A stretch of DNA of 64,000 nt, from assembly GCA_026122225.1 (NCBI GenBank), contig JANEZZ010000729.1:62001-126000 (forward strand), in the 5' to 3' direction. Source of the stretch: Heloderma charlesbogerti (lineage: Eukaryota > Chordata > Lepidosauria > Squamata > Helodermatidae). Both the position numbers and the translations under genes were made by a program. Positions 1-64,000 of the stretch are shown piece after piece; position 1 is the stretch's first letter, and the number at the start of each line of letters is the position of its first letter. The notes beneath the pieces were generated by a model, which was not told where the DNA came from, made no database searches, and worked only from the letters and a program-made list of their open reading frames with translations.

Positions 1-570
1 ATGGTCGCCGCTCGCGCGCTCTCGGCCGCCTCCTCCCGCCGCGGCAGCCTTTATGGGGCGCGCCGGCCGGGCCGGGCCGGGCCGGGCCGGGCCGCCCCCG
101 CCCCCGCCCCTGCCCTGCCCTGCCCTGCCCTGCCTTGCCCAGCCCGGCCCGGCCCTCCTCTTCCACCTGCCTGGCGGAGCCGAGGGAGGAGGCGCGGCCG
201 GAGGAGGTGAGCGGCCGCAGCAGCTCCTCTTGGCCCTGGCGCCGGGACCGACGAGCCCGAGGAGGGGAGAAGGGCGGGCGGACCCGCGCCCCCCGCCGCG
301 CCCCGCCAGCTGCGCCCCGCCAGCTGCGCTGCCTCCCCCGGCCTCCCCCGTCCCGCGGCCTCTTCAGACAGCCCTCCATCCAGCTCCGTAGCCGCGCCAG
401 GTCTCAGGGGCTGGCAGACGCCCTTCCAGCCCCTGCCCCACCACCCTCCTCCACCCCTCCTTTCCTCCACAGCACCTTGAGCCGGCCACGTCCCTTCGCT
501 CGGCTTTCTCTCGGATTGTTTCCTCTGTCTGTTTCTCTCTACTTTTTCTTCTTCCACATATTCAACTAAA
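1..570. promoter_or_regulatory. CpG island, likely promoter and first exon of an unidentified gene
   Basis: The first ~400 bases are extremely GC- and CpG-rich, with short tandem runs of GGGCC near 65-100 and of CCTGC near 112-140, and then grade into a CT-rich stretch. Nothing else in the window has this composition over such a length except the hairpin elements. On the + strand a good 5' splice-site-like sequence, GAG|GTGAGC, lies at 204-212. Several frames are open here (for example 1-210 on +), but their products are simple Pro/Arg/Ala-rich strings typical of GC-rich DNA, so no protein is claimed. The island could belong to a gene on either strand. If it is on +, most of the window would be intron 1. 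Gene identity is unknown. Confidence 0.5.
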
Positions 571-1430
571 ACTCCATCTACGTTGCCTGCACATTCATTT
601 GACACCTCCCTCCCTTCCTCCCTCTCCCCCCCCCCCGCCCAAATCTGGCTATGCATTCACCTCACCCATCGGTCCATCTATCCTACCAACGTTACCCGAA
701 GACTTACAGCTGGTATCCCAAACTCAGTGTTTCACAAAGGGTGCAAAGCATGGTTCACTTTCATGGACCAAGAAAAGCCCACACAGAGGCACAGTTTCTC
801 CATCAGAAGTCAGAAAGAGAATCTACCTGATCCTGTGACAAACAGGCAGCAGGATGGTACGAGGCCATTTAGCCACTTGCACCTTTTCACCTTTCTGTCC
901 ACTTCCCTCTGCCTGCTGTCCCACCCTCCCTCCGCCTGTTTCTCCATCAGTTCTTCTGCATGTTTCAGTGTTTCTCCATGTGTTGGTCCACCTTCAGCCC
1001 AGATGGATTCTCTCCCTCCTACCCCATCCGTTTCTGTCCATATCTGTCTCCTTAACACGTTTCAGTGAAACGTTTTTGCAAAGTTCAGACCCCCCCCACG
1101 CCCCCCGGCTGTATTCACACAGTATATTTTTTCTGAACAATAACGTATTTCTATTTTGCAAAATGCACATTTCCACTCCAGAGCATTTTTTTTTTTAAAA
1201 AATGCAAACATACTTGTTTCTCTACCTTCTAAAAGTGCCAACCCCCATTCCCTATCCCATCATAGTTTGGAAAGTGTTGCAGTTTATATTTTGGTTTGAA
1301 AATCTTTTAAAATGACACTTTAGAGCAAAAACTCAACAAAATTAGATTGTATTGCCTTCATAAGATGTTTCCAATCTCTTCAGAGTGTAAGAAATTTTAG
1401 TTTGGTTTCAACCCAGACAATTTGAAATTG
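571..1430. other. Pyrimidine-rich non-coding stretch
   Basis: CT-rich on the + strand, especially 880-1060, where TCTGTCC and TCTCC words recur. Includes a C run near 1091 and a T run at 1188. No transposon or exon recognised. Confidence 0.4.
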
Positions 1431-1484
1431 GGGGGGGGAGGGAGGGGGAAGAGGGAGAGACAGAGAGAGAGAGAGAGAGAGACA
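1431..1484 (+). repeat. G-rich and (GA)n microsatellite
   Basis: A run of G and GGGA words is followed by an uninterrupted GA tract of about 22 bases and a final CAG. Simple-sequence DNA. Confidence 0.9.
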
Positions 1485-1816
1485 GTTCCACCCTGCCCTT
1501 CCCACTCATATCCAGAGATTTGCTTCACAATCAGCTGATGTATTTGCTAAGAGAGTTTTCAGGAGGAAAACCCAGAGTTGCCCCATTGTCTGCCTGTACC
1601 CACACACTCTGTGATCTGAATATTCATTCCCTCTGACCAACAACCTCCCCCTGCAAGGTGCTTGTTGTAATGTGTCATCCTTGGAAAGGGAAATGAGAAG
1701 GAGAAATCAAAGTCAGCCTGTCTCCACCCTATGCAATGTAGCTCTCAGGGCAGGTCCAGATACTGCTATTGCTGAAACTGGAAATGGCTTGAATCTTGGG
1801 ATTGAGGAATGTAAGA

Positions 1817-2211
1817 AGATGCTTGCTGGGTCCCTCTGTTCCAGCACACTCTTCCCACAGCGGCCAACCAGGTGCCTCTGGGAAGCCCACAAGCAGGACA
1901 TGAGCGCAAGAGCCCCCTCCTGCTCATGTCCCCCTACAACTGACATTGAGAGGCATCCTACTACCTCTGAGATGAGAGATAATCTATAGCAATCATGAGT
2001 AGCAGCCGTTGATAGCTTTTTCCTCCACAAATGTGTCGAAGCCCCATTTTAAAGCCATCCAAATGGGTGGCCATCACTACATCATGTGGTAACAAATTCC
2101 ATAGTTTACACACTGTGTGTAGTACATTCTTTTATCTGTCCTGAATCTCCCACCACTCAGTTTCACTTCACTGAGAGGACAAAAATGTCTCCTTATTCAC
2201 TTTCTCCACAC
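1817..2211 (-). mobile_element. CR1/L3-like LINE 3' fragment, first part (interrupted)
   Basis: The complement reads as the degraded end of a LINE ORF2 and its 3' region (residues like LPHDVVMATHLDGF, then ALALMSCLW). The same sequence recurs at 7098-7345, 8760-8975, 40470-40780 (+), 55566-55735 and 62241-62430 (+). The fragment stops at CTTTCTCCACAC (to 2211) and resumes at 6354 with CTCCACACTCATTTTG, so 2212-6353 was inserted into it. The clade call (CR1/L3-like) rests on resemblance of the ORF2 end at 6393-6605; exact family not verified. Confidence 0.7.
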
Positions 2212-2609
2212 CAGCCTTTTCCAACCTGGTGCACTCCAGATGTTTTGGACCCCAAGTCCTATCAGCTCGAGCCAGCATAGCCAATAATCAGGAATGCTGG
2301 GATTTGTACTTAGGGATGTTAGAGAATTCCTCCACAGATCCCAGGGAGGCTGAATTCCAGTGAATTCAGCCCCCCGGAATCCAGGGCGGAACAGAGGAAC
2401 CCGCCCCACCACCCTGCGAAAGCCCCGCGAAATGGAGCCTACCTGGCTGCGGCGGCAGCACTGCAGCAGTGGTGGTGGTGGTGGCTTCGGCGGTGGTGGT
2501 GGCAGTGACGGCAGCTCCAGCAGCAGCAGTGGCTCCAGCAGCTCCAGGGGCTTCCGGGCTGCAGCCGCGAATGCAGCCTCCACGCCAGCCACCATTTGTG
2601 TCCTTGGCA

Positions 2610-2985
2610 AGCCGTGATAGGCTACATAAGTATCACGTAGCCTATCACGGCTCAGTGCAAGGATGCAAATGGCATAGCTGCCGCCATTTGTGTCCATGTC
2701 TTTAGCTGTGATAGGCTACGTATATATTTACGTAGCCTATCACGGCAAAAGATGGGTGCAAACGGTGTAGCAGCTGCCATTTGCGCCCCTGACTTTTGCC
2801 ATGATGGGCTACGTAAATATATGCGTAGCCTATCACGGCAATAGGAAGGAACGCAAACGGCAGCTGCTACGCCATTTGTGCCCCTGCCTTTTGCTGTGAT
2901 AGGCTACGTAAATATATATGTAGGGAGGGACACATCAAAACATCCGTAATAGGCTACATATATATTTATGTAGCCTGTCATGGCT
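2610..2985. repeat. Array of alternating A/B hairpins, ~94-bp period
   Basis: Type A palindromes (GATAGGCTACGT...ACGTAGCCTATC) start near 2610, 2704, 2797, 2892 (broken) and 2944. Type B palindromes (GCAAATGGC/GCAAACGG ... GCCATTTG) lie between them at about 2661, 2754 and 2848. The A-to-A spacing is 93-95 bases, so the array reads as tandem repeats of one A+B unit. Confidence 0.85.
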
Positions 2986-2988
2986 ACA

Positions 2989-5900
2989 TGGAACGTATCA
3001 CAAGGCTATGGAACGTATCACAAGGCTATGGAACGTATCACAAGGCTAAAAGATATGACGCCGGAAGATGAGCCCCTCAGGTCGGAAGGTGTCCAATATG
3101 CTACTGGGGAAGAGCAGAGGGTATTTCCAAGTAGCGCCAGAAAGAGTGAAGCGGCTGGGCCAAACCCGAAAGGACACTCAGCTGTGGATGTGTCTGGCGG
3201 TGAAAAGAAAATCCGATGCTGTAAAGAACAATATTGTTTAGGAACCTGGAATGTCAGATCAATGAATCAAGGTAAGCTGGAGGTGGTCAAACATGAGATG
3301 GCAAGACTGAACATTGACATCTTGGGAATCAGCGAACTAAAATGGACAGGCATGGGCGAATTTAATTCAGGTGACCATCATATCTACTACTGTGGGCAAG
3401 AATCCCTTAGAAGAAATGGAGTAGCACTCATAGTCAACAAAAGGGTGGGAAAAACAGTACTGGGGTACAATCTTAAAAATGATAGAATGATCTCAGTACG
3501 AATCCAAGGCAAACCATTCAACATCACAGTAATTCAAGTCTATGCCCCAACCACTGAGGCCGAAGAAGCGGAGGTTGATCGGTTCTATGAAGACCTACAA
3601 CACCTTCTAGAACTAACACCAAAAAAAGATGTCCTCTTCATCATAGGGGATTGGAATGCTAAAGTAGGAAGTCAAGAAATCACCGGGATAACAGGCAGGC
3701 ATGGCCTTGGTGTACAAAATGAAGCAGGACAAAAGCTAATAGAGTTTTGCCAAGAGAACATGCTGATCATAGCAAACACTCTTTTCCAACAGCACAAGAG
3801 GCGACTCTACACATGGACGTCACCAGATGGTCAATATCGAAATCAGATTGATTATGTCCTTTGCAGCCAAAGATGGAGAAGCTCCATACAGTCAGTAAAA
3901 ACAAGACCTGGAGCTGACTGTGGCTCAGATCATGAGCTGCTTCTTGCAAAATTTCGGCTTAAATTGAAGAACGTAGGGAAAACCACTAAACTGTTCAGGT
4001 ATGACCTAAATCATATCCCTGATGAATATACAGTGGAGGTGAGGAATAGATTTCAGGGATTAGACCTGATAGACAGAGTGCCTGAGGAACTATGGATGGA
4101 GGTCCGTAACATTGTTCAGGAGGCAGCAACGAAATCCGTCCCAAAGAAAAAGAAATGTAAGAAAGCCAAGTGGCTGTCTGATGAGGCTTTACAAGTAGCT
4201 CACGAAAGAAGGGAAGCGAAAAGCAGGGGAGAAAGGGGAAGATATACCCAACTGAATGCAGAGTTCCAGAGAATAGCAAGGAGAGACAAGAAGGCCTTCT
4301 TAAATGAACAATGCAAAGAAATTGAGGAAAGCAACAGAATGGGAAAGACTAGAGATCTCTTCAAGAAAATTGGAGATCTCAGAGGAACGTTTTGTGCAAA
4401 GACGGGCATGATAAAGGACAAAGAAGGCAGGGACCTAACAGAAGCAGATGAGATTAAGAAGAGGTGGCAAGAATACACAGAAGAACTATACAGGAAAGAT
4501 CTGAATGTCCCTGATAGCCATGATAGTGCGGTCACTGAACTTGAGCCGGACATCCTCGAGAGTGAAGTCAAGTGGGCCTTAGGAAGCATTAGTAACAACA
4601 AAGCTAGCGGAGATGACAGTATTCCAGCCGAGCTATTTAAAATCCTAAAAGATGATGCTGTTAAAGTGCTGCATTCAATATGCCAACAAATCTGGAACAC
4701 TCAACAGTGGCCACAAGACTGGAAAAGGTCAGTTTACATTCCAATTCCAAAGAAGGGCAACGCCAAAGAGTGTTCAAACTACCGCACAATTGCACTCATT
4801 TCACATGCCAGCAAGGTGATGCTCAAAATCCTACAAGCTAGGCTTCAGCAGTATGCGAACCGAGAACTACCAGAAGTACAAGCTGGGTTTAGAAGAGGCA
4901 GAGGAACTAGAGATCAAATCGCCAACATTCGCTGCATCATGGAGAAAGCAAGAGAATTCCAGAAAAACGTCTATTTCTGCTTCATTGACTATGCTAAAGC
5001 CTTTGATTGTGTGGATCACAACAAACTGTGGCAAATTCTTAAAGTGATGGGAGTACCAGACCACCTTACCTGTCTCCTGAGAAACCTGTACGAGGGTCAA
5101 GAAGCAACAGTAAGAACCACACATGGAACAACTGATTGGTTCAAAATTGGGAAAGGAGTACGACAAGGCTGCATATTGTCACCCTGCTTATTTAACTTAT
5201 ATGCAGAGTACATCATGAGAAATGCCGGATTGGATGAATCAGAGGTCGGAATTAAGATTGCTGGGAGAATTATCAACAACCTCCGATATGCAGACGATAC
5301 CACCCTAATGGCAGAAAGCGAAGAGGATCTCAAGAGCCTCTTGTTGAGGGTGAAAGAGGAGAGTGCAAAAGCTGGTTTGAAACTCAACATTAAAAAAACG
5401 AAGATCATGTCATCTGGCCCTATCACTTCCTGGCATATAGAAGGGAAGAAATGGAAGCAGTGACAGATTTTACTTTCTTGGGCTCCAAGATCACCGCAGA
5501 CGGTGACTGTAGCCATGAAATTAAAAGACGCTTGCTCCTTGGGAGGAAAGCTATGGCCAACCTAGACAGCATAGTAAGAAGCAGAGACATCACCTTGCCG
5601 ACAAAGGTCCGTCTAATCAAAGCTATGGTTTTCCCAGTAGTAATGTATGGCTGTGAGAGCTGGACTATAAGGAAGGCTGAGCGCCAAAGAATTGATGCTT
5701 TCGAACTGTGGTGCTGGAGAAGACTCTTACGAGTCCCCTGGACTGCAAGGAGGTCCAATCAGTCCATCCTAAAGGAAATCAACCCTGACTGCTCATTGGA
5801 AGGACAGATAATGAAGCTGAAGCTCCAGTATTTTGGCCACCTAATGCGAAGAGAAAACTCCCTGGAAAAGACCCTGATGCTGGGAAAGACTGAAGGCAAA

Positions 5901-6069
5901 AGGAGAAGGGGACGGCAGAGGATGAGATGGCTAGATAGCATCACAGATGCAATGAATATGAACTTGAGCACGCTCCGGGAGAGAGCGCGGGACAGGAAGG
6001 CCTGGCGTGCTATGGTCCATGGGGTCACGAAGAGTCGGACACGACTGAACGACTGAACAACAACAACAA
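2989..6069 (+). mobile_element. Full-length BovB (RTE-clade) LINE, copy 1
   Basis: A nearly complete BovB of about 3.1 kb. The exact 11-bp duplication TCATGGCTACA flanks it at 2978-2988 and 6070-6080. The 5' end carries three copies of a 20-bp unit (GGAACGTATCACAAGGCTAT) at about 2990-3049. The 3' end has the conserved BovB terminus GTCGGACACGACTGAACGAC followed by a short ACA repeat instead of a long poly-A. It lies inside the hairpin-array element. Only one reading-frame break separates it from an intact ORF, so the insertion is probably young. Confidence 0.95.
3028..6056 (+). pseudogene. BovB endonuclease/reverse transcriptase ORF with one frameshift
   Basis: Encodes the LINE protein that nicks target DNA and primes reverse transcription of its own RNA. 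Database entries for such copies are often mislabelled craniofacial development protein 2-like. An open frame starts at ATG 2980, but that ATG lies in the duplicated target site; the first ATG inside the element in this frame is at 3028. Counting residues from 2980: the APE-type endonuclease starts near LGTWN (87-91), with GDWNAKVG at 223-230 and SDH at 316-318. The reverse transcriptase has FIDYAKAFD from 668, GVRQGCILSP and the catalytic YADD at 770-773. A G run at 5442-5445 has one base fewer than the copy at 44237, so the frame ends at 5463. The remaining ~200 residues, which include LWCWRRLLRVPWTARRSNQS, continue in another frame to 6056. Otherwise intact. Confidence 0.93.
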
Positions 6070-6353
6070 TCATGGCTACAGACATGGATGCAAATGGCGG
6101 CGGCTATGGCAGCTGCCATTTGCATCCCTGTGCAGCCCAGCGGCCGGATGTCCGGCTGCGGGCGGCCCTGGCCAGCAGCTCTGTGGAGTTGCCGCGGAGT
6201 GGAGCCAGCCAGGAAGGATTCCGGGGGGAGGGACAAAGTGCCTCCCCCCACCATGGATTGCCCAACGCGGAGCCTACCTGGAGAGTATGAAGAGTTTCAT
6301 ACATCCCTATTTGTGCTCAAAAATATCTGGAGGGCACCGGTTAGGGAAGCCTA

Positions 6354-6640
6354 CTCCACACTCATTTTGTAAACCTCCATCACATCTCCCCTTTACTTCC
6401 CTGTTTTGTAAACGAAAAAGCCCCAAACATTGTAAGATCGGGCAAATTGCTCCAGGCCCTTGATCCTTTTGTTTGCCTTTTTCCGCACCCTTTCCAGCTG
6501 TGCAGTACCCTTTTTCAGATACAGCAACCAGAACTTTACGCAAGATTCCAAGTGTGGCCACACCATAGATCGATAAAGGCATTGTGATATGAGCAATTTT
6601 ATCACATTGGTTATATAGTTTAGTTATATAAACTAAAAAG
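6354..6640 (-). mobile_element. CR1/L3-like LINE 3' fragment, second part
   Basis: Continues the fragment cut at 2211. The complement of 6393-6605 is open and resembles the C-terminal part of CR1-type ORF2 (WPHLESCVKFW, QLERVRKKANKRIKGLEQ). This shows that the host LINE runs on the minus strand and that everything from 2212 to 6353 arrived later. Confidence 0.7.
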
Positions 6641-6773
6641 CCCCATTTGCTTTGTGTGGTGGCTGCATGTGGAATCCTGTGCATAGCTCTGGTCACCCCG
6701 AGTCAAAAAGGATAACGTGGGGCCATCAAGGGGGCAGGAAAGAGCTGAGCAGGGCAACAGAAATGAATGGCTA

Positions 6774-7683
6774 TTGGAACACATTGGTTCCTTCCCAATA
6801 GCCAAAGGAATGCACTGAATTTCTGAATGTATTAAACCCAGGGCAGTAGGTTGCTTTTACACACAGTGGCTTTTAGGGACCATCCCCAAATGGCCAAATG
6901 ATTGCCCTTCCAAATGGTCGCTCCTCTGAATAGAGAGGGATTCTGTACCCAAGCCTACAAGGTTCAAATACAAGAATGCCAGATTAATACCTCTGCCTGC
7001 AAATCACTATTACAATGCATTGGGATATACTAATATCCCACAGACCTGCAGGCCTCCAAATAAAGATTTACAAAAAGTTTGCCATTCTGAATGCACTGAA
7101 GTACAAGAGCAGAAGAGGAGCACACTGGATGAGACCAAAGGTCCATCCAGTCCAGCTTTATGTTCCCAGAGTGGCCAACCAGATGCCCCAGTGGGAAACC
7201 CACAAGTAGGACATGAGTGCAAGAGCACCTCCCTCTCATGATCCCAGCAACTGGTCTTCAGAGGCATTCTGACTCTGAGACTGGAGGTCATATATAACCA
7301 TCTTGACTAATAGCCATTGATAGCTTTATCCTCCATTAAAAGTTTCCTTCCTTTCTCTGCTAAATTGTCCCCTAAATGGTCATTAGCAGCCCCAAACATG
7401 CACCCACTTCAATGGCCATTTAGGGATGTATGTCAAAGTGGCACTCTTGTGAGCCTTCTAGGTTTGGGTGCGGGATCACAACCAAATCCAGTCTGTTTCC
7501 ATGGCCATTTGGAAGAGCAACTCTTTTTTGATTTAGCCATTTGAGGACGGTCCCTAAAATCCACTGGGTAAGCAACCTATCCTCACCCTGGGCATAATGC
7601 ATTCCAAACGGCCCTTCAGAAATTTCATGCATTGCATTCCTATGGCTATTCGGAAGGAACCAATGTATTCCAATGGCCATTCA
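6774..7683. mobile_element. Element with ~200-bp terminal inverted repeats
   Basis: The left arm (6774 to ~6965, starting TGAATGGCTATTGG) is matched in inverted orientation by the right arm (~7445-7683, ending CCAATGGCCATTCA), with many substitutions. Landmarks paired between the arms include GGTTCCTTCCCAATAGCC / GGCTATTCGGAAGGAACC and TTTTAGGGACCATCC / GGACGGTCCCTAAAA. The middle holds a piece of LINE (7098-7345). No transposase ORF. Superfamily not assigned; no clear target duplication found. Confidence 0.65.
7098..7345 (-). mobile_element. CR1/L3-like LINE 3' end
   Basis: Matches 1817-2030 (GTGGCCAACCAGATGCCCC, CAAGTAGGACATGAGTGCAA, AGCCATTGATAGCTTTATCC). It lies between the two inverted arms of the 6774-7683 element. 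Confidence 0.6.
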
Positions 7684-7944
7684 CTGCAATTGGTTTGAGT
7701 ATCTTGGGGCTTTTAAATAAAATCACACATGGTGTGGAGAAAGGGGATAGAGGTAATTTTTCACCCTTTTTTATACTGCCCAAGCCGGTGTAAGTTGGGG
7801 TCACCCAATGTAATTGATGGGTAGATTCAAGGCAGACCAAAGAAAGTACCTTTTCAGTGCACTGTATAATTAGCTAATGGAATTTGCTGCCACACGATGT
7901 GGATATTATAGTCACAGGCTTAGAGGACTTTACAGGGGGATTAG

Positions 7945-8160
7945 ACAGTCCACCTTCCACAACCGGCTGCTCTCCAGAGTACTGGTACTGCAACTCCCAT
8001 CATCCTCAGCCAGAAGGACCCTCTTTATGGCCTTACTAAATTACCCCATTCCAAAAGCACTAAAAAGTGAAAACATAGTACAACCCTCTGTGCACTGGGC
8101 TGGGGATTATGGGATTAGTAGTCAAACACATTTGGAGAGGACCAGGTCTGAGAAGGCTGA
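7945..8160. mobile_element. Degraded palindromic MITE with internal extra sequence
   Basis: The left half (TGCAACTCCCATCATCCTC) and right half (TTAGTAGTCAAACACATTTG, GAGAAGGCTG) match the two sides of the palindromic MITE at 59137-59258, separated by about 70 unrelated bases. Confidence 0.45.
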
Positions 8161-8208
8161 CCTAGTATAATATCAGGAAAGAAACCCATGGCATCTTATT
8201 TTATCTAT

Positions 8209-8345
8209 CTATTTATTTGCAGCATCTATATACCACTCCACATCTAAACAGATTCTGGAGTGGTGAACAATAAAAGGTAAAATGATACAAAGATAAAAGA
8301 AATTTTAAAAACCTTATTAAAATCGTTATTTTTAAAAACAGAGTA
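8209..8345 (-). mobile_element. L2-like LINE 3' tail
   Basis: TTTATTTGCAGC followed by ATATACCACTCCACATCTAA and TTCTGGAGTGGTGAACAATA is the degraded, complement-strand form of the L2-like 3' end that is clearer at 21835, 24785 and 34005. Confidence 0.5.
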
Positions 8346-8592
8346 CCAATAAAAAACATGGCCAGTTTTTATACTTCGACTACCTGTCGCTCCAGGAGCA
8401 AGCACCGTAGCCCTCCCAGTACTGGGCTAAATTGTTATATGTTAGTCACATTCACTCATGCACACATACATATTTAGGTACATATGTCTTTTTTTAGCTC
8501 ATCTATACCACTGTTTTTGGAAAAATACATTGCTCAGGATTTTTTACAGAAATGTGATAAGATGAATCCGAAATGAAAATAAATAAAACAAA

Positions 8593-8740
8593 TAAAGAAT
8601 CTGGTGGCCCCTTAAACACTAACAAAGAAGCCTTTTGTGGCTTAAATACATTCAAGCTTCTGCCACAATAAATTAGGCTTTAAGATGCCCCGAGGCTTGT
8701 CTTTGCTGATTTTGCTGCAGCAGGGCTCACATGGCTGCTG
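8593..8740 (-). repeat. Dispersed repeat, class not assigned
   Basis: AAGAATCTGGTGGCCCCTTA with CACTAACAAAG and AATTAGGCTTTAAG resembles a repeat widespread in reptile genomes, recalled only by its wording. It may be Penelope-like. No second copy in the window. Confidence 0.3.
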
Positions 8741-8759
8741 CTCCGGAGGTTGGGAGCAG

Positions 8760-8975
8760 GGGTAAGAGCATAAGAGGAGCTCTGCAAGATCTGGCCCGAA
8801 GTCCACCCCTTCCGGGATCCTGCTTCCCATAGCGGCCAGTCAGATGCCTCCACAAACAGGGCATGAAGGCAACAGCGTTCCCCTGTCCCTTGTCCCCCTC
8901 ATCCAGTCTTCAGGGGTTCACTGTCCCTGAACGTGGTGGTACCATATCACCATCATGACTTTACAGCCATTGGAA
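8760..8975 (-). mobile_element. CR1/L3-like LINE 3' end
   Basis: AGCATAAGAGGAGCTCTGC, GCGGCCAGTCAGATGCC and CAGGGCATGAAGGCAACAG match the same family as 7098-7345 and 55566-55735. The element's 3' terminus is at the left. Confidence 0.6.
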
Positions 8976-9132
8976 GATCCATCCAAAATCAAAATACAAC
9001 AACGGTTCTTCATAGTTAAAGGCTAAAGGCAAACAACAACAGCAAGTAAAACAGCAGCAACAACAAAAACGAAGTAAAAGAATAGAAAGAAAGAAAAGAA
9101 ATTCTTGTGCAATAAGCACAGAAAGCTGATCC

Positions 9133-9496
9133 TAGAGCCTGCATCAATGTTAGGCATGGTCAGGCATTTGCCAAGGGTCCGCACCCCCACAGGGGCCCAC
9201 TGACAAGGCCCCCCTGGAGTTGCTCCTCCTCGTTACCATTGCAAACTTCTTGTTCACTTGCCTCTCGCTCTGGCCCAGACAACGGTGGTGGTGGTGAGAA
9301 GGAGCAGGAGACGCTGTGGCTTCCTTACTCACCAGCTCTGTGCCTGTCAAGCAGGCAAGTGGTGGCAATGATGAGAAAGAGGCGGAGGAGCAAGAGCGGC
9401 TGGCAACAGTGGCAGTGAGCGGGGAGACTCACTGAGCCAGGGGAACAATCGAGGGGGTCTTGCCCAAAGGATCACAAAAACCTGGAGCCAGCGCTG
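9133..9496 (+). mobile_element. CAGGGCTGG-type hAT-like MITE, copy 1
   Basis: The left end TAGAGCCTGCATCAA and right end CCTGGAGCCAGCGCTG are degraded forms of a CAGGGCTGG terminus. The flanks GCTGATCC (9125-9132) and GCTGGTTC (9497-9504) agree at 6 of 8 bases, differing only by transitions. The internal sequence is shared with copies at 12016, 23639, 46179, 53606, 61352 and 61847. No ORF of its own. Confidence 0.75.
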
Positions 9497-9504
9497 GCTG
9501 GTTC

Positions 9505-10350
9505 AAATGGCATTGAAAGCTAGACAGTGAGGTAGCCGGGTGGGCCTCACTGGGGAGAGACACCTGCAGCTACAGCACAAGAAGAAGCAAGAAGGGCAGT
9601 TCTCTGACCCACGTCCTTAATTTCTCCTGGGTGCAGGATGAGACACACGTGCTTCAGCCCAGAGGTGCCTGAAGCCATAATTTGCCAACAGTAACAGAAG
9701 CTCTTCCACAGGCTGGCCTGGCACTGAACAGAAACCAAACTGTTTTAAGTCTGGCTTCACGTCAGGGATGTGCAACTCCCACCACCAGCAAACAGCCCTC
9801 AGGCTGTGTTGAAGCAACATTGCCAGGCTTGGCGGGGGGTGTGTGTTTTTCCCTGGGCATTTTGGCTGATTGACTAGGCAGCCCCTCCTAGATAATTCGT
9901 ATTTACTTGGCAACACAGCCTGATGGCAAACGCATTCTTTGCGGTGATGCTGCTCCCTGCTTATTAGGATTAAGGTATGTAATGCTGTAATGTTATGAGG
10001 CTACACAACTGTGGTAATTTTTTTATTTTTTTTTTAATGTGCGAACTCAAAGTGATGGGAAAACAAAGCTGTAAACGCTGCAAAGGCAAGAACGTTCTAA
10101 GTTGCTTGGTTTGTGGGAAGAACCAAGGGTTTGAGGTGTGTGTGAGTGTGTGTAGGGGGGAAGATATTTCAATTATTTTACCCTTTTAAAAATATAACCC
10201 CAGTGTATAAAAAGCCACCCCTCTTTTCATCCAGCGCTGGGGACTGCACAGTGACCCATGCTCACTCTCTGATGGATGGAGGGTTGAATCTGGATCTATG
10301 AGAAGCAGTTTGAAAGCCAATTCAAGCACAGAGTTTTGGGCATGGGGTAA
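9505..10350. other. No recognised feature
   Basis: Contains T and A runs near 10018-10036 and a TG-rich patch near 10135-10152. No transposon, exon or RNA gene recognised. Confidence 0.4.
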
Positions 10351-10355
10351 CCTTG

Positions 10356-10552
10356 TCATAGGAAGCTGCCTCATACCAAGTCAGAGTCAGACCCTTGGTC
10401 TGTCTAGTTCAGTATTCTTGACACTGACTGGCAGTGGCTCTCCAGGGTTTCAGGACAGAGATTTTTCAGCCCTACCTGGAGGTGCTGGGATCAAACCTCG
10501 GACCTTCTTCACACAAAGCGGGGCTCTGCCACTGAGCTACTATGGTCCTTCC
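10356..10552 (-). mobile_element. tRNA-derived SINE
   Basis: On the complement: a tRNA-like head (GTAGCTCAGTGGCAGAGCCC; B-box-like TTTGATCCC), a core (AGAGCCACTGCCAGTCAGTG) and a 3' end GAGGCAGCTTCCTATG. The same SINE occurs at 21096, 23869, 31436, 46424, 56010, 56222 and 63204. Such heads carry an internal RNA polymerase III promoter. Confidence 0.8.
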
Positions 10553-10741
10553 CCTAAGCTACAGGCCTTCCATAGCTATTGGCCTTGGGCATGCAATGTT
10601 TGGGGAGGCATTACATTTTTGTGGGGGACGATATGGGTTACCAACATTTTTGGAGGTCATGCTGGCTTTTCAGTAAGGCTGAAAGCCTTAACCAATTTAA
10701 TTGGTCGAATAATCATTAGATTAACTAACTAAAGCTTTATT

Positions 10742-10877
10742 TATGTCTTCCCCACCCTGTTGCCTTCCAGATGTTTTGGACTACAACTCACATCAACCTT
10801 GTCTTTGGTCATGCTAGTTGGGGCTGATGGGAGTTGTAGCACAAAACATCTGGAGGGTGCCAGATTAGGGAAGCCAA
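10742..10877. mobile_element. Palindromic MITE
   Basis: The two halves are inverted: TTCCAGATGTTTTGGACTAC on the left and GTAGCACAAAACATCTGGAG on the right, with TCTTCCCCACCCTG / GATTAGGGAAGCC ends. Same family as 2212-6353 and 59137-59258. No clear duplication. Confidence 0.7.
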
Positions 10878-11131
10878 TTAACCCGTGGAAGCCAATTTTA
10901 AGTCAGTGATGTTGCAAGTTCAAGGCATGTTTGTTGATTTGTTGAAGATATTTTGCTTCTGGGGTGTTCTTATCATTAATATAATATTTGTTATTGGTTC
11001 CTTATAAACACTTCTGAGACTTTCTCCAATATATCAAAAAGGCACCCATAGCAGATGAGTCATAGTTCTCACATTTATTTAAATGTAGGTGATTAATTAA
11101 TTGAATACTTGGTTGAAAGAGAGAGAATTAC

Positions 11132-11223
11132 AATGCAATCCTATACATGTCTAGTGAGAGGTAAGCCCCTCTGAGTTCAACCGGTCCTACTCCAAGATAA
11201 GTGGGTATAGGACTACAGCCTTG
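11132..11223. repeat. Short palindromic dispersed repeat
   Basis: CAATGCAATCCTATACATGT ... GGTATAGGACTACAG, with GAGAGGTAAGCCCCTCTGAG / TACTCCAAGATAAG inside. Diverged relatives at 17803-17900, 18094-18180 and 34665-34745 share AATCCTGTGCATATTTAC-like words and AAGTAAGTC. A common, old repeat type in squamate DNA. Confidence 0.45.
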
Positions 11224-11519
11224 ATCAACTAAAAATTCTTCTTCTGAACCTGTTTTATTATCCTGAAGGGAACTTCAGTAACTCATGCCAGATCCCTCCT
11301 CACCTTCCAGAAAGTGTTTTTATTGCATCAGGCATTTGGAGAGTGAAGCAAGGTATTGAGGGAGGGACTATTTACCTGCTGCTGTTCTATCAGTTTTGTT
11401 TTTGTTTCTGTTTATATAGCTTTAAATCTTTCTTTAAAACAAACTGGAAATTCTATAGAGTTTCATGGTAGCATTTCTATATGAGTTGTGCATTTTATAT
11501 GCTCCTTCTTTGCTTTTAT

Positions 11520-11690
11520 TTATTTGGTTGTTTCCTTACTTACATTTTTATCCTGACTTTCCTCTAAGGCGTTCAGTGTAGCATACATGGTCTTCTCCCC
11601 TCCCAAGTTAGCCTCACAACAGCCCTGTGAGGTAGGCTAGCCTGAGAGACAGTTGATTGGCCCAGGGTTACCCGGTGAGCTTTGTGGGTG
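11520..11690 (+). mobile_element. MIR/CORE-SINE- or L2-like fragment
   Basis: CTCACAACAGCCCTGTGAGG, GGCCCAGGGTTACCC and GTGAGCTTTGTGG resemble the conserved core of MIR-type SINEs or a related LINE 3' end. Assignment from memory only. Confidence 0.35.
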
Positions 11691-12015
11691 ATGGCTCTTT
11701 GGGACCTTTCATTCATATATAAATGCAATCAATCACTCAATAGTCCATCCATCCATCAAATATCTACATGGCTGGGGGACTTTGATTGGACATGGCAGAA
11801 CAGAGATCGTGAGTCCTCAAAGCAGGGGTTCTTATCACTTCTAGACCTTGGAGGCATCTGGCTCACTCTTGGTGCTAAATGGACATAGTAGTCGTCATGA
11901 CCAAGGACCTCCATCTGCCATACTCCGAAGGCATGTTCTGGTTGGCCCCATACTTCTAGTCCCTAGAGCACACAATTATTTAGCTCTAGAAGAACTTTGC
12001 ATTCTGCAAAATGTT

Positions 12016-12363
12016 GAGGGGCTGTTTTCAACAGTGTTTTGGGGGGGCCTTGGGCAAGACACCCTCAATGGGCCCCCTCCCTTAGCAAGTCTACCCTTTC
12101 ACAGACATTATTACCCGCTGCTCTTGATCTTCATCCTCTTTTTCATTGTGAACACTTGCTTACCTGAGCAAGGCAGCCATGGCATCTCCTGTTCCTTCTG
12201 CTCAATACCATCATTGTCTGGGCCAGAATGAGAGGCAGGTGAAGAAGCAGGGTGCAATGGGGAAGAGGAGGAGCAACTCCAGGGGGCTCTTGTCAGTGGG
12301 CCCCTGCTGGTGTGTGGGCCCTCAGCAGATGCCCAACCATGCTGACTCTTGGCGCTGGCCCTG
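12016..12363 (-). mobile_element. CAGGGCTGG-type hAT-like MITE, copy 2
   Basis: Inverted relative to 9133-9496. Recognised by TTGGGCAAGACACCCTC, GGGCCAGAATGAGAGGCAGG and GGGGCTCTTGTCAGTGGGCC. The right end GCGCTGGCCCTG fits the terminus; the left end is eroded, so no duplication can be read. Confidence 0.7.
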
Positions 12364-13584
12364 GCTTTCACCCCTGGTAGCACCATTCATAATTGGAGGT
12401 CCTGCACCCACAGCCAGCTGCATTGCCTTTATTTTGGAAGGCAGGAAGGATACACTGGAATTCTGCCTCAAGTTCAAACAAGCCTCACACATAACTAGTC
12501 TAGGGATGGCCTTGACAGTGGTGGTGCTGGAGCAATACGGCACTTGGGGTATTTTTGAAAGAGTTTTTGTTGGCCTGAAGTTATTTCCTTTTCTCTTTTT
12601 CCTTTGCCCTTGAACTTCTTGGCCTCTTGCCTAAGGCAAGAGCCAATCTGCCAGCCAATCCATCTTCGAGCTATCCTGAATACTCTGGGGAAGGCCCACC
12701 TCGCATCCCTGGGCTGGCAGGGGACAATGCTAAGAGTGAGAGCCGTGGGGTGAGCCAGCCAGTCAATTGAGACTGCCTGCATACCGCTGCTGTGTGGAAA
12801 TGGGATGTCCTTAGGGAACCTTCCTGCAATTCAGAGGACATCACCCCCGGAAGTTGCTGGTAGAGAAACTGAGCTGCTTACATCATGCTGCTTATGATGG
12901 AGATGGGTGGGTGTTCCCAAAGGCCAGGCCAGCCAAGGCACTCCGCCCCAAAAACAGGAGAGACGGCTTTTGCACAGCATTGCCATATAGACAGGCAGAA
13001 AGACGATACCTAGGTCTGACACTCCATGACAAGAAGATCTCTTCCTTTTCTGAGCCAAGTGATGGGATGAAGGAATCTAGAAGAAGAACAGGGAAACTTT
13101 TGGGCAAGGCAAGGTTAAATTCAAAGCAAATACAGAATGCTCCAAGTTTCTTCCAGGCCAGCTGTCATATCCGAGCATTCAAATTCTCCTCTGCATGTGG
13201 TTTCAACCACCACCCGAAATTGGTAAGTGTGTATCCCGACTCTATGCCCCATACAAAACAAAACAAAACATAAAGCAAAACACCAGATTCTGTGTCAGTG
13301 TCAGTTAGGCCAATCTGTGCAAATGTATTTGTCCATTTCTCTGTAATATATTCCACTTCAGATCCAGATTTTCAAAGTATTAGGAAGTCTGTGGGACTGC
13401 CAAATGCACATCTGGAGAGTGATTCAGCAGTTGAACAGCTACTAGTTCCATGATGTAGTGCAACATCAGGCAAAATGTGTGCATGAGAGTTATTAAATGT
13501 TGATACATTCCTAAGTCTAGAAATTCCATGCAGGAGTGCACACATGAACAAGTCCCCCCTCCCAAAGCATAACAGTATCTGGGA
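12364..13584. other. No recognised feature
   Basis: Unique-looking sequence with an AAAAC microsatellite near 13253-13273. No clear exon or repeat. Confidence 0.4.
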
Positions 13585-14556
13585 TAGGGTTGGCGGAGAA
13601 TTTCTCCCCAAAACTTCGGGGGGCCGAGCACCAACGTGTTCAGCCCCCCGAAGAAGTTTCGGGGAGAAATTCTCCGCACCCCCCCTGCCCCCCGCGCCCC
13701 CCCCGGGACGGGACTTACCTTTCCCGAATGTCCCTCCCGGCGGCGGGTCCCGGCGGCGGTTCGGCGGGTCTTCGTCAGGGGCGGGGGCGGCAGCCGATCT
13801 TTCGACCGGCTGCCGCCGCCGCCATTCCAATAAAACTAAAAAAAAAACAACGCCCCTGTGATAGGCTACGTGACGATTAACGTAGCCTATCACGGCTAGA
13901 TCTGCAAAGTCAGCCGTGATAGGCTATGTAAATCGTCACGTAGCCTATCACGGGTGACTTAAAAAAAAAAAAAAAAGCGTGTACGGCTAATGGCGGCCCC
14001 CATAGGGAGCCGCCATTCACGTTCCTTATTTGGTCGCTGTAGTCTACATAAAGATTACGTAGACTACGGCGAAAATAAGGGCAACGCTATTTGCGTTGCC
14101 CTTATTTTCGCCGTAGTCTACGTAAAGATTTACATAGACTACAGCGACCAAATAAGGAACGCGAATGGCAGCTCCCTATGGGGGCCGCCATTTGCGTACG
14201 TGCTTTTTTTTTTCAAAGTCACCCGTGATAGGCTACGTGACGATTTACGTAGCCTATCACGGCTGACTTTGCAGATCTAGCCGTGATAGGCTACGTTAAT
14301 CGTCACGTAGCCTATCACGGGGGCGTTTTTCTTTTTTAAAAACTTTTTATTTCGCGGCCGGGCGAGGCGGGAAGCCTCCCCCCCGGCCTGAATTTCGGCC
14401 GGGTGAGGCAGGAAGCCTCCCCCCCGGCCTGAATTTCGGCCGGGCGAGGCGGGAAGCCTCCCCCCCCAGCCTGAACTTCGGGGGGAGAGCAGCGAAGCGC
14501 CTCCCCCCCACCGCAAAAAGCTGCGAGACCAGGTAAGTGGCTTTCGTGCACCCCTA
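13585..14556. mobile_element. Hairpin-array hAT-like element, copy 2
   Basis: 972 bases, starting TAGGGTTGGCGG and ending GTGCACCCCTA. The exact 8-bp duplication ATCTGGGA lies at 13577-13584 and 14557-14564. GC-rich subterminal blocks carry outward-facing AGGTAAGT at both ends (complement of 13713-13720; + strand 14531-14538). The core 13851-14324 is a multi-level palindrome. No transposase ORF, so it would depend on an enzyme supplied from elsewhere. Confidence 0.9.
13851..14324. repeat. 474-bp palindrome built of smaller palindromes
   Basis: The whole core is self-complementary around 14087-14088. Each half contains the same ordered set of smaller hairpins: A (13855-13895), A (13914-13953), B (13989-14017), C (14039-14067), then a central hairpin around GGGCAACGC/GCGTTGCCC, then C (14113-14142), B (14161-14196), A (14223-14262) and A (14281-14320). 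Type C (TAGTCTACGTAAA) looks like a diverged type A. Confidence 0.92.
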
Positions 14557-15440
14557 ATCTGGGATCTTGGGAACATCCAACAATTGAGAAAGCAACGAGC
14601 TGTAGATGTACACCCAGCCCGAAGCCACTTTGGATTCAGCCGGTGGGATTTTCTACAGAAATCTATTGCTAGGGTTGGATAAATGAACTGGCAACACAAC
14701 CGCTTTTGTTACACGGTTGAAGGGCATGGCTAATATTGGGGTGGGGTGGGGGTGACTTGCTCAGCTTGCAGCGCACTGCTAGGCTCTGCTCTATAAGCAA
14801 CACACAATAGAGTCAGGTACCTTCAAGAGGCTTCTTTATTGTATAATACATGAAAAAACACTGTGGAGCTGTGCGCCGTGTTTTCTCAGTTCCAAGGCCA
14901 ACACTAAGAGAAAGATGGGGAGAGGTTCCACTTGAGCCTCCTGCAAGAGCTAAAAACAGCAGGTTATCATTCCTCCCTCCCTCCCTCTCTCCCTCTCTCC
15001 CTCTCTCTCTCTCACTCACCCCCCCCATTCTAACCCTTAATAAATTGCACAGCTGCTACAGTCAATTTCATAGTCCCATCTGCATTTTCCTAAAATACCA
15101 ACAATGCTGGACTACGCTGCAGAATGTTCATACTCTACCCTACCCCCCCCCCCGCAGAATAAGAATAACAACACTGGGCTACTTTGCAGGTCTTGTGTAA
15201 CCCACACTCCCTCAGCCACAGCCCTGCCTCCTGCAATATGGGTATAACAATGATGAAGTTTATCTGCACACATTGTCAAGGTAATTTTTTAAATGTTTAT
15301 AAACGCTGAGAAAAATGTTAACAAGAACTGAGTTAGAAAGATCATGAACTCCTGTCTTTGCTGCTACCTTTTGTTTCTTGGGAGACACAGGACTGTGCAT
15401 CTTCCCTTGAGATTCTGGGACTGGCAGGGATTGTCCTTTC
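14557..15440. other. Mostly unassigned, with simple repeats
   Basis: Contains a (CCCT/CTCT)n tract near 14970-15018 and C runs near 15019 and 15144. A TAGGGCTGTGCA terminus at 15444 resembles the left end of the element at 31684, but no matching right end was found. Confidence 0.35.
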
Positions 15441-15682
15441 CAGTAGGGCTGTGCACTGCTTCAGCACGAAGCCTGCGCCCCGAGTCAAAGTGGGGCGCTT
15501 CAGGCCGCCTCCAAGGCAAGGGGGAGGAGGCACCAAGAGGCCAGAAAGCCGGCCTCGCTGCCCCTTCCAGGTCCACATTCTGCCATTTGCATTGCAGCCA
15601 CTCTCATCTGTACTCGATGGAATCCCCCCCGGGTCTAATTTACTGACCCCCCCCAGCTGGGCCTCGGCCGCCCGTTATGGGG

Positions 15683-16015
15683 AACTGGAGAGTAGAGACA
15701 GATGGGGCAGGCGTGTGCAGCACGAGGTACTGTTCCCGCTCTCAGAATGGAGTTCCCTTGGCTCGGAGGAGGCTGGTCGTGCTGCTGCCTGCTGCTCCCT
15801 CCTTGCCTTATGAGGAGGTGCTCCCACGCTGCCAGTTAAACTTGAGAGCATCCCCCCCCCCCCGTCAAGTCCTGAGCCTTGTCTGTGTGGCTGGTAACTG
15901 AAAGTAGAGACAGATGGGGCAGGGGCAGCACAGCAGGCACCGCTGCCGGTCTCAGAATGATGTCATGACTGGAATCCGGGAGTGGGCTGTTGCACCCCCT
16001 TGCCCCTGTGAGCAG
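15683..16015 (+). repeat. Two imperfect direct repeats ~213 bp apart
   Basis: AGTAGAGACAGATGGGGCAG occurs at about 15690 and again at about 15904. Similar downstream sequence follows each time (AGCAC..., then CTCAGAATG). A local duplication or two copies of one repeat; class unknown. Confidence 0.6.
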
Positions 16016-16500
16016 ACGCCCATGCTCAGGTTGTGTCTGCACATTTCAGCTCATTTAGTTCCACGTGCCAACATTCAGGGTAGCTTCTTTGCTTCTGCTC
16101 CAGCCGTGGGCTGTAATTACTCCCGGTGTAATGATCACCTTTTTCGTAATCAATTCTCCCATCCCACCAGGAATGGCTGGTTGATACTCTCTTGCAGAGA
16201 GTAAAGGCACGGCTGAAGATCCACTAAAGGTTCACGAATACATCTACAAAGCAATTATTTTAGATTAGGACTAAAGTAGGCACTGGAGTCATATAAATGA
16301 TCTGTAATTCTGTTTCAGTAATAGTAATACTCTAAACAAGAACTTAAGCAGGTCCTGTGATCCAGCTAATTATTTCGTTTTGGAAGAGAGAAGCAACACT
16401 TGCTCCACACACGCCTATTTTTGTACAGGTGTTTTGTAAGATGTTAGGTCGATTGCATAGATAAAGTTGAAAACTGCTTCCACATTTAGCATCCTTCTCT

Positions 16501-16910
16501 TAGGGATGTCAGAGAAATCTGCAATGGAACCAAATGAGTTTGGATTTTCAGGAATCCGTCCCCCGGATTCTGCAGTGGACTGGCTTTCCCCTGTTGGGTG
16601 GATTCTGTGGACTTGCACACCATTTTTCTAACTTTCTGGAATTTTGTGCAAATTTCATCATAGAAAAATATGCAAAACAACAACAACAACAACAACAACA
16701 GCAACAACAGCCCAAAATGCACATTTGCTCCCATAGGCTAAAGGGTGAAAATGCGCATTTGGGGGATTTATGCATTTTCACACATGCATTTGTGCAAATT
16801 CAGAAACAAAAAAAATGCAATTGTGTCAATGGGTGGATGATGGAACGAAAGGCACCTGACAGTCTGCTAAACACAGACTGAATAGATTTTACACAATTTG
16901 TACATTCTTA
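16501..16910. mobile_element. TAGGGATGT hAT-like element, family 2
   Basis: Starts TAGGGATGTCAGAGAAATC and ends TTGTACATTCTTA. The flanks CCTTCTCT (16493-16500) and GCGTCTCT (16911-16918) agree at 6 of 8 bases. The first ~28 bases resemble the ends of the hairpin-array family, but the inside differs (AATGCACATTTGCTCCCATA, GAAAATGCGCATTTGGGG). A (CAA)n tract sits at 16677-16703. Sister copies at 41324 and 63468. Confidence 0.75.
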
Positions 16911-17800
16911 GCGTCTCTATATCACTGCTGTAACATGTACACGTGGTGATTCATGTCCTCATTTGGGATTTTAAAGACAAGTGCCATCCATCCCTGGGGT
17001 GGTCGACATGGAAACTTTCCATGCCATGTGAAAGAAGCACAGAATCACCCACTCTATTTGTTCTAGCAGAAAAAGACATAAAGAGGTGACCATCTCTATA
17101 TTTCGCCATGTGATCGATGCACTGTATAGAATAGGATCAGCTTGAAATCCTAGTAACATAGATTCAACCTATTCACCTTGTTAAGAAAAGCAAGAATAGG
17201 CTCTGATCCTGCGTTCCAATTTACCAATTCCTGTCAATGTTGCTTTCCTGCCAGCAGTAATCAGCTTAAGGCCTTAATTGATTGAAGAACAGCTTCCTGG
17301 ATGCAGAAAACGCATAACAGAGGCTGAAGTTTTAGTTTGCTCACTCAGTTCATGCTATTTACTTTAGCAGTGTATGTGGTTTTCTTCAGTGGTGCATTTA
17401 TCACTTACTTATCTGAGAGGAGATTAGCAACAGACAAAAATGGTCTCATGTCAGTTTGAGTAAAAATATATGTCACCATTTATTTATTAAAAAGAACCAC
17501 TGAACATACATATCCAACCTTTTATGAAATTCCAGAGGTCTGCAAAATTCGTTGGACATAATTTCTCAGTTCCTAGATTGCAATGTTCCAAAACGCACGC
17601 TGATTTCTGCACTTGCCTCTGTCCCATGTACCCATTGGTGCAATCTGCATTTGTCCCTCTCCCACATCTTGACCCTGATCAGTGCTAAACAACCAGGTTT
17701 GCTAATGAGGGAGGGGGATTAGTTGCAGTTCAACTATCTATATGGCACAAAGGGGACACTGGCTTTTTACTTAAAAAAAAAAACAGATTAAAGAAATCTT
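16911..17800. other. No recognised feature
   Basis: AT-moderate sequence with no repeat, exon or RNA that could be named. Confidence 0.35.
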
Positions 17801-17929
17801 TAAAAAGAATCCTGTGCATATTTACTTAAAAGTAAGCCTCACTGATTTCATTAGGACTTACTCACAAGGTAAGTGTGTATAGATTTTCATCCTTAGCCAT
17901 TTTAACCACGTCTGCTCAGAAGTAAGTCC

Positions 17930-18060
17930 CAGTGAGCAAGTGGGTATAGGAGAGCAGCTGGGTGCCAAAAGAACAATGAAGTAGGCACCAGATGAACCTT
18001 TTTGGAGAGAATGTTCCACAACTGGGATGCCACCACCAAGAAGGTCCTCTATTTAAAGGT
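17930..18060 (-). mobile_element. L2-like LINE fragment
   Basis: GGAGAGAATGTTCCACAACT and GCCACCACCAAGAAGGTCCT match the L2-like ORF2-end region also seen at 25960-26020 and 33560-33610. Confidence 0.5.
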
Positions 18061-18180
18061 AACATAAGCCTCACATGAGGAAAAAGCCCTAAGGCTGTAA
18101 TCTGATGCACATTTATTTGGTAGTAAATCCCCTTACACACCATAGGGCTTGCTTCTTAGCAAATGTGCATAGGATCAGGC

Positions 18181-19480
18181 TCTCAGTCCTTGCCATCTTT
18201 GGCTTCTGGCCCATCAGGGAGATGGTGGGGTTCAACTAACATCCATGGGTAAGGAGCTGGAGGTAAGGACTCAAAGGGACCTGGCAAGCCAGCAATGACC
18301 TGAGGCTGAGCGGGGCAGATTTACCTGCTGACAGCTACCTCCCTTTGGGGTTCAGCAGGAGTTGGCTTCCTCATGATCAGCAGCTGGGACTTCCCTTGCC
18401 TCAGAAGTAGACTCTTGCTCATGAGTAGACCCTTCCTCCTGGGTGAAGGGGTCTGGGCCACCACAACCCATGCTCTGGAGAGCCGCAGGTGAAGGGCAGA
18501 AAATTAGGAACCAAGGCAGGGTTTGGGGAACTTTAGGACCCCAGGCGATGCAGCCCTGCAATGAGGCTCCTTAGGATGCCCCACATTTTCGGGGAGGGGG
18601 GTTGCTGTGAAATCCATATCCTCCTCATTCAAAGAGGTCCCTCCTACTGAGCTCAGGTTTGCCAGGAGCCTGACAGCTAGAAGCCACATTGCTTTATGGT
18701 ATAGAACATGTTGGAGTTCATGGGGATTCATTACTAAGTTAAGCAATTCTTCCTACGCAGTTTTTTATTACATATGACTCATATGAGATGCCCGTGCACC
18801 ATAATTGTCAGCATCCTTCTCCAGAGATTCCTAGATTTGGGCAGAGCTTTTGCTGCTGCCATGATTCTTAGAGTCATTCTTTAATTTCTCCAGGCAGTTT
18901 CAGTTTTTGATTGACACATAACTTGGGAATGGGGAACCATTTCCTCATTCCTGATGCTGTTATCTAAACAGCCATCCACACATGGACAATTGCTGACAGG
19001 AAAGTTTCTTTAGGATGTTTCATTCAGTCATCATTTCAGCCTCCAGCATCTTCTAGTTTCTAACGTGTGTCCTTTTCACAGGCAAAGGGAAACCCCATCT
19101 CTGTATCTGGCAGGTATTTCCAGATTGGGAAGCGTGCCAAACACGAAGCTTTGGCAACAGGAATCTCAACCTCCTCCTGTATCCACGAGGAACCCAGCTG
19201 ACATGCTTACAGTCTCACATCGCGATTGGGTGGTCGGGTTCAGCTTACACTTACACTTAAACCAACAAACACAACATGAACTTTGGAATAACTTTATAAT
19301 TAGTATACATAAATGAAGAGAGTTAAATATTTACAGGTATTAGGTAGGCAAAAACAATGCATACATTCAATTGACATAAAGGAACACACAAAATATGGGG
19401 GGGGAGCAAAGGGAGCTCTGTTCACCACCTCGGCTCTTTCCCTGCTATGCTTCTCCTCACCCTCTGCCTTTTATAACATC
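18181..19480. other. No recognised feature
   Basis: Apart from a G run near 19398 and ordinary mixed sequence, nothing was assigned. 19480-19560 has GCCTGATGAAGAGCTCTGGG and AAAAGCTTGCAC, wording typical of a reptile dispersed repeat that could not be classified. Confidence 0.3.
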
Positions 19481-19844
19481 TTGCCTGATGAAGAGCTCTG
19501 GGGATGTCAAAAGCTTGCACATTTTTGTGATATTTTGTTTGGCCTAATGAAGGTACTACAGCGAAATATAGGAACACTCGAAGAGAAGGAAACGTTGAAA
19601 GTAACCCTGAAAGGAAAATTGATCTGTAAGGCACAATCCTATGCCTGTTCAGGCAGAAAGAAGTCCTGCAACCTCCAACATTCCTCACCCTGGGAATGTC
19701 TGTTGGGAAAAGTGGGCACCTCCCTAATTTGCAGACAGAGGGAGCTGCAGAGAGTGAGTGCCATGACTCCAACGGCACTTTTGAACCATCATGGACGGGA
19801 CCTCTCAAATCTTGAGCACCACCAGGAAGGGATCTCCTGATGAG

Positions 19845-20110
19845 CACAGTGCCCTAACAGGCCAGGCTGTTCCTTAGGTATCCTGGTCCTGAGTTGTTTA
19901 GGGCTTTGCAAAGAAGTACCAGAACCTTAGATCTGACCCAGTAGTGTGTAGGTAGGCGGTGCAGTTCCCTTGGCAGAGGTGTAATGTGCTGGCGATTAGC
20001 AACTCCTGTTACCAACATGCCTGCGGCTCTCTGCAGCAATTGTAGCTTCCGGACCAACCTCAAGGGCAGCCCCATGTCAAGCCCACTGCAGTAATCCAGT
20101 TACACTCACA
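19845..20110 (-). mobile_element. L2-like LINE ORF2 C-terminal fragment
   Basis: The complement of 19854-20075 is open for 73 codons. It resembles the conserved C-terminal part of L2-clade ORF2: KLQLLQRAAGMLVTG, then HITPLPRELHRLPTHYWV and KVLVLLCKALNNSGPGYL. The known family pattern is LQ.AAARLVTG..R.DHITP.L..LHWLPV. Strongly 5'-truncated and inactive. Confidence 0.75.
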
Positions 20111-20481
20111 CGCTGTTCAGAGAGTCTGAGGTTCATGGAAGAAGAAGGGCCAGGAGTCAGCCCAGCTCAAAACCTTTGCATTCAAAGAAACAATAGATAT
20201 TATCGCGCACAGAGCAATATTCAAAGCAGAAGTCCCTTGTGGGTGGTGAGGGGTGGATCCATGCAATGAGGCTCTCGTTTGCCTGCCCGTCAGTTCCGTC
20301 AAGATCTAGAAGTGGCACATGTGATAGCTGTCTTCAAATATTTGAGGGGCTCCTGTATCAAGGGTGGAGCTGAGCTGTTCTCTGTTGCTCCAGTGGGCAG
20401 GACTAGAACAAATGGTGAGTGGAAAGTGCAGGTTTGGGCAGTAGATTAGGAGAAACGTCTGAACGATAAGAGCGACAGCAG

Positions 20482-20847
20482 GAGCATTTCTACACCAGCC
20501 TAAAATCCCGCATTTAAACCGGGGCTTTTGCTTCTGTTTTAAATACAAGATCAGAACAGAGTCCCTTTGCATGGGCTTCCTCCCCCACTTAGCCGAGTCT
20601 TCCATATGTTTTATTGGTCTAGCTCCTCTTATTGCAGCTTTTCCTTTTTCACGGAGGGAACTCGAGCGGAACTCAAGTGCGGTAATTTGATACCTTATTA
20701 TTTCCGGTCTTTAAAAAAAATTGAATAAGGGTCACGCAGTGTGGGAGACGCCCTGGAGGTTCACGGCGTCTTCAAAAGGACCCGTAACTTCTGTGAGTGA
20801 GCAATCTCAATAGCAGAATAAAAGTTTCGTGTGAAGAAGCCCTGGGC
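20482..20847 (+). repeat. Unclassified dispersed repeat, copy 1
   Basis: About 360 bases shared with 22610-22990. Common words are CTACACCAGCCTAAAATC, GCTTCTGTTTTA, GAGTCTTCCAT, GGAGACGCCCTGGAGG, TCACGGCGTC and TGTGAAGAA. Ends are poorly defined; no ORF. Confidence 0.75.
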
Positions 20848-21095
20848 AAACTGCTTACAGAGGTGGTGGGGCACTGCTTTGCTGGAGGTATTTCAGCAGA
20901 AGCTGAGAGGCCATCTCTCAGGAATGCTGCAGTTGCATCCTGCATCCTAAATCCTGCACTGAGCAGAAGGCCCAGCAGATGACCACCCTTTTCCAATTCT
21001 AGCACAGTCTGGAGAAATCACTGGCACTTGCGTCCAATTGGTCAGATTTAAGCATTTACCTGGAGACTTATATCTGATGGACTTCTGTATGAGCA

Positions 21096-21285
21096 CATGA
21101 TGTTGCTTTACACTGAGTCAGACTTTCTGAGTACAGTATTGTCCACTCTGACTGCTCCCAGCTTCTCCAGGATCTCAGCCAAAGAGAGGTCTTTTTCCCA
21201 GCCCAACTACCTGAGATGATTTTTTAAGTGGAGGAGCCGGGGATTGAACACAGGACCTTTTCCATGCAAAACATGTCCTGTCTTG
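21096..21285 (-). mobile_element. tRNA-derived SINE
   Basis: Complement-strand copy: TTTACACTGAGTCAGAC at its 3' side, TCTGACTGCTCCCAGC in the core and GGGATTGAACACAGGACC over the B box. Diverged. Confidence 0.7.
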
Positions 21286-21827
21286 TTCTGAAATGCTTCC
21301 AAATCCAAATTCCTTCCTACAGCTCTCTGTCCATGTGCAGTACATGGAGTTGTTTTTCTGGTGATGCAACCATTTTTAAAAATCAACCTGAACTTGATGA
21401 GCTAGTATTGCAATATTCTTAGCATACAGACCTGTCCAGCAAAGGTAATCTGAATGTGGTAGAAATTGAGGATATAAGACAATGAATGTTTTATCCTGGC
21501 AGATCATCTGCCAAGAAAAAGATGGATGCTTACATACATGCTCATTCAACTAGCCCACTAGTCTGGAACTGAGGGACTTATCACTCTTATGCAATATATG
21601 GTGAAAACGTTTTCCTGTACCATAAAATTGCTTACCCATCTTATGAAGTACTTGCTGTTTGTTTTATTTGCGCACATGCAAATTTCTTCATTTTTATTAA
21701 CAGCACTGCTCACAAACCCAATGAATGCAGATATTCAAATCGGAAATAGAAACATCTCAAATGCAGCAGTTGCAAATTCAACAATGGTGCCAAAATGGAA
21801 GTACATATAAATAAATAAAAAACCCTA

Positions 21828-22040
21828 CTCTTTTATTTCATTCATTCAGGTATTACATTTCTATGCTGTCCAATAATCAAAGCTCTCTGGGCGGCTCACA
21901 AAAAATTAAAATCCTAAAATATAACACAATAAACCTAAAACCTAATACAAAACCGTTAGCATACAAACAAAAAAGAACAGCTTGAAACTATTAACAATAA
22001 ACTACCAGGACCTGATAAATCATCCAACATTACTAAGTCC
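21828..22040 (-). mobile_element. L2-like LINE 3' end
   Basis: Left end TTTATTTCATTCATTCAG is the terminal short repeat, followed by TTACATTTCTATGCTGTCCA, AAAGCTCTCTGGGCGGCTCA and an A-rich stretch, matching 24785-24900 and 34005-34110. Confidence 0.65.
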
Positions 22041-22414
22041 ATCATATGCCATCAACTATAATCGCACATTTCAGTGCTCCTCCAGTCCTCAGTGAACTTG
22101 ATGCATGCAGGTCACAGAGCACATTTAAGGATGTATCCAGGCCAGAAATACTGCTCTTACATTTTTGGAATAAGAAAAAACCAGCACAAATACCCCTGAT
22201 CCCCGCCCTTGGATGACCTGCTATTTTGTCAGTAAGATGGTTTCTTCTTCTTTCCTTCCTTTCCTTACAATTCTTTGGAGGCTGGGCACAAGGTCTTTCC
22301 AGCAGGGTCTGAGGCAGCGGGCAAACGGGTCCAGGAATCAGTATCCACCTTGTGGGAGCGAGCAGAAGCGGGAAGCTAGGAACCAGTAGAATCTGAGCCA
22401 GCCCAGAGGCAGTG

Positions 22415-22448
22415 AGTGTGTGTGCGTGCGTGCGTGCGTGCGTGCGTG
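22415..22448 (+). repeat. (TG)n/(GCGT)n microsatellite
   Basis: GTGTGTGTGC followed by seven GCGT/TGCG units. Confidence 0.85.
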
Positions 22449-22609
22449 GACGCACACTCACGCGCTCTGGAACTTACTATAAAAGCTGTGTGTGAGGGAG
22501 GTGGCTGTAGGGTGAAACAACCTCTGCCTGCTCCCATGGAAGCCATTTCTCCCTGCTGGAGGGTAAAAGGGGAATCAAAATCATCCCTTCTCCCCACTGT
22601 AGACAGATG

Positions 22610-22990
22610 CTGGGCATCTCTACACCAGCCTAAAATCTTGCATTTAAAAGGGGGCTTTCTGCTTCTGTTTTAGATGCAGGATCACAACGACTCCCTTTTT
22701 CACATGCTTCCTTTCTCCCCTCCCCTTCTCCCCATATCTGAGTCTTCCATTATCTTTCATTGATCTCGCTCCTCTTCTTGCCGCTTTTACGCTTTTCATG
22801 GAGGAAAATGAAGCAGAACGCAAGGGGGTAATTTGGTAGTTCATTCTCTGTGATCTATTTAAAAACGGAACCAAGGACATTTAGTGCAGGAGACGCCCTG
22901 GAGGGTCACGGCGTCATGGAAAGAGCCCGCGAACTTCCGTGAGGGAGCCATCTCAATTGCAGGATAAAAGCTCCATGTGAAGAAAGCCGC
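22610..22990 (+). repeat. Unclassified dispersed repeat, copy 2
   Basis: Same orientation as 20482-20847 and about 2.1 kb from it. Carries GGAGACGCCCTGGAGG and TCACGGCGTC like copy 1. The intervening DNA is different, so this is not a simple tandem duplication. Confidence 0.75.
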
Positions 22991-22999
22991 TATATCAGA

Positions 23000-23630
23000 T
23001 CTTTGGGGCTCAGGTTTCTGTTGGCAAGGTTCTGCCCTTGTTGTAAAAGGGATGACCTACAGAAAGCAAGGTTAGATTTGAACTGCCAAGGAATTCCTTG
23101 GCAACATTAAATTGGAATCTGGGCAGTTTCAAAAGTGGCTGCCCAATTTAGCACTGAGAGTTTGGCATTGGGTTTCAGCATTTACAGCAACAAAAAGTGG
23201 GCCAAAGAGAAAGATGAATGGTGCCTCCGGTGCCCATTGAAAGAGGTGGCATCAGCCACTGGATCAAATGACTATGAACACAACGGTGGTTATGCAAGAG
23301 CATGCCAGGTCTTCATACACAATAGGAGGGCGGCCAGTCACTCTTACCCAGATTTCATCAACTTTCCCTGGGATTTTTCATTCTGAGGTCAACATCAGAG
23401 TTCATGTGTTCAGAAGGTGACCAAACCGCAGACCATCGCGAAATGCTCCCTTCTGAGCCCAGGAAGGGGATGTGATTCATTTTGAAAGCTGTCTGGATTT
23501 GGAGTCAGGATAGCTGTGACCATGCTGTGTGCATTTACTTTTACACATGACACACATACTCTGCATTTCCTCCAGAAAGCTCCTACTGCTCAGATGTGGT
23601 TCCTGGATGCTCTTTCCATGCCTGCACTTG
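23000..23630. other. No recognised feature
   Basis: Mixed sequence with no named repeat or exon. Confidence 0.3.
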
Positions 23631-23638
23631 ATGAGGAT

Positions 23639-24169
23639 CAGGGCTGGCTCCAGGCCTCGTTAGGCAAGACACCCTCCGGGGGGCCCTCCCTCACCGAGCC
23701 TCCCTTATCGCCACCATGGTCACCAGCTGCACTTGCTCCCCACCCTCTTCCTCAACGCTGCTACCAACTGCTTGCCTAGCAGTGCCCTCTCCTGCTCCCC
23801 CTTCTCACCCCCACCATTGTCTGGGCCAGAGTTGGAAGCAAGTGAGGAAGCTGCAATAGGGAAGAGGAATGTGAGAACACAGGAACACTGGAAGCTGCCT
23901 GATACTGAAACAGACCGTTGGTCCTTCCAGACCAGTATTATCAACTCTGACTGGCAGCAGCTTTCTAGGATTTCAGGCAAGATTCTTTCCTAGCCCTACC
24001 TGGAGATGCTGGGAATCAAACCTGGGACCTTCTGCATGTGAAGCGGGGGCTCTGCTGCTGTGCCATGGCTAAGAGGAGGAGCAAGTCCAGGGGGCTCTTG
24101 TTAGTGGGCCCCTGCTGGGTGTGAGCCATTGGCAGGTGCTGGCCATGCCTACCCTTGACGCCAGCCCTG
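23639..24169 (-). mobile_element. CAGGGCTGG-type hAT-like MITE, copy 3, with nested SINE
   Basis: Left end CAGGGCTGGCTCCAGG, right end CTTGACGCCAGCCCTG. The flanks ATGAGGAT (23631-23638) and ATGGGGAT (24170-24177) match at 7 of 8 bases. A SINE at 23869-24070 splits it, with AAGAGGA on both sides. Confidence 0.88.
23869..24070 (-). mobile_element. tRNA-derived SINE nested in a MITE
   Basis: Complement-strand SINE: GGAAGCTGCCTGATACTG, CCTACCTGGAGATGCTGGG, TCAAACCTGGGACC. Flanked by AAGAGGA at 23862-23868 and 24071-24077, its target duplication, which shows it entered an already resident MITE. Confidence 0.82.
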
Positions 24170-24177
24170 ATGGGGAT

Positions 24178-24784
24178 GGCCGAACTTGGTTTCAGCAGTA
24201 GAACTGCCATTATCTCCCATCAAACCTCTTGTCCAGTTAAGCCCCACGGTTACAGGCACTGTGCTGCGGATTGCCGCCAGAAGCTGGGAGTGTAAGATGG
24301 GAGACAGCTGTTCACACCCCCTTTTCGGAGGCATCTAGCTGGCTGCCGTGGAAAGCAGGCTGCAGGGCTCCCCTCTAATGTTATTTGCTTATTTTATTTG
24401 TATTGCTTTAAGAAAAGTGTGCCCTGCCTCTTGACTTAAGCCACCCTCCAGGCAGCTGAGAAGGGACTTCTTTCAAAATGATAAAAAACATTGTTGGCAA
24501 TCTTAAAACGAAGCAGCAATGACAGCATAATTAAAGCAAGAAAACAATAACAGATGAATCATGAATCAGAGTTAATACCCAGGCACACCCAGCCCAGGGA
24601 GCCCGGTAGCAAATAACTGTAAAGAAAGAGCAGCTCCGTCTACATGAAATGCAATGAAATAAAGGGGCCTTCAACACTATAAAAACCCAGAGCGAATGAA
24701 AGGGACGGCGCCAGGAGCCTAAAGCATAACAGAGTTCAGCAGTTTATGGCTGCCTTTCACAACATGGCGTCTTTCTTTTTTTTC
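24178..24784. other. Mostly unassigned
   Basis: 24363-24560 is AT-rich and may be an old LINE tail. Otherwise nothing recognised. Confidence 0.3.
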
Positions 24785-24989
24785 CATTTCATTTCATTTA
24801 TTACATTTCTATACCGCCCCATAGCTGAAGTTCTCTGGGTGGTTCACAAAAATTAAAAACCATTCAAATACATTATATAAAATATAAAAACGATTCACAC
24901 AATGACACAAAACAAATACCACACACAACAACAACATATATCTAGAACAGTTTAAAACTGTCAGCCAGAGACAATCAAGAGACTCATTT
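24785..24989 (-). mobile_element. L2-like LINE 3' end, left part
   Basis: TTCATTTATTACATTTCTAT, ACCGCCCCATAGCTGAAG and TTCTCTGGGTGGTTCAC, then an A-rich stretch: the complement of an L2-like 3' end. It is cut at 24989 by the next element and resumes at 25885. Confidence 0.7.
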
Positions 24990-25884
24990 TAGGGATGTAC
25001 GAAAGTCAATTGCCTTTAATGAAATTTGATTCGCGGTGGGGGGGAGGCGCTCTGTCCCTCCCCCTGAAATTCTGGCCGGGGGGTGAGGTGCTCCGTCCCT
25101 CCACCCCCGAATCCTGGCCGGCCAGGCCCGCAAATGGCGGCGGCCGTAGCCGCCGCCGTTTGCGTCCCTGCAGTCAGCCGTGATAGGCTACGTAAATGTT
25201 TATGTAGCCTATCACGGCTGAGTAAAAAAAACAACAACAAACTGCGCGTACGCAAATGGCGGTGCCCATGGGCGCCGCCATTTGCGTTCCTTATTTTGGC
25301 ATGTCTAGTCTACGTAAACATTTACGTAGACTACGGCGAAAATAAGGGGAACGCAAATAGCGTAGCATCTACGCTATTTGTGTTCCCCTTATTTTTGCCA
25401 TAGTCTACGTAAATGTTTATGTAGACTAGACGTGCCAAAATAAGGGATGCAAATGGCGGCGCCCATGGGCGCCGCCATTTGCGTACACGTGGGGTTTTTT
25501 TGTTTTTTTTACTCAGCCGTGATAGGCTACGTAAACATTTACGTAGCCTATCACAGTATTTTTTAAAAATCTAGCTGCGATAGGCTACGTAAATCTTTAC
25601 ATAGCCTATCACATTTTTTTTTTTACTGGAAATGGCGGCGGCGGCCGCTGGTCAGAAGACCGGCCACTGCCACCAAACCGCCGCAGAACTGCCGCCGAAC
25701 CGCCGCTGAACTGCCGCCGAACCGCCGCCGAACTGCCGCCGCCACTGCCACCTCCAGGAGGATTTGCCCAAGGTAAGTCCCGTCCCGGGGGGGTGGCAGA
25801 CCATTTTGCCACCAATTTCGGGGGGCCGAATGCGCTGGCATTCAGCCTCCCCGAGATTCATGGCAAAATTCTCTGACATCCCTA
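24990..25884. mobile_element. Hairpin-array hAT-like element, copy 3
   Basis: Starts TAGGGATGTACG, ends CTCTGACATCCCTA. ACTCATTT (24982-24989) and ACTCATTA (from 25884) flank it, 7 of 8 matching if the last A is counted as target. The core is palindromic about 25367 with B, A, B, C, centre, C, B, A, A hairpins. AGGTAAGT faces outward at 25771-25778. The right subterminal block (25625-25745) has CGCCGAACTGC-type tandem words. Confidence 0.87.
25177..25556. repeat. 380-bp palindrome built of smaller palindromes
   Basis: Symmetry axis near 25367. Hairpins at 25177-25218 (A), 25251-25287 (B), 25306-25333 (C), 25347-25388 (centre, GAACGCAAATAGCGTAG), 25400-25428 (C), 25449-25482 (B) and 25515-25556 (A). 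A further A lies outside at 25576-25613 and a B at 25130-25164. The order matches the element at 13585. Confidence 0.9.
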
Positions 25885-26045
25885 CTCATTATATGCTACC
25901 AAATGCCTGAGAGAAGAGGGCAGTTTTAACCTGATGCAGAAAAGATGACAATGTTGGCGCCAGGTGGGCCTCGTAAAGGAGATTATTCCACAAATGGGGA
26001 GCCACCACCAAAAAGGCCCTCTGCCTCGTTGCTGCCCCCCAAGCC
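25885..26045 (-). mobile_element. L2-like LINE, right part
   Basis: CCAAATGCCTGAGAGAAGAG, CAATGTTGGCGCCAGGTG and GAGCCACCACCAAAAAGGCC continue the fragment ending at 24989. Together they show that the hairpin-array element jumped into a resident L2 copy. Confidence 0.7.
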
Positions 26046-26155
26046 TCCCTAGGATGTTTGTGGCTACAGCTCCCATCATTCCTACCATTGACTGTGCTGG
26101 CTCGATTGATGAAAACTGTAGTCCAAAACCTCTGAGGAGAGCACCACACATGGGA
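26046..26155. mobile_element. Palindromic MITE, truncated
   Basis: GGCTACAGCTCCCATCATTC and AAACTGTAGTCCAAAACCTC are the two inverted halves. Outer ends missing. Confidence 0.5.
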
Positions 26156-26347
26156 TAAGGCTGATGAATGGCCTAAATCCCTGTACCAGATTTAGGCTCA
26201 GGTGGCGCTACATGGAGAAGAGCAGACACATTACGGATGGTCACAGTAATGTTCTATGACATATAAAACATTTCCTCAGTTAGGTCAATGGAGTTACCAT
26301 GGTCACAAGAGACTGAGAACAGCTGTGTGTGTGAGCTCCTTCCAAAT

Positions 26348-26588
26348 ACGGGGTGTTGAACCTCAGATATGTGGGCCACATCCAGTGCACCTGGGGTCCC
26401 AATCCAGCTCTCCAGGGTTCCCCATCTCAGCATGCCCCCATACCTTGTCCCTGTCCCCTAGCATAAAGTAAGAGCTTTATGCTGGTATTTTTGGAATTTT
26501 CAGCCCCACCCACCATTGGAATGTGGCCCCTGAGAGCTTCTCTGAAATTGGATTTGGCCCTCGGACTGAAAGAGGTTCAACACCCTTG
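26348..26588 (-). mobile_element. GGGTGTTGAACC-type hAT-like MITE, copy 1
   Basis: Left end ACGGGGTGTTGAACCTC, right end GAGGTTCAACACCCTTG. The flanks TTCCAAAT (26340-26347) and TTCTAAAT (26589-26596) match at 7 of 8 bases. Related in inverted orientation to 35912-36245. Confidence 0.82.
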
Positions 26589-26599
26589 TTCTAAATGAA

Positions 26600-27477
26600 G
26601 GGGGGGCTGCAAGAATACATCTGTGCACTTGCGCCAATCCCATTAGTTTCTGTGATACTTTTGTAAGATATTGAATAGGATAGGATAGGATAGAAATTTT
26701 ATTTGCATCAGCCACAAACCATTGCAATGAGCATATGTCAAACTAAAAACTATAATAATCATTTAAACCAGCCATAGAAAACATCAAATATAAGACACTA
26801 CTAAGCAAATAAAATTACCAAACTAGTTTTTTTTTTTTTAATTACAACTCAGGGCACTTCATTTTAATGGTGGCTGCCAAAAAGTTTGCAGACTTTGCTA
26901 TCACCAGTTTATCTCAGTTCACAGGGAGGGTGGATACATACAAATTAGATGAGCATCCTGAGAGAGATTCTAGTAGTGGGGTAATAAATGCTTTCTGCAA
27001 AGCATATAAAAGGAGGTGGGATGTTGCTAGCTTGCAATGGATTTTGCCCCAGCCTATTTTTAGGGTGCAATCAATGAGCCCAATCCCAGTGACTACATTG
27101 ATCTGAGAGTGCTTTAACTTTCACTGGATATTGCACGCTATTTTCAGACGTGCAGACTCCGTGGAACTGAAGACAGATGCTGCTTTACCACAGGACCTAA
27201 TTTTTGAAACTTTTATATGGGATCCTTACAATAGGCAAAGGCACATGAGTGCAGGTTTCTGTATATGACTGAATCTATTGTTCTACACAGCACAGTGAAA
27301 GAGAACCTTACAGTAACAAGGTTAAAGGCATGTTGAAAGATGCAGAGTGTGATGGGAAAAATGATGACATGTTAACAGCCCAACAAAAATGAAACAGAAG
27401 GAATTTGTGATGTCACCGGTACCTGGAGTTTCATAGTAGTCCGGCACCAGGGAAATACAGCTTTTTCTTGGTATCGG
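26600..27477. other. No recognised feature
   Basis: Short (GGATA)n patch near 26677-26692 and a T run near 26828. Nothing else assigned. Confidence 0.3.
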
Positions 27478-27560
27478 TTATTATTATTATTATTGTTATA
27501 TTTATCATCATCATCATCATCATTTCCATACTGCCCAATGGCCAAAGCTCTCTTGTGTGA
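27478..27560 (-). mobile_element. L2-like 3' tail with (TTA)n and (CAT)n
   Basis: TTATTATTATTATTATTG and CATCATCATCATCATCAT precede TTTCCATACTGCCCAATGGC and CAAAGCTCTCTTG, a worn L2-like 3' end. Confidence 0.5.
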
Positions 27561-27663
27561 TTAGAAACAAATGGTATAATTCTGAAAATTGCAGGAGACT
27601 CTTATTTCAAATACACCTCTGCCCTTGAGAAATATTTATATGGAAAAAATTAAAAATGTACTC

Positions 27664-27899
27664 CAGGCCACATCTACATCTCGTGTCATATCAATACGAT
27701 CCCATCATGGTGACACTATATCCCACTTGCGCATTTATACCTCGTAGCACACACAATGACCTCTGTTGCACTATTTTGGATAATATGGAATAAAAAGCAG
27801 GAAATAATGCTAGAAAAGCAGTATACGGAATGCGTCTTGTGCCCTAAGAGCTATCGGCGTACCAATACCAGTAAAAAGCACTAGGGTAGATGCAGCCCA
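27664..27899. mobile_element. Possible MITE with GGC(C/T)RCATCTAC ends
   Basis: CAGGCCACATCTACATC on the left and GGGTAGATGCAGCCCA on the right are partial inverted repeats. No target duplication could be read. Confidence 0.35.
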
Positions 27900-28224
27900 A
27901 GGGTGTTCCATCAGTCATATCCATGGGACAAGCACACACAGGTTCAAATTGCCACGTGCCATGTGCCCTTGTTGTGGGCGATGCTTCATTTCAACATGGA
28001 GCATGAGGGAGTCACAGAGAGGGAAGGAGGTGTGGCAGAGAGCCCCATGCTCACACCCTCAGCTTCTTCCCTCTTGAGTTTCTGCCTGTCCACCCAGCAC
28101 CATAAAGATAACTAGGACTGCAAGCTGCACCAGCTGAGACACAGACATTTTCCTTCACCTTAGAAGCTGGAGCTGTGGATCATGGTCAGGGTTAATACCC
28201 AGGTGCCACACAAGGGGATTAGAT

Positions 28225-28400
28225 CAGTGGAGGCTAGTGGCTGCGATGTCTGTCAGTGGGGTGGTGAATCCACTCTGGGTTTCAGTCAGAACCAGTCAGT
28301 GATGCACCTTGGAGAGCTCCGTCAGAGTTCTGACTGGTTCTGACTGAAACCCAGAGTAGATACTCCACCCCATTGACATCAGAGCCACCAGCCTCCACTG
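28225..28400. mobile_element. CAGTGGAGGCT palindromic hAT-like MITE
   Basis: 176 bases, almost entirely one palindrome: CAGTGGAGGCTAGTGGCT ... AGCCACCAGCCTCCACTG, with GGGTTTCAGTCAGAACCAGT and its complement inside. The flanks GATTAGAT (28217-28224) and GATGAGAT (28401-28408) match at 7 of 8 bases. Second copy at 50284. Confidence 0.87.
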
Positions 28401-28468
28401 GATGAGATAGCCAGCATCTACACTCTTCGTTGTGAAAACTCTGTATATCTTGTGTTGAAGGCCCATAG

Positions 28469-28626
28469 CAACCTTCTCTAACTGGGGGCCCTCCAGACGT
28501 CTTGGACTACAACTCCCATAACTCCCAACCAGCTATACTGGGAGTTGGAGTCCAACACATACTGGCTGAGGGAGTATGGGATGAGTAGTCCAACACATCT
28601 GGAGGGCACTCCGATGCAGGAGGCTG
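28469..28626. mobile_element. Palindromic MITE (ATGTTTTGGACTAC family)
   Basis: CAACCTTCTCTAACTGG ... GATGCAGGAGGCTG ends; inner GTCTTGGACTACAACTCCCA and GAGTAGTCCAACACATCTGG. The flanks GCCCATAG (28461-28468) and GCCCAGAG (28627-28634) match at 7 of 8 bases. Confidence 0.78.
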
Positions 28627-28779
28627 GCCCAGAGGCAGAGTTCGGGCTTCTTTTGGATAGGGCATTTTTTGTCTTCCAAAGAAGAAGTCTGTGCCAAAGG
28701 ATCTCATAATCCCCAACAGCGGGACGTTTCTCACGGGAGTCCCAGAGCTGATGTGACAGCCGCACGCCAGTCCTATCTC

Positions 28780-30180
28780 AGTTTTAGAGACACTGGGTAA
28801 TTACTCAGTGACCTTGCTCAGCATTGGCTTTGATGCGCCGTACGAAAAGGCACAGAGGAGTCATTCAGGAGCGATGGGGTGATGGCTGTTGGTTTTGAGG
28901 CTTAGTATCTTGGTGCAATCTTCAGAGGGAACCGGAGCCTCTTGCTCGCTCCCTTACACAGGCATTGAGCTGGCAGTGATGCCTGGTGGAACATCGTGTG
29001 CTCAGGTGTAATTTCAGCACCTACTGAGCGGCTCTCGGCTTGTTTTAGCCAAGGAAAGAACAGGAAGAGCATGTTTGCCACGAGTGTTAGAAAACTTTGC
29101 TCACTCCTCAACCCCACCTTCTTAATTATATCCTAGCTGTGCTTCTTGTCTGAAGCACATGACGCACACAGCATGTAGGGATACAAATCAAGCACCTATT
29201 TTGTCCCATTCCTGGGTCTCTGGAGCTCGCTCACTCACACCAGCCCAGCTGCCTTTTCCCGAAGCATCTCTCCGTCCTCTGTGGCTGAGGATGGGCAGAC
29301 ACAGCAAGCCCTGTACCCACATCTTGCAGGGTGAACCCGGAGTGCCGTCAGGCAGCGCGGCGGACAGAAGCTAAGAGGGACAGAGGCAAAGGATTCTGGG
29401 TAATTTTATGCAAGGCCTCTGGGCGAGACCTAGGCATGATGCCCACCTAGGAGTCCCAGCAGACCCATGGCTGGTGCTGTTCTGCATTCTGATTTCCCAC
29501 CTGCTAAAAGAAGTGGCAAAATAAGCGACATTGTGACTGTGGGCAAACTCCAAACCCAGGTTGCTTTGCCCTTGGATCATGTTCACGGATTGTCCAGGGG
29601 AGAATAGGAGATGGCCCCCCAAGGTCCACTTCCTGTCACCTCAGCGGCAGCAGACTCCGTTCCTGGTTTAATTCATTCTCCTCTGCCCCTCTGGCTGCTT
29701 TCTTTGGGGAGCCTGAGACTCCTTTCAGCTTTATGACACCAAGTTTACCTCATTCACTACCTGAAAGTGAGCAAAAAGCAGGTGGAGACAGAGACCACTT
29801 GGGGGATGGCCAGACTCTGCTTCCTAACAACCTAACAATCATGCTACACCCCTTGGCAGGAGGCCTTCATACTTATAATGGGATCCTTAGCTGCAATAAC
29901 AGAGCAATCCTAAGGTGGTGGTGGGGTGATCCTGGCTTTCGCCTGCCAGGGTGGAAAGGGGGGCAGCCCTTCCCCACTGCTCTAATTGCCTCCAGGGGGA
30001 AGGGATTTACTACACGAGACCTCTGGCTGGGGTCCCATTTCTCTCGCAGAGGGGATAGTCCACAGTATCTTACAGCTCTTGGGACACCCTCCCAAAGAAC
30101 ACAGGATTGCACCCTTTGGCTAGTTTCTCTCCTCGGCCCCCCGCGGTGCACAAACAATTCACAGCAGAACAGCACCAAAC
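28780..30180. other. No recognised gene; possible old repeat
   Basis: 29880-30130 starts GAGCAATCCTAAGGTGGTGG and ends CAGGATTGCACCCTTTGG, weakly inverted, and may be an old MITE. The rest is unassigned. Confidence 0.3.
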
Positions 30181-30184
30181 TTAT

Positions 30185-30250
30185 CTGGGGTGGTTTAATT
30201 AGGGTGGGAGTGCTGAGTCAATTAATCAGTTAGCTTGATTGATTAAAAAA
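30185..30250. promoter_or_regulatory. Possible regulatory block with homeodomain- and AP-1-like sites
   Basis: Within 65 bases: TTTAATTAGG, TGAGTCA, CAATTAATCAG and TTGATTGATTAAA. The cluster is visible; regulatory function is a guess without conservation data. Confidence 0.15.
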
Positions 30251-30295
30251 AACACCCTTGATTGCCTAAAAAGGTGTCCCAAATAATTGGAAGGC

Positions 30296-30298
30296 ACA

Positions 30299-30332
<34 letters not shown>

Positions 30333-30340
30333 TCCCTCTC
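30296..30340 (+). repeat. (TC)n microsatellite
   Basis: Nearly uninterrupted CT/TC dinucleotides with one G. Confidence 0.9.
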
Positions 30341-30506
30341 TTTTTTAAGGTTAATTAGGTGTTTGACACATCTGTGTCACTATCCAACATGGGAGGCCTT
30401 TGTTCCTCTTCACTTTGGGGGGTAAAGGCTGTGAGTTTCCTCTTGGCTTTCTCCCTAAGGACCCTGCCAACTGTGTCACAGGCCTGTGGAGCATCTTTCT
30501 CTGGGG

Positions 30507-30624
30507 CACCCTTTCCCAAGCCGGTGCCCTCCAAGGGCTACTATGTGTTGGGCTACTATGCTGTCTGGGGATGATGGGAGAAGTAGTCTAACACATCTGG
30601 GGGGCACCAGGATGTGGGAAGCTG
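30507..30624. mobile_element. Palindromic MITE (ATGTTTTGGACTAC family)
   Basis: CCCAAGCCGGTGCCCTCC ... GGGGGGCACCAGGATGTGGG, with GGGAGAAGTAGTCTAACACA inside. Left half degraded; no duplication readable. Confidence 0.6.
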
Positions 30625-31435
30625 CTCCAAGTTCCCCTCCTGCTCCTGGTGGGAGTCCAAGCCCTGTAGTGAACAACTTCAAACACTTCATAAAGTGGTC
30701 CTCAAATGTCCTCCGCCTTACTAGAATCAGCCTTGTTCTCATTCTGATCTTTTCTCTGCAATTTGATTTTGCTGGCTTTGGGGTTCATTTTTTTATCCTT
30801 TGTGGTATTTTCTTAAAATGCAAGATTTCACATAGCAATCAGAGTTTGAGATTTGCATTCAAATCCAGGATCACGTACAGTGGTAGAAAACAGTCTGGGA
30901 AAAGGTGTTTAGAAAGTTATGATGCACATAATATTCTCTGGAGACTTTCTTTACTCTCTTTCCTGGCATTCTCTCTCGGTCCCAGAGTGCACAAATTCTG
31001 CTTCCAGTGGGAATGCCCAGAATTCTTTACACCCTGAGTTACATACATTCAGGAATGCATTGATGAAGCAACTCAGATCTTGCTGCATGTTTGTGTTAGC
31101 TGTCAGCTTAAAAAGCAAAATACACAGAGCCAACATTCTCTGGCATTTATTTGGGTGACAAAGTAGATTGGCCAGAATCATGCTGGTTTAGTCATGAAGA
31201 CAAAATTAATCTGTTTAATCCTCCCACCCATCTGTCTTCACATAGGTACGCATATTCCCCACCTTGCATAATTTCATACACAGGAAATACACAATAGAGC
31301 CAGCGGTCACCACACAACCCTTGACTTCCTTGTCTTGCTCAACAGGCACAAGGAGTCCAAGCGCAGAAGAATCAGTACAAACAGCTCAAGTCCCAGACGT
31401 CAGGGCTCTAAGGCAGCAAAAAGAAACAGGTGGGG

Positions 31436-31618
31436 CTGCAGCTGAGCAGCAGGGCACCAGCTTTGCATGCGAAAGGTTTCGCATCCAGTTCCTGGTATTT
31501 CCACATAGGGTTGGGAAAGACTTAGGTCAGAAACCCTGAAGAGCCACTGCCAGTCAGTGTAAACGATTCTGAGCTGGATCGACCAACGGTCCAAATCCGT
31601 ATAAGGCAGCTTCCTACT
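31436..31618 (+). mobile_element. tRNA-derived SINE
   Basis: CAGCAGGGCACCAGCTTTGC, a B-box-like GGTTTCGCATCC, core CACTGCCAGTCAGTGTAAAC and 3' end ATAAGGCAGCTTCCTA. Confidence 0.78.
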
Positions 31619-31683
31619 GCGCTGGGTGATGGTGCCATTCAGTGAAGAGGCCAGGTAGGCTTGTGAGCAAAAGGCCCTAGAAT

Positions 31684-32332
31684 TAGAGCTGTGCACAAAT
31701 GGCCTCTCAAAATTCTCCAGCCTATTTGTGGGCAGAGAAGTTGGGGGGGACAATTTCACCAAATGTCTCCTAGGGGAGGAGAAATTCTCCAACAATTTCT
31801 CACCGATAGGGCTCACTATTGGCAGGGGTTGTAGCACAGTTTCATCTTTTTTTTCCTCAGGGTTTTTGGTTTATTGCACTGCTTCTTTAGGTGGCAACAT
31901 CATCAACTGTGTCAAGGCTTCCACTTTTCTGAGGCAGAAGTTTGAATTCTTTTGGTTTTTGAACTTACCTAATTGCTCCGAGGTGGCCAAGGGTGCTGTG
32001 TGTGTTTTCTCTCCCAGGCCACCTACCATTCCTGAACTGAAAAAGCCCCATGGGAGGAATTACCTTATGATGTCTTCCTCATGATAGCATTAACTGAAGT
32101 GTGGGAACCTGAGAAGTCTACAGGGATGACTGCCCAATGAAAGACAGGAAACTGGTGCACACACCTCAGCCACCTCATAAGTAAGGCAAGCACAAGAGTC
32201 CCAAACCCAACCCATGAGAATTTCTCCAAAATTTGTCTTCCTTTGAATTTCTTTTCCAAAGCAATTGCTTTTCTATCACATTGAATGAGAATGGTTGAAA
32301 AAAATGTGGGAGAAATTTTTGGCACAGCACTA
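31684..32332. mobile_element. GCTGTGC-terminus hAT-like element
   Basis: 649 bases, starting TAGAGCTGTGCACAAA and ending TTGGCACAGCACTA. The flanks CCTAGAAT (31676-31683) and CCTAGAAA (32333-32340) match at 7 of 8 bases. Internal GAGGAGAAATTCTCC and similar words. No transposase ORF. A lone TAGGGCTGTGCA start at 15444 may be a relative. Confidence 0.8.
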
Positions 32333-32342
32333 CCTAGAAAAA

Positions 32343-32441
32343 GCACTCATTCATTCATTCATTCATTCACTGAAGCTGCTTCTATACAGCATCACATCCC
32401 AAGATTTCCAAGCGCTTTACATAAAAACAATGCAATACAAT
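32343..32441 (-). mobile_element. L2-like LINE 3' end, left part
   Basis: (ATTC)n tail, then CTTCTATACAGCATCACATC and AAGCGCTTTACATAAAAAC. Interrupted at 32441; continues at 33403. Confidence 0.65.
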
Positions 32442-33402
32442 TAGGGATGTTAGAGAATTCTGCCACGGACTCCAATGAGGCTGGATTCTTAGAATCCGGC
32501 CCCTCGGAGCCAGTGGCAGAACGGACCACCCACCTCCGCCAACCCGCGAAGTTGCCCCAGAACGGATGCTACCTGCCACTGGCTGGGCCCGGTCCATCCA
32601 CTTCCATCCTGCGTGTCAGGGTGGACACTGAGCCCATAGAATCCCAGAGTAGTTCTGATTCGGAGGAAGAGCAGTCGCTCCTGGGAGAGGAGCGTGCCCC
32701 TTTTTCCCAGGGCCCGCAGCTGACAGAGATTCCTCCCACCAACATTCCTAGATTAGAAAGCAGTCCAGGGAGTGACCCAGCACAGATAGCAGACTGGGTG
32801 GATGCGCGGCGCAGACGCAGAGAGCGGCGCCAAATGGAGAGCGCGGCAAGGAGGCGTAGCGCCCGGTTGGCAGGCGCTCAAAGAACGGTTGCGCCCAGAG
32901 GATCCAAGGGAAAAGGGGAGGGATTCTCCCTAGTCCTTATATTCAGGGGTCTACCAGTAATTGCCTTTCAAACGGGGACCAACTGTTCAAACTTAGGGCA
33001 TAGGGATGCTGCTGCTCAGATCTAGTTGCTACCTGTAGAGTTGTTAAGTTGTAAAAGAAGAATAAAGCTTTGAAAAGAATCCCTTTGTCTGCGTCTGGAC
33101 TTGGCTACTGGATTAGACTGAGAGAGCCCTCCAAGGAGCCCTTGACACTGCGGAAGAAAATGGCGTCCAGCATAGCGGATGCCATTTACGTCCCTTTTCT
33201 TTGCTGTAATAGGCTATGTAAATATTTACGTAGCCTATCACGGCAAAGAGCAGGGACGCAAATGGTGTAGCGGAAGGCAGCTCTGTGGACTCACCGCAGA
33301 GTGGAGCCAGCCAGCGAGGATTCTGGGGGGGAGGGATGGATCACCTCCCCCGCCCTGCGGACCCCCCGCGGATTCCAAGTAAGTGGGTTTCATACATCCT
33401 TA
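32442..33402. mobile_element. Hairpin-array hAT-like element, copy 4, with solo LTR
   Basis: Starts TAGGGATGTTAGAGAATTC, ends GTTTCATACATCCTTA. The exact 8-bp duplication AATACAAT lies at 32434-32441 and 33403-33410. Without the LTR it is about 420 bases, with one B hairpin (33159-33189), one A hairpin (33201-33246) and half a B. CAAGTAAGTG faces outward near the right end. Confidence 0.92.
32614..33147 (+). mobile_element. Solo LTR of an endogenous retrotransposon
   Basis: 534 bases with TG...CA ends (TGTCAGGGTGG ... CCCTTGACA) and an exact 5-bp duplication CTGCG (32609-32613 and 33148-33152). An AATAAA polyadenylation signal lies near 33060. No internal gag/pol region is present, so this is the product of LTR-LTR recombination. 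5-bp duplications are usual for Ty3/Gypsy LTR elements and occur in some retroviral groups; the class cannot be fixed from the LTR alone. The + frame is open through about 33025 with an Arg-rich segment (DARRRRRERR) around 32800-32880; whether it was ever translated is unknown. Confidence 0.85.
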
Positions 33403-33760
33403 AATACAATACAAACACCAATATAAAAACCGTATAAAAGAATGAATACTTTTAAAACATATTACAACAAAAGCAGTGAAACAGAGCATGGTTGATTGCA
33501 AGCCAGGGAATGCCTGAGTGAACAACTGTGTCTTGCACAGTTTCTGGCTCTTGAACCGCACATGAGAGAGGGTGCCAGAAGGTGAGTGCCGCTACCGAGA
33601 AGGCCCTGCTTACTTGCTGTTCCCTGCCAACACACTGTTGGTTGTGGAATAACCAAGAAGGCCTCATCGGAAGATCAGGGGTCAATTAATGTATACAGGG
33701 GAAGGCGGTCAGCTAGGTATCCTGACCCCAAGTCATTGGCTCCAGGAGGAGCCTGGCATT
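33403..33760 (-). mobile_element. L2-like LINE, right part
   Basis: Continues 32343-32441 after the hairpin element: AATGCCTGAGTGAACAACTG, GTGCCGCTACCGAGAAGGCC and CAGCTAGGTATCCTGACCCC are the complement of the L2-like ORF2 end. Confidence 0.65.
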
Positions 33761-33954
33761 AGGACTGGGAGATATAATCTGGAGGGTCACAAGTTGTTCA
33801 CCCGATTTAACCTAATGTAACATTGTTTCTAGGTGGCCTTTAAGGGTGGAACCCTCTCATGGCAGTGTACAAGATAAAAAACACATCGAGGAGATACAAT
33901 AAAGATCCATAAAAACAGATCACCACATAAAATCAATCAAAACAAAACTTACCC

Positions 33955-34110
33955 ATTCATCTATCTATCTCTCTATCTCTCTATCTCTCTATCTATTTAT
34001 TTATTTTCTATACCGCCAATAGCCAAAGCTCTCTGGGCAGTTCACAAAAATGAAATAAAAACCAGCAGCCCAGACTCGCCTAAAATTAAATGGAACCAAA
34101 TCCCCATGGT
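33955..34110 (-). mobile_element. L2-like 3' end with (TCTA)n
   Basis: TCTATCTC repeats, then TTTATTTATTTTCTATACCG, CCAATAGCCAAAGCTCTCTG and GGCAGTTCACAAAAATG. Confidence 0.7.
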
Positions 34111-34439
34111 AATGGTTGGAGTGGTGATTGGGGGGGGGGGATCAGCAATTTTGTTGAATTCCTCTTGGTGTTAACATGTCATTCCTAAAAGCGTCAGCCC
34201 TTCCAGCAAATCCAATTAGCTTTAGTGAATGCGCTCAAGGAAGGGGAGACCAGCCATGTGGGGGCAGGCGGATCATGCCCCAACTTACGCACCTTTGTTT
34301 TACGTTTGTAAGGGAAACCTTGTTTTACAATCCAAACCGGACAAAAGCTTTTGTGGGAAATGTGCTCAATTCAGAATACACCAGGGCACTGAGAGATGGA
34401 CAGGATTCATATTCTGAGCCAAGTAAATACGGACTTTGG

Positions 34440-34640
34440 TTACATCATTCATTGAGGATATAATTAGTTTTGGATATCAAAATTACAAACTTTGGTTACG
34501 TCATTAATTTTGAATGTCATTAATATCATTAATTTTGAATATCATTCATTTTTTGTATATTGAATTACAAATTTTGCTTACATCACTCATTTTGGATAGC
34601 GTTAATTTTGGATATCATTTTGGATCTCATTAAAAGGTGG
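34440..34640 (+). repeat. Degenerate AT-rich tandem repeat
   Basis: Variants of ATTTTGGATATCATTAATTT and ACAAACTTTGGTTACGTCAT recur five to six times with shifting spacing. Ends abruptly at AAAAGGTGGCAC. Confidence 0.7.
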
Positions 34641-34744
34641 CACATGGCCAGCTATTAATGCTGGAATCCTGTACACATTTACCTGGGAGTAAGTCTGATT
34701 AAACTATTTGGGGATTACATTCGAGTAGACGCATGCAGGATTGC

Positions 34745-35040
34745 AGAGCCTTCAGTGTGGCGGCCCCCTTTCTTTGGAACTCCCTGCCCCTGGAGGTCAG
34801 GCAAGCACCAACACTGTGTTGTTTCCAGCGTGAAAATAGCACTGTTCCAGGAGGCACTCCTTAACTGACCAGTCACGATTTCTATTGGCATTCTGTTTTC
34901 TAAAACAGCATAATTTTAATATGGTGTTTTAATCTTTTTAATCTTTTACTGTTTTATCTTTTGTGTTCAGTGCTCCAAAATCTGTTTTAGATATGGAGCA
35001 GTAGACAAATATTGTAAATAAATAAATAAATAAATAAATA
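34745..35040 (+). mobile_element. L2-like LINE 3' end (sense)
   Basis: GAGCCTTCAGTGTGGCGGCC and CTTTGGAACTCCCTGCCCCTG match the ORF2 terminus (AFSVxxPxxWNSLP pattern). A T-rich 3' region and an (AATA)n tail at 35019-35039 follow. Confidence 0.65.
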
Positions 35041-35049
35041 CTGTATTGT

Positions 35050-35900
35050 TATACTTTTACTATATGTGTGAGAGGAAGGAGAACTATATGGAGTTTCCAC
35101 CACCCCATGCCCAATATGCTATTCCATTCATTTTATGGCAGACCTTGTATGGGGCCATGTATGTTATCATGTGCATCTTTTGCATCAGATGTACATTTAG
35201 CATGCTTATTGCTTACACAGTCAAGATCCAGAGGCTGCGGTCTTGGGGCTGTTATCCTGAGACATCACCGGCTGTCTATAAGTGCAAGGAATCCTAGAGA
35301 GTTTAAGCCACACCCTTTTTTTACCAGTCAGAAGATACAAGCATACTACATGGCAGGATTCATAGAAATTATTTCTGATCGTGGTGATAATGAACCCAGT
35401 TCTAATAAAATGAAATGGTTCCATCTGAGAACAAGAGCTGGACCCTCAGTGGCTTCCATCACTTTGTTGTTTTAATTTATTGTGAACTTCAGTGTTAGCT
35501 TGAAAACAAATGAATCACTGAGGGTTGGCCCAAATGGCTGATGCTTATCTTCCATGCACTTTGGAGGTTCAGTGTGGGTAAACATATAAACGAGAAACCC
35601 CAAATTCCTGGGCCTGTGAGGTCATTCTTTCTGTTGGTAGCCACCAGCTATGATTCACCCTTGATCCTGTTCAGAGCAAGGGACATTTCAGGCCCAAAGA
35701 GAACTACCAGAAACACAATGGTTCTCCCGGAACCACTCCTCAGAATTTAAGTGTATTTGGTCTGAATGAAGCAGCAGAAATGTCCAGAGCAGCAGAACCT
35801 GCTGGGACCAGAACACAATCAAGTCAGTGATTTCAAAATGTCTATCTTTAGGGAACCCGTTCCACACTGACAGGTCTACTTAGGGGTCTCTTCGCCCCAT
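35050..35900. other. No recognised feature
   Basis: Unique-looking sequence; no exon or repeat named. Confidence 0.3.
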
Positions 35901-35911
35901 AACTCCTATGT

Positions 35912-36245
35912 CAGGGGTGTTGGACCTCTTTCAGCCCTAGGGCCAATTTCAACTTTGGAGAAGCTCTCAGGGGCTGCATTCTAGTGAAGGCAAAAGGGAT
36001 GTGGCCAAAGACAGAAGGGGCAGGGCCAAAATACCGGCCTATTTTTAGCTTAAAGCTCTTACTGCCAGTAGCGAAGCCCCAGGAGAGGCATTTCGATCTT
36101 TCAGAACCGGGGGGAAAGCCACACCAAAAACCCAGGAAGCCACCAAATGATTGGTGGCCATAGGAAGGGGTTGGGGTCAGGGGGAGGGGTGTGACCATCT
36201 GGGGAGCCCCAGAGGGAGGGACTGGCCTGAAGTTCAACACCCATG
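35912..36245 (+). mobile_element. GGGTGTTGAACC-type hAT-like MITE, copy 2
   Basis: Left end CAGGGGTGTTGGACCTC, right end AAGTTCAACACCCATG. The flanks TCCTATGT (35904-35911) and TCTTACGT (36246-36253) agree at 6 of 8 bases, both differences transitions. Confidence 0.8.
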
Positions 36246-36547
36246 TCTTACGTATTGCAAAGGATTCGGGTCATGTTGTAAGCCACACACTCAATCCAGA
36301 CGGGGAATATTCACAGTGGCCAAGCCTACTGGGTTTTATCATCACTCTGTGGGAACAGAGCAATGATCACCAAGAAACACAGCCACACCCTTGAGGCTGG
36401 GGAAGATGGGAAGTGAGGCCCAAACACTGGAGGTGCACTGGAAGTTCGACAGGCAGAAGAAGATAGCAGGGGCTCAGAGCAACCATGGATCCACGCTGGC
36501 CGAGGAATCAGCTCCATTCTGCTCTGCTGCTGTAGGAGCCACGGCAT

Positions 36548-38070
36548 TAATGTCCCTGATAGCCATGATAGCGCGGTCACTGAACTTGAGCCGGACATCC
36601 TAGAGAGTGAAGTCAAGTGGGCCTTAGGAAGCATTACTAACAACAAAGCTAGCGGAGATGACAGTAATCCAGCTGAGCTATTTAAGATCCTAAAAGATGA
36701 TGCTGTTAAAGTGCTGCACTCAATATGCCAACAAACACTCAACAGTGGCCACAAGACTGGAAAAGGTCAGTTTACATTCCAATTCCAAAGAAGGGCAATG
36801 CCAAAGAGTGTTCAAACTACCGCACAATTGCACTCATTCCACATGCCAGCAAGGTGATGCTCAAAATCATACAAGCTAGGCTTCAGCAGCCAAGAACTAC
36901 CGGAAGTACAAGCCGGGTTTTGAAGAGGCAGAGGAACTAGAGATCAAATCACCAACATTCGCTGCATCATGGAGAAAGCAAGAGAATTCCAGAAAAACGT
37001 CTATTTCTGCTTCATTGACTATGCTAAAGCCTTTGATTATGTGGATCACAACAAACTGGCACATTCTTAAAGAGATGGGAGTACCAGACCACCTTACCTG
37101 TCTCCTGAGAAACCTGTACGAGGGTCAAGAAGCAACAGTAAGAACCGGACAGGGAACAACCGATTGGTTCAAAACTGGGAAAGGAGTACGACAAGGCTGT
37201 ATACTGTCACCCTGCTTATTTAACTTATATGCAGAGTACATCATGAGAAACGCCAGGTTGGATGAATCACAGGTCAGAATTAAGATTGCCGGGAGAATTA
37301 TCAACAACCTCAGATACGCAGATGATACCACCCTAATGGCGGAAAGTGAATTGGATCTCAAGAGCCTCTTGTTGAGGGTAAAAGCGGAGAGTGAAACTCA
37401 ACATTAACAAAACTAAAATCATGGCATCTGGCCCCATCACTTCCTGGCATATAGAAGGGAAGAAATGGAAGCAGTGACAGATTTTATTTTCGTGGTCTCC
37501 AAGATCACCGCAGACGGTGACTGTAGCCATGAAATTAAAAGACGCTTGCTCCTTGGGAGGAAAGCTATGGCAAACCTAGATAGCATAGTAAGAAGCAGAG
37601 ACATCACCTTGCCAACAAAGGTCCACATAATCCAAGCTATGGTTTTCCCAGTAGCAACGTATGGCTGTGAGAGATGGACTATAAGGAAGGCTGAGCACCG
37701 AAGAATCGATGCTTTCGAACTGTGGTGCTGGAGAAGACTCTTACGAGTCCCCTGGACTGCAAGGAGGTCCAATCAGTCCATCCTAAAGGAAATCAACCCT
37801 GAGTGCTCATTGGAAGGACAGATACTGAAGCTGAAGCTGAAATATTTTGGCCACCTAATGCGAAAAGAAAACTCCCTGGAAAAGACCCTGATGCTGGGAA
37901 AGATTGAAGGCAAAAGGAGAAGGGGACAGCAGAGGATGAGATGGCTAGATAGCATCACCGATGCAATGAATATGGACTTGAGCACACTCCGGGAGAGAGC
38001 GCAGGACAGGAAGGCCTGGTGTGCTATGGTCCATGGGGTCACGAACAGTCGGACACGACTTAACGACTGA
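36548..38070 (+). pseudogene. Degraded BovB reverse transcriptase ORF
   Basis: Retains the region from NVPDSHDSAVTELEPD through the RT motifs (GVRQGCILSP at about 37186; YADD at 37315-37326) to the C-terminal WCWRRLLRVPWTARRSNQ segment. The frame is broken by deletions of 7, 8 and other bases. The endonuclease domain is absent. At 37456-37459 it has the same short G run as copy 1 (GAAGGGAAG). Confidence 0.9.
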
Positions 38071-38077
38071 ACAACAA
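36548..38077 (+). mobile_element. 5'-truncated BovB LINE, copy 2
   Basis: Begins within the reverse transcriptase region and ends with the BovB 3' terminus and a short ACA repeat. It carries several small deletions relative to copy 1 (near 36734, 36890, 37062 and 37392), so it is older than copies 1 and 3. No convincing target duplication. Confidence 0.93.
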
Positions 38078-38089
38078 ATGAGTCATCCC

Positions 38090-39775
38090 ACAACACAATA
38101 CTCCAGCATGCTACACTACTGATTATGTAACAGTCCTGGTTTCACCTAGAAGAAAAAAGAATGTGAAGAGCTGTTTGCTGCTAAGGGCCTTTCCAGATCA
38201 ATCATTTTAAGCACAAATATTGTGCAGCTGTTTACTCAGTCATCTTCTCTACAGAGTTTCTCTTTCCTTCGCATGGGATTGAGTGGAGCCTGTTGAATTT
38301 ATAAAAAGCTCCTTGCTTGTGAGCATTCAGAGCTAAGCATTAGCGCCGCTGTTCTTGAGACCGGAATAGGAGACCGGAAGGTCTTCTGACTCTATGTTTG
38401 CCTTTGGTTGAGCCAGTCCTAGAAGAACGAGCTGGAACAGAAACTCTTGTGCTGCATTAACCATAGCAGTAGTTATTTTAAGAAGGCTTCTGAACCCTTT
38501 GGCTTCCAGATGTTGTTTGCAAGGTAGGCGTAGGGCAGGCATGTGTATGAGAGGAGAAGAGGCTGGTCTCGTGAGCCACCACGAAGTTCAAACCAGGCAA
38601 TCTGTAAATACACACACCTTTAGATATGGGTGACAGGGAAATTAACCACGATTTGGGAGTACTCCTGGAGTCAGCATTGTGGTTGGACACCCAACAGCAA
38701 TTGGCCAAGAGGGCATTGTTGAATCTTGATTCAGGAAGAAAAAACATGGCTAGGCCATTGTGTTTGCGGGCGCTTGCAAGATTCAGTGTTTGGGAATAAA
38801 TGGGATGCCCTTCCAGCCATAATGAGGCCTCCAGTGTTTGCCTTTGTGTCCTGGCACATTAAGGACTTGTGAGCCACAATGGTTACTAAGCAGATAAGCA
38901 AAGGAACTCCAATGGGCTGTTTGTCTTTCAGACCAAAAGCACTGAACAGAAGTGCACCACAAGGCAAGCGCCGGAACCAATAGACAGTCATTGTTAAACA
39001 GGGAGGATTGTTAGGTTAGATACAAACAACTGTGTCATGACGAAAGTTTGGCGGAAAAATCCTATATATACGTACATCACAGAGATTGCATCAATATTCA
39101 AAGCAAATGAGCAGATTTAAAGATTTTTAAAACCCCTAACACTCTTCAGGATCACAATGACCCAGTGCAAGAAAGATACAGGACCAGAAACTTGTTCAGT
39201 AGGTACAGTCCAAAGAAGAATGAACCAGCATACATTGGTTGATGTATACTTGTACTTTCAGCAAAGCTGCCCTGTTCCCAGTCATGCCTGTCAAATTCCC
39301 AGCTTAGTAACATGAGGTGAAATGGTTCATCTGCCAAGGGGCTACAATGGAGGATGAGGAAGCAGAAGACCTAAACTGTCCCTGTCAGCTGCTGAGCTAA
39401 GACAGGCCACACCCACAGTGATAGAGCTTGGTTGTTCGTGACAACTTGGTTCTCCTTCCTCCTACTCTCACTTATTATTCTCCACACACATGAAGTCACC
39501 AAATCCAGGATGATCCCTGAAGAGACATCCTGAGGAGAGAGAAAAAAATGAAACAAGTTTCAAGATGCTGAGTCACCATGTTGCAAACAAGTCTTTTGCC
39601 CTAGACATGCTGCATCCTGACTGGTTTGGGGGATGAGCTCAGCCTTGCGAAGCTTCCCACGAAAGCAGAGTGTTTTCGCTCTCTGTATGGCAACGCGTCA
39701 CTCCCTGCTTTATTGCCATCAGTTTGCGCATACTCGTTGGATTATTCAACACTTCATGACTGGCTGAATGGATTA
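38090..39775. other. No recognised feature
   Basis: Long stretch without identifiable repeats or exons. Confidence 0.3.
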
Positions 39776-39779
39776 ACTG

Positions 39780-40258
39780 TTTGAGGTGATGCATGAATGT
39801 TGAGGTGATATGTGGTGGAGGTGGAGGTGGTGAGTTGTAAGGTGAAATTGAGATGGTGGAATGTGAGATGGTGAAAACTCTGGTGATATGAAGCAAACGC
39901 TGAAGTGATATGAGATGAAACTAGATGTGGTGAAAGTGATGTGAAATGAGGAGGTGAAAACTCAGGTGGTGCAAGCTGAGGTGGTGGAAACTGAGGTATT
40001 GCCAGGTGAAAATTGATGTGATACATGGTGAAAGTAGTTGTGGTGAAACGGAGGTGAAATGAGGTGGTGAAATGTGAGGGGAAATTAGGGTAGTGATAAT
40101 TGAGATGATGAAAATTGAAGTGAGGTAAAAATTGAAGTGATACGGGGTGAAACTAGATGTAGTGAAACTGAGGTGAAATTAGGTGGTGAACTGTGAAATG
40201 AAACTGAGGTGGCGAACAGTGAGGTGATGAAAATTGAGGTGATGCAAGGCGGTGTATG
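39780..40258 (+). repeat. C-poor degenerate tandem repeat (GGTGAAA/GAGGTGAT)
   Basis: About 480 bases of G, A and T with very few C on the + strand. The words GAGGTG, GGTGAAA and GATGTG recur at irregular 10-20-base spacing. The complement is open in places but encodes only Ser/His/Pro/Thr-rich strings. Confidence 0.85.
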
Positions 40259-40469
40259 AAACCTCTCCCTGTGACGGCTCATTCGCACATTCAAGTCACC
40301 CCTTTATGCTACAGACATCAAGTCATGTGAAGCAGCCCTGGTGGATGACATCACCATGTGGATCTGGCGCACCATTCATTTGCCCCTTTCCCACTGTCCT
40401 GCACAGATGACCAGGCGTGGTGTCAGGGAGGCGAGATAGTTATCAATTATTCATGGTGTGGTAGAAAGT

Positions 40470-40780
40470 TCCTTCCTCTCTTATAATACTGGACCTCAGG
40501 GGTCACACAGTGAAATCGACTGGTAGTGGATTTAGGACAGATGCAAGGAAGTTCTTCTTCTCACAAGGCACATTTAGCTTCTGGGATTCATTGCCATGGG
40601 AAGGGGTGATAGCCACTGGCTAAGATCACCTTAAAAGGGGATTAGGCAAATCAGTGGAGGAAGAAGGCCTGTCAGTGGTTATTAGCTAAGATGGCTATAC
40701 GGAACCTGCAGGTTTAGAGGCAGTGTGCCACGGGACACCAGACACTGAGGAGTAAACATCTGGAGAAGGCTGTGGCCCTC
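40470..40780 (+). mobile_element. CR1/L3-like LINE, sense fragment, left part
   Basis: GGACAGATGCAAGGAAGTTC, TTCTGGGATTCATTGCCATG and GGGGATTAGGCAAATCAGTG match the terminal coding region of the LINE. It is broken by a CR1 insertion and appears to resume at 41159. Confidence 0.6.
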
Positions 40781-41158
40781 ATAGAATCATACAATCGTAG
40801 GGTTGGAAGGGGCCTACAAGGCCATCAAGTCCAACCCCCTGCTCAGTGCAGGAATCCAAGGCAGAGCATCCTTGACAGGTGGCTGTCCAGCCTCGTCTTG
40901 AATGCCTCCAGTGTGGGAGAGCCCACCGCCTCCCTAGGTAGTTGGTTCCATTGTCGTGTTGCTCTAACAGTCAGGAAGTTTTTCCTGATGTTCAGCCGGA
41001 ATCTGGCTTCCTGTCACTTGAGCCCATTACTCCATGTCCTGCACCCTGGGATGATGGAGAAGAGATCCTGGCCTTCCCCCCTGTGACAACCTTTCAAGTA
41101 CTTGAAGAGTGCTATCCTATCTCCCATCAGTCTTCTCTTCTCAAGGCTAAACATGCCC
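40781..41158 (-). mobile_element. CR1 LINE 3' end
   Basis: The left end ATAGAATCATACAATCG is the complement of the CR1 terminal ATTCTATGATTCTATGA repeat. The complement of about 41030-41160 encodes [18 protein letters not shown] and [18 protein letters not shown], the CR1 ORF2 C-terminus. It lies inside another LINE fragment. Confidence 0.85.
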
Positions 41159-41250
41159 AGAGGAAGGGCATGTCCTGCTTGTGGGCTTTCTGGTGGCATC
41201 TGGATGCCCACTGTGGGAAACAGAATGCTGGACAAGATGAGAACTTTGAG
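41159..41250 (+). mobile_element. CR1/L3-like LINE, sense fragment, right part
   Basis: GGGCATGTCCTGCTTGTGGG and GATGCCCACTGTGGGAAACA match the 3' part of the LINE seen in reverse at 7098 and 55566. Confidence 0.6.
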
Positions 41251-41434
41251 GAGTTCTCTCTACTTGCCAATGAAGGAAACCAGTTCCTGATGAAGAAAAC
41301 CTACTGTTTATTCTTGATGCAAGTAGGGATGTTGGAGAAATCTGCAATGGAACCTAATGAGTTTGGATTATTATGAATCCAGGCTGAGGATTCCACAGAG
41401 GACTGGCTTTTCCCATCAGGCAGGGTATTATTTT

Positions 41435-41565
41435 TTCCCTAATTTTTTATTATGAGTTTTAACAAAACAAAAACATAACAGAACCAAAAAAAGAGCAAAC
41501 TAAAAAATACAACAGCATTTTCTAAAATCCTCAGTTTCAAATATTACAATATTCAAGGGGGGGAG

Positions 41566-41601
<36 letters not shown>

Positions 41602-42018
41602 TAATAGGTTACACATACACTTCAGTAAAAGCCGACCAAATATCCACATATAAGTCCATCTGCAAGTTCTGCCTATATACCACTCCATCAAATGTTGCTA
41701 GTGTTGTTAGGTCTTCAGTCCATTGCATTATAGGCAGTGGGTTTTTATCCTTCCAGTATCGTAATAACAGTCTTTTAGCAACCAAAATGGCACGAAAAAT
41801 CAATTTACGCTGCCCATGTGTTACATTCCAAGAAGCAGGTAAGAAATTTAAAAGAACATTTACATCAGGAAATATTAAAGAGCTTTCCAATACAAAAAAT
41901 ATCCATATAACTTCCCAAAGGAGGTGGCCATTGGGCATTTCCAAAACATATGAATAAGAGAAGCATTGACTGCATTACACCTCCAACATTTAGCTGAATT
42001 TGACAAGCCTTAATTAAA
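41435..42018 (-). mobile_element. L1 LINE ORF2 C-terminal fragment
   Basis: The complement of 41609-41944 is open and resembles the L1 ORF2 terminus: AKRLLLRYWKDKNPLP, then IMQWTEDLTTLA and DIWSAFTEVY. The left end is T/A-rich, as expected for a reversed poly-A. A (GA)n tract at 41570-41597 lies in its 3' region. Confidence 0.75.
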
Positions 42019-42315
42019 AAGACATTGTAGCATCTTTTTTACACAAGTTTTGTCCTAGAAAAATATGCAAAAATAAAAAACCAGCCAAAAATGTGCATTT
42101 CCCCCATAGGCTAAAGTGTGAAAATGCTTTAGGGGAAATTTAGGGGAATTTGCACATTTGGGGGGAATTCATGCATTTTTGCACATCTAAATTTGCACAA
42201 ATTCAGAAACTTTAAAAAATCCGATTCCGTCGATAGATGGACGGTGGGACAAAAGGTGCCTGACAATCCATGAAACACAGATGGAATGGATTTTATACAG
42301 TCTATATTTCCCTAG

Positions 42316-44851
42316 CATCACAGTAATTCAAGTCTATGCCCCAACCACTGAGGCCGAAGAAGCTGAGGTTGATCGGTTCTATGAAGACCTACAACACCTT
42401 CTAGAACTAACACCAAAAAAAGATGTCCTCTTCATCCTAGGGGATTGGAATGCTAAAGTAGGAAGTCAAGAAATCACCGGGATAACAGGCAGGCATGGCC
42501 TTGGTGTACAAAATGAAGCAGGACAAAAGCTAATAGAGTTTTGCCAAGAGAACATGCTGATCATAGCAAACACTCTTTTCCAACAGCACAAGAGGCGACT
42601 CTACACATGGACGTCACCAGATGGTCAATATCGAAATCAGATTGATTATGTCCTTTGCAGCCAAAGATGGAGAAGCTCCATACAGTCAGTAAAAACAAGA
42701 CCTGGAGCTGACTGTGGCTCAGATCATGAGCTGCTTCTTGCAAAATTTCGGCTTAAATTGAAGAATGTAGGGAAAACCACTAAACCGTTCAGGTATGACC
42801 TAAATCATATCCCTGATGAATATACAGTGGAGGTGAGGAATAGATTTCAGGGATTAGACCTGATAGACAGAGTGCCTGAGGAACTATGGACGGAGGTCCG
42901 TAACATTGTTCAGGAGGCAGCAACGAAATCCGTCCCAAAGAAAAAGAAATGTAAGAAAGCCAAGTGGCTGTCAGATGAGGCTTTACAAGTAGCTCACGAA
43001 AGAAGGGAAGCGAAAAGCAAGGGAGAAAGGGGAAGATATACCCAACTGAATGCAGAGTTCCAGAGAATAGCAAGGAGAGACAAGAAGGCCTTCTTAAATG
43101 AACAATGCAAAGAAATCGAGGAAAACAACAGAATGGGAAAGACTAGAGATCTCTTCAAGAAAATTGGAGATCTCAAGGGAACGTTTTGTGCAAAGACGGG
43201 CATGATAAAGGACAAAGAAGGCAGGGACCTAACAGAAGCAGATGAGATTAAGAAGAGGTGGCAAGAATACACAGAAGAACTATACAGGAAAGATCTGAAT
43301 GTCCCTGATAGCCATGATAGTGCGGTCACTGAACTTGAGCCGGACATCCTCGAGAGTGAAGTCAAGTGGGCCTTAGGAAGCATTAGTAACAACAAAGCTA
43401 GCGGAGATGACAGTATTCCAGCCGAGCTATTTAAAATCCTAGAAGATGATGCTGTTAAAGTGCTGCATTCAATATGCCAACAAATCTGGAACACTCAACA
43501 GTGGCCACAAGACTGGAAAAGGTCAGTTTACATTCCAATTCCAAAGAAGGGCAACGCCAAAGAGTGTTCAAACTACCGCACAATTGCGCTCATTTCACAT
43601 GCCAGCAAGGTGATGCTCAAAATCCTACAAGCTAGGCTTCAGCAGTATGCGAACCGAGAACTACCGGAAGTACAAGCTGGGTTTAGAAGAGGCAGAGGAA
43701 CTAGAGATCAAATCGCCAACATTCGCTGCATCATGGAGAAAGCAAGAGAATTCCAGAAAAACGTCTATTTCTGCTTCATTGACTACGCTAAAGCCTTTGA
43801 TTGTGTGGATCACAACAAACTGTGACAAATTCTTAAAGTGATGGGAGTACCAGACCACCTTACCTGTCTCCTGAGAAACCTGTACGAGGGTCAAGAAGCA
43901 ACAGTAAGAACCACACATGGAACAACTGAGTGGTTCAAAATTGGGAAAGGAGTACGACAAGGCTGCATATTGTCACCCTGCTTATTTAACTTCTATGCAG
44001 AGTACATCATGAGAAATGCCGGGTTGGATGAATCAGAGGTTGGAATTAAGATTGCCGGGAGAATTATCAACAACCTCCGATATGCAGACGATACCACCCT
44101 AATGGCAGAAAGCGAAGAGGATCTCAAGAGCCTCTTGTTGAGGGTGAAAGAGGAGAGTGCAAAAGCTGGTTTGAAACTCAACATTAAAAAAACTAAGATC
44201 ATGGCATCTGGCCCCATCACTTCCTGGCATATAGAAGGGGAAGAAATGGAAGCAGTGACAGATTTTACTTTCTTGGGCTCCAAGATCACCGCAGACGGTG
44301 ACTGTAGCCATGAAATTAAAAGACGCTTGCTCCTTGGGAGGAAAGCTATGGCCAACCTAGACAGCATAGTAAGAAGCAGAGACATCACCTTACCGACAAA
44401 GGTCCGTCTAATCAAAGCTATGGTTTTCCCAGTAGTAATGTATGGCTGTGAGAGCTGGACTATAAGGAAGGCTGAGCGCCGAAGAATTGATGCTTTCGAA
44501 CTGTGGTGCTGGAGAAGACTCTTACGAGTCCCCTGGACTGCAAGGAGGTCCAATCAGTCCATCCTAAAGGAAATCAACCCTGACTGCTCATTGGAAGGAC
44601 AGATAATGAAGCTGAAGCTCCAATATTTTGGCCACCTAATGCGAAGAGAAAACTCCCTGGAAAAGACCCTGATGCTGGGAAAGACTGAAGGCAAAAGGAG
44701 AAGGGGACGGCAGAGGATGAGATGGCTAGATAGCATCACGGATGCAATGAATATGAACTTGAGCATGCTCCGGGAGAGAACGCAGGACAGGAAGGCCTGG
44801 CGTGCTATGGTCCATGTGGTCACGAAGAGTCGGACACGACTGAACGACTGA
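42316..44851 (+). pseudogene. BovB endonuclease/RT ORF, one premature stop
   Basis: The frame runs from ITVIQVYAPT inside the endonuclease domain to the natural end of the protein at 44851, with a single in-frame TGA at 43823-43825 where copy 1 has TGG (Trp, after DHNKL). GDWNAKVG, SDHELL, FIDYAKAFD, GVRQGCILSP and YADD are all kept. It has the longer G run at 44237-44240, so the C-terminal segment stays in frame, unlike in copies 1 and 2. The N-terminal ~190 residues are missing through 5' truncation. Confidence 0.93.
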
Positions 44852-44861
44852 ACAACAACAA
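42316..44861 (+). mobile_element. 5'-truncated BovB LINE, copy 3
   Basis: About 2.5 kb, ending with the BovB terminus and ACAACAACAA. TTCCCTAG at 42308-42315 and 44865-44872 is the target duplication (10 of 11 if extended leftward). Very similar to copy 1. Confidence 0.94.
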
Positions 44862-44984
44862 TACTTCCCTAGATGCAAGTAAAACTACTGATGACCAATA
44901 ACCGCAACAGCCTTCTTAACAAAGGTCCTTCTCACCTTCTGCTTGAGGAGGCAGATGCCCCCCGCCCCAATCAGTAAGGTTGAT

Positions 44985-45272
44985 GGGCACTAAAGACAGG
45001 GCCTTCTCCATGGTGGCTCCTACCTTCTGGAATTCCCTCCCGAGAGAGATATGTCTGGCCCCATCTGTAGCTGCCTTCAAGCAGGTTTGTGTGGTTTTTT
45101 TTAAACACCTCATCTGTTATCCCTGGCTTTTAATTGAAAACATTTATGCCATTCACTGCTGATGGATGTTTTGAAATTGCATTTTATTGAAGTTGGCTTT
45201 ATTTAAAATTGTTCAGATTTAATATATTTTATTAATATGGTTGTATTGTTTTTATCAAAACTTGTTTTATTT
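44985..45272 (+). mobile_element. L2-like LINE 3' end, left part
   Basis: Encodes RAFSMVAPTFWNSLPREI, the end of L2-clade ORF2, then a T-rich 3' region. Cut at 45272 by the hairpin element; resumes at 45732. Confidence 0.72.
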
Positions 45273-45731
45273 TAGGGGTGTATGGAACATACTCACCAGT
45301 CAGCTGGGAGAGTCCACGGGGTGTGTGTGAGGCAATCTGTCCCTCCCCCCGGAATCCTTGCCGGCCAGCTCTGCTCTGCGGTGAGTCCGTGGAGCCGCTG
45401 GCCAGGGCCGCCTGCAGCCAGACTTCCATCCACTGCCGGGCTGTGGCCGCAAATGGCGTCCAGCGTAGCGGACACCATTTGCGTCCCTGCTCTTTGCCGT
45501 GATAGGCTACGTAAATATTTACGTAGCCAATCACGGCCAAAGGGACGCCAGCAGCGGATGGCTGTGGAACGAAGACGACGACCCAGACCAGCTGCCACCA
45601 GGTAGGGTCCATCCCGGGGAGATTTCGGGTGGCGGCGGGGGGGTAGTCCGTTCTGCCACGGACTCCAGGGTGCCGGATTCTAAAGAATCCGGCCTCCTTG
45701 GAGTCTGTGGCGGATTTCTCCGCCATCCCTA
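45273..45731. mobile_element. Hairpin-array hAT-like element, copy 5 (shortest intact)
   Basis: 459 bases, TAGGGGTGTATGG ... TCTCCGCCATCCCTA. The exact 8-bp duplication TTTTATTT lies at 45265-45272 and 45732-45739. It contains one B hairpin (45451-45483) and one A hairpin (45494-45542), then half a B. The complement of 45291-45297 is GGTGAGT and 45601-45607 begins GGTAGGG, both facing outward. A minimal, uninterrupted member of the family. Confidence 0.93.
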
Positions 45732-45860
45732 TTTTATTTAAGAATGTTCAGATGTAATATGATTTTATTCATATGTTTGTATTGTATTGTTTTTATGCTG
45801 TAAGCTGCCTTGGGAAGAAAGGCCGCTAATGGATTAGATAAATAAGTAATAAACAAGTCC
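45732..45860 (+). mobile_element. L2-like LINE 3' end, right part
   Basis: AAGAATGTTCAGATGTAATA, GCTGTAAGCTGCCTTGGG and a TAAATAAGTAATAA tail continue 44985-45272. Confidence 0.7.
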
Positions 45861-46178
45861 CCATTTACTAACAGTACCGCCTGCATGTTCGTTATTGCCA
45901 TACGGTGGTCTCATCCAACAGGCTCGTCTTATGCTCCTACTGTCTTTGGGGTTCCGCATCCCACCTCTGACTGGTTAGTGTCAGGAGGGCTGCTAGTGGA
46001 GAAAGGCCTTCTGCTCCTGTTCCATCTTGTCTTTCATGATGGATTTTCTGCAGCCAGAGAAAAAATGGAAGAACTGGTGGGAAAACACAGGACGGTTATG
46101 AGTTGAAGACAATGTTGTTTGGACCCACTGCAAATGTCCATGAATGAGGCAGGGAAACGGCAGGATAAAAGCCTTGTC

Positions 46179-46735
46179 TGGAAGCACCCTGTATAGGGTC
46201 TTCCACCTGCCAATGGGCCACCCCCCAGCAGGGGCCCACTGACGAGAGCCCCCTGGACTTGCTCCTGCTCCTCACCACTGCAAACTGCTTGTGCCCCTGA
46301 TTCTTGCTCTGGCCCAGACAATGCTGGTGGTGCGGAGGGGGAGCAGCAGATGCCGCTTCCTGCTTGCTCACTGGCGCCTTGCCTGTCATGCAAGCAAGCG
46401 ACAGCAACGATGGGAAAGGGAGGGACTGTGGGTCAGTGGTACAGCTCTTGCTTTGCATTCTGAAAGCCCCAGGTTAGATCCCCAGTACCTCCAGGTAGGC
46501 TAGGAAGGAATCCTGCCTGAACCCTGGAGACCTGCTGCTGCCAGTCAGTGTTGACAATATTGGGCTAGATGGACCAGGGGTCTGACTCAGTATCAGGCAG
46601 CTTCTGAGGTTCAGAGGAGGAGGAGGAGGAATATTAGTGAGTGACAATGGTCGTGTGAGAAGGCAGAGTCACCGAGGGAGGGGGCTATTGGGAGTGTCTT
46701 GTCCACGGCCCCCCCAAAACCTAGAGCCAGCACTG
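46179..46735 (+). mobile_element. CAGGGCTGG-type hAT-like MITE, copy 4, with nested SINE
   Basis: GGGGCCCACTGACGAGAG, GCTCTGGCCCAGACAATG and CCTAGAGCCAGCACTG identify it. The left end is eroded. The flanks GCCTTGTC and ACCTTGTG agree at 6 of 8 bases (weak). A SINE at 46424-46610 interrupts it. Confidence 0.72.
46424..46610 (+). mobile_element. tRNA-derived SINE nested in a MITE
   Basis: GGGTCAGTGGTACAGCTC (A-box region), CCAGGTTAGATCCCC (B-box region), GCTGCCAGTCAGTGTTGAC and GACTCAGTATCAGGCAGC. Second case of this SINE inside this MITE family. Confidence 0.8.
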
Positions 46736-46795
46736 ACCTTGTGTATAAGGGTGAGGAAGAAGATGGAACAGAGAAGAACTTCAATATTTCTGACA

Positions 46796-47285
46796 GGATG
46801 GATGTGGGGAGGGGGGCACAGCTCCTCACAGGATGGATGTGGGGAGGGGGGCACAGTTCCTCACAGGATGGATGTGGGGAGGGGGGCACAGCTCCTCACA
46901 GGATGGATGTGAGGAGGGGGGCACAGCTCCTCACAGGATGGATGTGGGGAGGGGGGCACAGCTCCTCACAGGATGGATGTGGGGAGGGGGGCACAGCTCC
47001 TCACAGGATGGATATGGGGAGGGGGGCACAGCTCCTCACAGGATGGATGTGGGGAGGGGGGCACAGTTCCTCACAGGATGGATGTGGGGAGGGGGGCACA
47101 GCTCCTCACAGGATGGATGTGGGGAGGGGGGCACAGCTCCTCACAGAATGGATGTGGGGAGGGGGGCACAGTTCCTCACAGGATGGATGTGGGGAGGGAG
47201 GCACAGCTCCTCACAGGACGGATGTGGGGAGGGGGGCACAGCTCCTCACAGGACGGATGTGGGGAGGGGGGCACAGTTCCTCACA
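46796..47285 (+). repeat. 35-bp minisatellite, 14 units
   Basis: The unit begins GGATGGATGTGGGGAGGGG and ends CAGCTCCTCACA. 490 bases are exactly 14 units with few substitutions (C/T in AGCTCC/AGTTCC; GAT/GAC). Since 35 is not a multiple of 3 and the unit lacks stops, all three + frames stay open, giving repetitive Gly/His/Ser-rich frames of 130-217 codons that should not be annotated as genes. Confidence 0.97.
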
Positions 47286-47880
47286 GTTTTTCCAGTATCC
47301 AACATGGAGTAAGATGTCAATTCCTGGAATTGTTTTCTGCACAATGTTGTAAGCCGGGAAACCTTGAAAAATGTTGATGAAAGGTTAGGATACTGGTACA
47401 CCCAGTAAATTATTGAAATTCAGCATCACCTTGGCTGGTAAAAGGAGCTCGTGTCTTATTGCCATTTCAAAATCTTCCCAAGAAAATGAGAAATTAAAAT
47501 GCCATGATAAATTCTATTTACCTCTTGCCTGCACAGTAAGGTGGTGGAGGCATCTCCAGATGAAGACCTGGGACAGTCCAAAACAAGAACAACCCTTGGA
47601 GCTTTAATGCTTCCATGTCCACCTGTTGCGTGTGGCCGCTACTGGATGCACCTCTAAGGTGCAGCTCCCACACCTCACTTCTCCTGCTTCTGCTATTGGC
47701 CAGAGCACACAACCGCAGGCCTTGGAGGGGATGCAGATGCACCCTCTCAGAAGCGCTTTGATCCCCCAGATCTTAATACGAACTCACCTGCCCTTTCAGA
47801 CTTGTAAATAAAAATAGATGCAAAGTGGGAGGGGTGGGGACTCTATGCACCAAATACTGCCCCCCCTGCCGAAGTCACCC
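47286..47880. other. No recognised feature
   Basis: No repeat or exon identified. Confidence 0.3.
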
Positions 47881-48192
47881 TAGGGTGGCCATTAATGCAT
47901 TGCTAAAAAAAGAAGACGAAAGAGGACACCGATTTGCATGTGCTCATTTATATGTGTAGATGTGAATGTACTGTACATGTTAAGTTTAGAAATAGTTATT
48001 GTAATTTAAATAGAAATACAGTACCTCTCACTATAGTGTGTGGAAGGCTGGCTCCGCCTGCGGTTGATGGGCAGCTTCAAGGCACTTGAGCTCTGTCTTC
48101 TGGCGGCCCTTAAAGCAGACTGGCTGGTTTAATGGAGGACTCTTTCAAAACAGAGGACGGATCTCTGTAAAAGAGGACACCTGGCCACCCCG
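47881..48192. mobile_element. TAGGGTGGCCA hAT-like MITE
   Basis: 312 bases, TAGGGTGGCCA ... TGGCCACCCCG. The flanks AGTCACCC (47873-47880) and GGTCACCC (48193-48200) match at 7 of 8 bases. AGAGGACACC occurs near both ends. Confidence 0.82.
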
Positions 48193-48200
48193 GGTCACCC

Positions 48201-48960
48201 TCGGGGCCAGATGTGTCCCAGGAAGGAAGCAACTTCAGCATGCTCCCCCTCCATTTCATCAGTCCCGCCAACAATGTTGTACGTTTTTCTGCAAGTAAGA
48301 AACAAAACAAAAATGAACGTTTACTCATGGCTGCCCTCACGGGTTAGTGCTGCCATCTTTTCAAGCCAAGATGAACGGACCGCACTATTTGTTTCAGTTG
48401 CTGAGTGGATAGTTGAATAGATCGCCTCTGGCAAACTTCCCCACTCACCGCAAGCCCAGCATCCTGGTCTGTGGCCTGGGCCATCTGCCCCTGAATCCGT
48501 TCCTGACCACCGGCTGAGGCTGCTTTTGTGCTTTAGGACTTGAACTCAGCAGAGAAAGCACACACGGCGGAGTCTTCCTGCTCTTGCCCTCTTTTCCCTT
48601 CCAGAAGCATAACATCAGATATCCCACGGAAATGCCCCCAGCCTCTCCTGCCCACAGTCATGTTAACCCCAGCAAGCTGATTTGAATGTTGGATGGCTCG
48701 GTGGGTGAGGAGGACATGGTACAGTCCTCCTAGGATTTTGCCGCTTCTGACCACCAGGGAGGATTGCCTAAGTGAAGACATGCATCATGGCAAGAACTCC
48801 ATGCATGGGGAAACCTTGGGCTTTAGAGAGAAATTTTCTAGCCTAGCTTTTCTCCCTGAGGTACTAGCTCTCCACATGCAGGGAGTTATTGGCATGGGGA
48901 AGCCTTCAAATATGCAATTCCCCACCTGCATTCTTTAGTGATAGAATCCCAAGATGATTG
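48201..48960. other. No recognised feature
   Basis: Unassigned sequence. Confidence 0.3.
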
Positions 48961-48962
48961 TA

Positions 48963-49025
48963 CAGTGTGTGTGTGTGTGTGTGTGTGTGTCTGAGAGAGA
49001 GAGAGAGAGAGAGAGACTGAGAGGA
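48963..49025 (+). repeat. (TG)n(GA)n microsatellite
   Basis: About 28 bases of GT, then about 26 bases of GA. Confidence 0.92.
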
Positions 49026-49621
49026 GGGGGGCGCACTGGAATTTCTCAAGCAATATCCACACAAGAGGCATACAAGTATATTATATTCACATAAGGTTTG
49101 ATCCAGACAATTTTAGAGGTATCCCTGTTTTACCTGCTGTGAATCTCTCTGCTCCTCAAATGACAAGATTTCACATTTAAAGGCTGCCGACAGGGGACCT
49201 CTTGTTGAATGCTCAAAACACAACATTAGAAACAGGATAGTTTTTATTGCTGTGTGCCGAAAAGGCATTTGTAAACAACAAGCACAATTGAGCTGCTGCA
49301 AAATTATCTCTTGGTTCATCCCCACTCCCCTTCCAGGAATGGATGACAGATGCAATCTTTCTAACTCCGCTGAGGAGGAAGCCAATGCAAGGGTTTTCTC
49401 TTCCAAGTTTATTTCCCTCAGAATTACAAAATAATAGAATGAGTGTTATCTGGGCATTTGAAGCTTATCCAGGGAAGCTTTGAGGAGGTTCTTTAATTCC
49501 TGTACATAAGATAAGAAGGAAGTTCATAGATTGCAGAAATCTAAAAATATCCCCAAAGAAGACCTGGGACAAAGGAAATGTAAAGTACTTCTACACGGTG
49601 TGGAAACTCTTCTCACACAAT

Positions 49622-49795
49622 GGCCTGGTTCACATGAAATGACAACCCAGAGTACTAGTTGAGTATAGATTGCCATTGAATCGTGGGTTGTTGTTGAATT
49701 GTGGGTTGTCGTTATGTGTGAACCTTGCACTATGGTTTAACTATGGGTTGTTAACAACCCAGGAAGAGAACCTGTGGTTTGTTGTTGGGTTGTGA
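49622..49795. repeat. Dispersed repeat with GGGTTGT words, possible MITE
   Basis: GGCCTGGTTCACATGAAAT and TTATGTGTGAACC are partly inverted, with several GTGGGTTGTTGTTG-like words between. No duplication readable. Confidence 0.35.
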
Positions 49796-50283
49796 ACTCT
49801 GAATAAAATAGAGTTTGCTTCTGCTACCCTGACGCTAAACACATTCACCCAGGAAGAAGCACCATTTTGTTTCTGAAAGAGAGAACATATTTTAAATGTA
49901 AAAATAAAATGATGATCTGTGACCATGTACACCCAGCCTGCTCCCCCAGCCGCTGTTGATAAAAAGTTTTTTTAAACATGAAGGAAAAGATGCTGCTGCG
50001 ACCAGCATCAGTCCCAGAGGGCCACTGGGCCTGTTTGCCACTGCCATTCTGTGGCTATTTGGCTTGCTCTTGGCTGTGGGGCCCCTGACTTCAGCCCTGA
50101 CATCCTGCCCTAGCTGCATCACTGTTACCACTCTAGGCATCTAAACCTCCAGATGGCGAGTGGCTGAAGCTCCGTTTGGACTTTGACTCCCCAGAGGCAT
50201 GGAAGAAAGAGTTGCCAAAGGGCTTCCTGCAAGGCCTTCATGACCCAGCCACTCAAGGTCACACCAAAGCCCTCCTCCCAAGC

Positions 50284-50496
50284 CAGAGGTGCCTGGTGGC
50301 TCCAATATTGATGGGGCAGCGAATCCTCTCTGGGTTTCAGTCAGAACCAGTGAGAACTCTAAAGGAGCTTCCAAGGTGCTGAATCCACTTGGGGGATAGG
50401 GGTCAGCTCTTGGATAGCTCCTTTAGAATTCTGGCTGGTTCCGACTGAAACCCAGAGTGGATTCACCGTCCTACTGAAATAGGAGCCACCAACCTG
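50284..50496. mobile_element. CAGTGGAGGCT palindromic hAT-like MITE, copy 2
   Basis: Contains GGGTTTCAGTCAGAACCAGT and GACTGAAACCCAGAGTGG as at 28225. The flanks TCCCAAGC (50276-50283) and TCCCAAAG (50497-50504) agree at 6 of 8 bases. Right terminus shortened. Confidence 0.75.
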
Positions 50497-50727
50497 TCCC
50501 AAAGTGCCTCAACCAGAAAAAATGGTATCCGTATCATATAGATACCCTGGACTGGAGCCTGATACACCCCAGATTCAGCACTTTTAGGCTCCACTAAATC
50601 CAGTGGAAGGGATTTAAGCTTGTGTTTAACTTTTCCATTGTTCTTCAAAGAACATCAGAAGAGCCACACGGGATCCGACTATGAGTCCTGGATCACTCAG
50701 AGACCCGCTTAAAAAATTAAAGATATA

Positions 50728-50905
50728 CAGAGTCTCGAAGTGTGTCTGAGTTTTAGGCTTATTTGACTTGAGCAGACATGCCTATTCTGGGCACGAATTC
50801 AGTAGCTGCCATTTTCCCAGGTGGGTGACACATGAACAGTGATACGGGATCTCTTGTGAATGAATGCACACAGAAAGCTCATTTTGGTGGCAAAATATAG
50901 CATTT
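50728..50905 (-). repeat. Unclassified dispersed repeat, copy 1
   Basis: Its complement matches 54676-54875 (TTTTGCCACCAAAATGA, TTCATGTGTCA, GGAAAATGGCAGCTAC). No ORF; class unknown. Confidence 0.6.
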
Positions 50906-51091
50906 TTTTAAAAGTCAAGATGGACAGAAAAACTATTACTAGTCACTGCTATAACTGCTGTAGTCAAGTGAATGCTGGACTTCAAGCAGAAAGACCCAGG
51001 TTCACATCCCTACTCAGCTGTGAAGCTCCTTTGGTGTCCATCAGCCAGGCACCATCTCTTAGCCCAACCTACCTCAAAAGGATTGTTCTGA

Positions 51092-51094
51092 TGA

Positions 51095-51134
<40 letters not shown>
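51092..51134 (+). repeat. (GT)n microsatellite
   Basis: About 36 bases of uninterrupted GT. Confidence 0.95.
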
Positions 51135-51135
<1 letters not shown>

Positions 51136-51264
51136 AGGTGAGGTGGACATGAACACCACCTTGGACTCCTAGGAGGAAGGGTGGAATAGAAATTAAGTTA
51201 AAAAATATTGATTTAATAACATTTAATCAAACATTGCTTTCAAACAACAGCATATATTTTTGAA

Positions 51265-52572
51265 TTTGAGAAATCATGGAGGATGGGTGAAGTGCCAGAT
51301 GACTGGAGGAGGGCTAATGTTGTCCCTATCTTCAAAAAGGGTAAAAAGGAGGAACCTGGGAACTACAGACCAGTCAGTCTGACATCAATCCCGGGGAAAA
51401 TTCTGGAGCAGATGATAAAGCAATCCATCTGGAAGCACCTTGAAAACAGTGCAGTGGTTACTCGAAGCCAACATGGATTTGTCAAGAACAAGTCTTGCCA
51501 GACGAATCTGATCTCATTTTTTGATCAAGTAACCTCCCTTGTGGACCATGGGAATGCTGTAGACATCATATACCTTGACTTCAGCAAAGCTTTCGACAAA
51601 GTGCCCCATGATATCTGATGAGCAAACTAGCTCAAAGTGGGCTAGATGAAACAACAATCAGGTGGATCCACAGTTGGCTACAGACTCGGACTCAAAGAGT
51701 GCTTATCAATGGGACCTTCTCAAACTGGGGAGAGGTAACGAGCAGGGTACCGCAGGGCTCAGTCCTTAATGACTGGGAGGAGGAGGTGCAGGGAATGCTG
51801 ATCAAATTTGCAGATGACACCAAATTGGGCAGGATAGCTAATACTTTGGAAGACAGAAACAACATTCAAAGTGATCTGGATAGACTGGAGCGCTGGGCAG
51901 AAAACAACAGAATGACATTTAATAGGGATAAATGCCAAGTTCTGCACCTAGGAAAAAGAAACCAAATGCACAGTTACAAGATGGGGGATACGTGGCTCAA
52001 CAACACTACAAGCGAGAAAGGTCTTGGAATTGTTGTTGATCACAAGCTGAATATGAGCCAACAATGTTATGCGGCTACAAAAAAGGCCAATGCTCTTTTG
52101 GGCTGCATTAATTGAAGCATAGCTTCCAAATCCCGGGAGGTACTAGTTCCCCTCTACTCAGCACTGGTTAGGCCTCATCTGGAGAACTGTGTCCAGTTCT
52201 GGGCACCACACTTTCAGAAGGATGCAGACAAACTGGAGAGGGTTCAGAGGAGGGCAACAAAGATGATCAGGGGACTGGAAACAAAGCCCTATGAAGAGAG
52301 ACTGAAAGAACTGGGCATGTTCAGCCTGGAGAAGAGAAGACGGAGGGGAGATATGATAGCACTCTTCAAGTACTTGAAAGGTTGTCACAGAGAGGAAGGC
52401 CAGGATCTCTTCTCGATCATCCCAGAGTGCAGGACACAGAATAATGGGCTCATGTTACAGGAAGCCAGATTCTGGCTGAACATCAGGAAAAGCTTCCTGA
52501 CTGTTAGAGCAATACGACAATGGAACCCATTCTCTAGGGAGGTGGTGGGCTCACTATTCTATGATTCTATGA
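51265..52572 (+). mobile_element. CR1 LINE, 5'-truncated
   Basis: Runs from the middle of the reverse transcriptase to the CR1 3' terminus ATTCTATGATTCTATGA. Sense orientation, about 1.3 kb. No clear target duplication, which is usual for CR1. Confidence 0.93.
51274..52560 (+). pseudogene. CR1 reverse transcriptase ORF, broken
   Basis: Starts within the RT fingers (VPDDWRRANVVPIFKKG, NYRPVSLTSIPGKILEQ). It retains LDFSKAFDKVPHD at about 51574-51612, VPQGSVL at 51747-51767, FADDT at about 51806-51820 and the C-terminal [14 protein letters not shown] and [20 protein letters not shown]. Three defects are visible: a one-base loss near 51613, a deletion right after VPQGSVL that removes the GP..FNI..NDL region, and a TGA at 52113-52115. 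Inactive. Confidence 0.9.
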
Positions 52573-52683
52573 CTGATAAATGCACATAAATGTTTTGACT
52601 TGGTTTTGTTACTTCACATAAAGTACAGCACGTCATGTAGAATCTTTTGCCTTCTCCCATCCATGGCATCATAGTTGCAGTCC

Positions 52684-52985
52684 AGAATCATAGAATCATA
52701 GAACCATAGAATAGTAGGGTCAGAAGGGGCCTACAAGGCCATTGAGTCCAGCCCCCTGCTCAATGCAGGAATCCAAGTCAGAGCATCCCTGACAGATGGC
52801 TGTCCAGCCTCGTCTTGAACGCCTCCAGTGTGGGAGAGCCCACCGCCTCCCTAGGTAGTTGGTTCCATTGTCGTGTTGCTCTAACAGTCAGGAAGTTTTT
52901 CCTGATGTTCAGCCGGAATCTGGCTTCCTGTCACTTGAGCCCATTATTCCGTGTCCTGCACTCTGGGATGATCGAGAAGATACAG
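52684..52985 (-). mobile_element. CR1 LINE 3' end
   Basis: AGAATCATAGAATCATAGAA at the left is the complement of the terminal repeat, followed by GGCCTACAAGGCCATTGAG and TTTTTCCTGATGTTCAGCC. Nearly identical to 40781-41060 but shorter. Confidence 0.88.
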
Positions 52986-53068
52986 TGTTGTGTGGTCATC
53001 CTGATACAAGAGGGTGAGGGACCCTTGGAGAGCCAGGAATGCTTTTGGGGTGTGTAGTGGGATGGAGC

Positions 53069-53493
53069 TAGGTCTGTCCTTCACTGGGAAATCTGGTTCT
53101 TTGTTGATTTGACGGAGTTCCACGACATGTACAATTCTCTTTGCATTTGCAAGCTGAGCTGTGGGCTTTTCCCTGAACTCTGGGAACTTTTTTCGTATGT
53201 TTTCACCACAGGTTCTGCAATTTGCACAAATGTCTGAACAATTTGCACAAATTTGAACAAATTCAGCCAAATCTGCGCAAATTCCGCCAAATCTGCGCAA
53301 ATTCCTGAGAAATTTGTGCAAACTGCAGGACCTGCAAGGAAAAAATTACACAAAATGCTCAGAAAAATCTGTGAACTGGCCCAACTCACAGCAGGCCCAA
53401 CTCACAGCAGGAACCAGAAAAGAGTCTGGGGGGGGCAAGCCTAGGAAAACATGTCGAACTCCACCCCCCAAATAGATTTTTCCAACATCCCTA
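53069..53493. mobile_element. TAGG...ACATCCCTA hAT-like element, family 3
   Basis: 425 bases, TAGGTCTGTCCTTC ... TTTTTCCAACATCCCTA. The exact 8-bp duplication GATGGAGC lies at 53061-53068 and 53494-53501. The interior has tandem AAATCTGCGCAAATTC words. The right end resembles the ends of families 1 and 2. Confidence 0.9.
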
Positions 53494-53605
53494 GATGGAG
53501 CTGGATGTTGGCAGCAGATCAGCAAGAGCGAAGTTTAACTTTCTTTGTACATCAACCCTCAGCTTACCAGAAGTGTTCACTTTTGCAGATTCTGTCTACA
53601 CCAGC

Positions 53606-53951
53606 CAGTGCGAGCTCCAGGTTTCGGGAGGCCATGGGCAAGACACCCTCCATGGGCCCCCGCCCTGAGGGAGTCTACCTTCCAACCACCACTGTCCCCA
53701 GCTGCTCTCGCTCCTCCTCCTCTTTCTCATCCTTGCTACCGCTTGCTTGCTTCCCAGGCAGCGAGCCAGGGAGCAAGGGGGCCACGGCATCTCCTGCTCC
53801 TCCTCCTCGCCACCACCGTTGCCTGGATCAGAGCGAGAGGCCAGGTGCAATGCTGAAGAGGAGGAGTGGGCCACTGCTTGCCAGTGGGCAACTGCTGGGG
53901 TCTGGGCCCTCGGTAAGTGCCCAATCATGCCTACCCTTGATGCCGACTCAA
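53606..53951 (-). mobile_element. CAGGGCTGG-type hAT-like MITE, copy 5
   Basis: 346 bases, CAGTGCGAGCTCCAGG ... CTTGATGCCGACTCAA. The exact 8-bp duplication ACACCAGC lies at 53598-53605 and 53952-53959. A complete, uninterrupted copy, useful as the family reference. Confidence 0.92.
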
Positions 53952-53959
53952 ACACCAGC

Positions 53960-54590
53960 CTTCTCAAACAGGGTCCTCTTCAGATGGCCTTTAATGCCCG
54001 AAATGGCCTACGGCCAGGTTACCTGAAGAAGCATCTCCTCCCATATTTACATACCTGGGCCATCAGGTCATAATCCAGTGCTGTCTTCTCTTCCAGGTGC
54101 TGCTGCCAAATGCAATGAGGCAAGTCGCTGCGAGAGAGAGGGTGATTTCAATGGTGGCTTGCCACTTGTTGACAGCCCTTCCTAGAGAGGCTCATCTAGT
54201 GCCAATGTTAGGGTCTGTCCCCCCCATTCCCAGTAATGACCTTTGTATTCTTCCTGGCATTTTGAGAACTGTTTTAGTGCTTTTAGATCTTTGCACTGAT
54301 TTATTTTTCTGCTGGCTTTACTTTGGGTTTATTATGTGCTGCATTGTTTTTGCCACTTGCTGGTGGTTTTATTGTGCTTTTATTATGTGCTGTCTTATCC
54401 TCATTGCTTTATTGTTGGATCATGACTACAGGTTCTCAGTGATTTGCTGTACTTTATGCAAATGTGAAAAGCTGCATCACAAGAGCAATAACAAATCCAA
54501 GTTTAAAAAAAAATTGCATTTATACACAAAAGTGTGTGCTGTTGTTTGAATGTAATTTCTGATTCAATGTTATTAAATAAATATTTACTT
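53960..54590 (+). mobile_element. L2-like LINE 3' end
   Basis: CTACGGCCAGGTTACCTGAA and CATCTCCTCCCATATTT match the L2-like terminal coding region. RVISMVACHLLTALPREAHL is a degraded form of the AFSVVAPTFWNSLPREI motif. A T-rich 3' region and ATTAAATAAATATT tail follow. Confidence 0.6.
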
Positions 54591-54675
54591 GATTATTATT
54601 CCACCCCTCTCCAAGAAATCACACAGATAGCAACAGCGACTAGTAATATTTCTTCTACCCATCCTAACATTAAAT

Positions 54676-54875
54676 AACCCCAGTATTTTGCCACCAAAAT
54701 GAACTTTCTACATGCATTTGTTCACAAGTGATCACATATCCCCATTCATGTGTCAGCCATCTTGGAAAATGGCAGCTACAGCATCCATGCTCATGAATGG
54801 GTATGTTTACCATAGCTGAATGTGTTCCTATATGGGCCTGAAACACAGACAAACTTCAAGTTTCTTCACAAATCT
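54676..54875 (+). repeat. Unclassified dispersed repeat, copy 2
   Basis: Inverted counterpart of 50728-50905. Confidence 0.6.
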
Positions 54876-54893
54876 ATTTTTAATGGGAGTCTG

Positions 54894-55261
54894 TGGACCC
54901 CTTCTATATGAGGAATTTACTGTGCATTCATGATTCCTCATTGATGGTAGTTTGCGAGTGCTTTATACAATGTCATCCTCCAGGGCCTCTCCTGTGCTCT
55001 GCAACCATTATAGCAGGCTTTTTTCTAATGAGGAAAGTCTGGTATTTCTGTGAATGGCAGCATGAAACCCTGGTGTATTTGTGCAATTCTGCTAAACCAC
55101 AGCACTACCTAGTGGTTGTGTAATGGAACATATAGAAAGGTAGAGAATGGAAACCCCCAGAAAAAAACACATGTAAAGGAGCCAGTCTTAATCCCACAAA
55201 AAATCCAGAAGCAGAAGCCTCAGTAAAGTGGCAGATTAAAAGCCTCCTGTAGAAAGCCCTA
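54894..55261. mobile_element. GGGCTTTTCTACATGAGG-type MITE, copy 1
   Basis: CCCTTCTATATGAGGAATTT at the left and AGCCTCCTGTAGAAAGCCCT at the right are inverted repeats. The interior (CCACAGCACTACCTAGTGGT) is shared with 59343-59578 and 62471-62818. Duplication not readable. Confidence 0.65.
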
Positions 55262-55355
55262 TGGCAATCCTGGATTATGTAGAGATGTGGTTTGGGAGTG
55301 TGTTCAGGGCTTAGAGCTCCCCCTCCAGGCACTGAAGGGACTAGGTATGGCAATA

Positions 55356-55462
55356 CTGGCTCCTGCAATTGGCACACACTATATAGCTATGACCACGCTG
55401 GCTAGGGGTGATGGGAATTGTAGTCGAATACATCTGGAGGGTGCCAGGGTGTGGGGAGGCTG
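55356..55462. mobile_element. Palindromic MITE, degraded
   Basis: GGGAATTGTAGTCGAATACA, TCTGGAGGGTGCCAGGGTG and GGGGAGGCTG form the right half. Left half worn. Confidence 0.5.
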
Positions 55463-55565
55463 CAATGCAGTCCTTAGATTGGCCAAGCTTGGTATGAACT
55501 CGGGATGCTTCATGTTCTGCTCTTACCAGCTCAATAGAGGCCCTGGGCCCCGGGCCCCGGGGGAA

Positions 55566-55735
55566 GAACATAAGAACATAAGAAGAGCCCTGCTGGATCA
55601 GATCAAGGGTCCATCTCATCCAGCACTCTGTTCACACAGTGGCCAACCAGCTGCCTACAGGAAATCCACAAGCAGGACACGAGCACTTCAGCACCCTCCT
55701 GCCCATGTTCCCCCGCAGCTGCTGTGCATAGGCTC
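55566..55735 (-). mobile_element. CR1/L3-like LINE 3' end
   Basis: GAACATAAGAACATAAGAAG is the complement of the terminal TTCTTATG repeat, followed by CACAGTGGCCAACCAGCTGC and CACAAGCAGGACACGAGC. Confidence 0.7.
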
Positions 55736-55762
55736 ACCGCCTCTGATCCTGGAGGTAGTTCT

Positions 55763-55812
55763 GCACCGCTGAACTAGACCAAGGGTCTGGCTCTGTATAA
55801 GGCAGTTTCACA
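55763..55812 (+). mobile_element. SINE 3' end fragment
   Basis: GCTGAACTAGACCAAGGGTC and TGTATAAGGCAGTTTCAC match the 3' end of the tRNA-derived SINE. Confidence 0.5.
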
Positions 55813-56009
55813 AGCGTCACCATCTGAGGAGCCCTTGAGCATTCCAAGGGGTTTGTCCAAGAAGCCAAGACATCATTCAGGGGTCACCCCTGGGAAGTGG
55901 GGAGGTGGCGCAGAAAGATTCCTTCCGCAAGCTGCCAACACTGGCCTTGTTTGGAGGACGATCCACAGCCAAGATAGACAGGCAGACACTGGACAGCGGG
56001 GGGCGGGGG

Positions 56010-56215
56010 GGCCCATAGCTCAGCGGCGAGCTCACGCATTGCACTGCCTGCAGAAGGTCTCAGGGGACATCCCCGTTTTTTACAATGTTCCTTGGCTAAG
56101 AGAGCTGGGAAAAGGACCTCTGTCTGAGACCCTGGAGAGCTGCTGTCCGTCAGATGAAGCCATGCTGTGCTAAACGGACCAAGGGTCTGACTCAGTTAGT
56201 AAAAGCCAGCTGTAG
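56010..56215 (+). mobile_element. tRNA-derived SINE, divergent
   Basis: GCCCATAGCTCAGCGGCGAG over the A box; GACCCTGGAGAGCTGCTG core; AAGGGTCTGACTCAGTTAG near the 3' end. The B box is worn. Confidence 0.65.
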
Positions 56216-56221
56216 TAACCC

Positions 56222-56405
56222 AGAGTGACTTCTTTGCATGCAGAAGGTCCCAGGTTCGATCCCCGGTGTCTCCAGCTTACCTTCCCAGGAAAGAAGGCTA
56301 GAACAGGAGCCGTCCTTTGGGAGACCCCTTCAGGAGAGCTGGTGCCAGTCAGACCGGGCCACGCTGGGCAACGCGGAGCACTGGTCTGGCTCTGGTCGTG
56401 GCACT
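56222..56405 (+). mobile_element. tRNA-derived SINE, head-to-tail with the previous copy
   Basis: TTTGCATGCAGAAGGTCCCA, a good B box GGTTCGATCCC, then TCAGGAGAGCTGGTGCCAG and CACTGGTCTGGCTCTGG. Lies a few bases from the preceding SINE in the same orientation. Confidence 0.7.
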
Positions 56406-56895
56406 TGCGCATATTCCAGGGGTTGAAACTCACGTTGGCTGAATTCCAAGGAGCATGCAGAGCGTGTGCATTGACCCCGCTTGGATGCCGCTTGGCATGT
56501 CTGTCCGCCTCCTTCACCCCCGTGTGAATATCCCAGCTCCACTCTGATATACCCTGTCATCTTATGGATGACTTATGCACAGAAGCCATAGTTAACAGAA
56601 ATAAAAAATTACAGACTGGATGCAAGAAAGACAGTATTTCGATTTTTAGCGATCAGAATCTCTGGGAGTTTAAATGATGAGGACTGAGCTGCCCTCTTGT
56701 GGCGAGACAGAACTGAACGCTGCCCGTCTCTGGGCGACAGGAACCTCCACTGCCTGCTCCTTCAGCTATACCACAGGCACAAGGTTCATCTGATTTGTGA
56801 TGGGCTGGTTTCATGAACCAAAGGATATGAGTGCGAGAAACTGGGAACGTAAGAACATGCAGGCATGAGCAGAGCCTTCCTCGATCAGACCAAAG

Positions 56896-57079
56896 GCCTC
56901 TCTCGGCCAGATGTGCCCGATCTTGTCTGATCTTGGAAGCTAAGCAGGGTCAGCCCTGGTTAGAACTTAGATGGGGGACTGCCTGGGAATCGGGCTTCCG
57001 GCCCTGAGCGGGGGGTTGGACTCAATGGTCTTGTAGGCCTGTCCAGCCCTACCATTCTATGATTCTGTGATTCTATGAT
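56896..57079 (+). mobile_element. 5S rRNA-derived SINE with CR1-like tail
   Basis: 56905-56993 closely resembles 5S rRNA positions from GCCCGATCTCGTCTGATC to GACCGCCTGGGAAT, with substitutions, including the internal promoter region (GGAAGCTAAGCAGGGTC). After CGGG it switches to GGTTGGACTCAATGGTCTTG and ends ATTCTATGATTCTGTGATTC, the CR1-type 3' terminus. A pol III head joined to a LINE tail is the standard SINE layout, so this is a retroposon and not a working 5S gene. It sits inside a worn CR1/L3-like fragment (56850-57150, -). Confidence 0.82.
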
Positions 57080-57149
57080 CACAAGCCCACAAGCCAGCAG
57101 CTTACAAGATGCCCTCAAACGAGGCATGAAGACAGGAGCCCCCTCCAGG

Positions 57150-58740
57150 TGCCAAATTCAGTCGCCAGTGGGAGGGCCACCATCTTGTCCTTTGCTTCAG
57201 GCAGCAAAATGTCTTGGGCCGGCCTGGCTTCAATCTTGAATTCAGCAGAACAGCCAGATCCCCTCTTTCCAGGCTAAGAGCCAGCGAGTCTCACTTTGGG
57301 CATTTTCTTCCCCCTGGTCTCCTGCTTCTCCCTTCAGGAAAGTCTCCCCCGGTTTCCCCGTCTCGCCTCCCGCGTTCATGCACCCATCTGAAATGGTGTC
57401 TCCAGCTTGACTGAGCTGCATTCCTTGTGTTTATTACAGATCATTTTAAAAAATAAATAAATAAAATCTTGTTTACACAGGCCCAGCTTGGGTCTTGGCA
57501 AATCGGGCTGAGATGTGATTTGCCATTCCAAACACTGCCTGGAGATCTGTAAAACTGTATTTGTTTAAGAATCTGGCCAAGTGGGAGATGGTGAATCTAG
57601 AGGGAGCTTTTAAAGTAGTCACTAGCTTGCCAGAAGAACTTGAGAGCGTGCTTCCTCCTCAGCGTTATATTGTGTCATGAATTATTGAAGCACATGGTGG
57701 AATCGTACATTTGCAGAAAACAGGGGCAAGGGCCAGCAGATGAAGCACTGTGGCACACACCTCAATGGCCACCCAAAGCTATAGAAATTTGGGGTTTGCC
57801 AGCAGTTGAAACTACCTGCCTTCTGTCTGGCCACTGTACCAGCCCACCTGCAGCTACAGAAAACAGCTCAGCCATTTGTCAAAGGGACTAGGATGATGCA
57901 GAGTATTTTCCAGGCTTAGTTCCAAATGCATTAATGGATTAATTATTCTTATATCCCTTAGGTTCACCGTGGTGCCAGCGCTCCAGAGATTCTAATCTGT
58001 TGCTATCTAGCTGGAATTTTACCAACCTGGCTAAAAGTTTAACGTCCAGGCTGTTTGCTGATCAGGGAGTGGTGTGAGTTTGTGTGTGTGTGTGTGTGTG
58101 GGGGGGGTTACATTTACTCCCATATCAGAGTTAATAGCAGACTGAAGGGGCATTCTCCACGCCTTGTCTGTCTAGGCATCATGAGGGCTACTGCAACCTT
58201 GAACACTAGTTCCCTTCCGCTAATGAGCTATTGCCTTCCCTGGCCTGGGATGAAATCTGGATATGGAGTCCTAATCAAAGACCCCACCCAGAACCAGGTG
58301 CAAACTTGACCAGCTGTTCCTGATCCATCCTTGGAAAAACAACTGGTGGAGATGCACAGTTATTGACACTCATCCATCAGCTGTCCCCAAGAGATGCTCT
58401 TTTGGGTCTGGAGCCCAAAAGTGATTCATCCCAAAGCAGAGGACAAATCCACAAATACTGGCCTCTTTTACTCATGTCCCACTAACCCTGATTTGAACAA
58501 CTAGAAGGGTAAAATTCCTCAGCACGGTGCCTTATTTGCCAGGAAAAACATAGCAAAGGAAGCCAAAATCTACTGCAGAACTTTTGCAATAACCAAGAAT
58601 GGTTTGCTCCAGTGAAAGAGCCGAAAATATAGCATAAGGTGGCGGCATCATTATGGGAGGAGGTCACCAGGGAACAGGCCCCAGATCTTTTGAGCTATCC
58701 TAATTGCCATTTTTTTTTACATTTTCCCATTGACTTGCAT
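57150..58740. other. No recognised feature
   Basis: Includes an (AAATA)n tract near 57447 and a (TG)nG(n) tract at 58079-58108. No exon or repeat family named. Confidence 0.3.
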
Positions 58741-58749
58741 TGGAAAACA

Positions 58750-59050
58750 GAAACAGCCATACCTTTTTTAGTCTGTATGATAAATAAATGAAATTTGGAC
58801 ATCTTGTAGCCCCCATGGATGTAATTGAACCTGTCCAATTTCAGGCAGCTAGGTCCAGTGACTTTTGTGCTAGTCACAGGTAAAATTTGCTATTTTCAAG
58901 AAAATCTGTCAAAGCAAAGAGCTATACTTTTTTTGTTCTTCCATGTAAGTGCATGGAATTTGGGGACCCAACAGCCCCCATGGATCTGATTGAACCTGCC
59001 AAATTTCAGGCACTTTGGTCCAGAGGCTTTTGTGCTATAAGCAAATTTGT
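58750..59050 (+). repeat. Diverged tandem duplication, ~165-bp unit
   Basis: CCCCCATGGATGTAATTGAA...CCAATTTCAGGC and CCCCCATGGATCTGATTGAA...CAAATTTCAGGC, followed by TTTTGTGCTA in both, occur at about 58810 and 58974. Preceding TATACTTTTTTTGTTCTT-like stretches also pair. Confidence 0.75.
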
Positions 59051-59136
59051 GTTATGGGCCTGTGCTGCGGATCTTGTAAGAACCTAGCAACGCCCCTGGT
59101 GTGTGTGTATCTCATGAGACATGGAGGCCTTTGCAG

Positions 59137-59258
59137 CAGCCTTCCTCAAATCGGAGCCCTCCAGATGTGTGGGACTACAACTTCCAGCATGCCCCAGCCA
59201 GCCATGCATGGGAGTTGTAATCTAACACATCTGAAGGGCCCTAGGTTGGGGAAGGCTG
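59137..59258. mobile_element. Palindromic MITE (ATGTTTTGGACTAC family)
   Basis: 122 bases, CAGCCTTCCTCAAATCGG ... GGTTGGGGAAGGCTG. The flanks CTTTGCAG (59129-59136) and CTCTGTAG (59259-59266) agree at 6 of 8 bases, both transitions. Confidence 0.78.
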
Positions 59259-59342
59259 CTCTGTAGCCTTTGCCACCCCAGCTCAAGGCTGCTCCAAATT
59301 TGTCTGTGATCCTCTGGTTTTGCTTCTGTTTGTACACAGCAC

Positions 59343-59578
59343 TTTCGGTGATTTTTTTTTTTAGAGCAGCGAAAATGGGGAATTATTTCCAATGGTGAAA
59401 GGAAGTGCTGTTTCCACTTGTGTATTTGTGCTATTTCGCTATACCACAGTGCCACCTAGAGGTTATGTAGCAGAAAAGCAGGAATGGAAATGCTCCTCAT
59501 GTAGCGCTCCGATCTCAATTTTGCAATAAAACCAAAAGTAGATGCAGTTGATTAACAGCCTCATGTAGAAAAGCCCTT
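59343..59578. mobile_element. GGGCTTTTCTACATGAGG-type MITE, copy 2, 5'-truncated
   Basis: Shares CGCTATACCACAGTGCCACC, AGAGGTTATGTAGCAGAAAA and the right end CCTCATGTAGAAAAGCCC with 62471-62818. Confidence 0.65.
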
Positions 59579-59589
59579 AATAAAAAATA

Positions 59590-60830
59590 AAATAAGGGGG
59601 GAAAAGAAGGATTTGACACTTCTGTTTCAAATATATATGTTAAATAAGCAGTCCATATATCTAAATAAGCATCCATATGAGATTGGTGGCTATAGGAGAT
59701 ACGTTAAAATGTAGTGAGAGCAGTAAGATGTTCAGTCCACTAAATGATAGGTGGTGGGTGTTTATCCTTATAAGCTTCAAGTATATGTCTCTTTGGGTAG
59801 AATCCAACTGAAGTCCTCCTTAGAGTAGACCCATTGAAATGAATGGGACATACGTTAATCATGGCTGACCTAAGTCCATTCATTTCAGTGGGTCTACTCT
59901 AAGGAGGACTGAAGTCGAATTCTACCCTTTGCTACTGCAAGGACTCTCACTTTTGCTGTCAGTCTGTTAATTCCCACACCACAGTGACGTAGTTTAAAAA
60001 CACATCCACTATTATCACAGATTTTTCAAGAATGGCGTTTATACGAGCAATGACTTCCAAGAAGAAGCCGCTACAGGACACAACCACATCATATGCCTCA
60101 ATGAAGCATTGGTCGTCATTACATCTGGCAGAGCCAGCTGCTTCTCTACAAGCCCCTGTGGTGCCCAATATATGTGAAACATCCATTTTTGTTGAAACAG
60201 CTTCAATTTTAAATCTGCAGAAATAGTACATATGGAAGCTAGGGCAACTTCCCATTGATCAGACTGTATAGGGCTCCTTATTCGATTCCTCGCTGACATC
60301 TATTCCGTTCCAAAAGGCTTTTATAAGCAGCTATTGTAGGCTTAGCTTTCTGGAAAGAACCAATTAATTCATCCAACAGTGTAGGAAGTGCAGAAGCTGA
60401 TGGCCCATAAATAGGCTCCAGCAAATGCTGTCACTGAATATACTGCCAGCTCGCACTAGACGGTAAATTCTATCCAATCCATAATACTGAAAATGGTAAA
60501 AACTCAGCATCCAATCCTATTAAGTGATCTAAAGTATAAATTCCACTATCAGCCCAGTTCCTCCACATAAAAGGCCGTCTATTTTCAAGACTGAATTCTC
60601 CCATAAAGTTAATTTAGCATGGGAATATGGATCAAAGTACAGCTGACAAGACATTGCTTGCCAAGTCTCTCCCGCCGCTAAAATTATTAGCGCAGCCATT
60701 CCTTTCTTTTTAAAATACCTAGATCCTAGCGCTATCCGGTCAGAGAGAGATGCCAAATAAGTTGACTCCAAAACAACCCATGGAAGAGTATTAAAAGAAA
60801 AATTTGTTTTCCAGTCATTGGTAGGAGTTA
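59590..60830 (-). mobile_element. L1 LINE ORF2 fragment
   Basis: The complement of 59959-60255 and 60529-60834 is open and has the feel of L1 ORF2 C-terminal sequence (RCNDDQCFIEAYDVVVSC, FLEVIARINAILEK; LPWVVLESTYLASL). Frame breaks are frequent. A palindromic repeat at 59797-59932 interrupts it. L1 assignment is by resemblance. Confidence 0.6.
59797..59932. mobile_element. Palindromic MITE-like repeat
   Basis: Two ~52-bp arms, GGGTAGAATCCAACTGAAGT... and ...GACTGAAGTCGAATTCTACCC, including CCTCCTTAGAGTAGACCCAT and its near-exact complement, around a short loop. Confidence 0.85.
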
Positions 60831-61084
60831 ACAAATAAATGTTATGATATAAACTGAGTTTATATGATATAAGCTTATGATATAAACTAAGTATAGGAGT
60901 TTTAAAAAACCCTCGCTAGCCATATCCCGAAGGAGAATCCTGAGTCACCCTCTCAGATATGTATATTTATGTCCCCCTTTTCTATTATTTATATTCAAAG
61001 AAACTATAAAAAACCTTCCATCAAAAAGCACAGACATCCAAAACAAACAAACGACTGAACAAACTATTAATAAAACTTCACAAT

Positions 61085-61350
61085 TAGGCGTATGGGCCGT
61101 GACTGCCTCCCTGTGCATAGTTGCCTGGGTGTAGCTCCATGTAACTCAGGGGTGCTTTGGACTTCATGGGTTCAACTTGTAAAACACATCGAGCTTTAAC
61201 AAAAGATCTCCATCCAGCAGAAATGCAACTTTTAGGTTTTAATTACAAATGCAAGGGATCTTACAGAGTGTTGCCATTCAAACTGCTAGAGCGAAGTGGA
61301 AACCAGAGAAAAGGACAGAAGTAGCCTTCAGGGCTATGTTCTCCTTCCAG
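61085..61350. other. No recognised feature
   Basis: Nothing assigned between the L1 fragment and the MITE cluster. Confidence 0.3.
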
Positions 61351-61351
61351 G

Positions 61352-61640
61352 CAGCACTGACATCAAGGGCAGATATGGTTGGCTACCTGCCAAGGGCCCA
61401 CACCCCAGCAGGGGCCCACTGGCGAGAGCCCCCCGGACTTGCTGCTCCTCCTCACCATCGCACCCTGCCTGTTCACCTGCCTCTCCCTCTGGCCCAGGCC
61501 ATGTTGGTGGTGAGAAGGTGGACCAGGGATGCGGCTGCCTGCTTGCTCACCGGCTCTCTGCCCGTCTAGCAAGCAAGGGATGGCAATACTGAGGAGGAGG
61601 AGGGGGAGGAGCGAGAGCAACTGGTGACAATGGTGGTGAG
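61352..61640 (+). mobile_element. CAGGGCTGG-type hAT-like MITE, copy 6, right end missing
   Basis: Starts CAGCACTGACATCAAGGG, then GCCCACTGGCGAGAGCC and TCTCCCTCTGGCCCAGGCC; homology stops near 61640. Its left flank CTTCCAGG (61344-61351) resembles TTCCCAGG after copy 7 (62241-62248), 6 of 8. Confidence 0.72.
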
Positions 61641-61846
61641 CTTTGAACCTCCCATCCGACGAAACCCCTTGAAAGCTTTAAACGTGAGAGATTTACATCA
61701 TCCCTACATGGGGCTGAATCTCTGGCCCGGTAGAGAAATCCATACGCAACAGGTATGCAGTGAAGAAGTCTTCTGATTTCTTGCTGGGGCTGGGCAACAG
61801 TACCAGCCGCACCCTGGGAGGAAGTTTCATTGGTTAGAGGGAGAGT

Positions 61847-62240
61847 CAGGGCCGGTGTCAGGGGCAGGCATGGCCGGGCCGCTGCCAAGGGCCCACACCC
61901 CAGCAGAGGCCCGCTGACAAGAGCACCCCAGGCTTGCTGCTCCTCCTCACCCCTGCAACCTGCTTGCTCACCTGCCTCTCGCTCTGGCCCAGGCAACGGT
62001 GGCGGTGATGAGAAGCTGGGCCAGGAGATGCGACTGCCTGCTTGCTCCCTGGCTCTCGGCCTGTCTAGCAAGCAAGAGGTAGCAATGATGAGAAAGAGGA
62101 GGAGGAGGTGGAGGAGGAGCGAGAGCAGCTGGGGATGATAAATAATTAATAAATGGTCTGGAGAAGGTAGACTCACTGAAGGAGAGGGACCATGGAGGGT
62201 GCCTTGCTCAAGGACCCTCACAAGCTTGGAACCACCGCTG
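61847..62240 (+). mobile_element. CAGGGCTGG-type hAT-like MITE, copy 7
   Basis: CAGGGCCGGTGTCAGGGG ... AAGCTTGGAACCACCGCTG. Full-length internal homology. Its own immediate flanks do not match. Confidence 0.75.
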
Positions 62241-62430
62241 TTCCCAGGACCAGAGGCAGGATGCCTTCATGCTCCTCTGAATAGCCATTGCTGGGGAGCA
62301 ACAGCAGGAGAGGGATATTGCGCTCATGCCCTGCTTGTGCGCTTCCCATTGGGACATCTGGCTGGCCACTGTGAGAAACAGGACAAGATGTGCCTGTTTG
62401 GACTGATGCAGCAGCTCTCTTTTGTTATTA
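62241..62430 (+). mobile_element. CR1/L3-like LINE fragment
   Basis: CAGAGGCAGGATGCCTTCAT, GCTCATGCCCTGCTTGTGCG and GGCTGGCCACTGTGAGAAAC match the 3' part of the LINE. Confidence 0.6.
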
Positions 62431-62470
62431 TGTTCCTAACCAGCCTCAGCTTGATCATTTCCCTCATTCT

Positions 62471-62818
62471 CTCAGCTTTTCTACATGAGGCATTTATTGC
62501 CCACTCATCATTCTCTACTCACAGTTGTTTACAGGTTCTTTAGACCACATCATGACCCTCCAGTAACCAGCAGTTCTGGTGAGGCTTTTTTAGAGCAGGA
62601 AAAATGCAGCATTTAATTGTGAAAGTGAAGGAAGAGCGATTTCCTCTTGTGTATTTTTCCTATTCCACTATACCACAGTGCCACCTAGAGGTTGTGTAGC
62701 AGAAAAGCAGGAAAGGAAACACTCCTTGTGTAGTGCTTATATCTCAATTCTGTGACAAAATTGAAAGTACATAGAGCAGAATAACAGCCAGTTAGCAGCC
62801 TCATGTAAAAAAGCTCTC
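62471..62818. mobile_element. GGGCTTTTCTACATGAGG-type MITE, copy 3
   Basis: CAGCTTTTCTACATGAGGC at the left is inverted at the right as GCCTCATGTAAAAAAGCTC. Interior CCACTATACCACAGTGCCAC. Best-preserved ends of the three copies. Confidence 0.72.
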
Positions 62819-62829
62819 TGACTTCCTTT

Positions 62830-63200
62830 ATGCGTCTCTCTCACAAACAAAAGTGAAACTTGAAAGCTTGTTATCACCTCATCTACTTGCCAGAGCAAAG
62901 AAGATCTGTCACTTAGCTGGGCACTTTGACAGATGACATCATCACTGCTGGACTGAAAAATGTCCTGGCGCTGTGCTCCCCCTCCGCTACAGCACTGCTG
63001 GGGACAGGTTCACATTGTTATTTTCAACACATAGAAAGACATGACAAACGGACCGTTCTCCTGGGGTGAACTAGTCTTATGAATGCACTAAGGCCTGATG
63101 ATGTAGCACAGCCAGGCACACTGATACAGAAAAAGGCGAGAGGCTAGTTTGAGGCTAGTATCCTGGGGTCTAATAATAACCAGACACTGCATACGCAGAG
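62830..63200. other. No recognised feature
   Basis: Unassigned sequence. Confidence 0.3.
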
Positions 63201-63203
63201 GAT

Positions 63204-63329
63204 GTATGAACCTGCCTTATGTTGTGTCTACCCAGTTCTGTTTGTTCCTGCCACCTGAGATATGAGGGATTGAATCTGAGACCTTCTGCATGCACAGCAG
63301 GGGCTCTACCACTGAGCTGCTACAGCCCA
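63204..63329 (-). mobile_element. tRNA-derived SINE, partial
   Basis: Complement: GTAGCAGCTCAGTGGTAGAG head, CTTTGCATGC-type segment at 63282-63298 and TCAATCCCTCATATC over the B box. Core largely deleted. Confidence 0.65.
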
Positions 63330-63467
63330 CCCGTTAAGTGAATGAGACAAAGAGTTGCTGCCCCTCCCTGTCTCTTGCCCCACCCCTCTCAATCCCTTCT
63401 AACATCCAGTTGCGCATGAGGCATGACGTGGCACCACTGCACTGTGTTTGTTGCTCTGACCCACAGC

Positions 63468-63898
63468 TGGGATCTCGGAGAAATCCGCTGTGGAATCAAA
63501 CGAGTGTGGATTTCTATGAATCCAACCCACAGATTCCACAGTGGACCAGCTTTTCCCAAGTCTCATGGATTCCGTGGACTTGCAGACTGTTTTTTTTGTT
63601 TGTTTGTATGTTTAACTTTCCGGAGCTTTATGCAAATTTAGTCATAGAAAAATACATAATTTTTTAAAAAAAAACCTGCCGAAAATGTGCATTTTGTCTC
63701 ATAGGCTAAAGCATGAGAATGAGCATTGGGGGGGGGGGATTTGCACATTTGGGGGGGGATGTCACATTTTCGCAAGGATGAATTTGCGCACATTCGGGAA
63801 ATGGGGGGAAATCCAATTCTGTCAATGAGCTGAGGATGGAACGAGAGGCACCCGGCAACCTGTGGAACACATATGGAAGGGATTTTGCAACATCCATA
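63468..63898. mobile_element. TAGGGATGT hAT-like element, family 2, copy 3
   Basis: GGGATCTCGGAGAAATCCG ... GATTTTGCAACATCCATA. Interior TCATAGGCTAAAGCATGAGA and GGGATTTGCACATTTGGG match 16501-16910 and 42060-42300. Ends eroded; no duplication readable. Confidence 0.68.
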
Positions 63899-64000
63899 CA
63901 GCCATACCCACAGTCGACGACGTGAGACAGGGAGGAGCGGTGTGCAGCTCAGTAATGACACACCCCATACTGCTTTTACCTACATTGGGGGTGCAGAACC

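Follow-up and report, generated by a model that had tools for sequence, protein, structure and literature searches.

The element E1 in the 64-kb window (the whole stretch of DNA analyzed here) is, as judged from its sequence and genomic copies, a nonautonomous, MITE-like hAT transposon without a recognizable protein, whose interior contains a large palindrome made of smaller palindromic hairpins. The reading that we favor, to which we assign a probability of roughly two in three, is that this palindrome was changed in source elements by fold-back copying of one arm onto the other and that the products were then amplified by transposition.

Termini and classification of E1

The only two exact occurrences of ATCTGGGA in the 64 kb adjoin E1, one on each side, and the reverse complement of this 8-mer is absent from the window; an earlier reading made from the letters alone (hereafter the sequence-only reading) had already described these exact 8-bp duplications. 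E1 and four related window elements, E2–E5, all start with TAGGG and finish with CCCTA or CCTTA, and short terminal inverted repeats of the TAGGG type are typical of hAT transposons. The earlier designation as hAT-like was supported by these ends, by the duplications, which are exact in 32 of the 39 other genomic copies scored (four have one mismatch and three are worse), and by a hAT transposase family in the same genome, the two termini of which, read at different loci, are similar.

MITEs lack coding capacity and occur in many copies. Correspondingly, none of the four open frames over E1 gave a Pfam match, and the spacer of the E1 type has 46,825 exact sites genome-wide (control, 0). E1 resembles hAT MITEs in its 8-bp duplications, short TAGGG-type ends, lack of a recognizable protein, many copies, and same-genome hAT transposase but differs from them in that palindromic modules, arrayed into a palindrome of about 500 bp, take up much of its interior. 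Whereas Foldback elements have long terminal inverted repeats, the long inverted repeat of E1 is internal.

Table 1. Features of E1 and its relatives, in window coordinates
Feature	Position	Strand	Remarks
E1, nonautonomous hAT element, order AACB-centre-BCAA	13585..14556	+	972 bp; from sequence and genomic copies
Target-site duplication of E1, ATCTGGGA, left and right	13577..13584 and 14557..14564	.	exact
5' subterminal hairpin of E1, separate from core	13593..13677	+	pairing kept via paired changes in related elements
G+C-rich hairpin in E1	13780..13823	+	20-nt arms, 90% complementary
Large palindrome (core) of E1	13839..14337	.	91% over 505 columns vs own reverse complement
Hairpin A1	13858..13893	.	
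Hairpin A2	13916..13951	.	loop inverted relative to A1
Hairpin C1 (GGCGGC)	13989..14017	.	
Hairpin B1 (TAGTCTA)	14040..14066	.	
Central hairpin	14055..14125	.	33-nt, 100% complementary arms around 5-nt loop; shares sequence with inner arms of B1 and B2
Hairpin B2	14114..14141	.	
Hairpin C2	14161..14195	.	
Hairpin A3	14225..14260	.	
Hairpin A4	14283..14318	.	
Outer right arm of E1, inverted copy of left arm (donor about 13824–13908)	14268..14352	.	family consensus; approximate boundaries, mapped to window
Three 41-bp tandem units in E1	14355..14477	+	
E2, order AACB-(C-like centre)-BCAC	24990..25884	-	flanking duplication fits only with a one-base shift
E3, order ACACACAC by scan, split by LINE	2311..6309	+	duplication TTTGTACT/TTTGTGCT, one mismatch
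E4, hairpins C, A, and partial second C; holds unrelated stretch	32442..33402	+	exact duplication AATACAAT
E5, order AC	45273..45731	-	exact duplication AAATAAAA

A palindrome of palindromes and its folding

When aligned with its own reverse complement, the segment 13851–14324 gave 438 identities, 29 mismatches, and 14 gaps, in agreement with the near-perfect 474-bp palindrome placed there by the sequence-only reading; the best extent is that given in Table 1. The two-level order that it had proposed, with four hairpins of alternating types in each half mirrored around a central one, was also found, the nine hairpins reading A A C B centre B C A A. Here, C denotes the GGCGGC hairpin and B the TAGTCTA hairpin, which had been named B and C, respectively, in that reading. 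A1 and A2 also constitute an inverted pair, with 43-nt arms that are 93% complementary. Folding prediction, suggested there as a check, placed E1 far beyond shuffled sequences: z was -42 for the core folded as DNA, with none of 100 dinucleotide shuffles as good, and -39 for the whole element folded as RNA, with none of 20 shuffles as good.

The palindromic words recur in other orders

The palindromic words of E1 recur in E2–E5, and the two-level order, previously considered unusual, is present in E1 but not a one-off, the same words standing in other orders elsewhere. A hairpin scan gave AACBBCAA for the E1 type, AACBBCAC for E2 and for two stretches of locus L066 (L066a and L066b), and the orders listed in Table 1 for E3 and E5; E4 read CA plus a partial C, and further loci read CAACAC (L051), ACCAC (L057), ACBBC (L056), and AAC (L060). 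Because the scan works with mismatch limits and misses decayed hairpins, several E1-type copies show a C missing. The consensus of 13 A hairpins from E1–E5 is a perfect 44-bp palindrome, and the stems of A and B differ by a paired change (TAGGCTA/TAGCCTA vs TAGTCTA/TAGACTA). On these sequence comparisons, E1 belongs to a large set of nonautonomous hAT elements that carry three palindromic words in varying orders. A related 5' end is also present at 16501, 41324, and 63467 (the last with several differences), with none of the A, B, and C words in the vicinity.

A search of the 2.30-Gb genome with E1 yielded 7467 first-look candidates, the best 40 of which (E1 included) were scored. All 40 matched E1 over nearly its full length, the 39 others at 89–94%; these begin with TAGGG in 36 cases and end with CTA in 38, and diverge from their own consensus by 2.5–6.6%, a value biased low, with divergent forms under-sampled, because the copies are the best-scoring of 7467. 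Two of them, L023 and L024, have one common duplication and probably represent a segmental copy; L024, repeating L023, was left out of the consensus and the mirror test. With dozens of separate copies bearing their own duplications, an assembly artifact was rejected as the source of the palindrome.

The exact A hairpin (12-base arms) has 154,696 genome sites (control, 0), or about one per 15 kb, equivalent to 4.3 per 64 kb compared with 5 in the window, and the exact B hairpin (10-base arms) has 59,915 (control, 7). As an E1-type element built as E1 has at most two spacers, the spacer count would correspond to at least about 23,000 such elements if they carry two each as in E1. A viral or prokaryotic source was rejected, as the exact A pattern had no match in the viral or prokaryotic contigs searched.

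A hAT transposase family with similar ends

A genome search for the hAT dimerization domain (PF05699) gave 871 first-look candidates. All 150 loci that were scored passed the cut-off, eight of them lying in open frames of 879 codons, counted from stop to stop rather than from a start codon. The 879-codon frame of L069 combines PF05699 (E 1.3e-16) with a BED finger, and its matches among solved structures were Hermes transposase entries only, the best covering residues 770–835. Open frames of about 870–908 codons are present at many PF05699 loci, several of which have identical scores, and the hAT family of this genome may therefore be recent or still active.

Upstream of the transposase in L070, the 5' end starts TAGGGATGTCAGAGAA, which agrees with E2 at 16 of 16 positions and with E1 at 13 of 16. 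At the 3' end, the sequence of L057 departs from that of the family and runs to TTCATACATCCCTA, which agrees with E3 at 14 of 14 positions and with E1 at 11 of 14. These two ends come from different loci, and none of the loci read showed both ends together with a duplication. From this terminal similarity, we infer that the hAT transposase of the same genome moves E1 by recognizing similar ends. The stretch of transposase element read contained no A or B word (up to one mismatch). TACATCCCTA, located about 330 bp past the transposase domain, was rejected as the element end, since 19 of 20 loci, all but L057, remain alike downstream of it. This internal TACATCCCTA, which is identical to the terminal motif, lies at about 2063–2083 (gene orientation) in L048–L067 and is changed in L066 and L067.

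The right arm of E1 repeats its left arm in inverted orientation

In E2, L066a, L066b, E3, E5, L051, and L057, the right arm reads A then C; E4 shows this junction too, but its C is truncated. Among these nine elements, E1 alone has a right arm consisting of the spacer, a second A, and the A-rich tract, inverted from its own left arm. In addition, the left spacer of E1 contains GTCAGCC, which is of the right-arm type in the relatives. The A–C state was taken as the older one because it is common to the eight relatives; as an exact 21-mer, it has 10,395 genome sites (control, 0), a count covering a single spelling that contains mutable CG sites. Given its differing right-arm state and the GTCAGCC in its left spacer, E1 appears to be an extended form, derived from a shorter palindrome by copying of the left arm onto the right.

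We then compared the arms at marker sites, scoring agreement by element versus agreement by side. The ratios were 15:1 for E1/E2, 15:1 for E1/L066a, 11:0 for E1/L066b, 15:2 for E2/L066a, and 13:1 for E2/L066b, with 0, 1, 1, 3, and 0 sites of a third kind in these five between-subfamily comparisons, and the window copies alone gave 16:2. Thus, in all five comparisons, the arms of one element group together rather than with the same arm of other elements. Within one subfamily (L066a/L066b), the ratio was 1:5 with two third-kind sites. In an arm tree, the E1 arms formed a clade (0.99), as did the E2 arms (0.98), but the L066 arms did not. The E1 consensus had an arm-to-arm identity of 0.96, compared with 0.91 for E2 and 0.87 and 0.88 for L066; between subfamilies the range was 0.80–0.87, the top of which the L066 values barely exceed. 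These weaker L066 arms count against the copying reading, as do the facts that E2 and L066 are represented by single copies and that the growth event dissected is a single one. Nor did the symmetry of the outer arm of E1 measurably exceed that of the inner one (asymmetric pairs, 2/84 vs 6/170).

Ongoing correction between the arms of settled copies was rejected, as 30 mirrored complementary changes were observed against 24.9 expected from column frequencies. This result suggests that the change is tied to the source elements or to transposition.

On contig C1, 64 of the 93 listed sites of the E1-type spacer stand in +/- pairs within 600 bp; other neighboring sites include three on the same strand and none in the -/+ arrangement. 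Of the 32 pairs, 18 are 362–376 bp apart, six are 288–296 bp apart, and eight have other distances. In L071 and L074, both from the 288–296-bp group, a single central B replaces B-centre-B, and the elements are still 91–92% palindromes. L072 and L073, from sites spaced at other distances, are lopsided, at 69% and 80%, indicating that not every deletion keeps the symmetry. The centers differ among E1, E2, L066a, and L066b. A proposal that the E1 center is the E2 center shortened by 20 bp was withdrawn, as the centers of L066a and L066b are also shorter. In L066 (2415–3252; AACBBCAC), the short center is the reverse complement of that of E1, as if the arms had been exchanged and the center flipped. 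For E1 itself, center flips as a sign of arm exchange were rejected, since all 40 E1 copies share one center orientation.

Proposed fold-back copying in source elements

The arm comparisons would be most readily explained by copying in source elements through fold-back priming, which we infer to be the most likely route. A break in a source element, for instance after excision, would leave a 3' end in the right arm; this end would fold back, pair with the left arm, copy outward, and be rejoined. Since the words are self-palindromic and alternate, inverted copies and symmetric hairpin-to-hairpin deletions would yield another palindrome, so that the palindrome-of-palindromes order could arise without design. 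Each successful source element would subsequently be multiplied by transposition. Fold-back priming in a hAT source would explain the inverted copy of the left arm, the mirrored A-rich tract, and the change confined to sources. PMC7999016 describes such priming, in which a resected 3' end lying close to an inverted repeat folds back to start synthesis, as a route to palindromic rearrangement.

A broader proposal, which we advance tentatively and with clearly less than even confidence, is that nested palindromes are self-perpetuating and that source elements evolve by rewriting an alphabet of A, B, and C hairpins, not only base by base. Every module is its own reverse complement, and fold-back copying, center deletion, and arm exchange would therefore all tend to return a palindrome. 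If this is true, one structural alphabet has spread through a 2.3-Gb genome to more than 150,000 sites.

Selection on a folded shape and other explanations

The chief alternative for the copying step is exchange between separate copies, and for persistence it is selection on the folded form. According to the selection explanation, which we consider unlikely, a hairpin RNA or cruciform DNA serves the element (in end pairing, silencing resistance, or small RNAs), and both the paired changes and the similarity of the arms reflect selection on structure among source elements. The extreme folding energies of E1 would fit this explanation, as would the A arms, which are nearly unchanged across the 13 copies from E1–E5 while the loop and flanks vary. 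An Rfam search at E up to 0.1 over E1 also gave 29 matches, the best (2.3e-9) to a microRNA family. However, all 29 are below the gathering score, at which the window has no match, and E1 was accordingly rejected as a known RNA; in our judgment, these are matches to long hairpins in general. Moreover, selection on hairpins alone does not predict the joint inverted copy of an A-rich tract, an asymmetric spacer, and a hairpin.

Further evidence in favor of shape selection comes from paired changes in the 5' subterminal hairpin, which we compared among E1–E5 and three relatives without core words (eight sequences). In this set, 89% of cells were paired compared with 77.5% in shuffles, and 15 of 25 pairs had changed on both sides compared with 8.3 ± 1.8, a level reached by one of 500 shuffles, where the scored structure was derived from the same alignment, which favors the structure. 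Sliding the partner strand abolished the paired-change signal. The number of further pair types was not raised (27 vs 25.4; 154 of 500 shuffles), and two of the eight single sequences folded only weakly better than shuffles (z -1.8 and -2.2). Either selection on shape or copying between arms could have produced these paired changes. Paired changes in such hairpins can thus stem from arm-to-arm copying and need not mean a functional RNA.

Recombination between separate copies, by inverted gene conversion or template switching, might also have made the arms alike, and we regard it as improbable as the main cause. Inverted exchange between two copies would leave a sequence identical to that left by fold-back copying, and opportunities would be ample given the density of exact A sites and the nesting of elements: five of the 39 E1 copies are inserted inside family relatives (L009, L030, L036, L037, and L043), in an A hairpin in L009 and a C hairpin in L030, from which we claim no preference of the element for its own hairpins as targets. 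Frequent exchange of this kind should, on the other hand, blur the subfamilies, which the marker sites separate. Finally, a plain tandem array of self-palindromic units formed without inverted copying, as suggested by the near self-complementarity of A, B, and C and by the ACAC arrays of E3 (period, about 94 bp), may be the origin of E3-type arrays but is very improbable for E1, where it is contradicted by the mirrored, asymmetric spacer seen in the +/- pairs on C1.

Relation to known systems

Long palindromes should be unstable, and the origin and persistence of palindromic transposons are, to our knowledge, poorly documented. This genome holds thousands of copies in shorter, extended, and center-collapsed states together with long open transposase frames; with several structural states in one genome, the growth and decay of the palindrome could be ordered in time. 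An internal inverted repeat is also present in the fish hAT elements Tol2/Angel, but there it is one inverted repeat rather than an array of alternating words.

Palindromic MITE-like repeats are known, six palindromic clusters in Anopheles being described in PMC3212995. Like the E1 family, the foldback-like Galileo element of Drosophila (P superfamily) has modular inverted repeats of changing length, and its structural variants are ascribed in PMC4168063 to abortion, slippage, template switching, and exchange. Galileo has terminal inverted repeats and a P-type transposase, whereas E1 has an internal long repeat, belongs to the hAT type, and is built of units that are themselves palindromes. 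Regularly ordered arrays of short palindromes also characterize the bacterial REP/BIME sequences (PMC2817692), to which we claim no sequence or evolutionary link.

The sequence-only reading knew of no described family with this organization. This holds among the literature matches listed, which include neither E1 nor a hAT palindrome of alternating palindromic modules, and the A word was not found in the full text of the literature searched; it does not hold for the kind of element, as nonautonomous hAT transposons are already known. What appears new among those matches is the architecture and its visible growth, although a repeat-library entry may exist.

Other repeats in the window

Two LINE copies (3522–6066 and 42316–44861) are 98.7% identical and encode reverse transcriptase and endonuclease domains, pointing to recent LINE activity. 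The first lies inside E3, where inspection shows TCATGGCTACA at either end of it, and the second lies inside the relative at 41324. We take these copies to be BovB, a label that, like CR1, is our assumption, as the domains seen were reverse transcriptase and endonuclease only. The palindromic repeats at 28225–28400 and 50294–50491 are related to each other and lack A, B, and C words, and a short palindrome at 59795–59927 is 84% identical to its own reverse complement. A minisatellite at 46787–47286 has units of about 70 bp that are about 95% alike.
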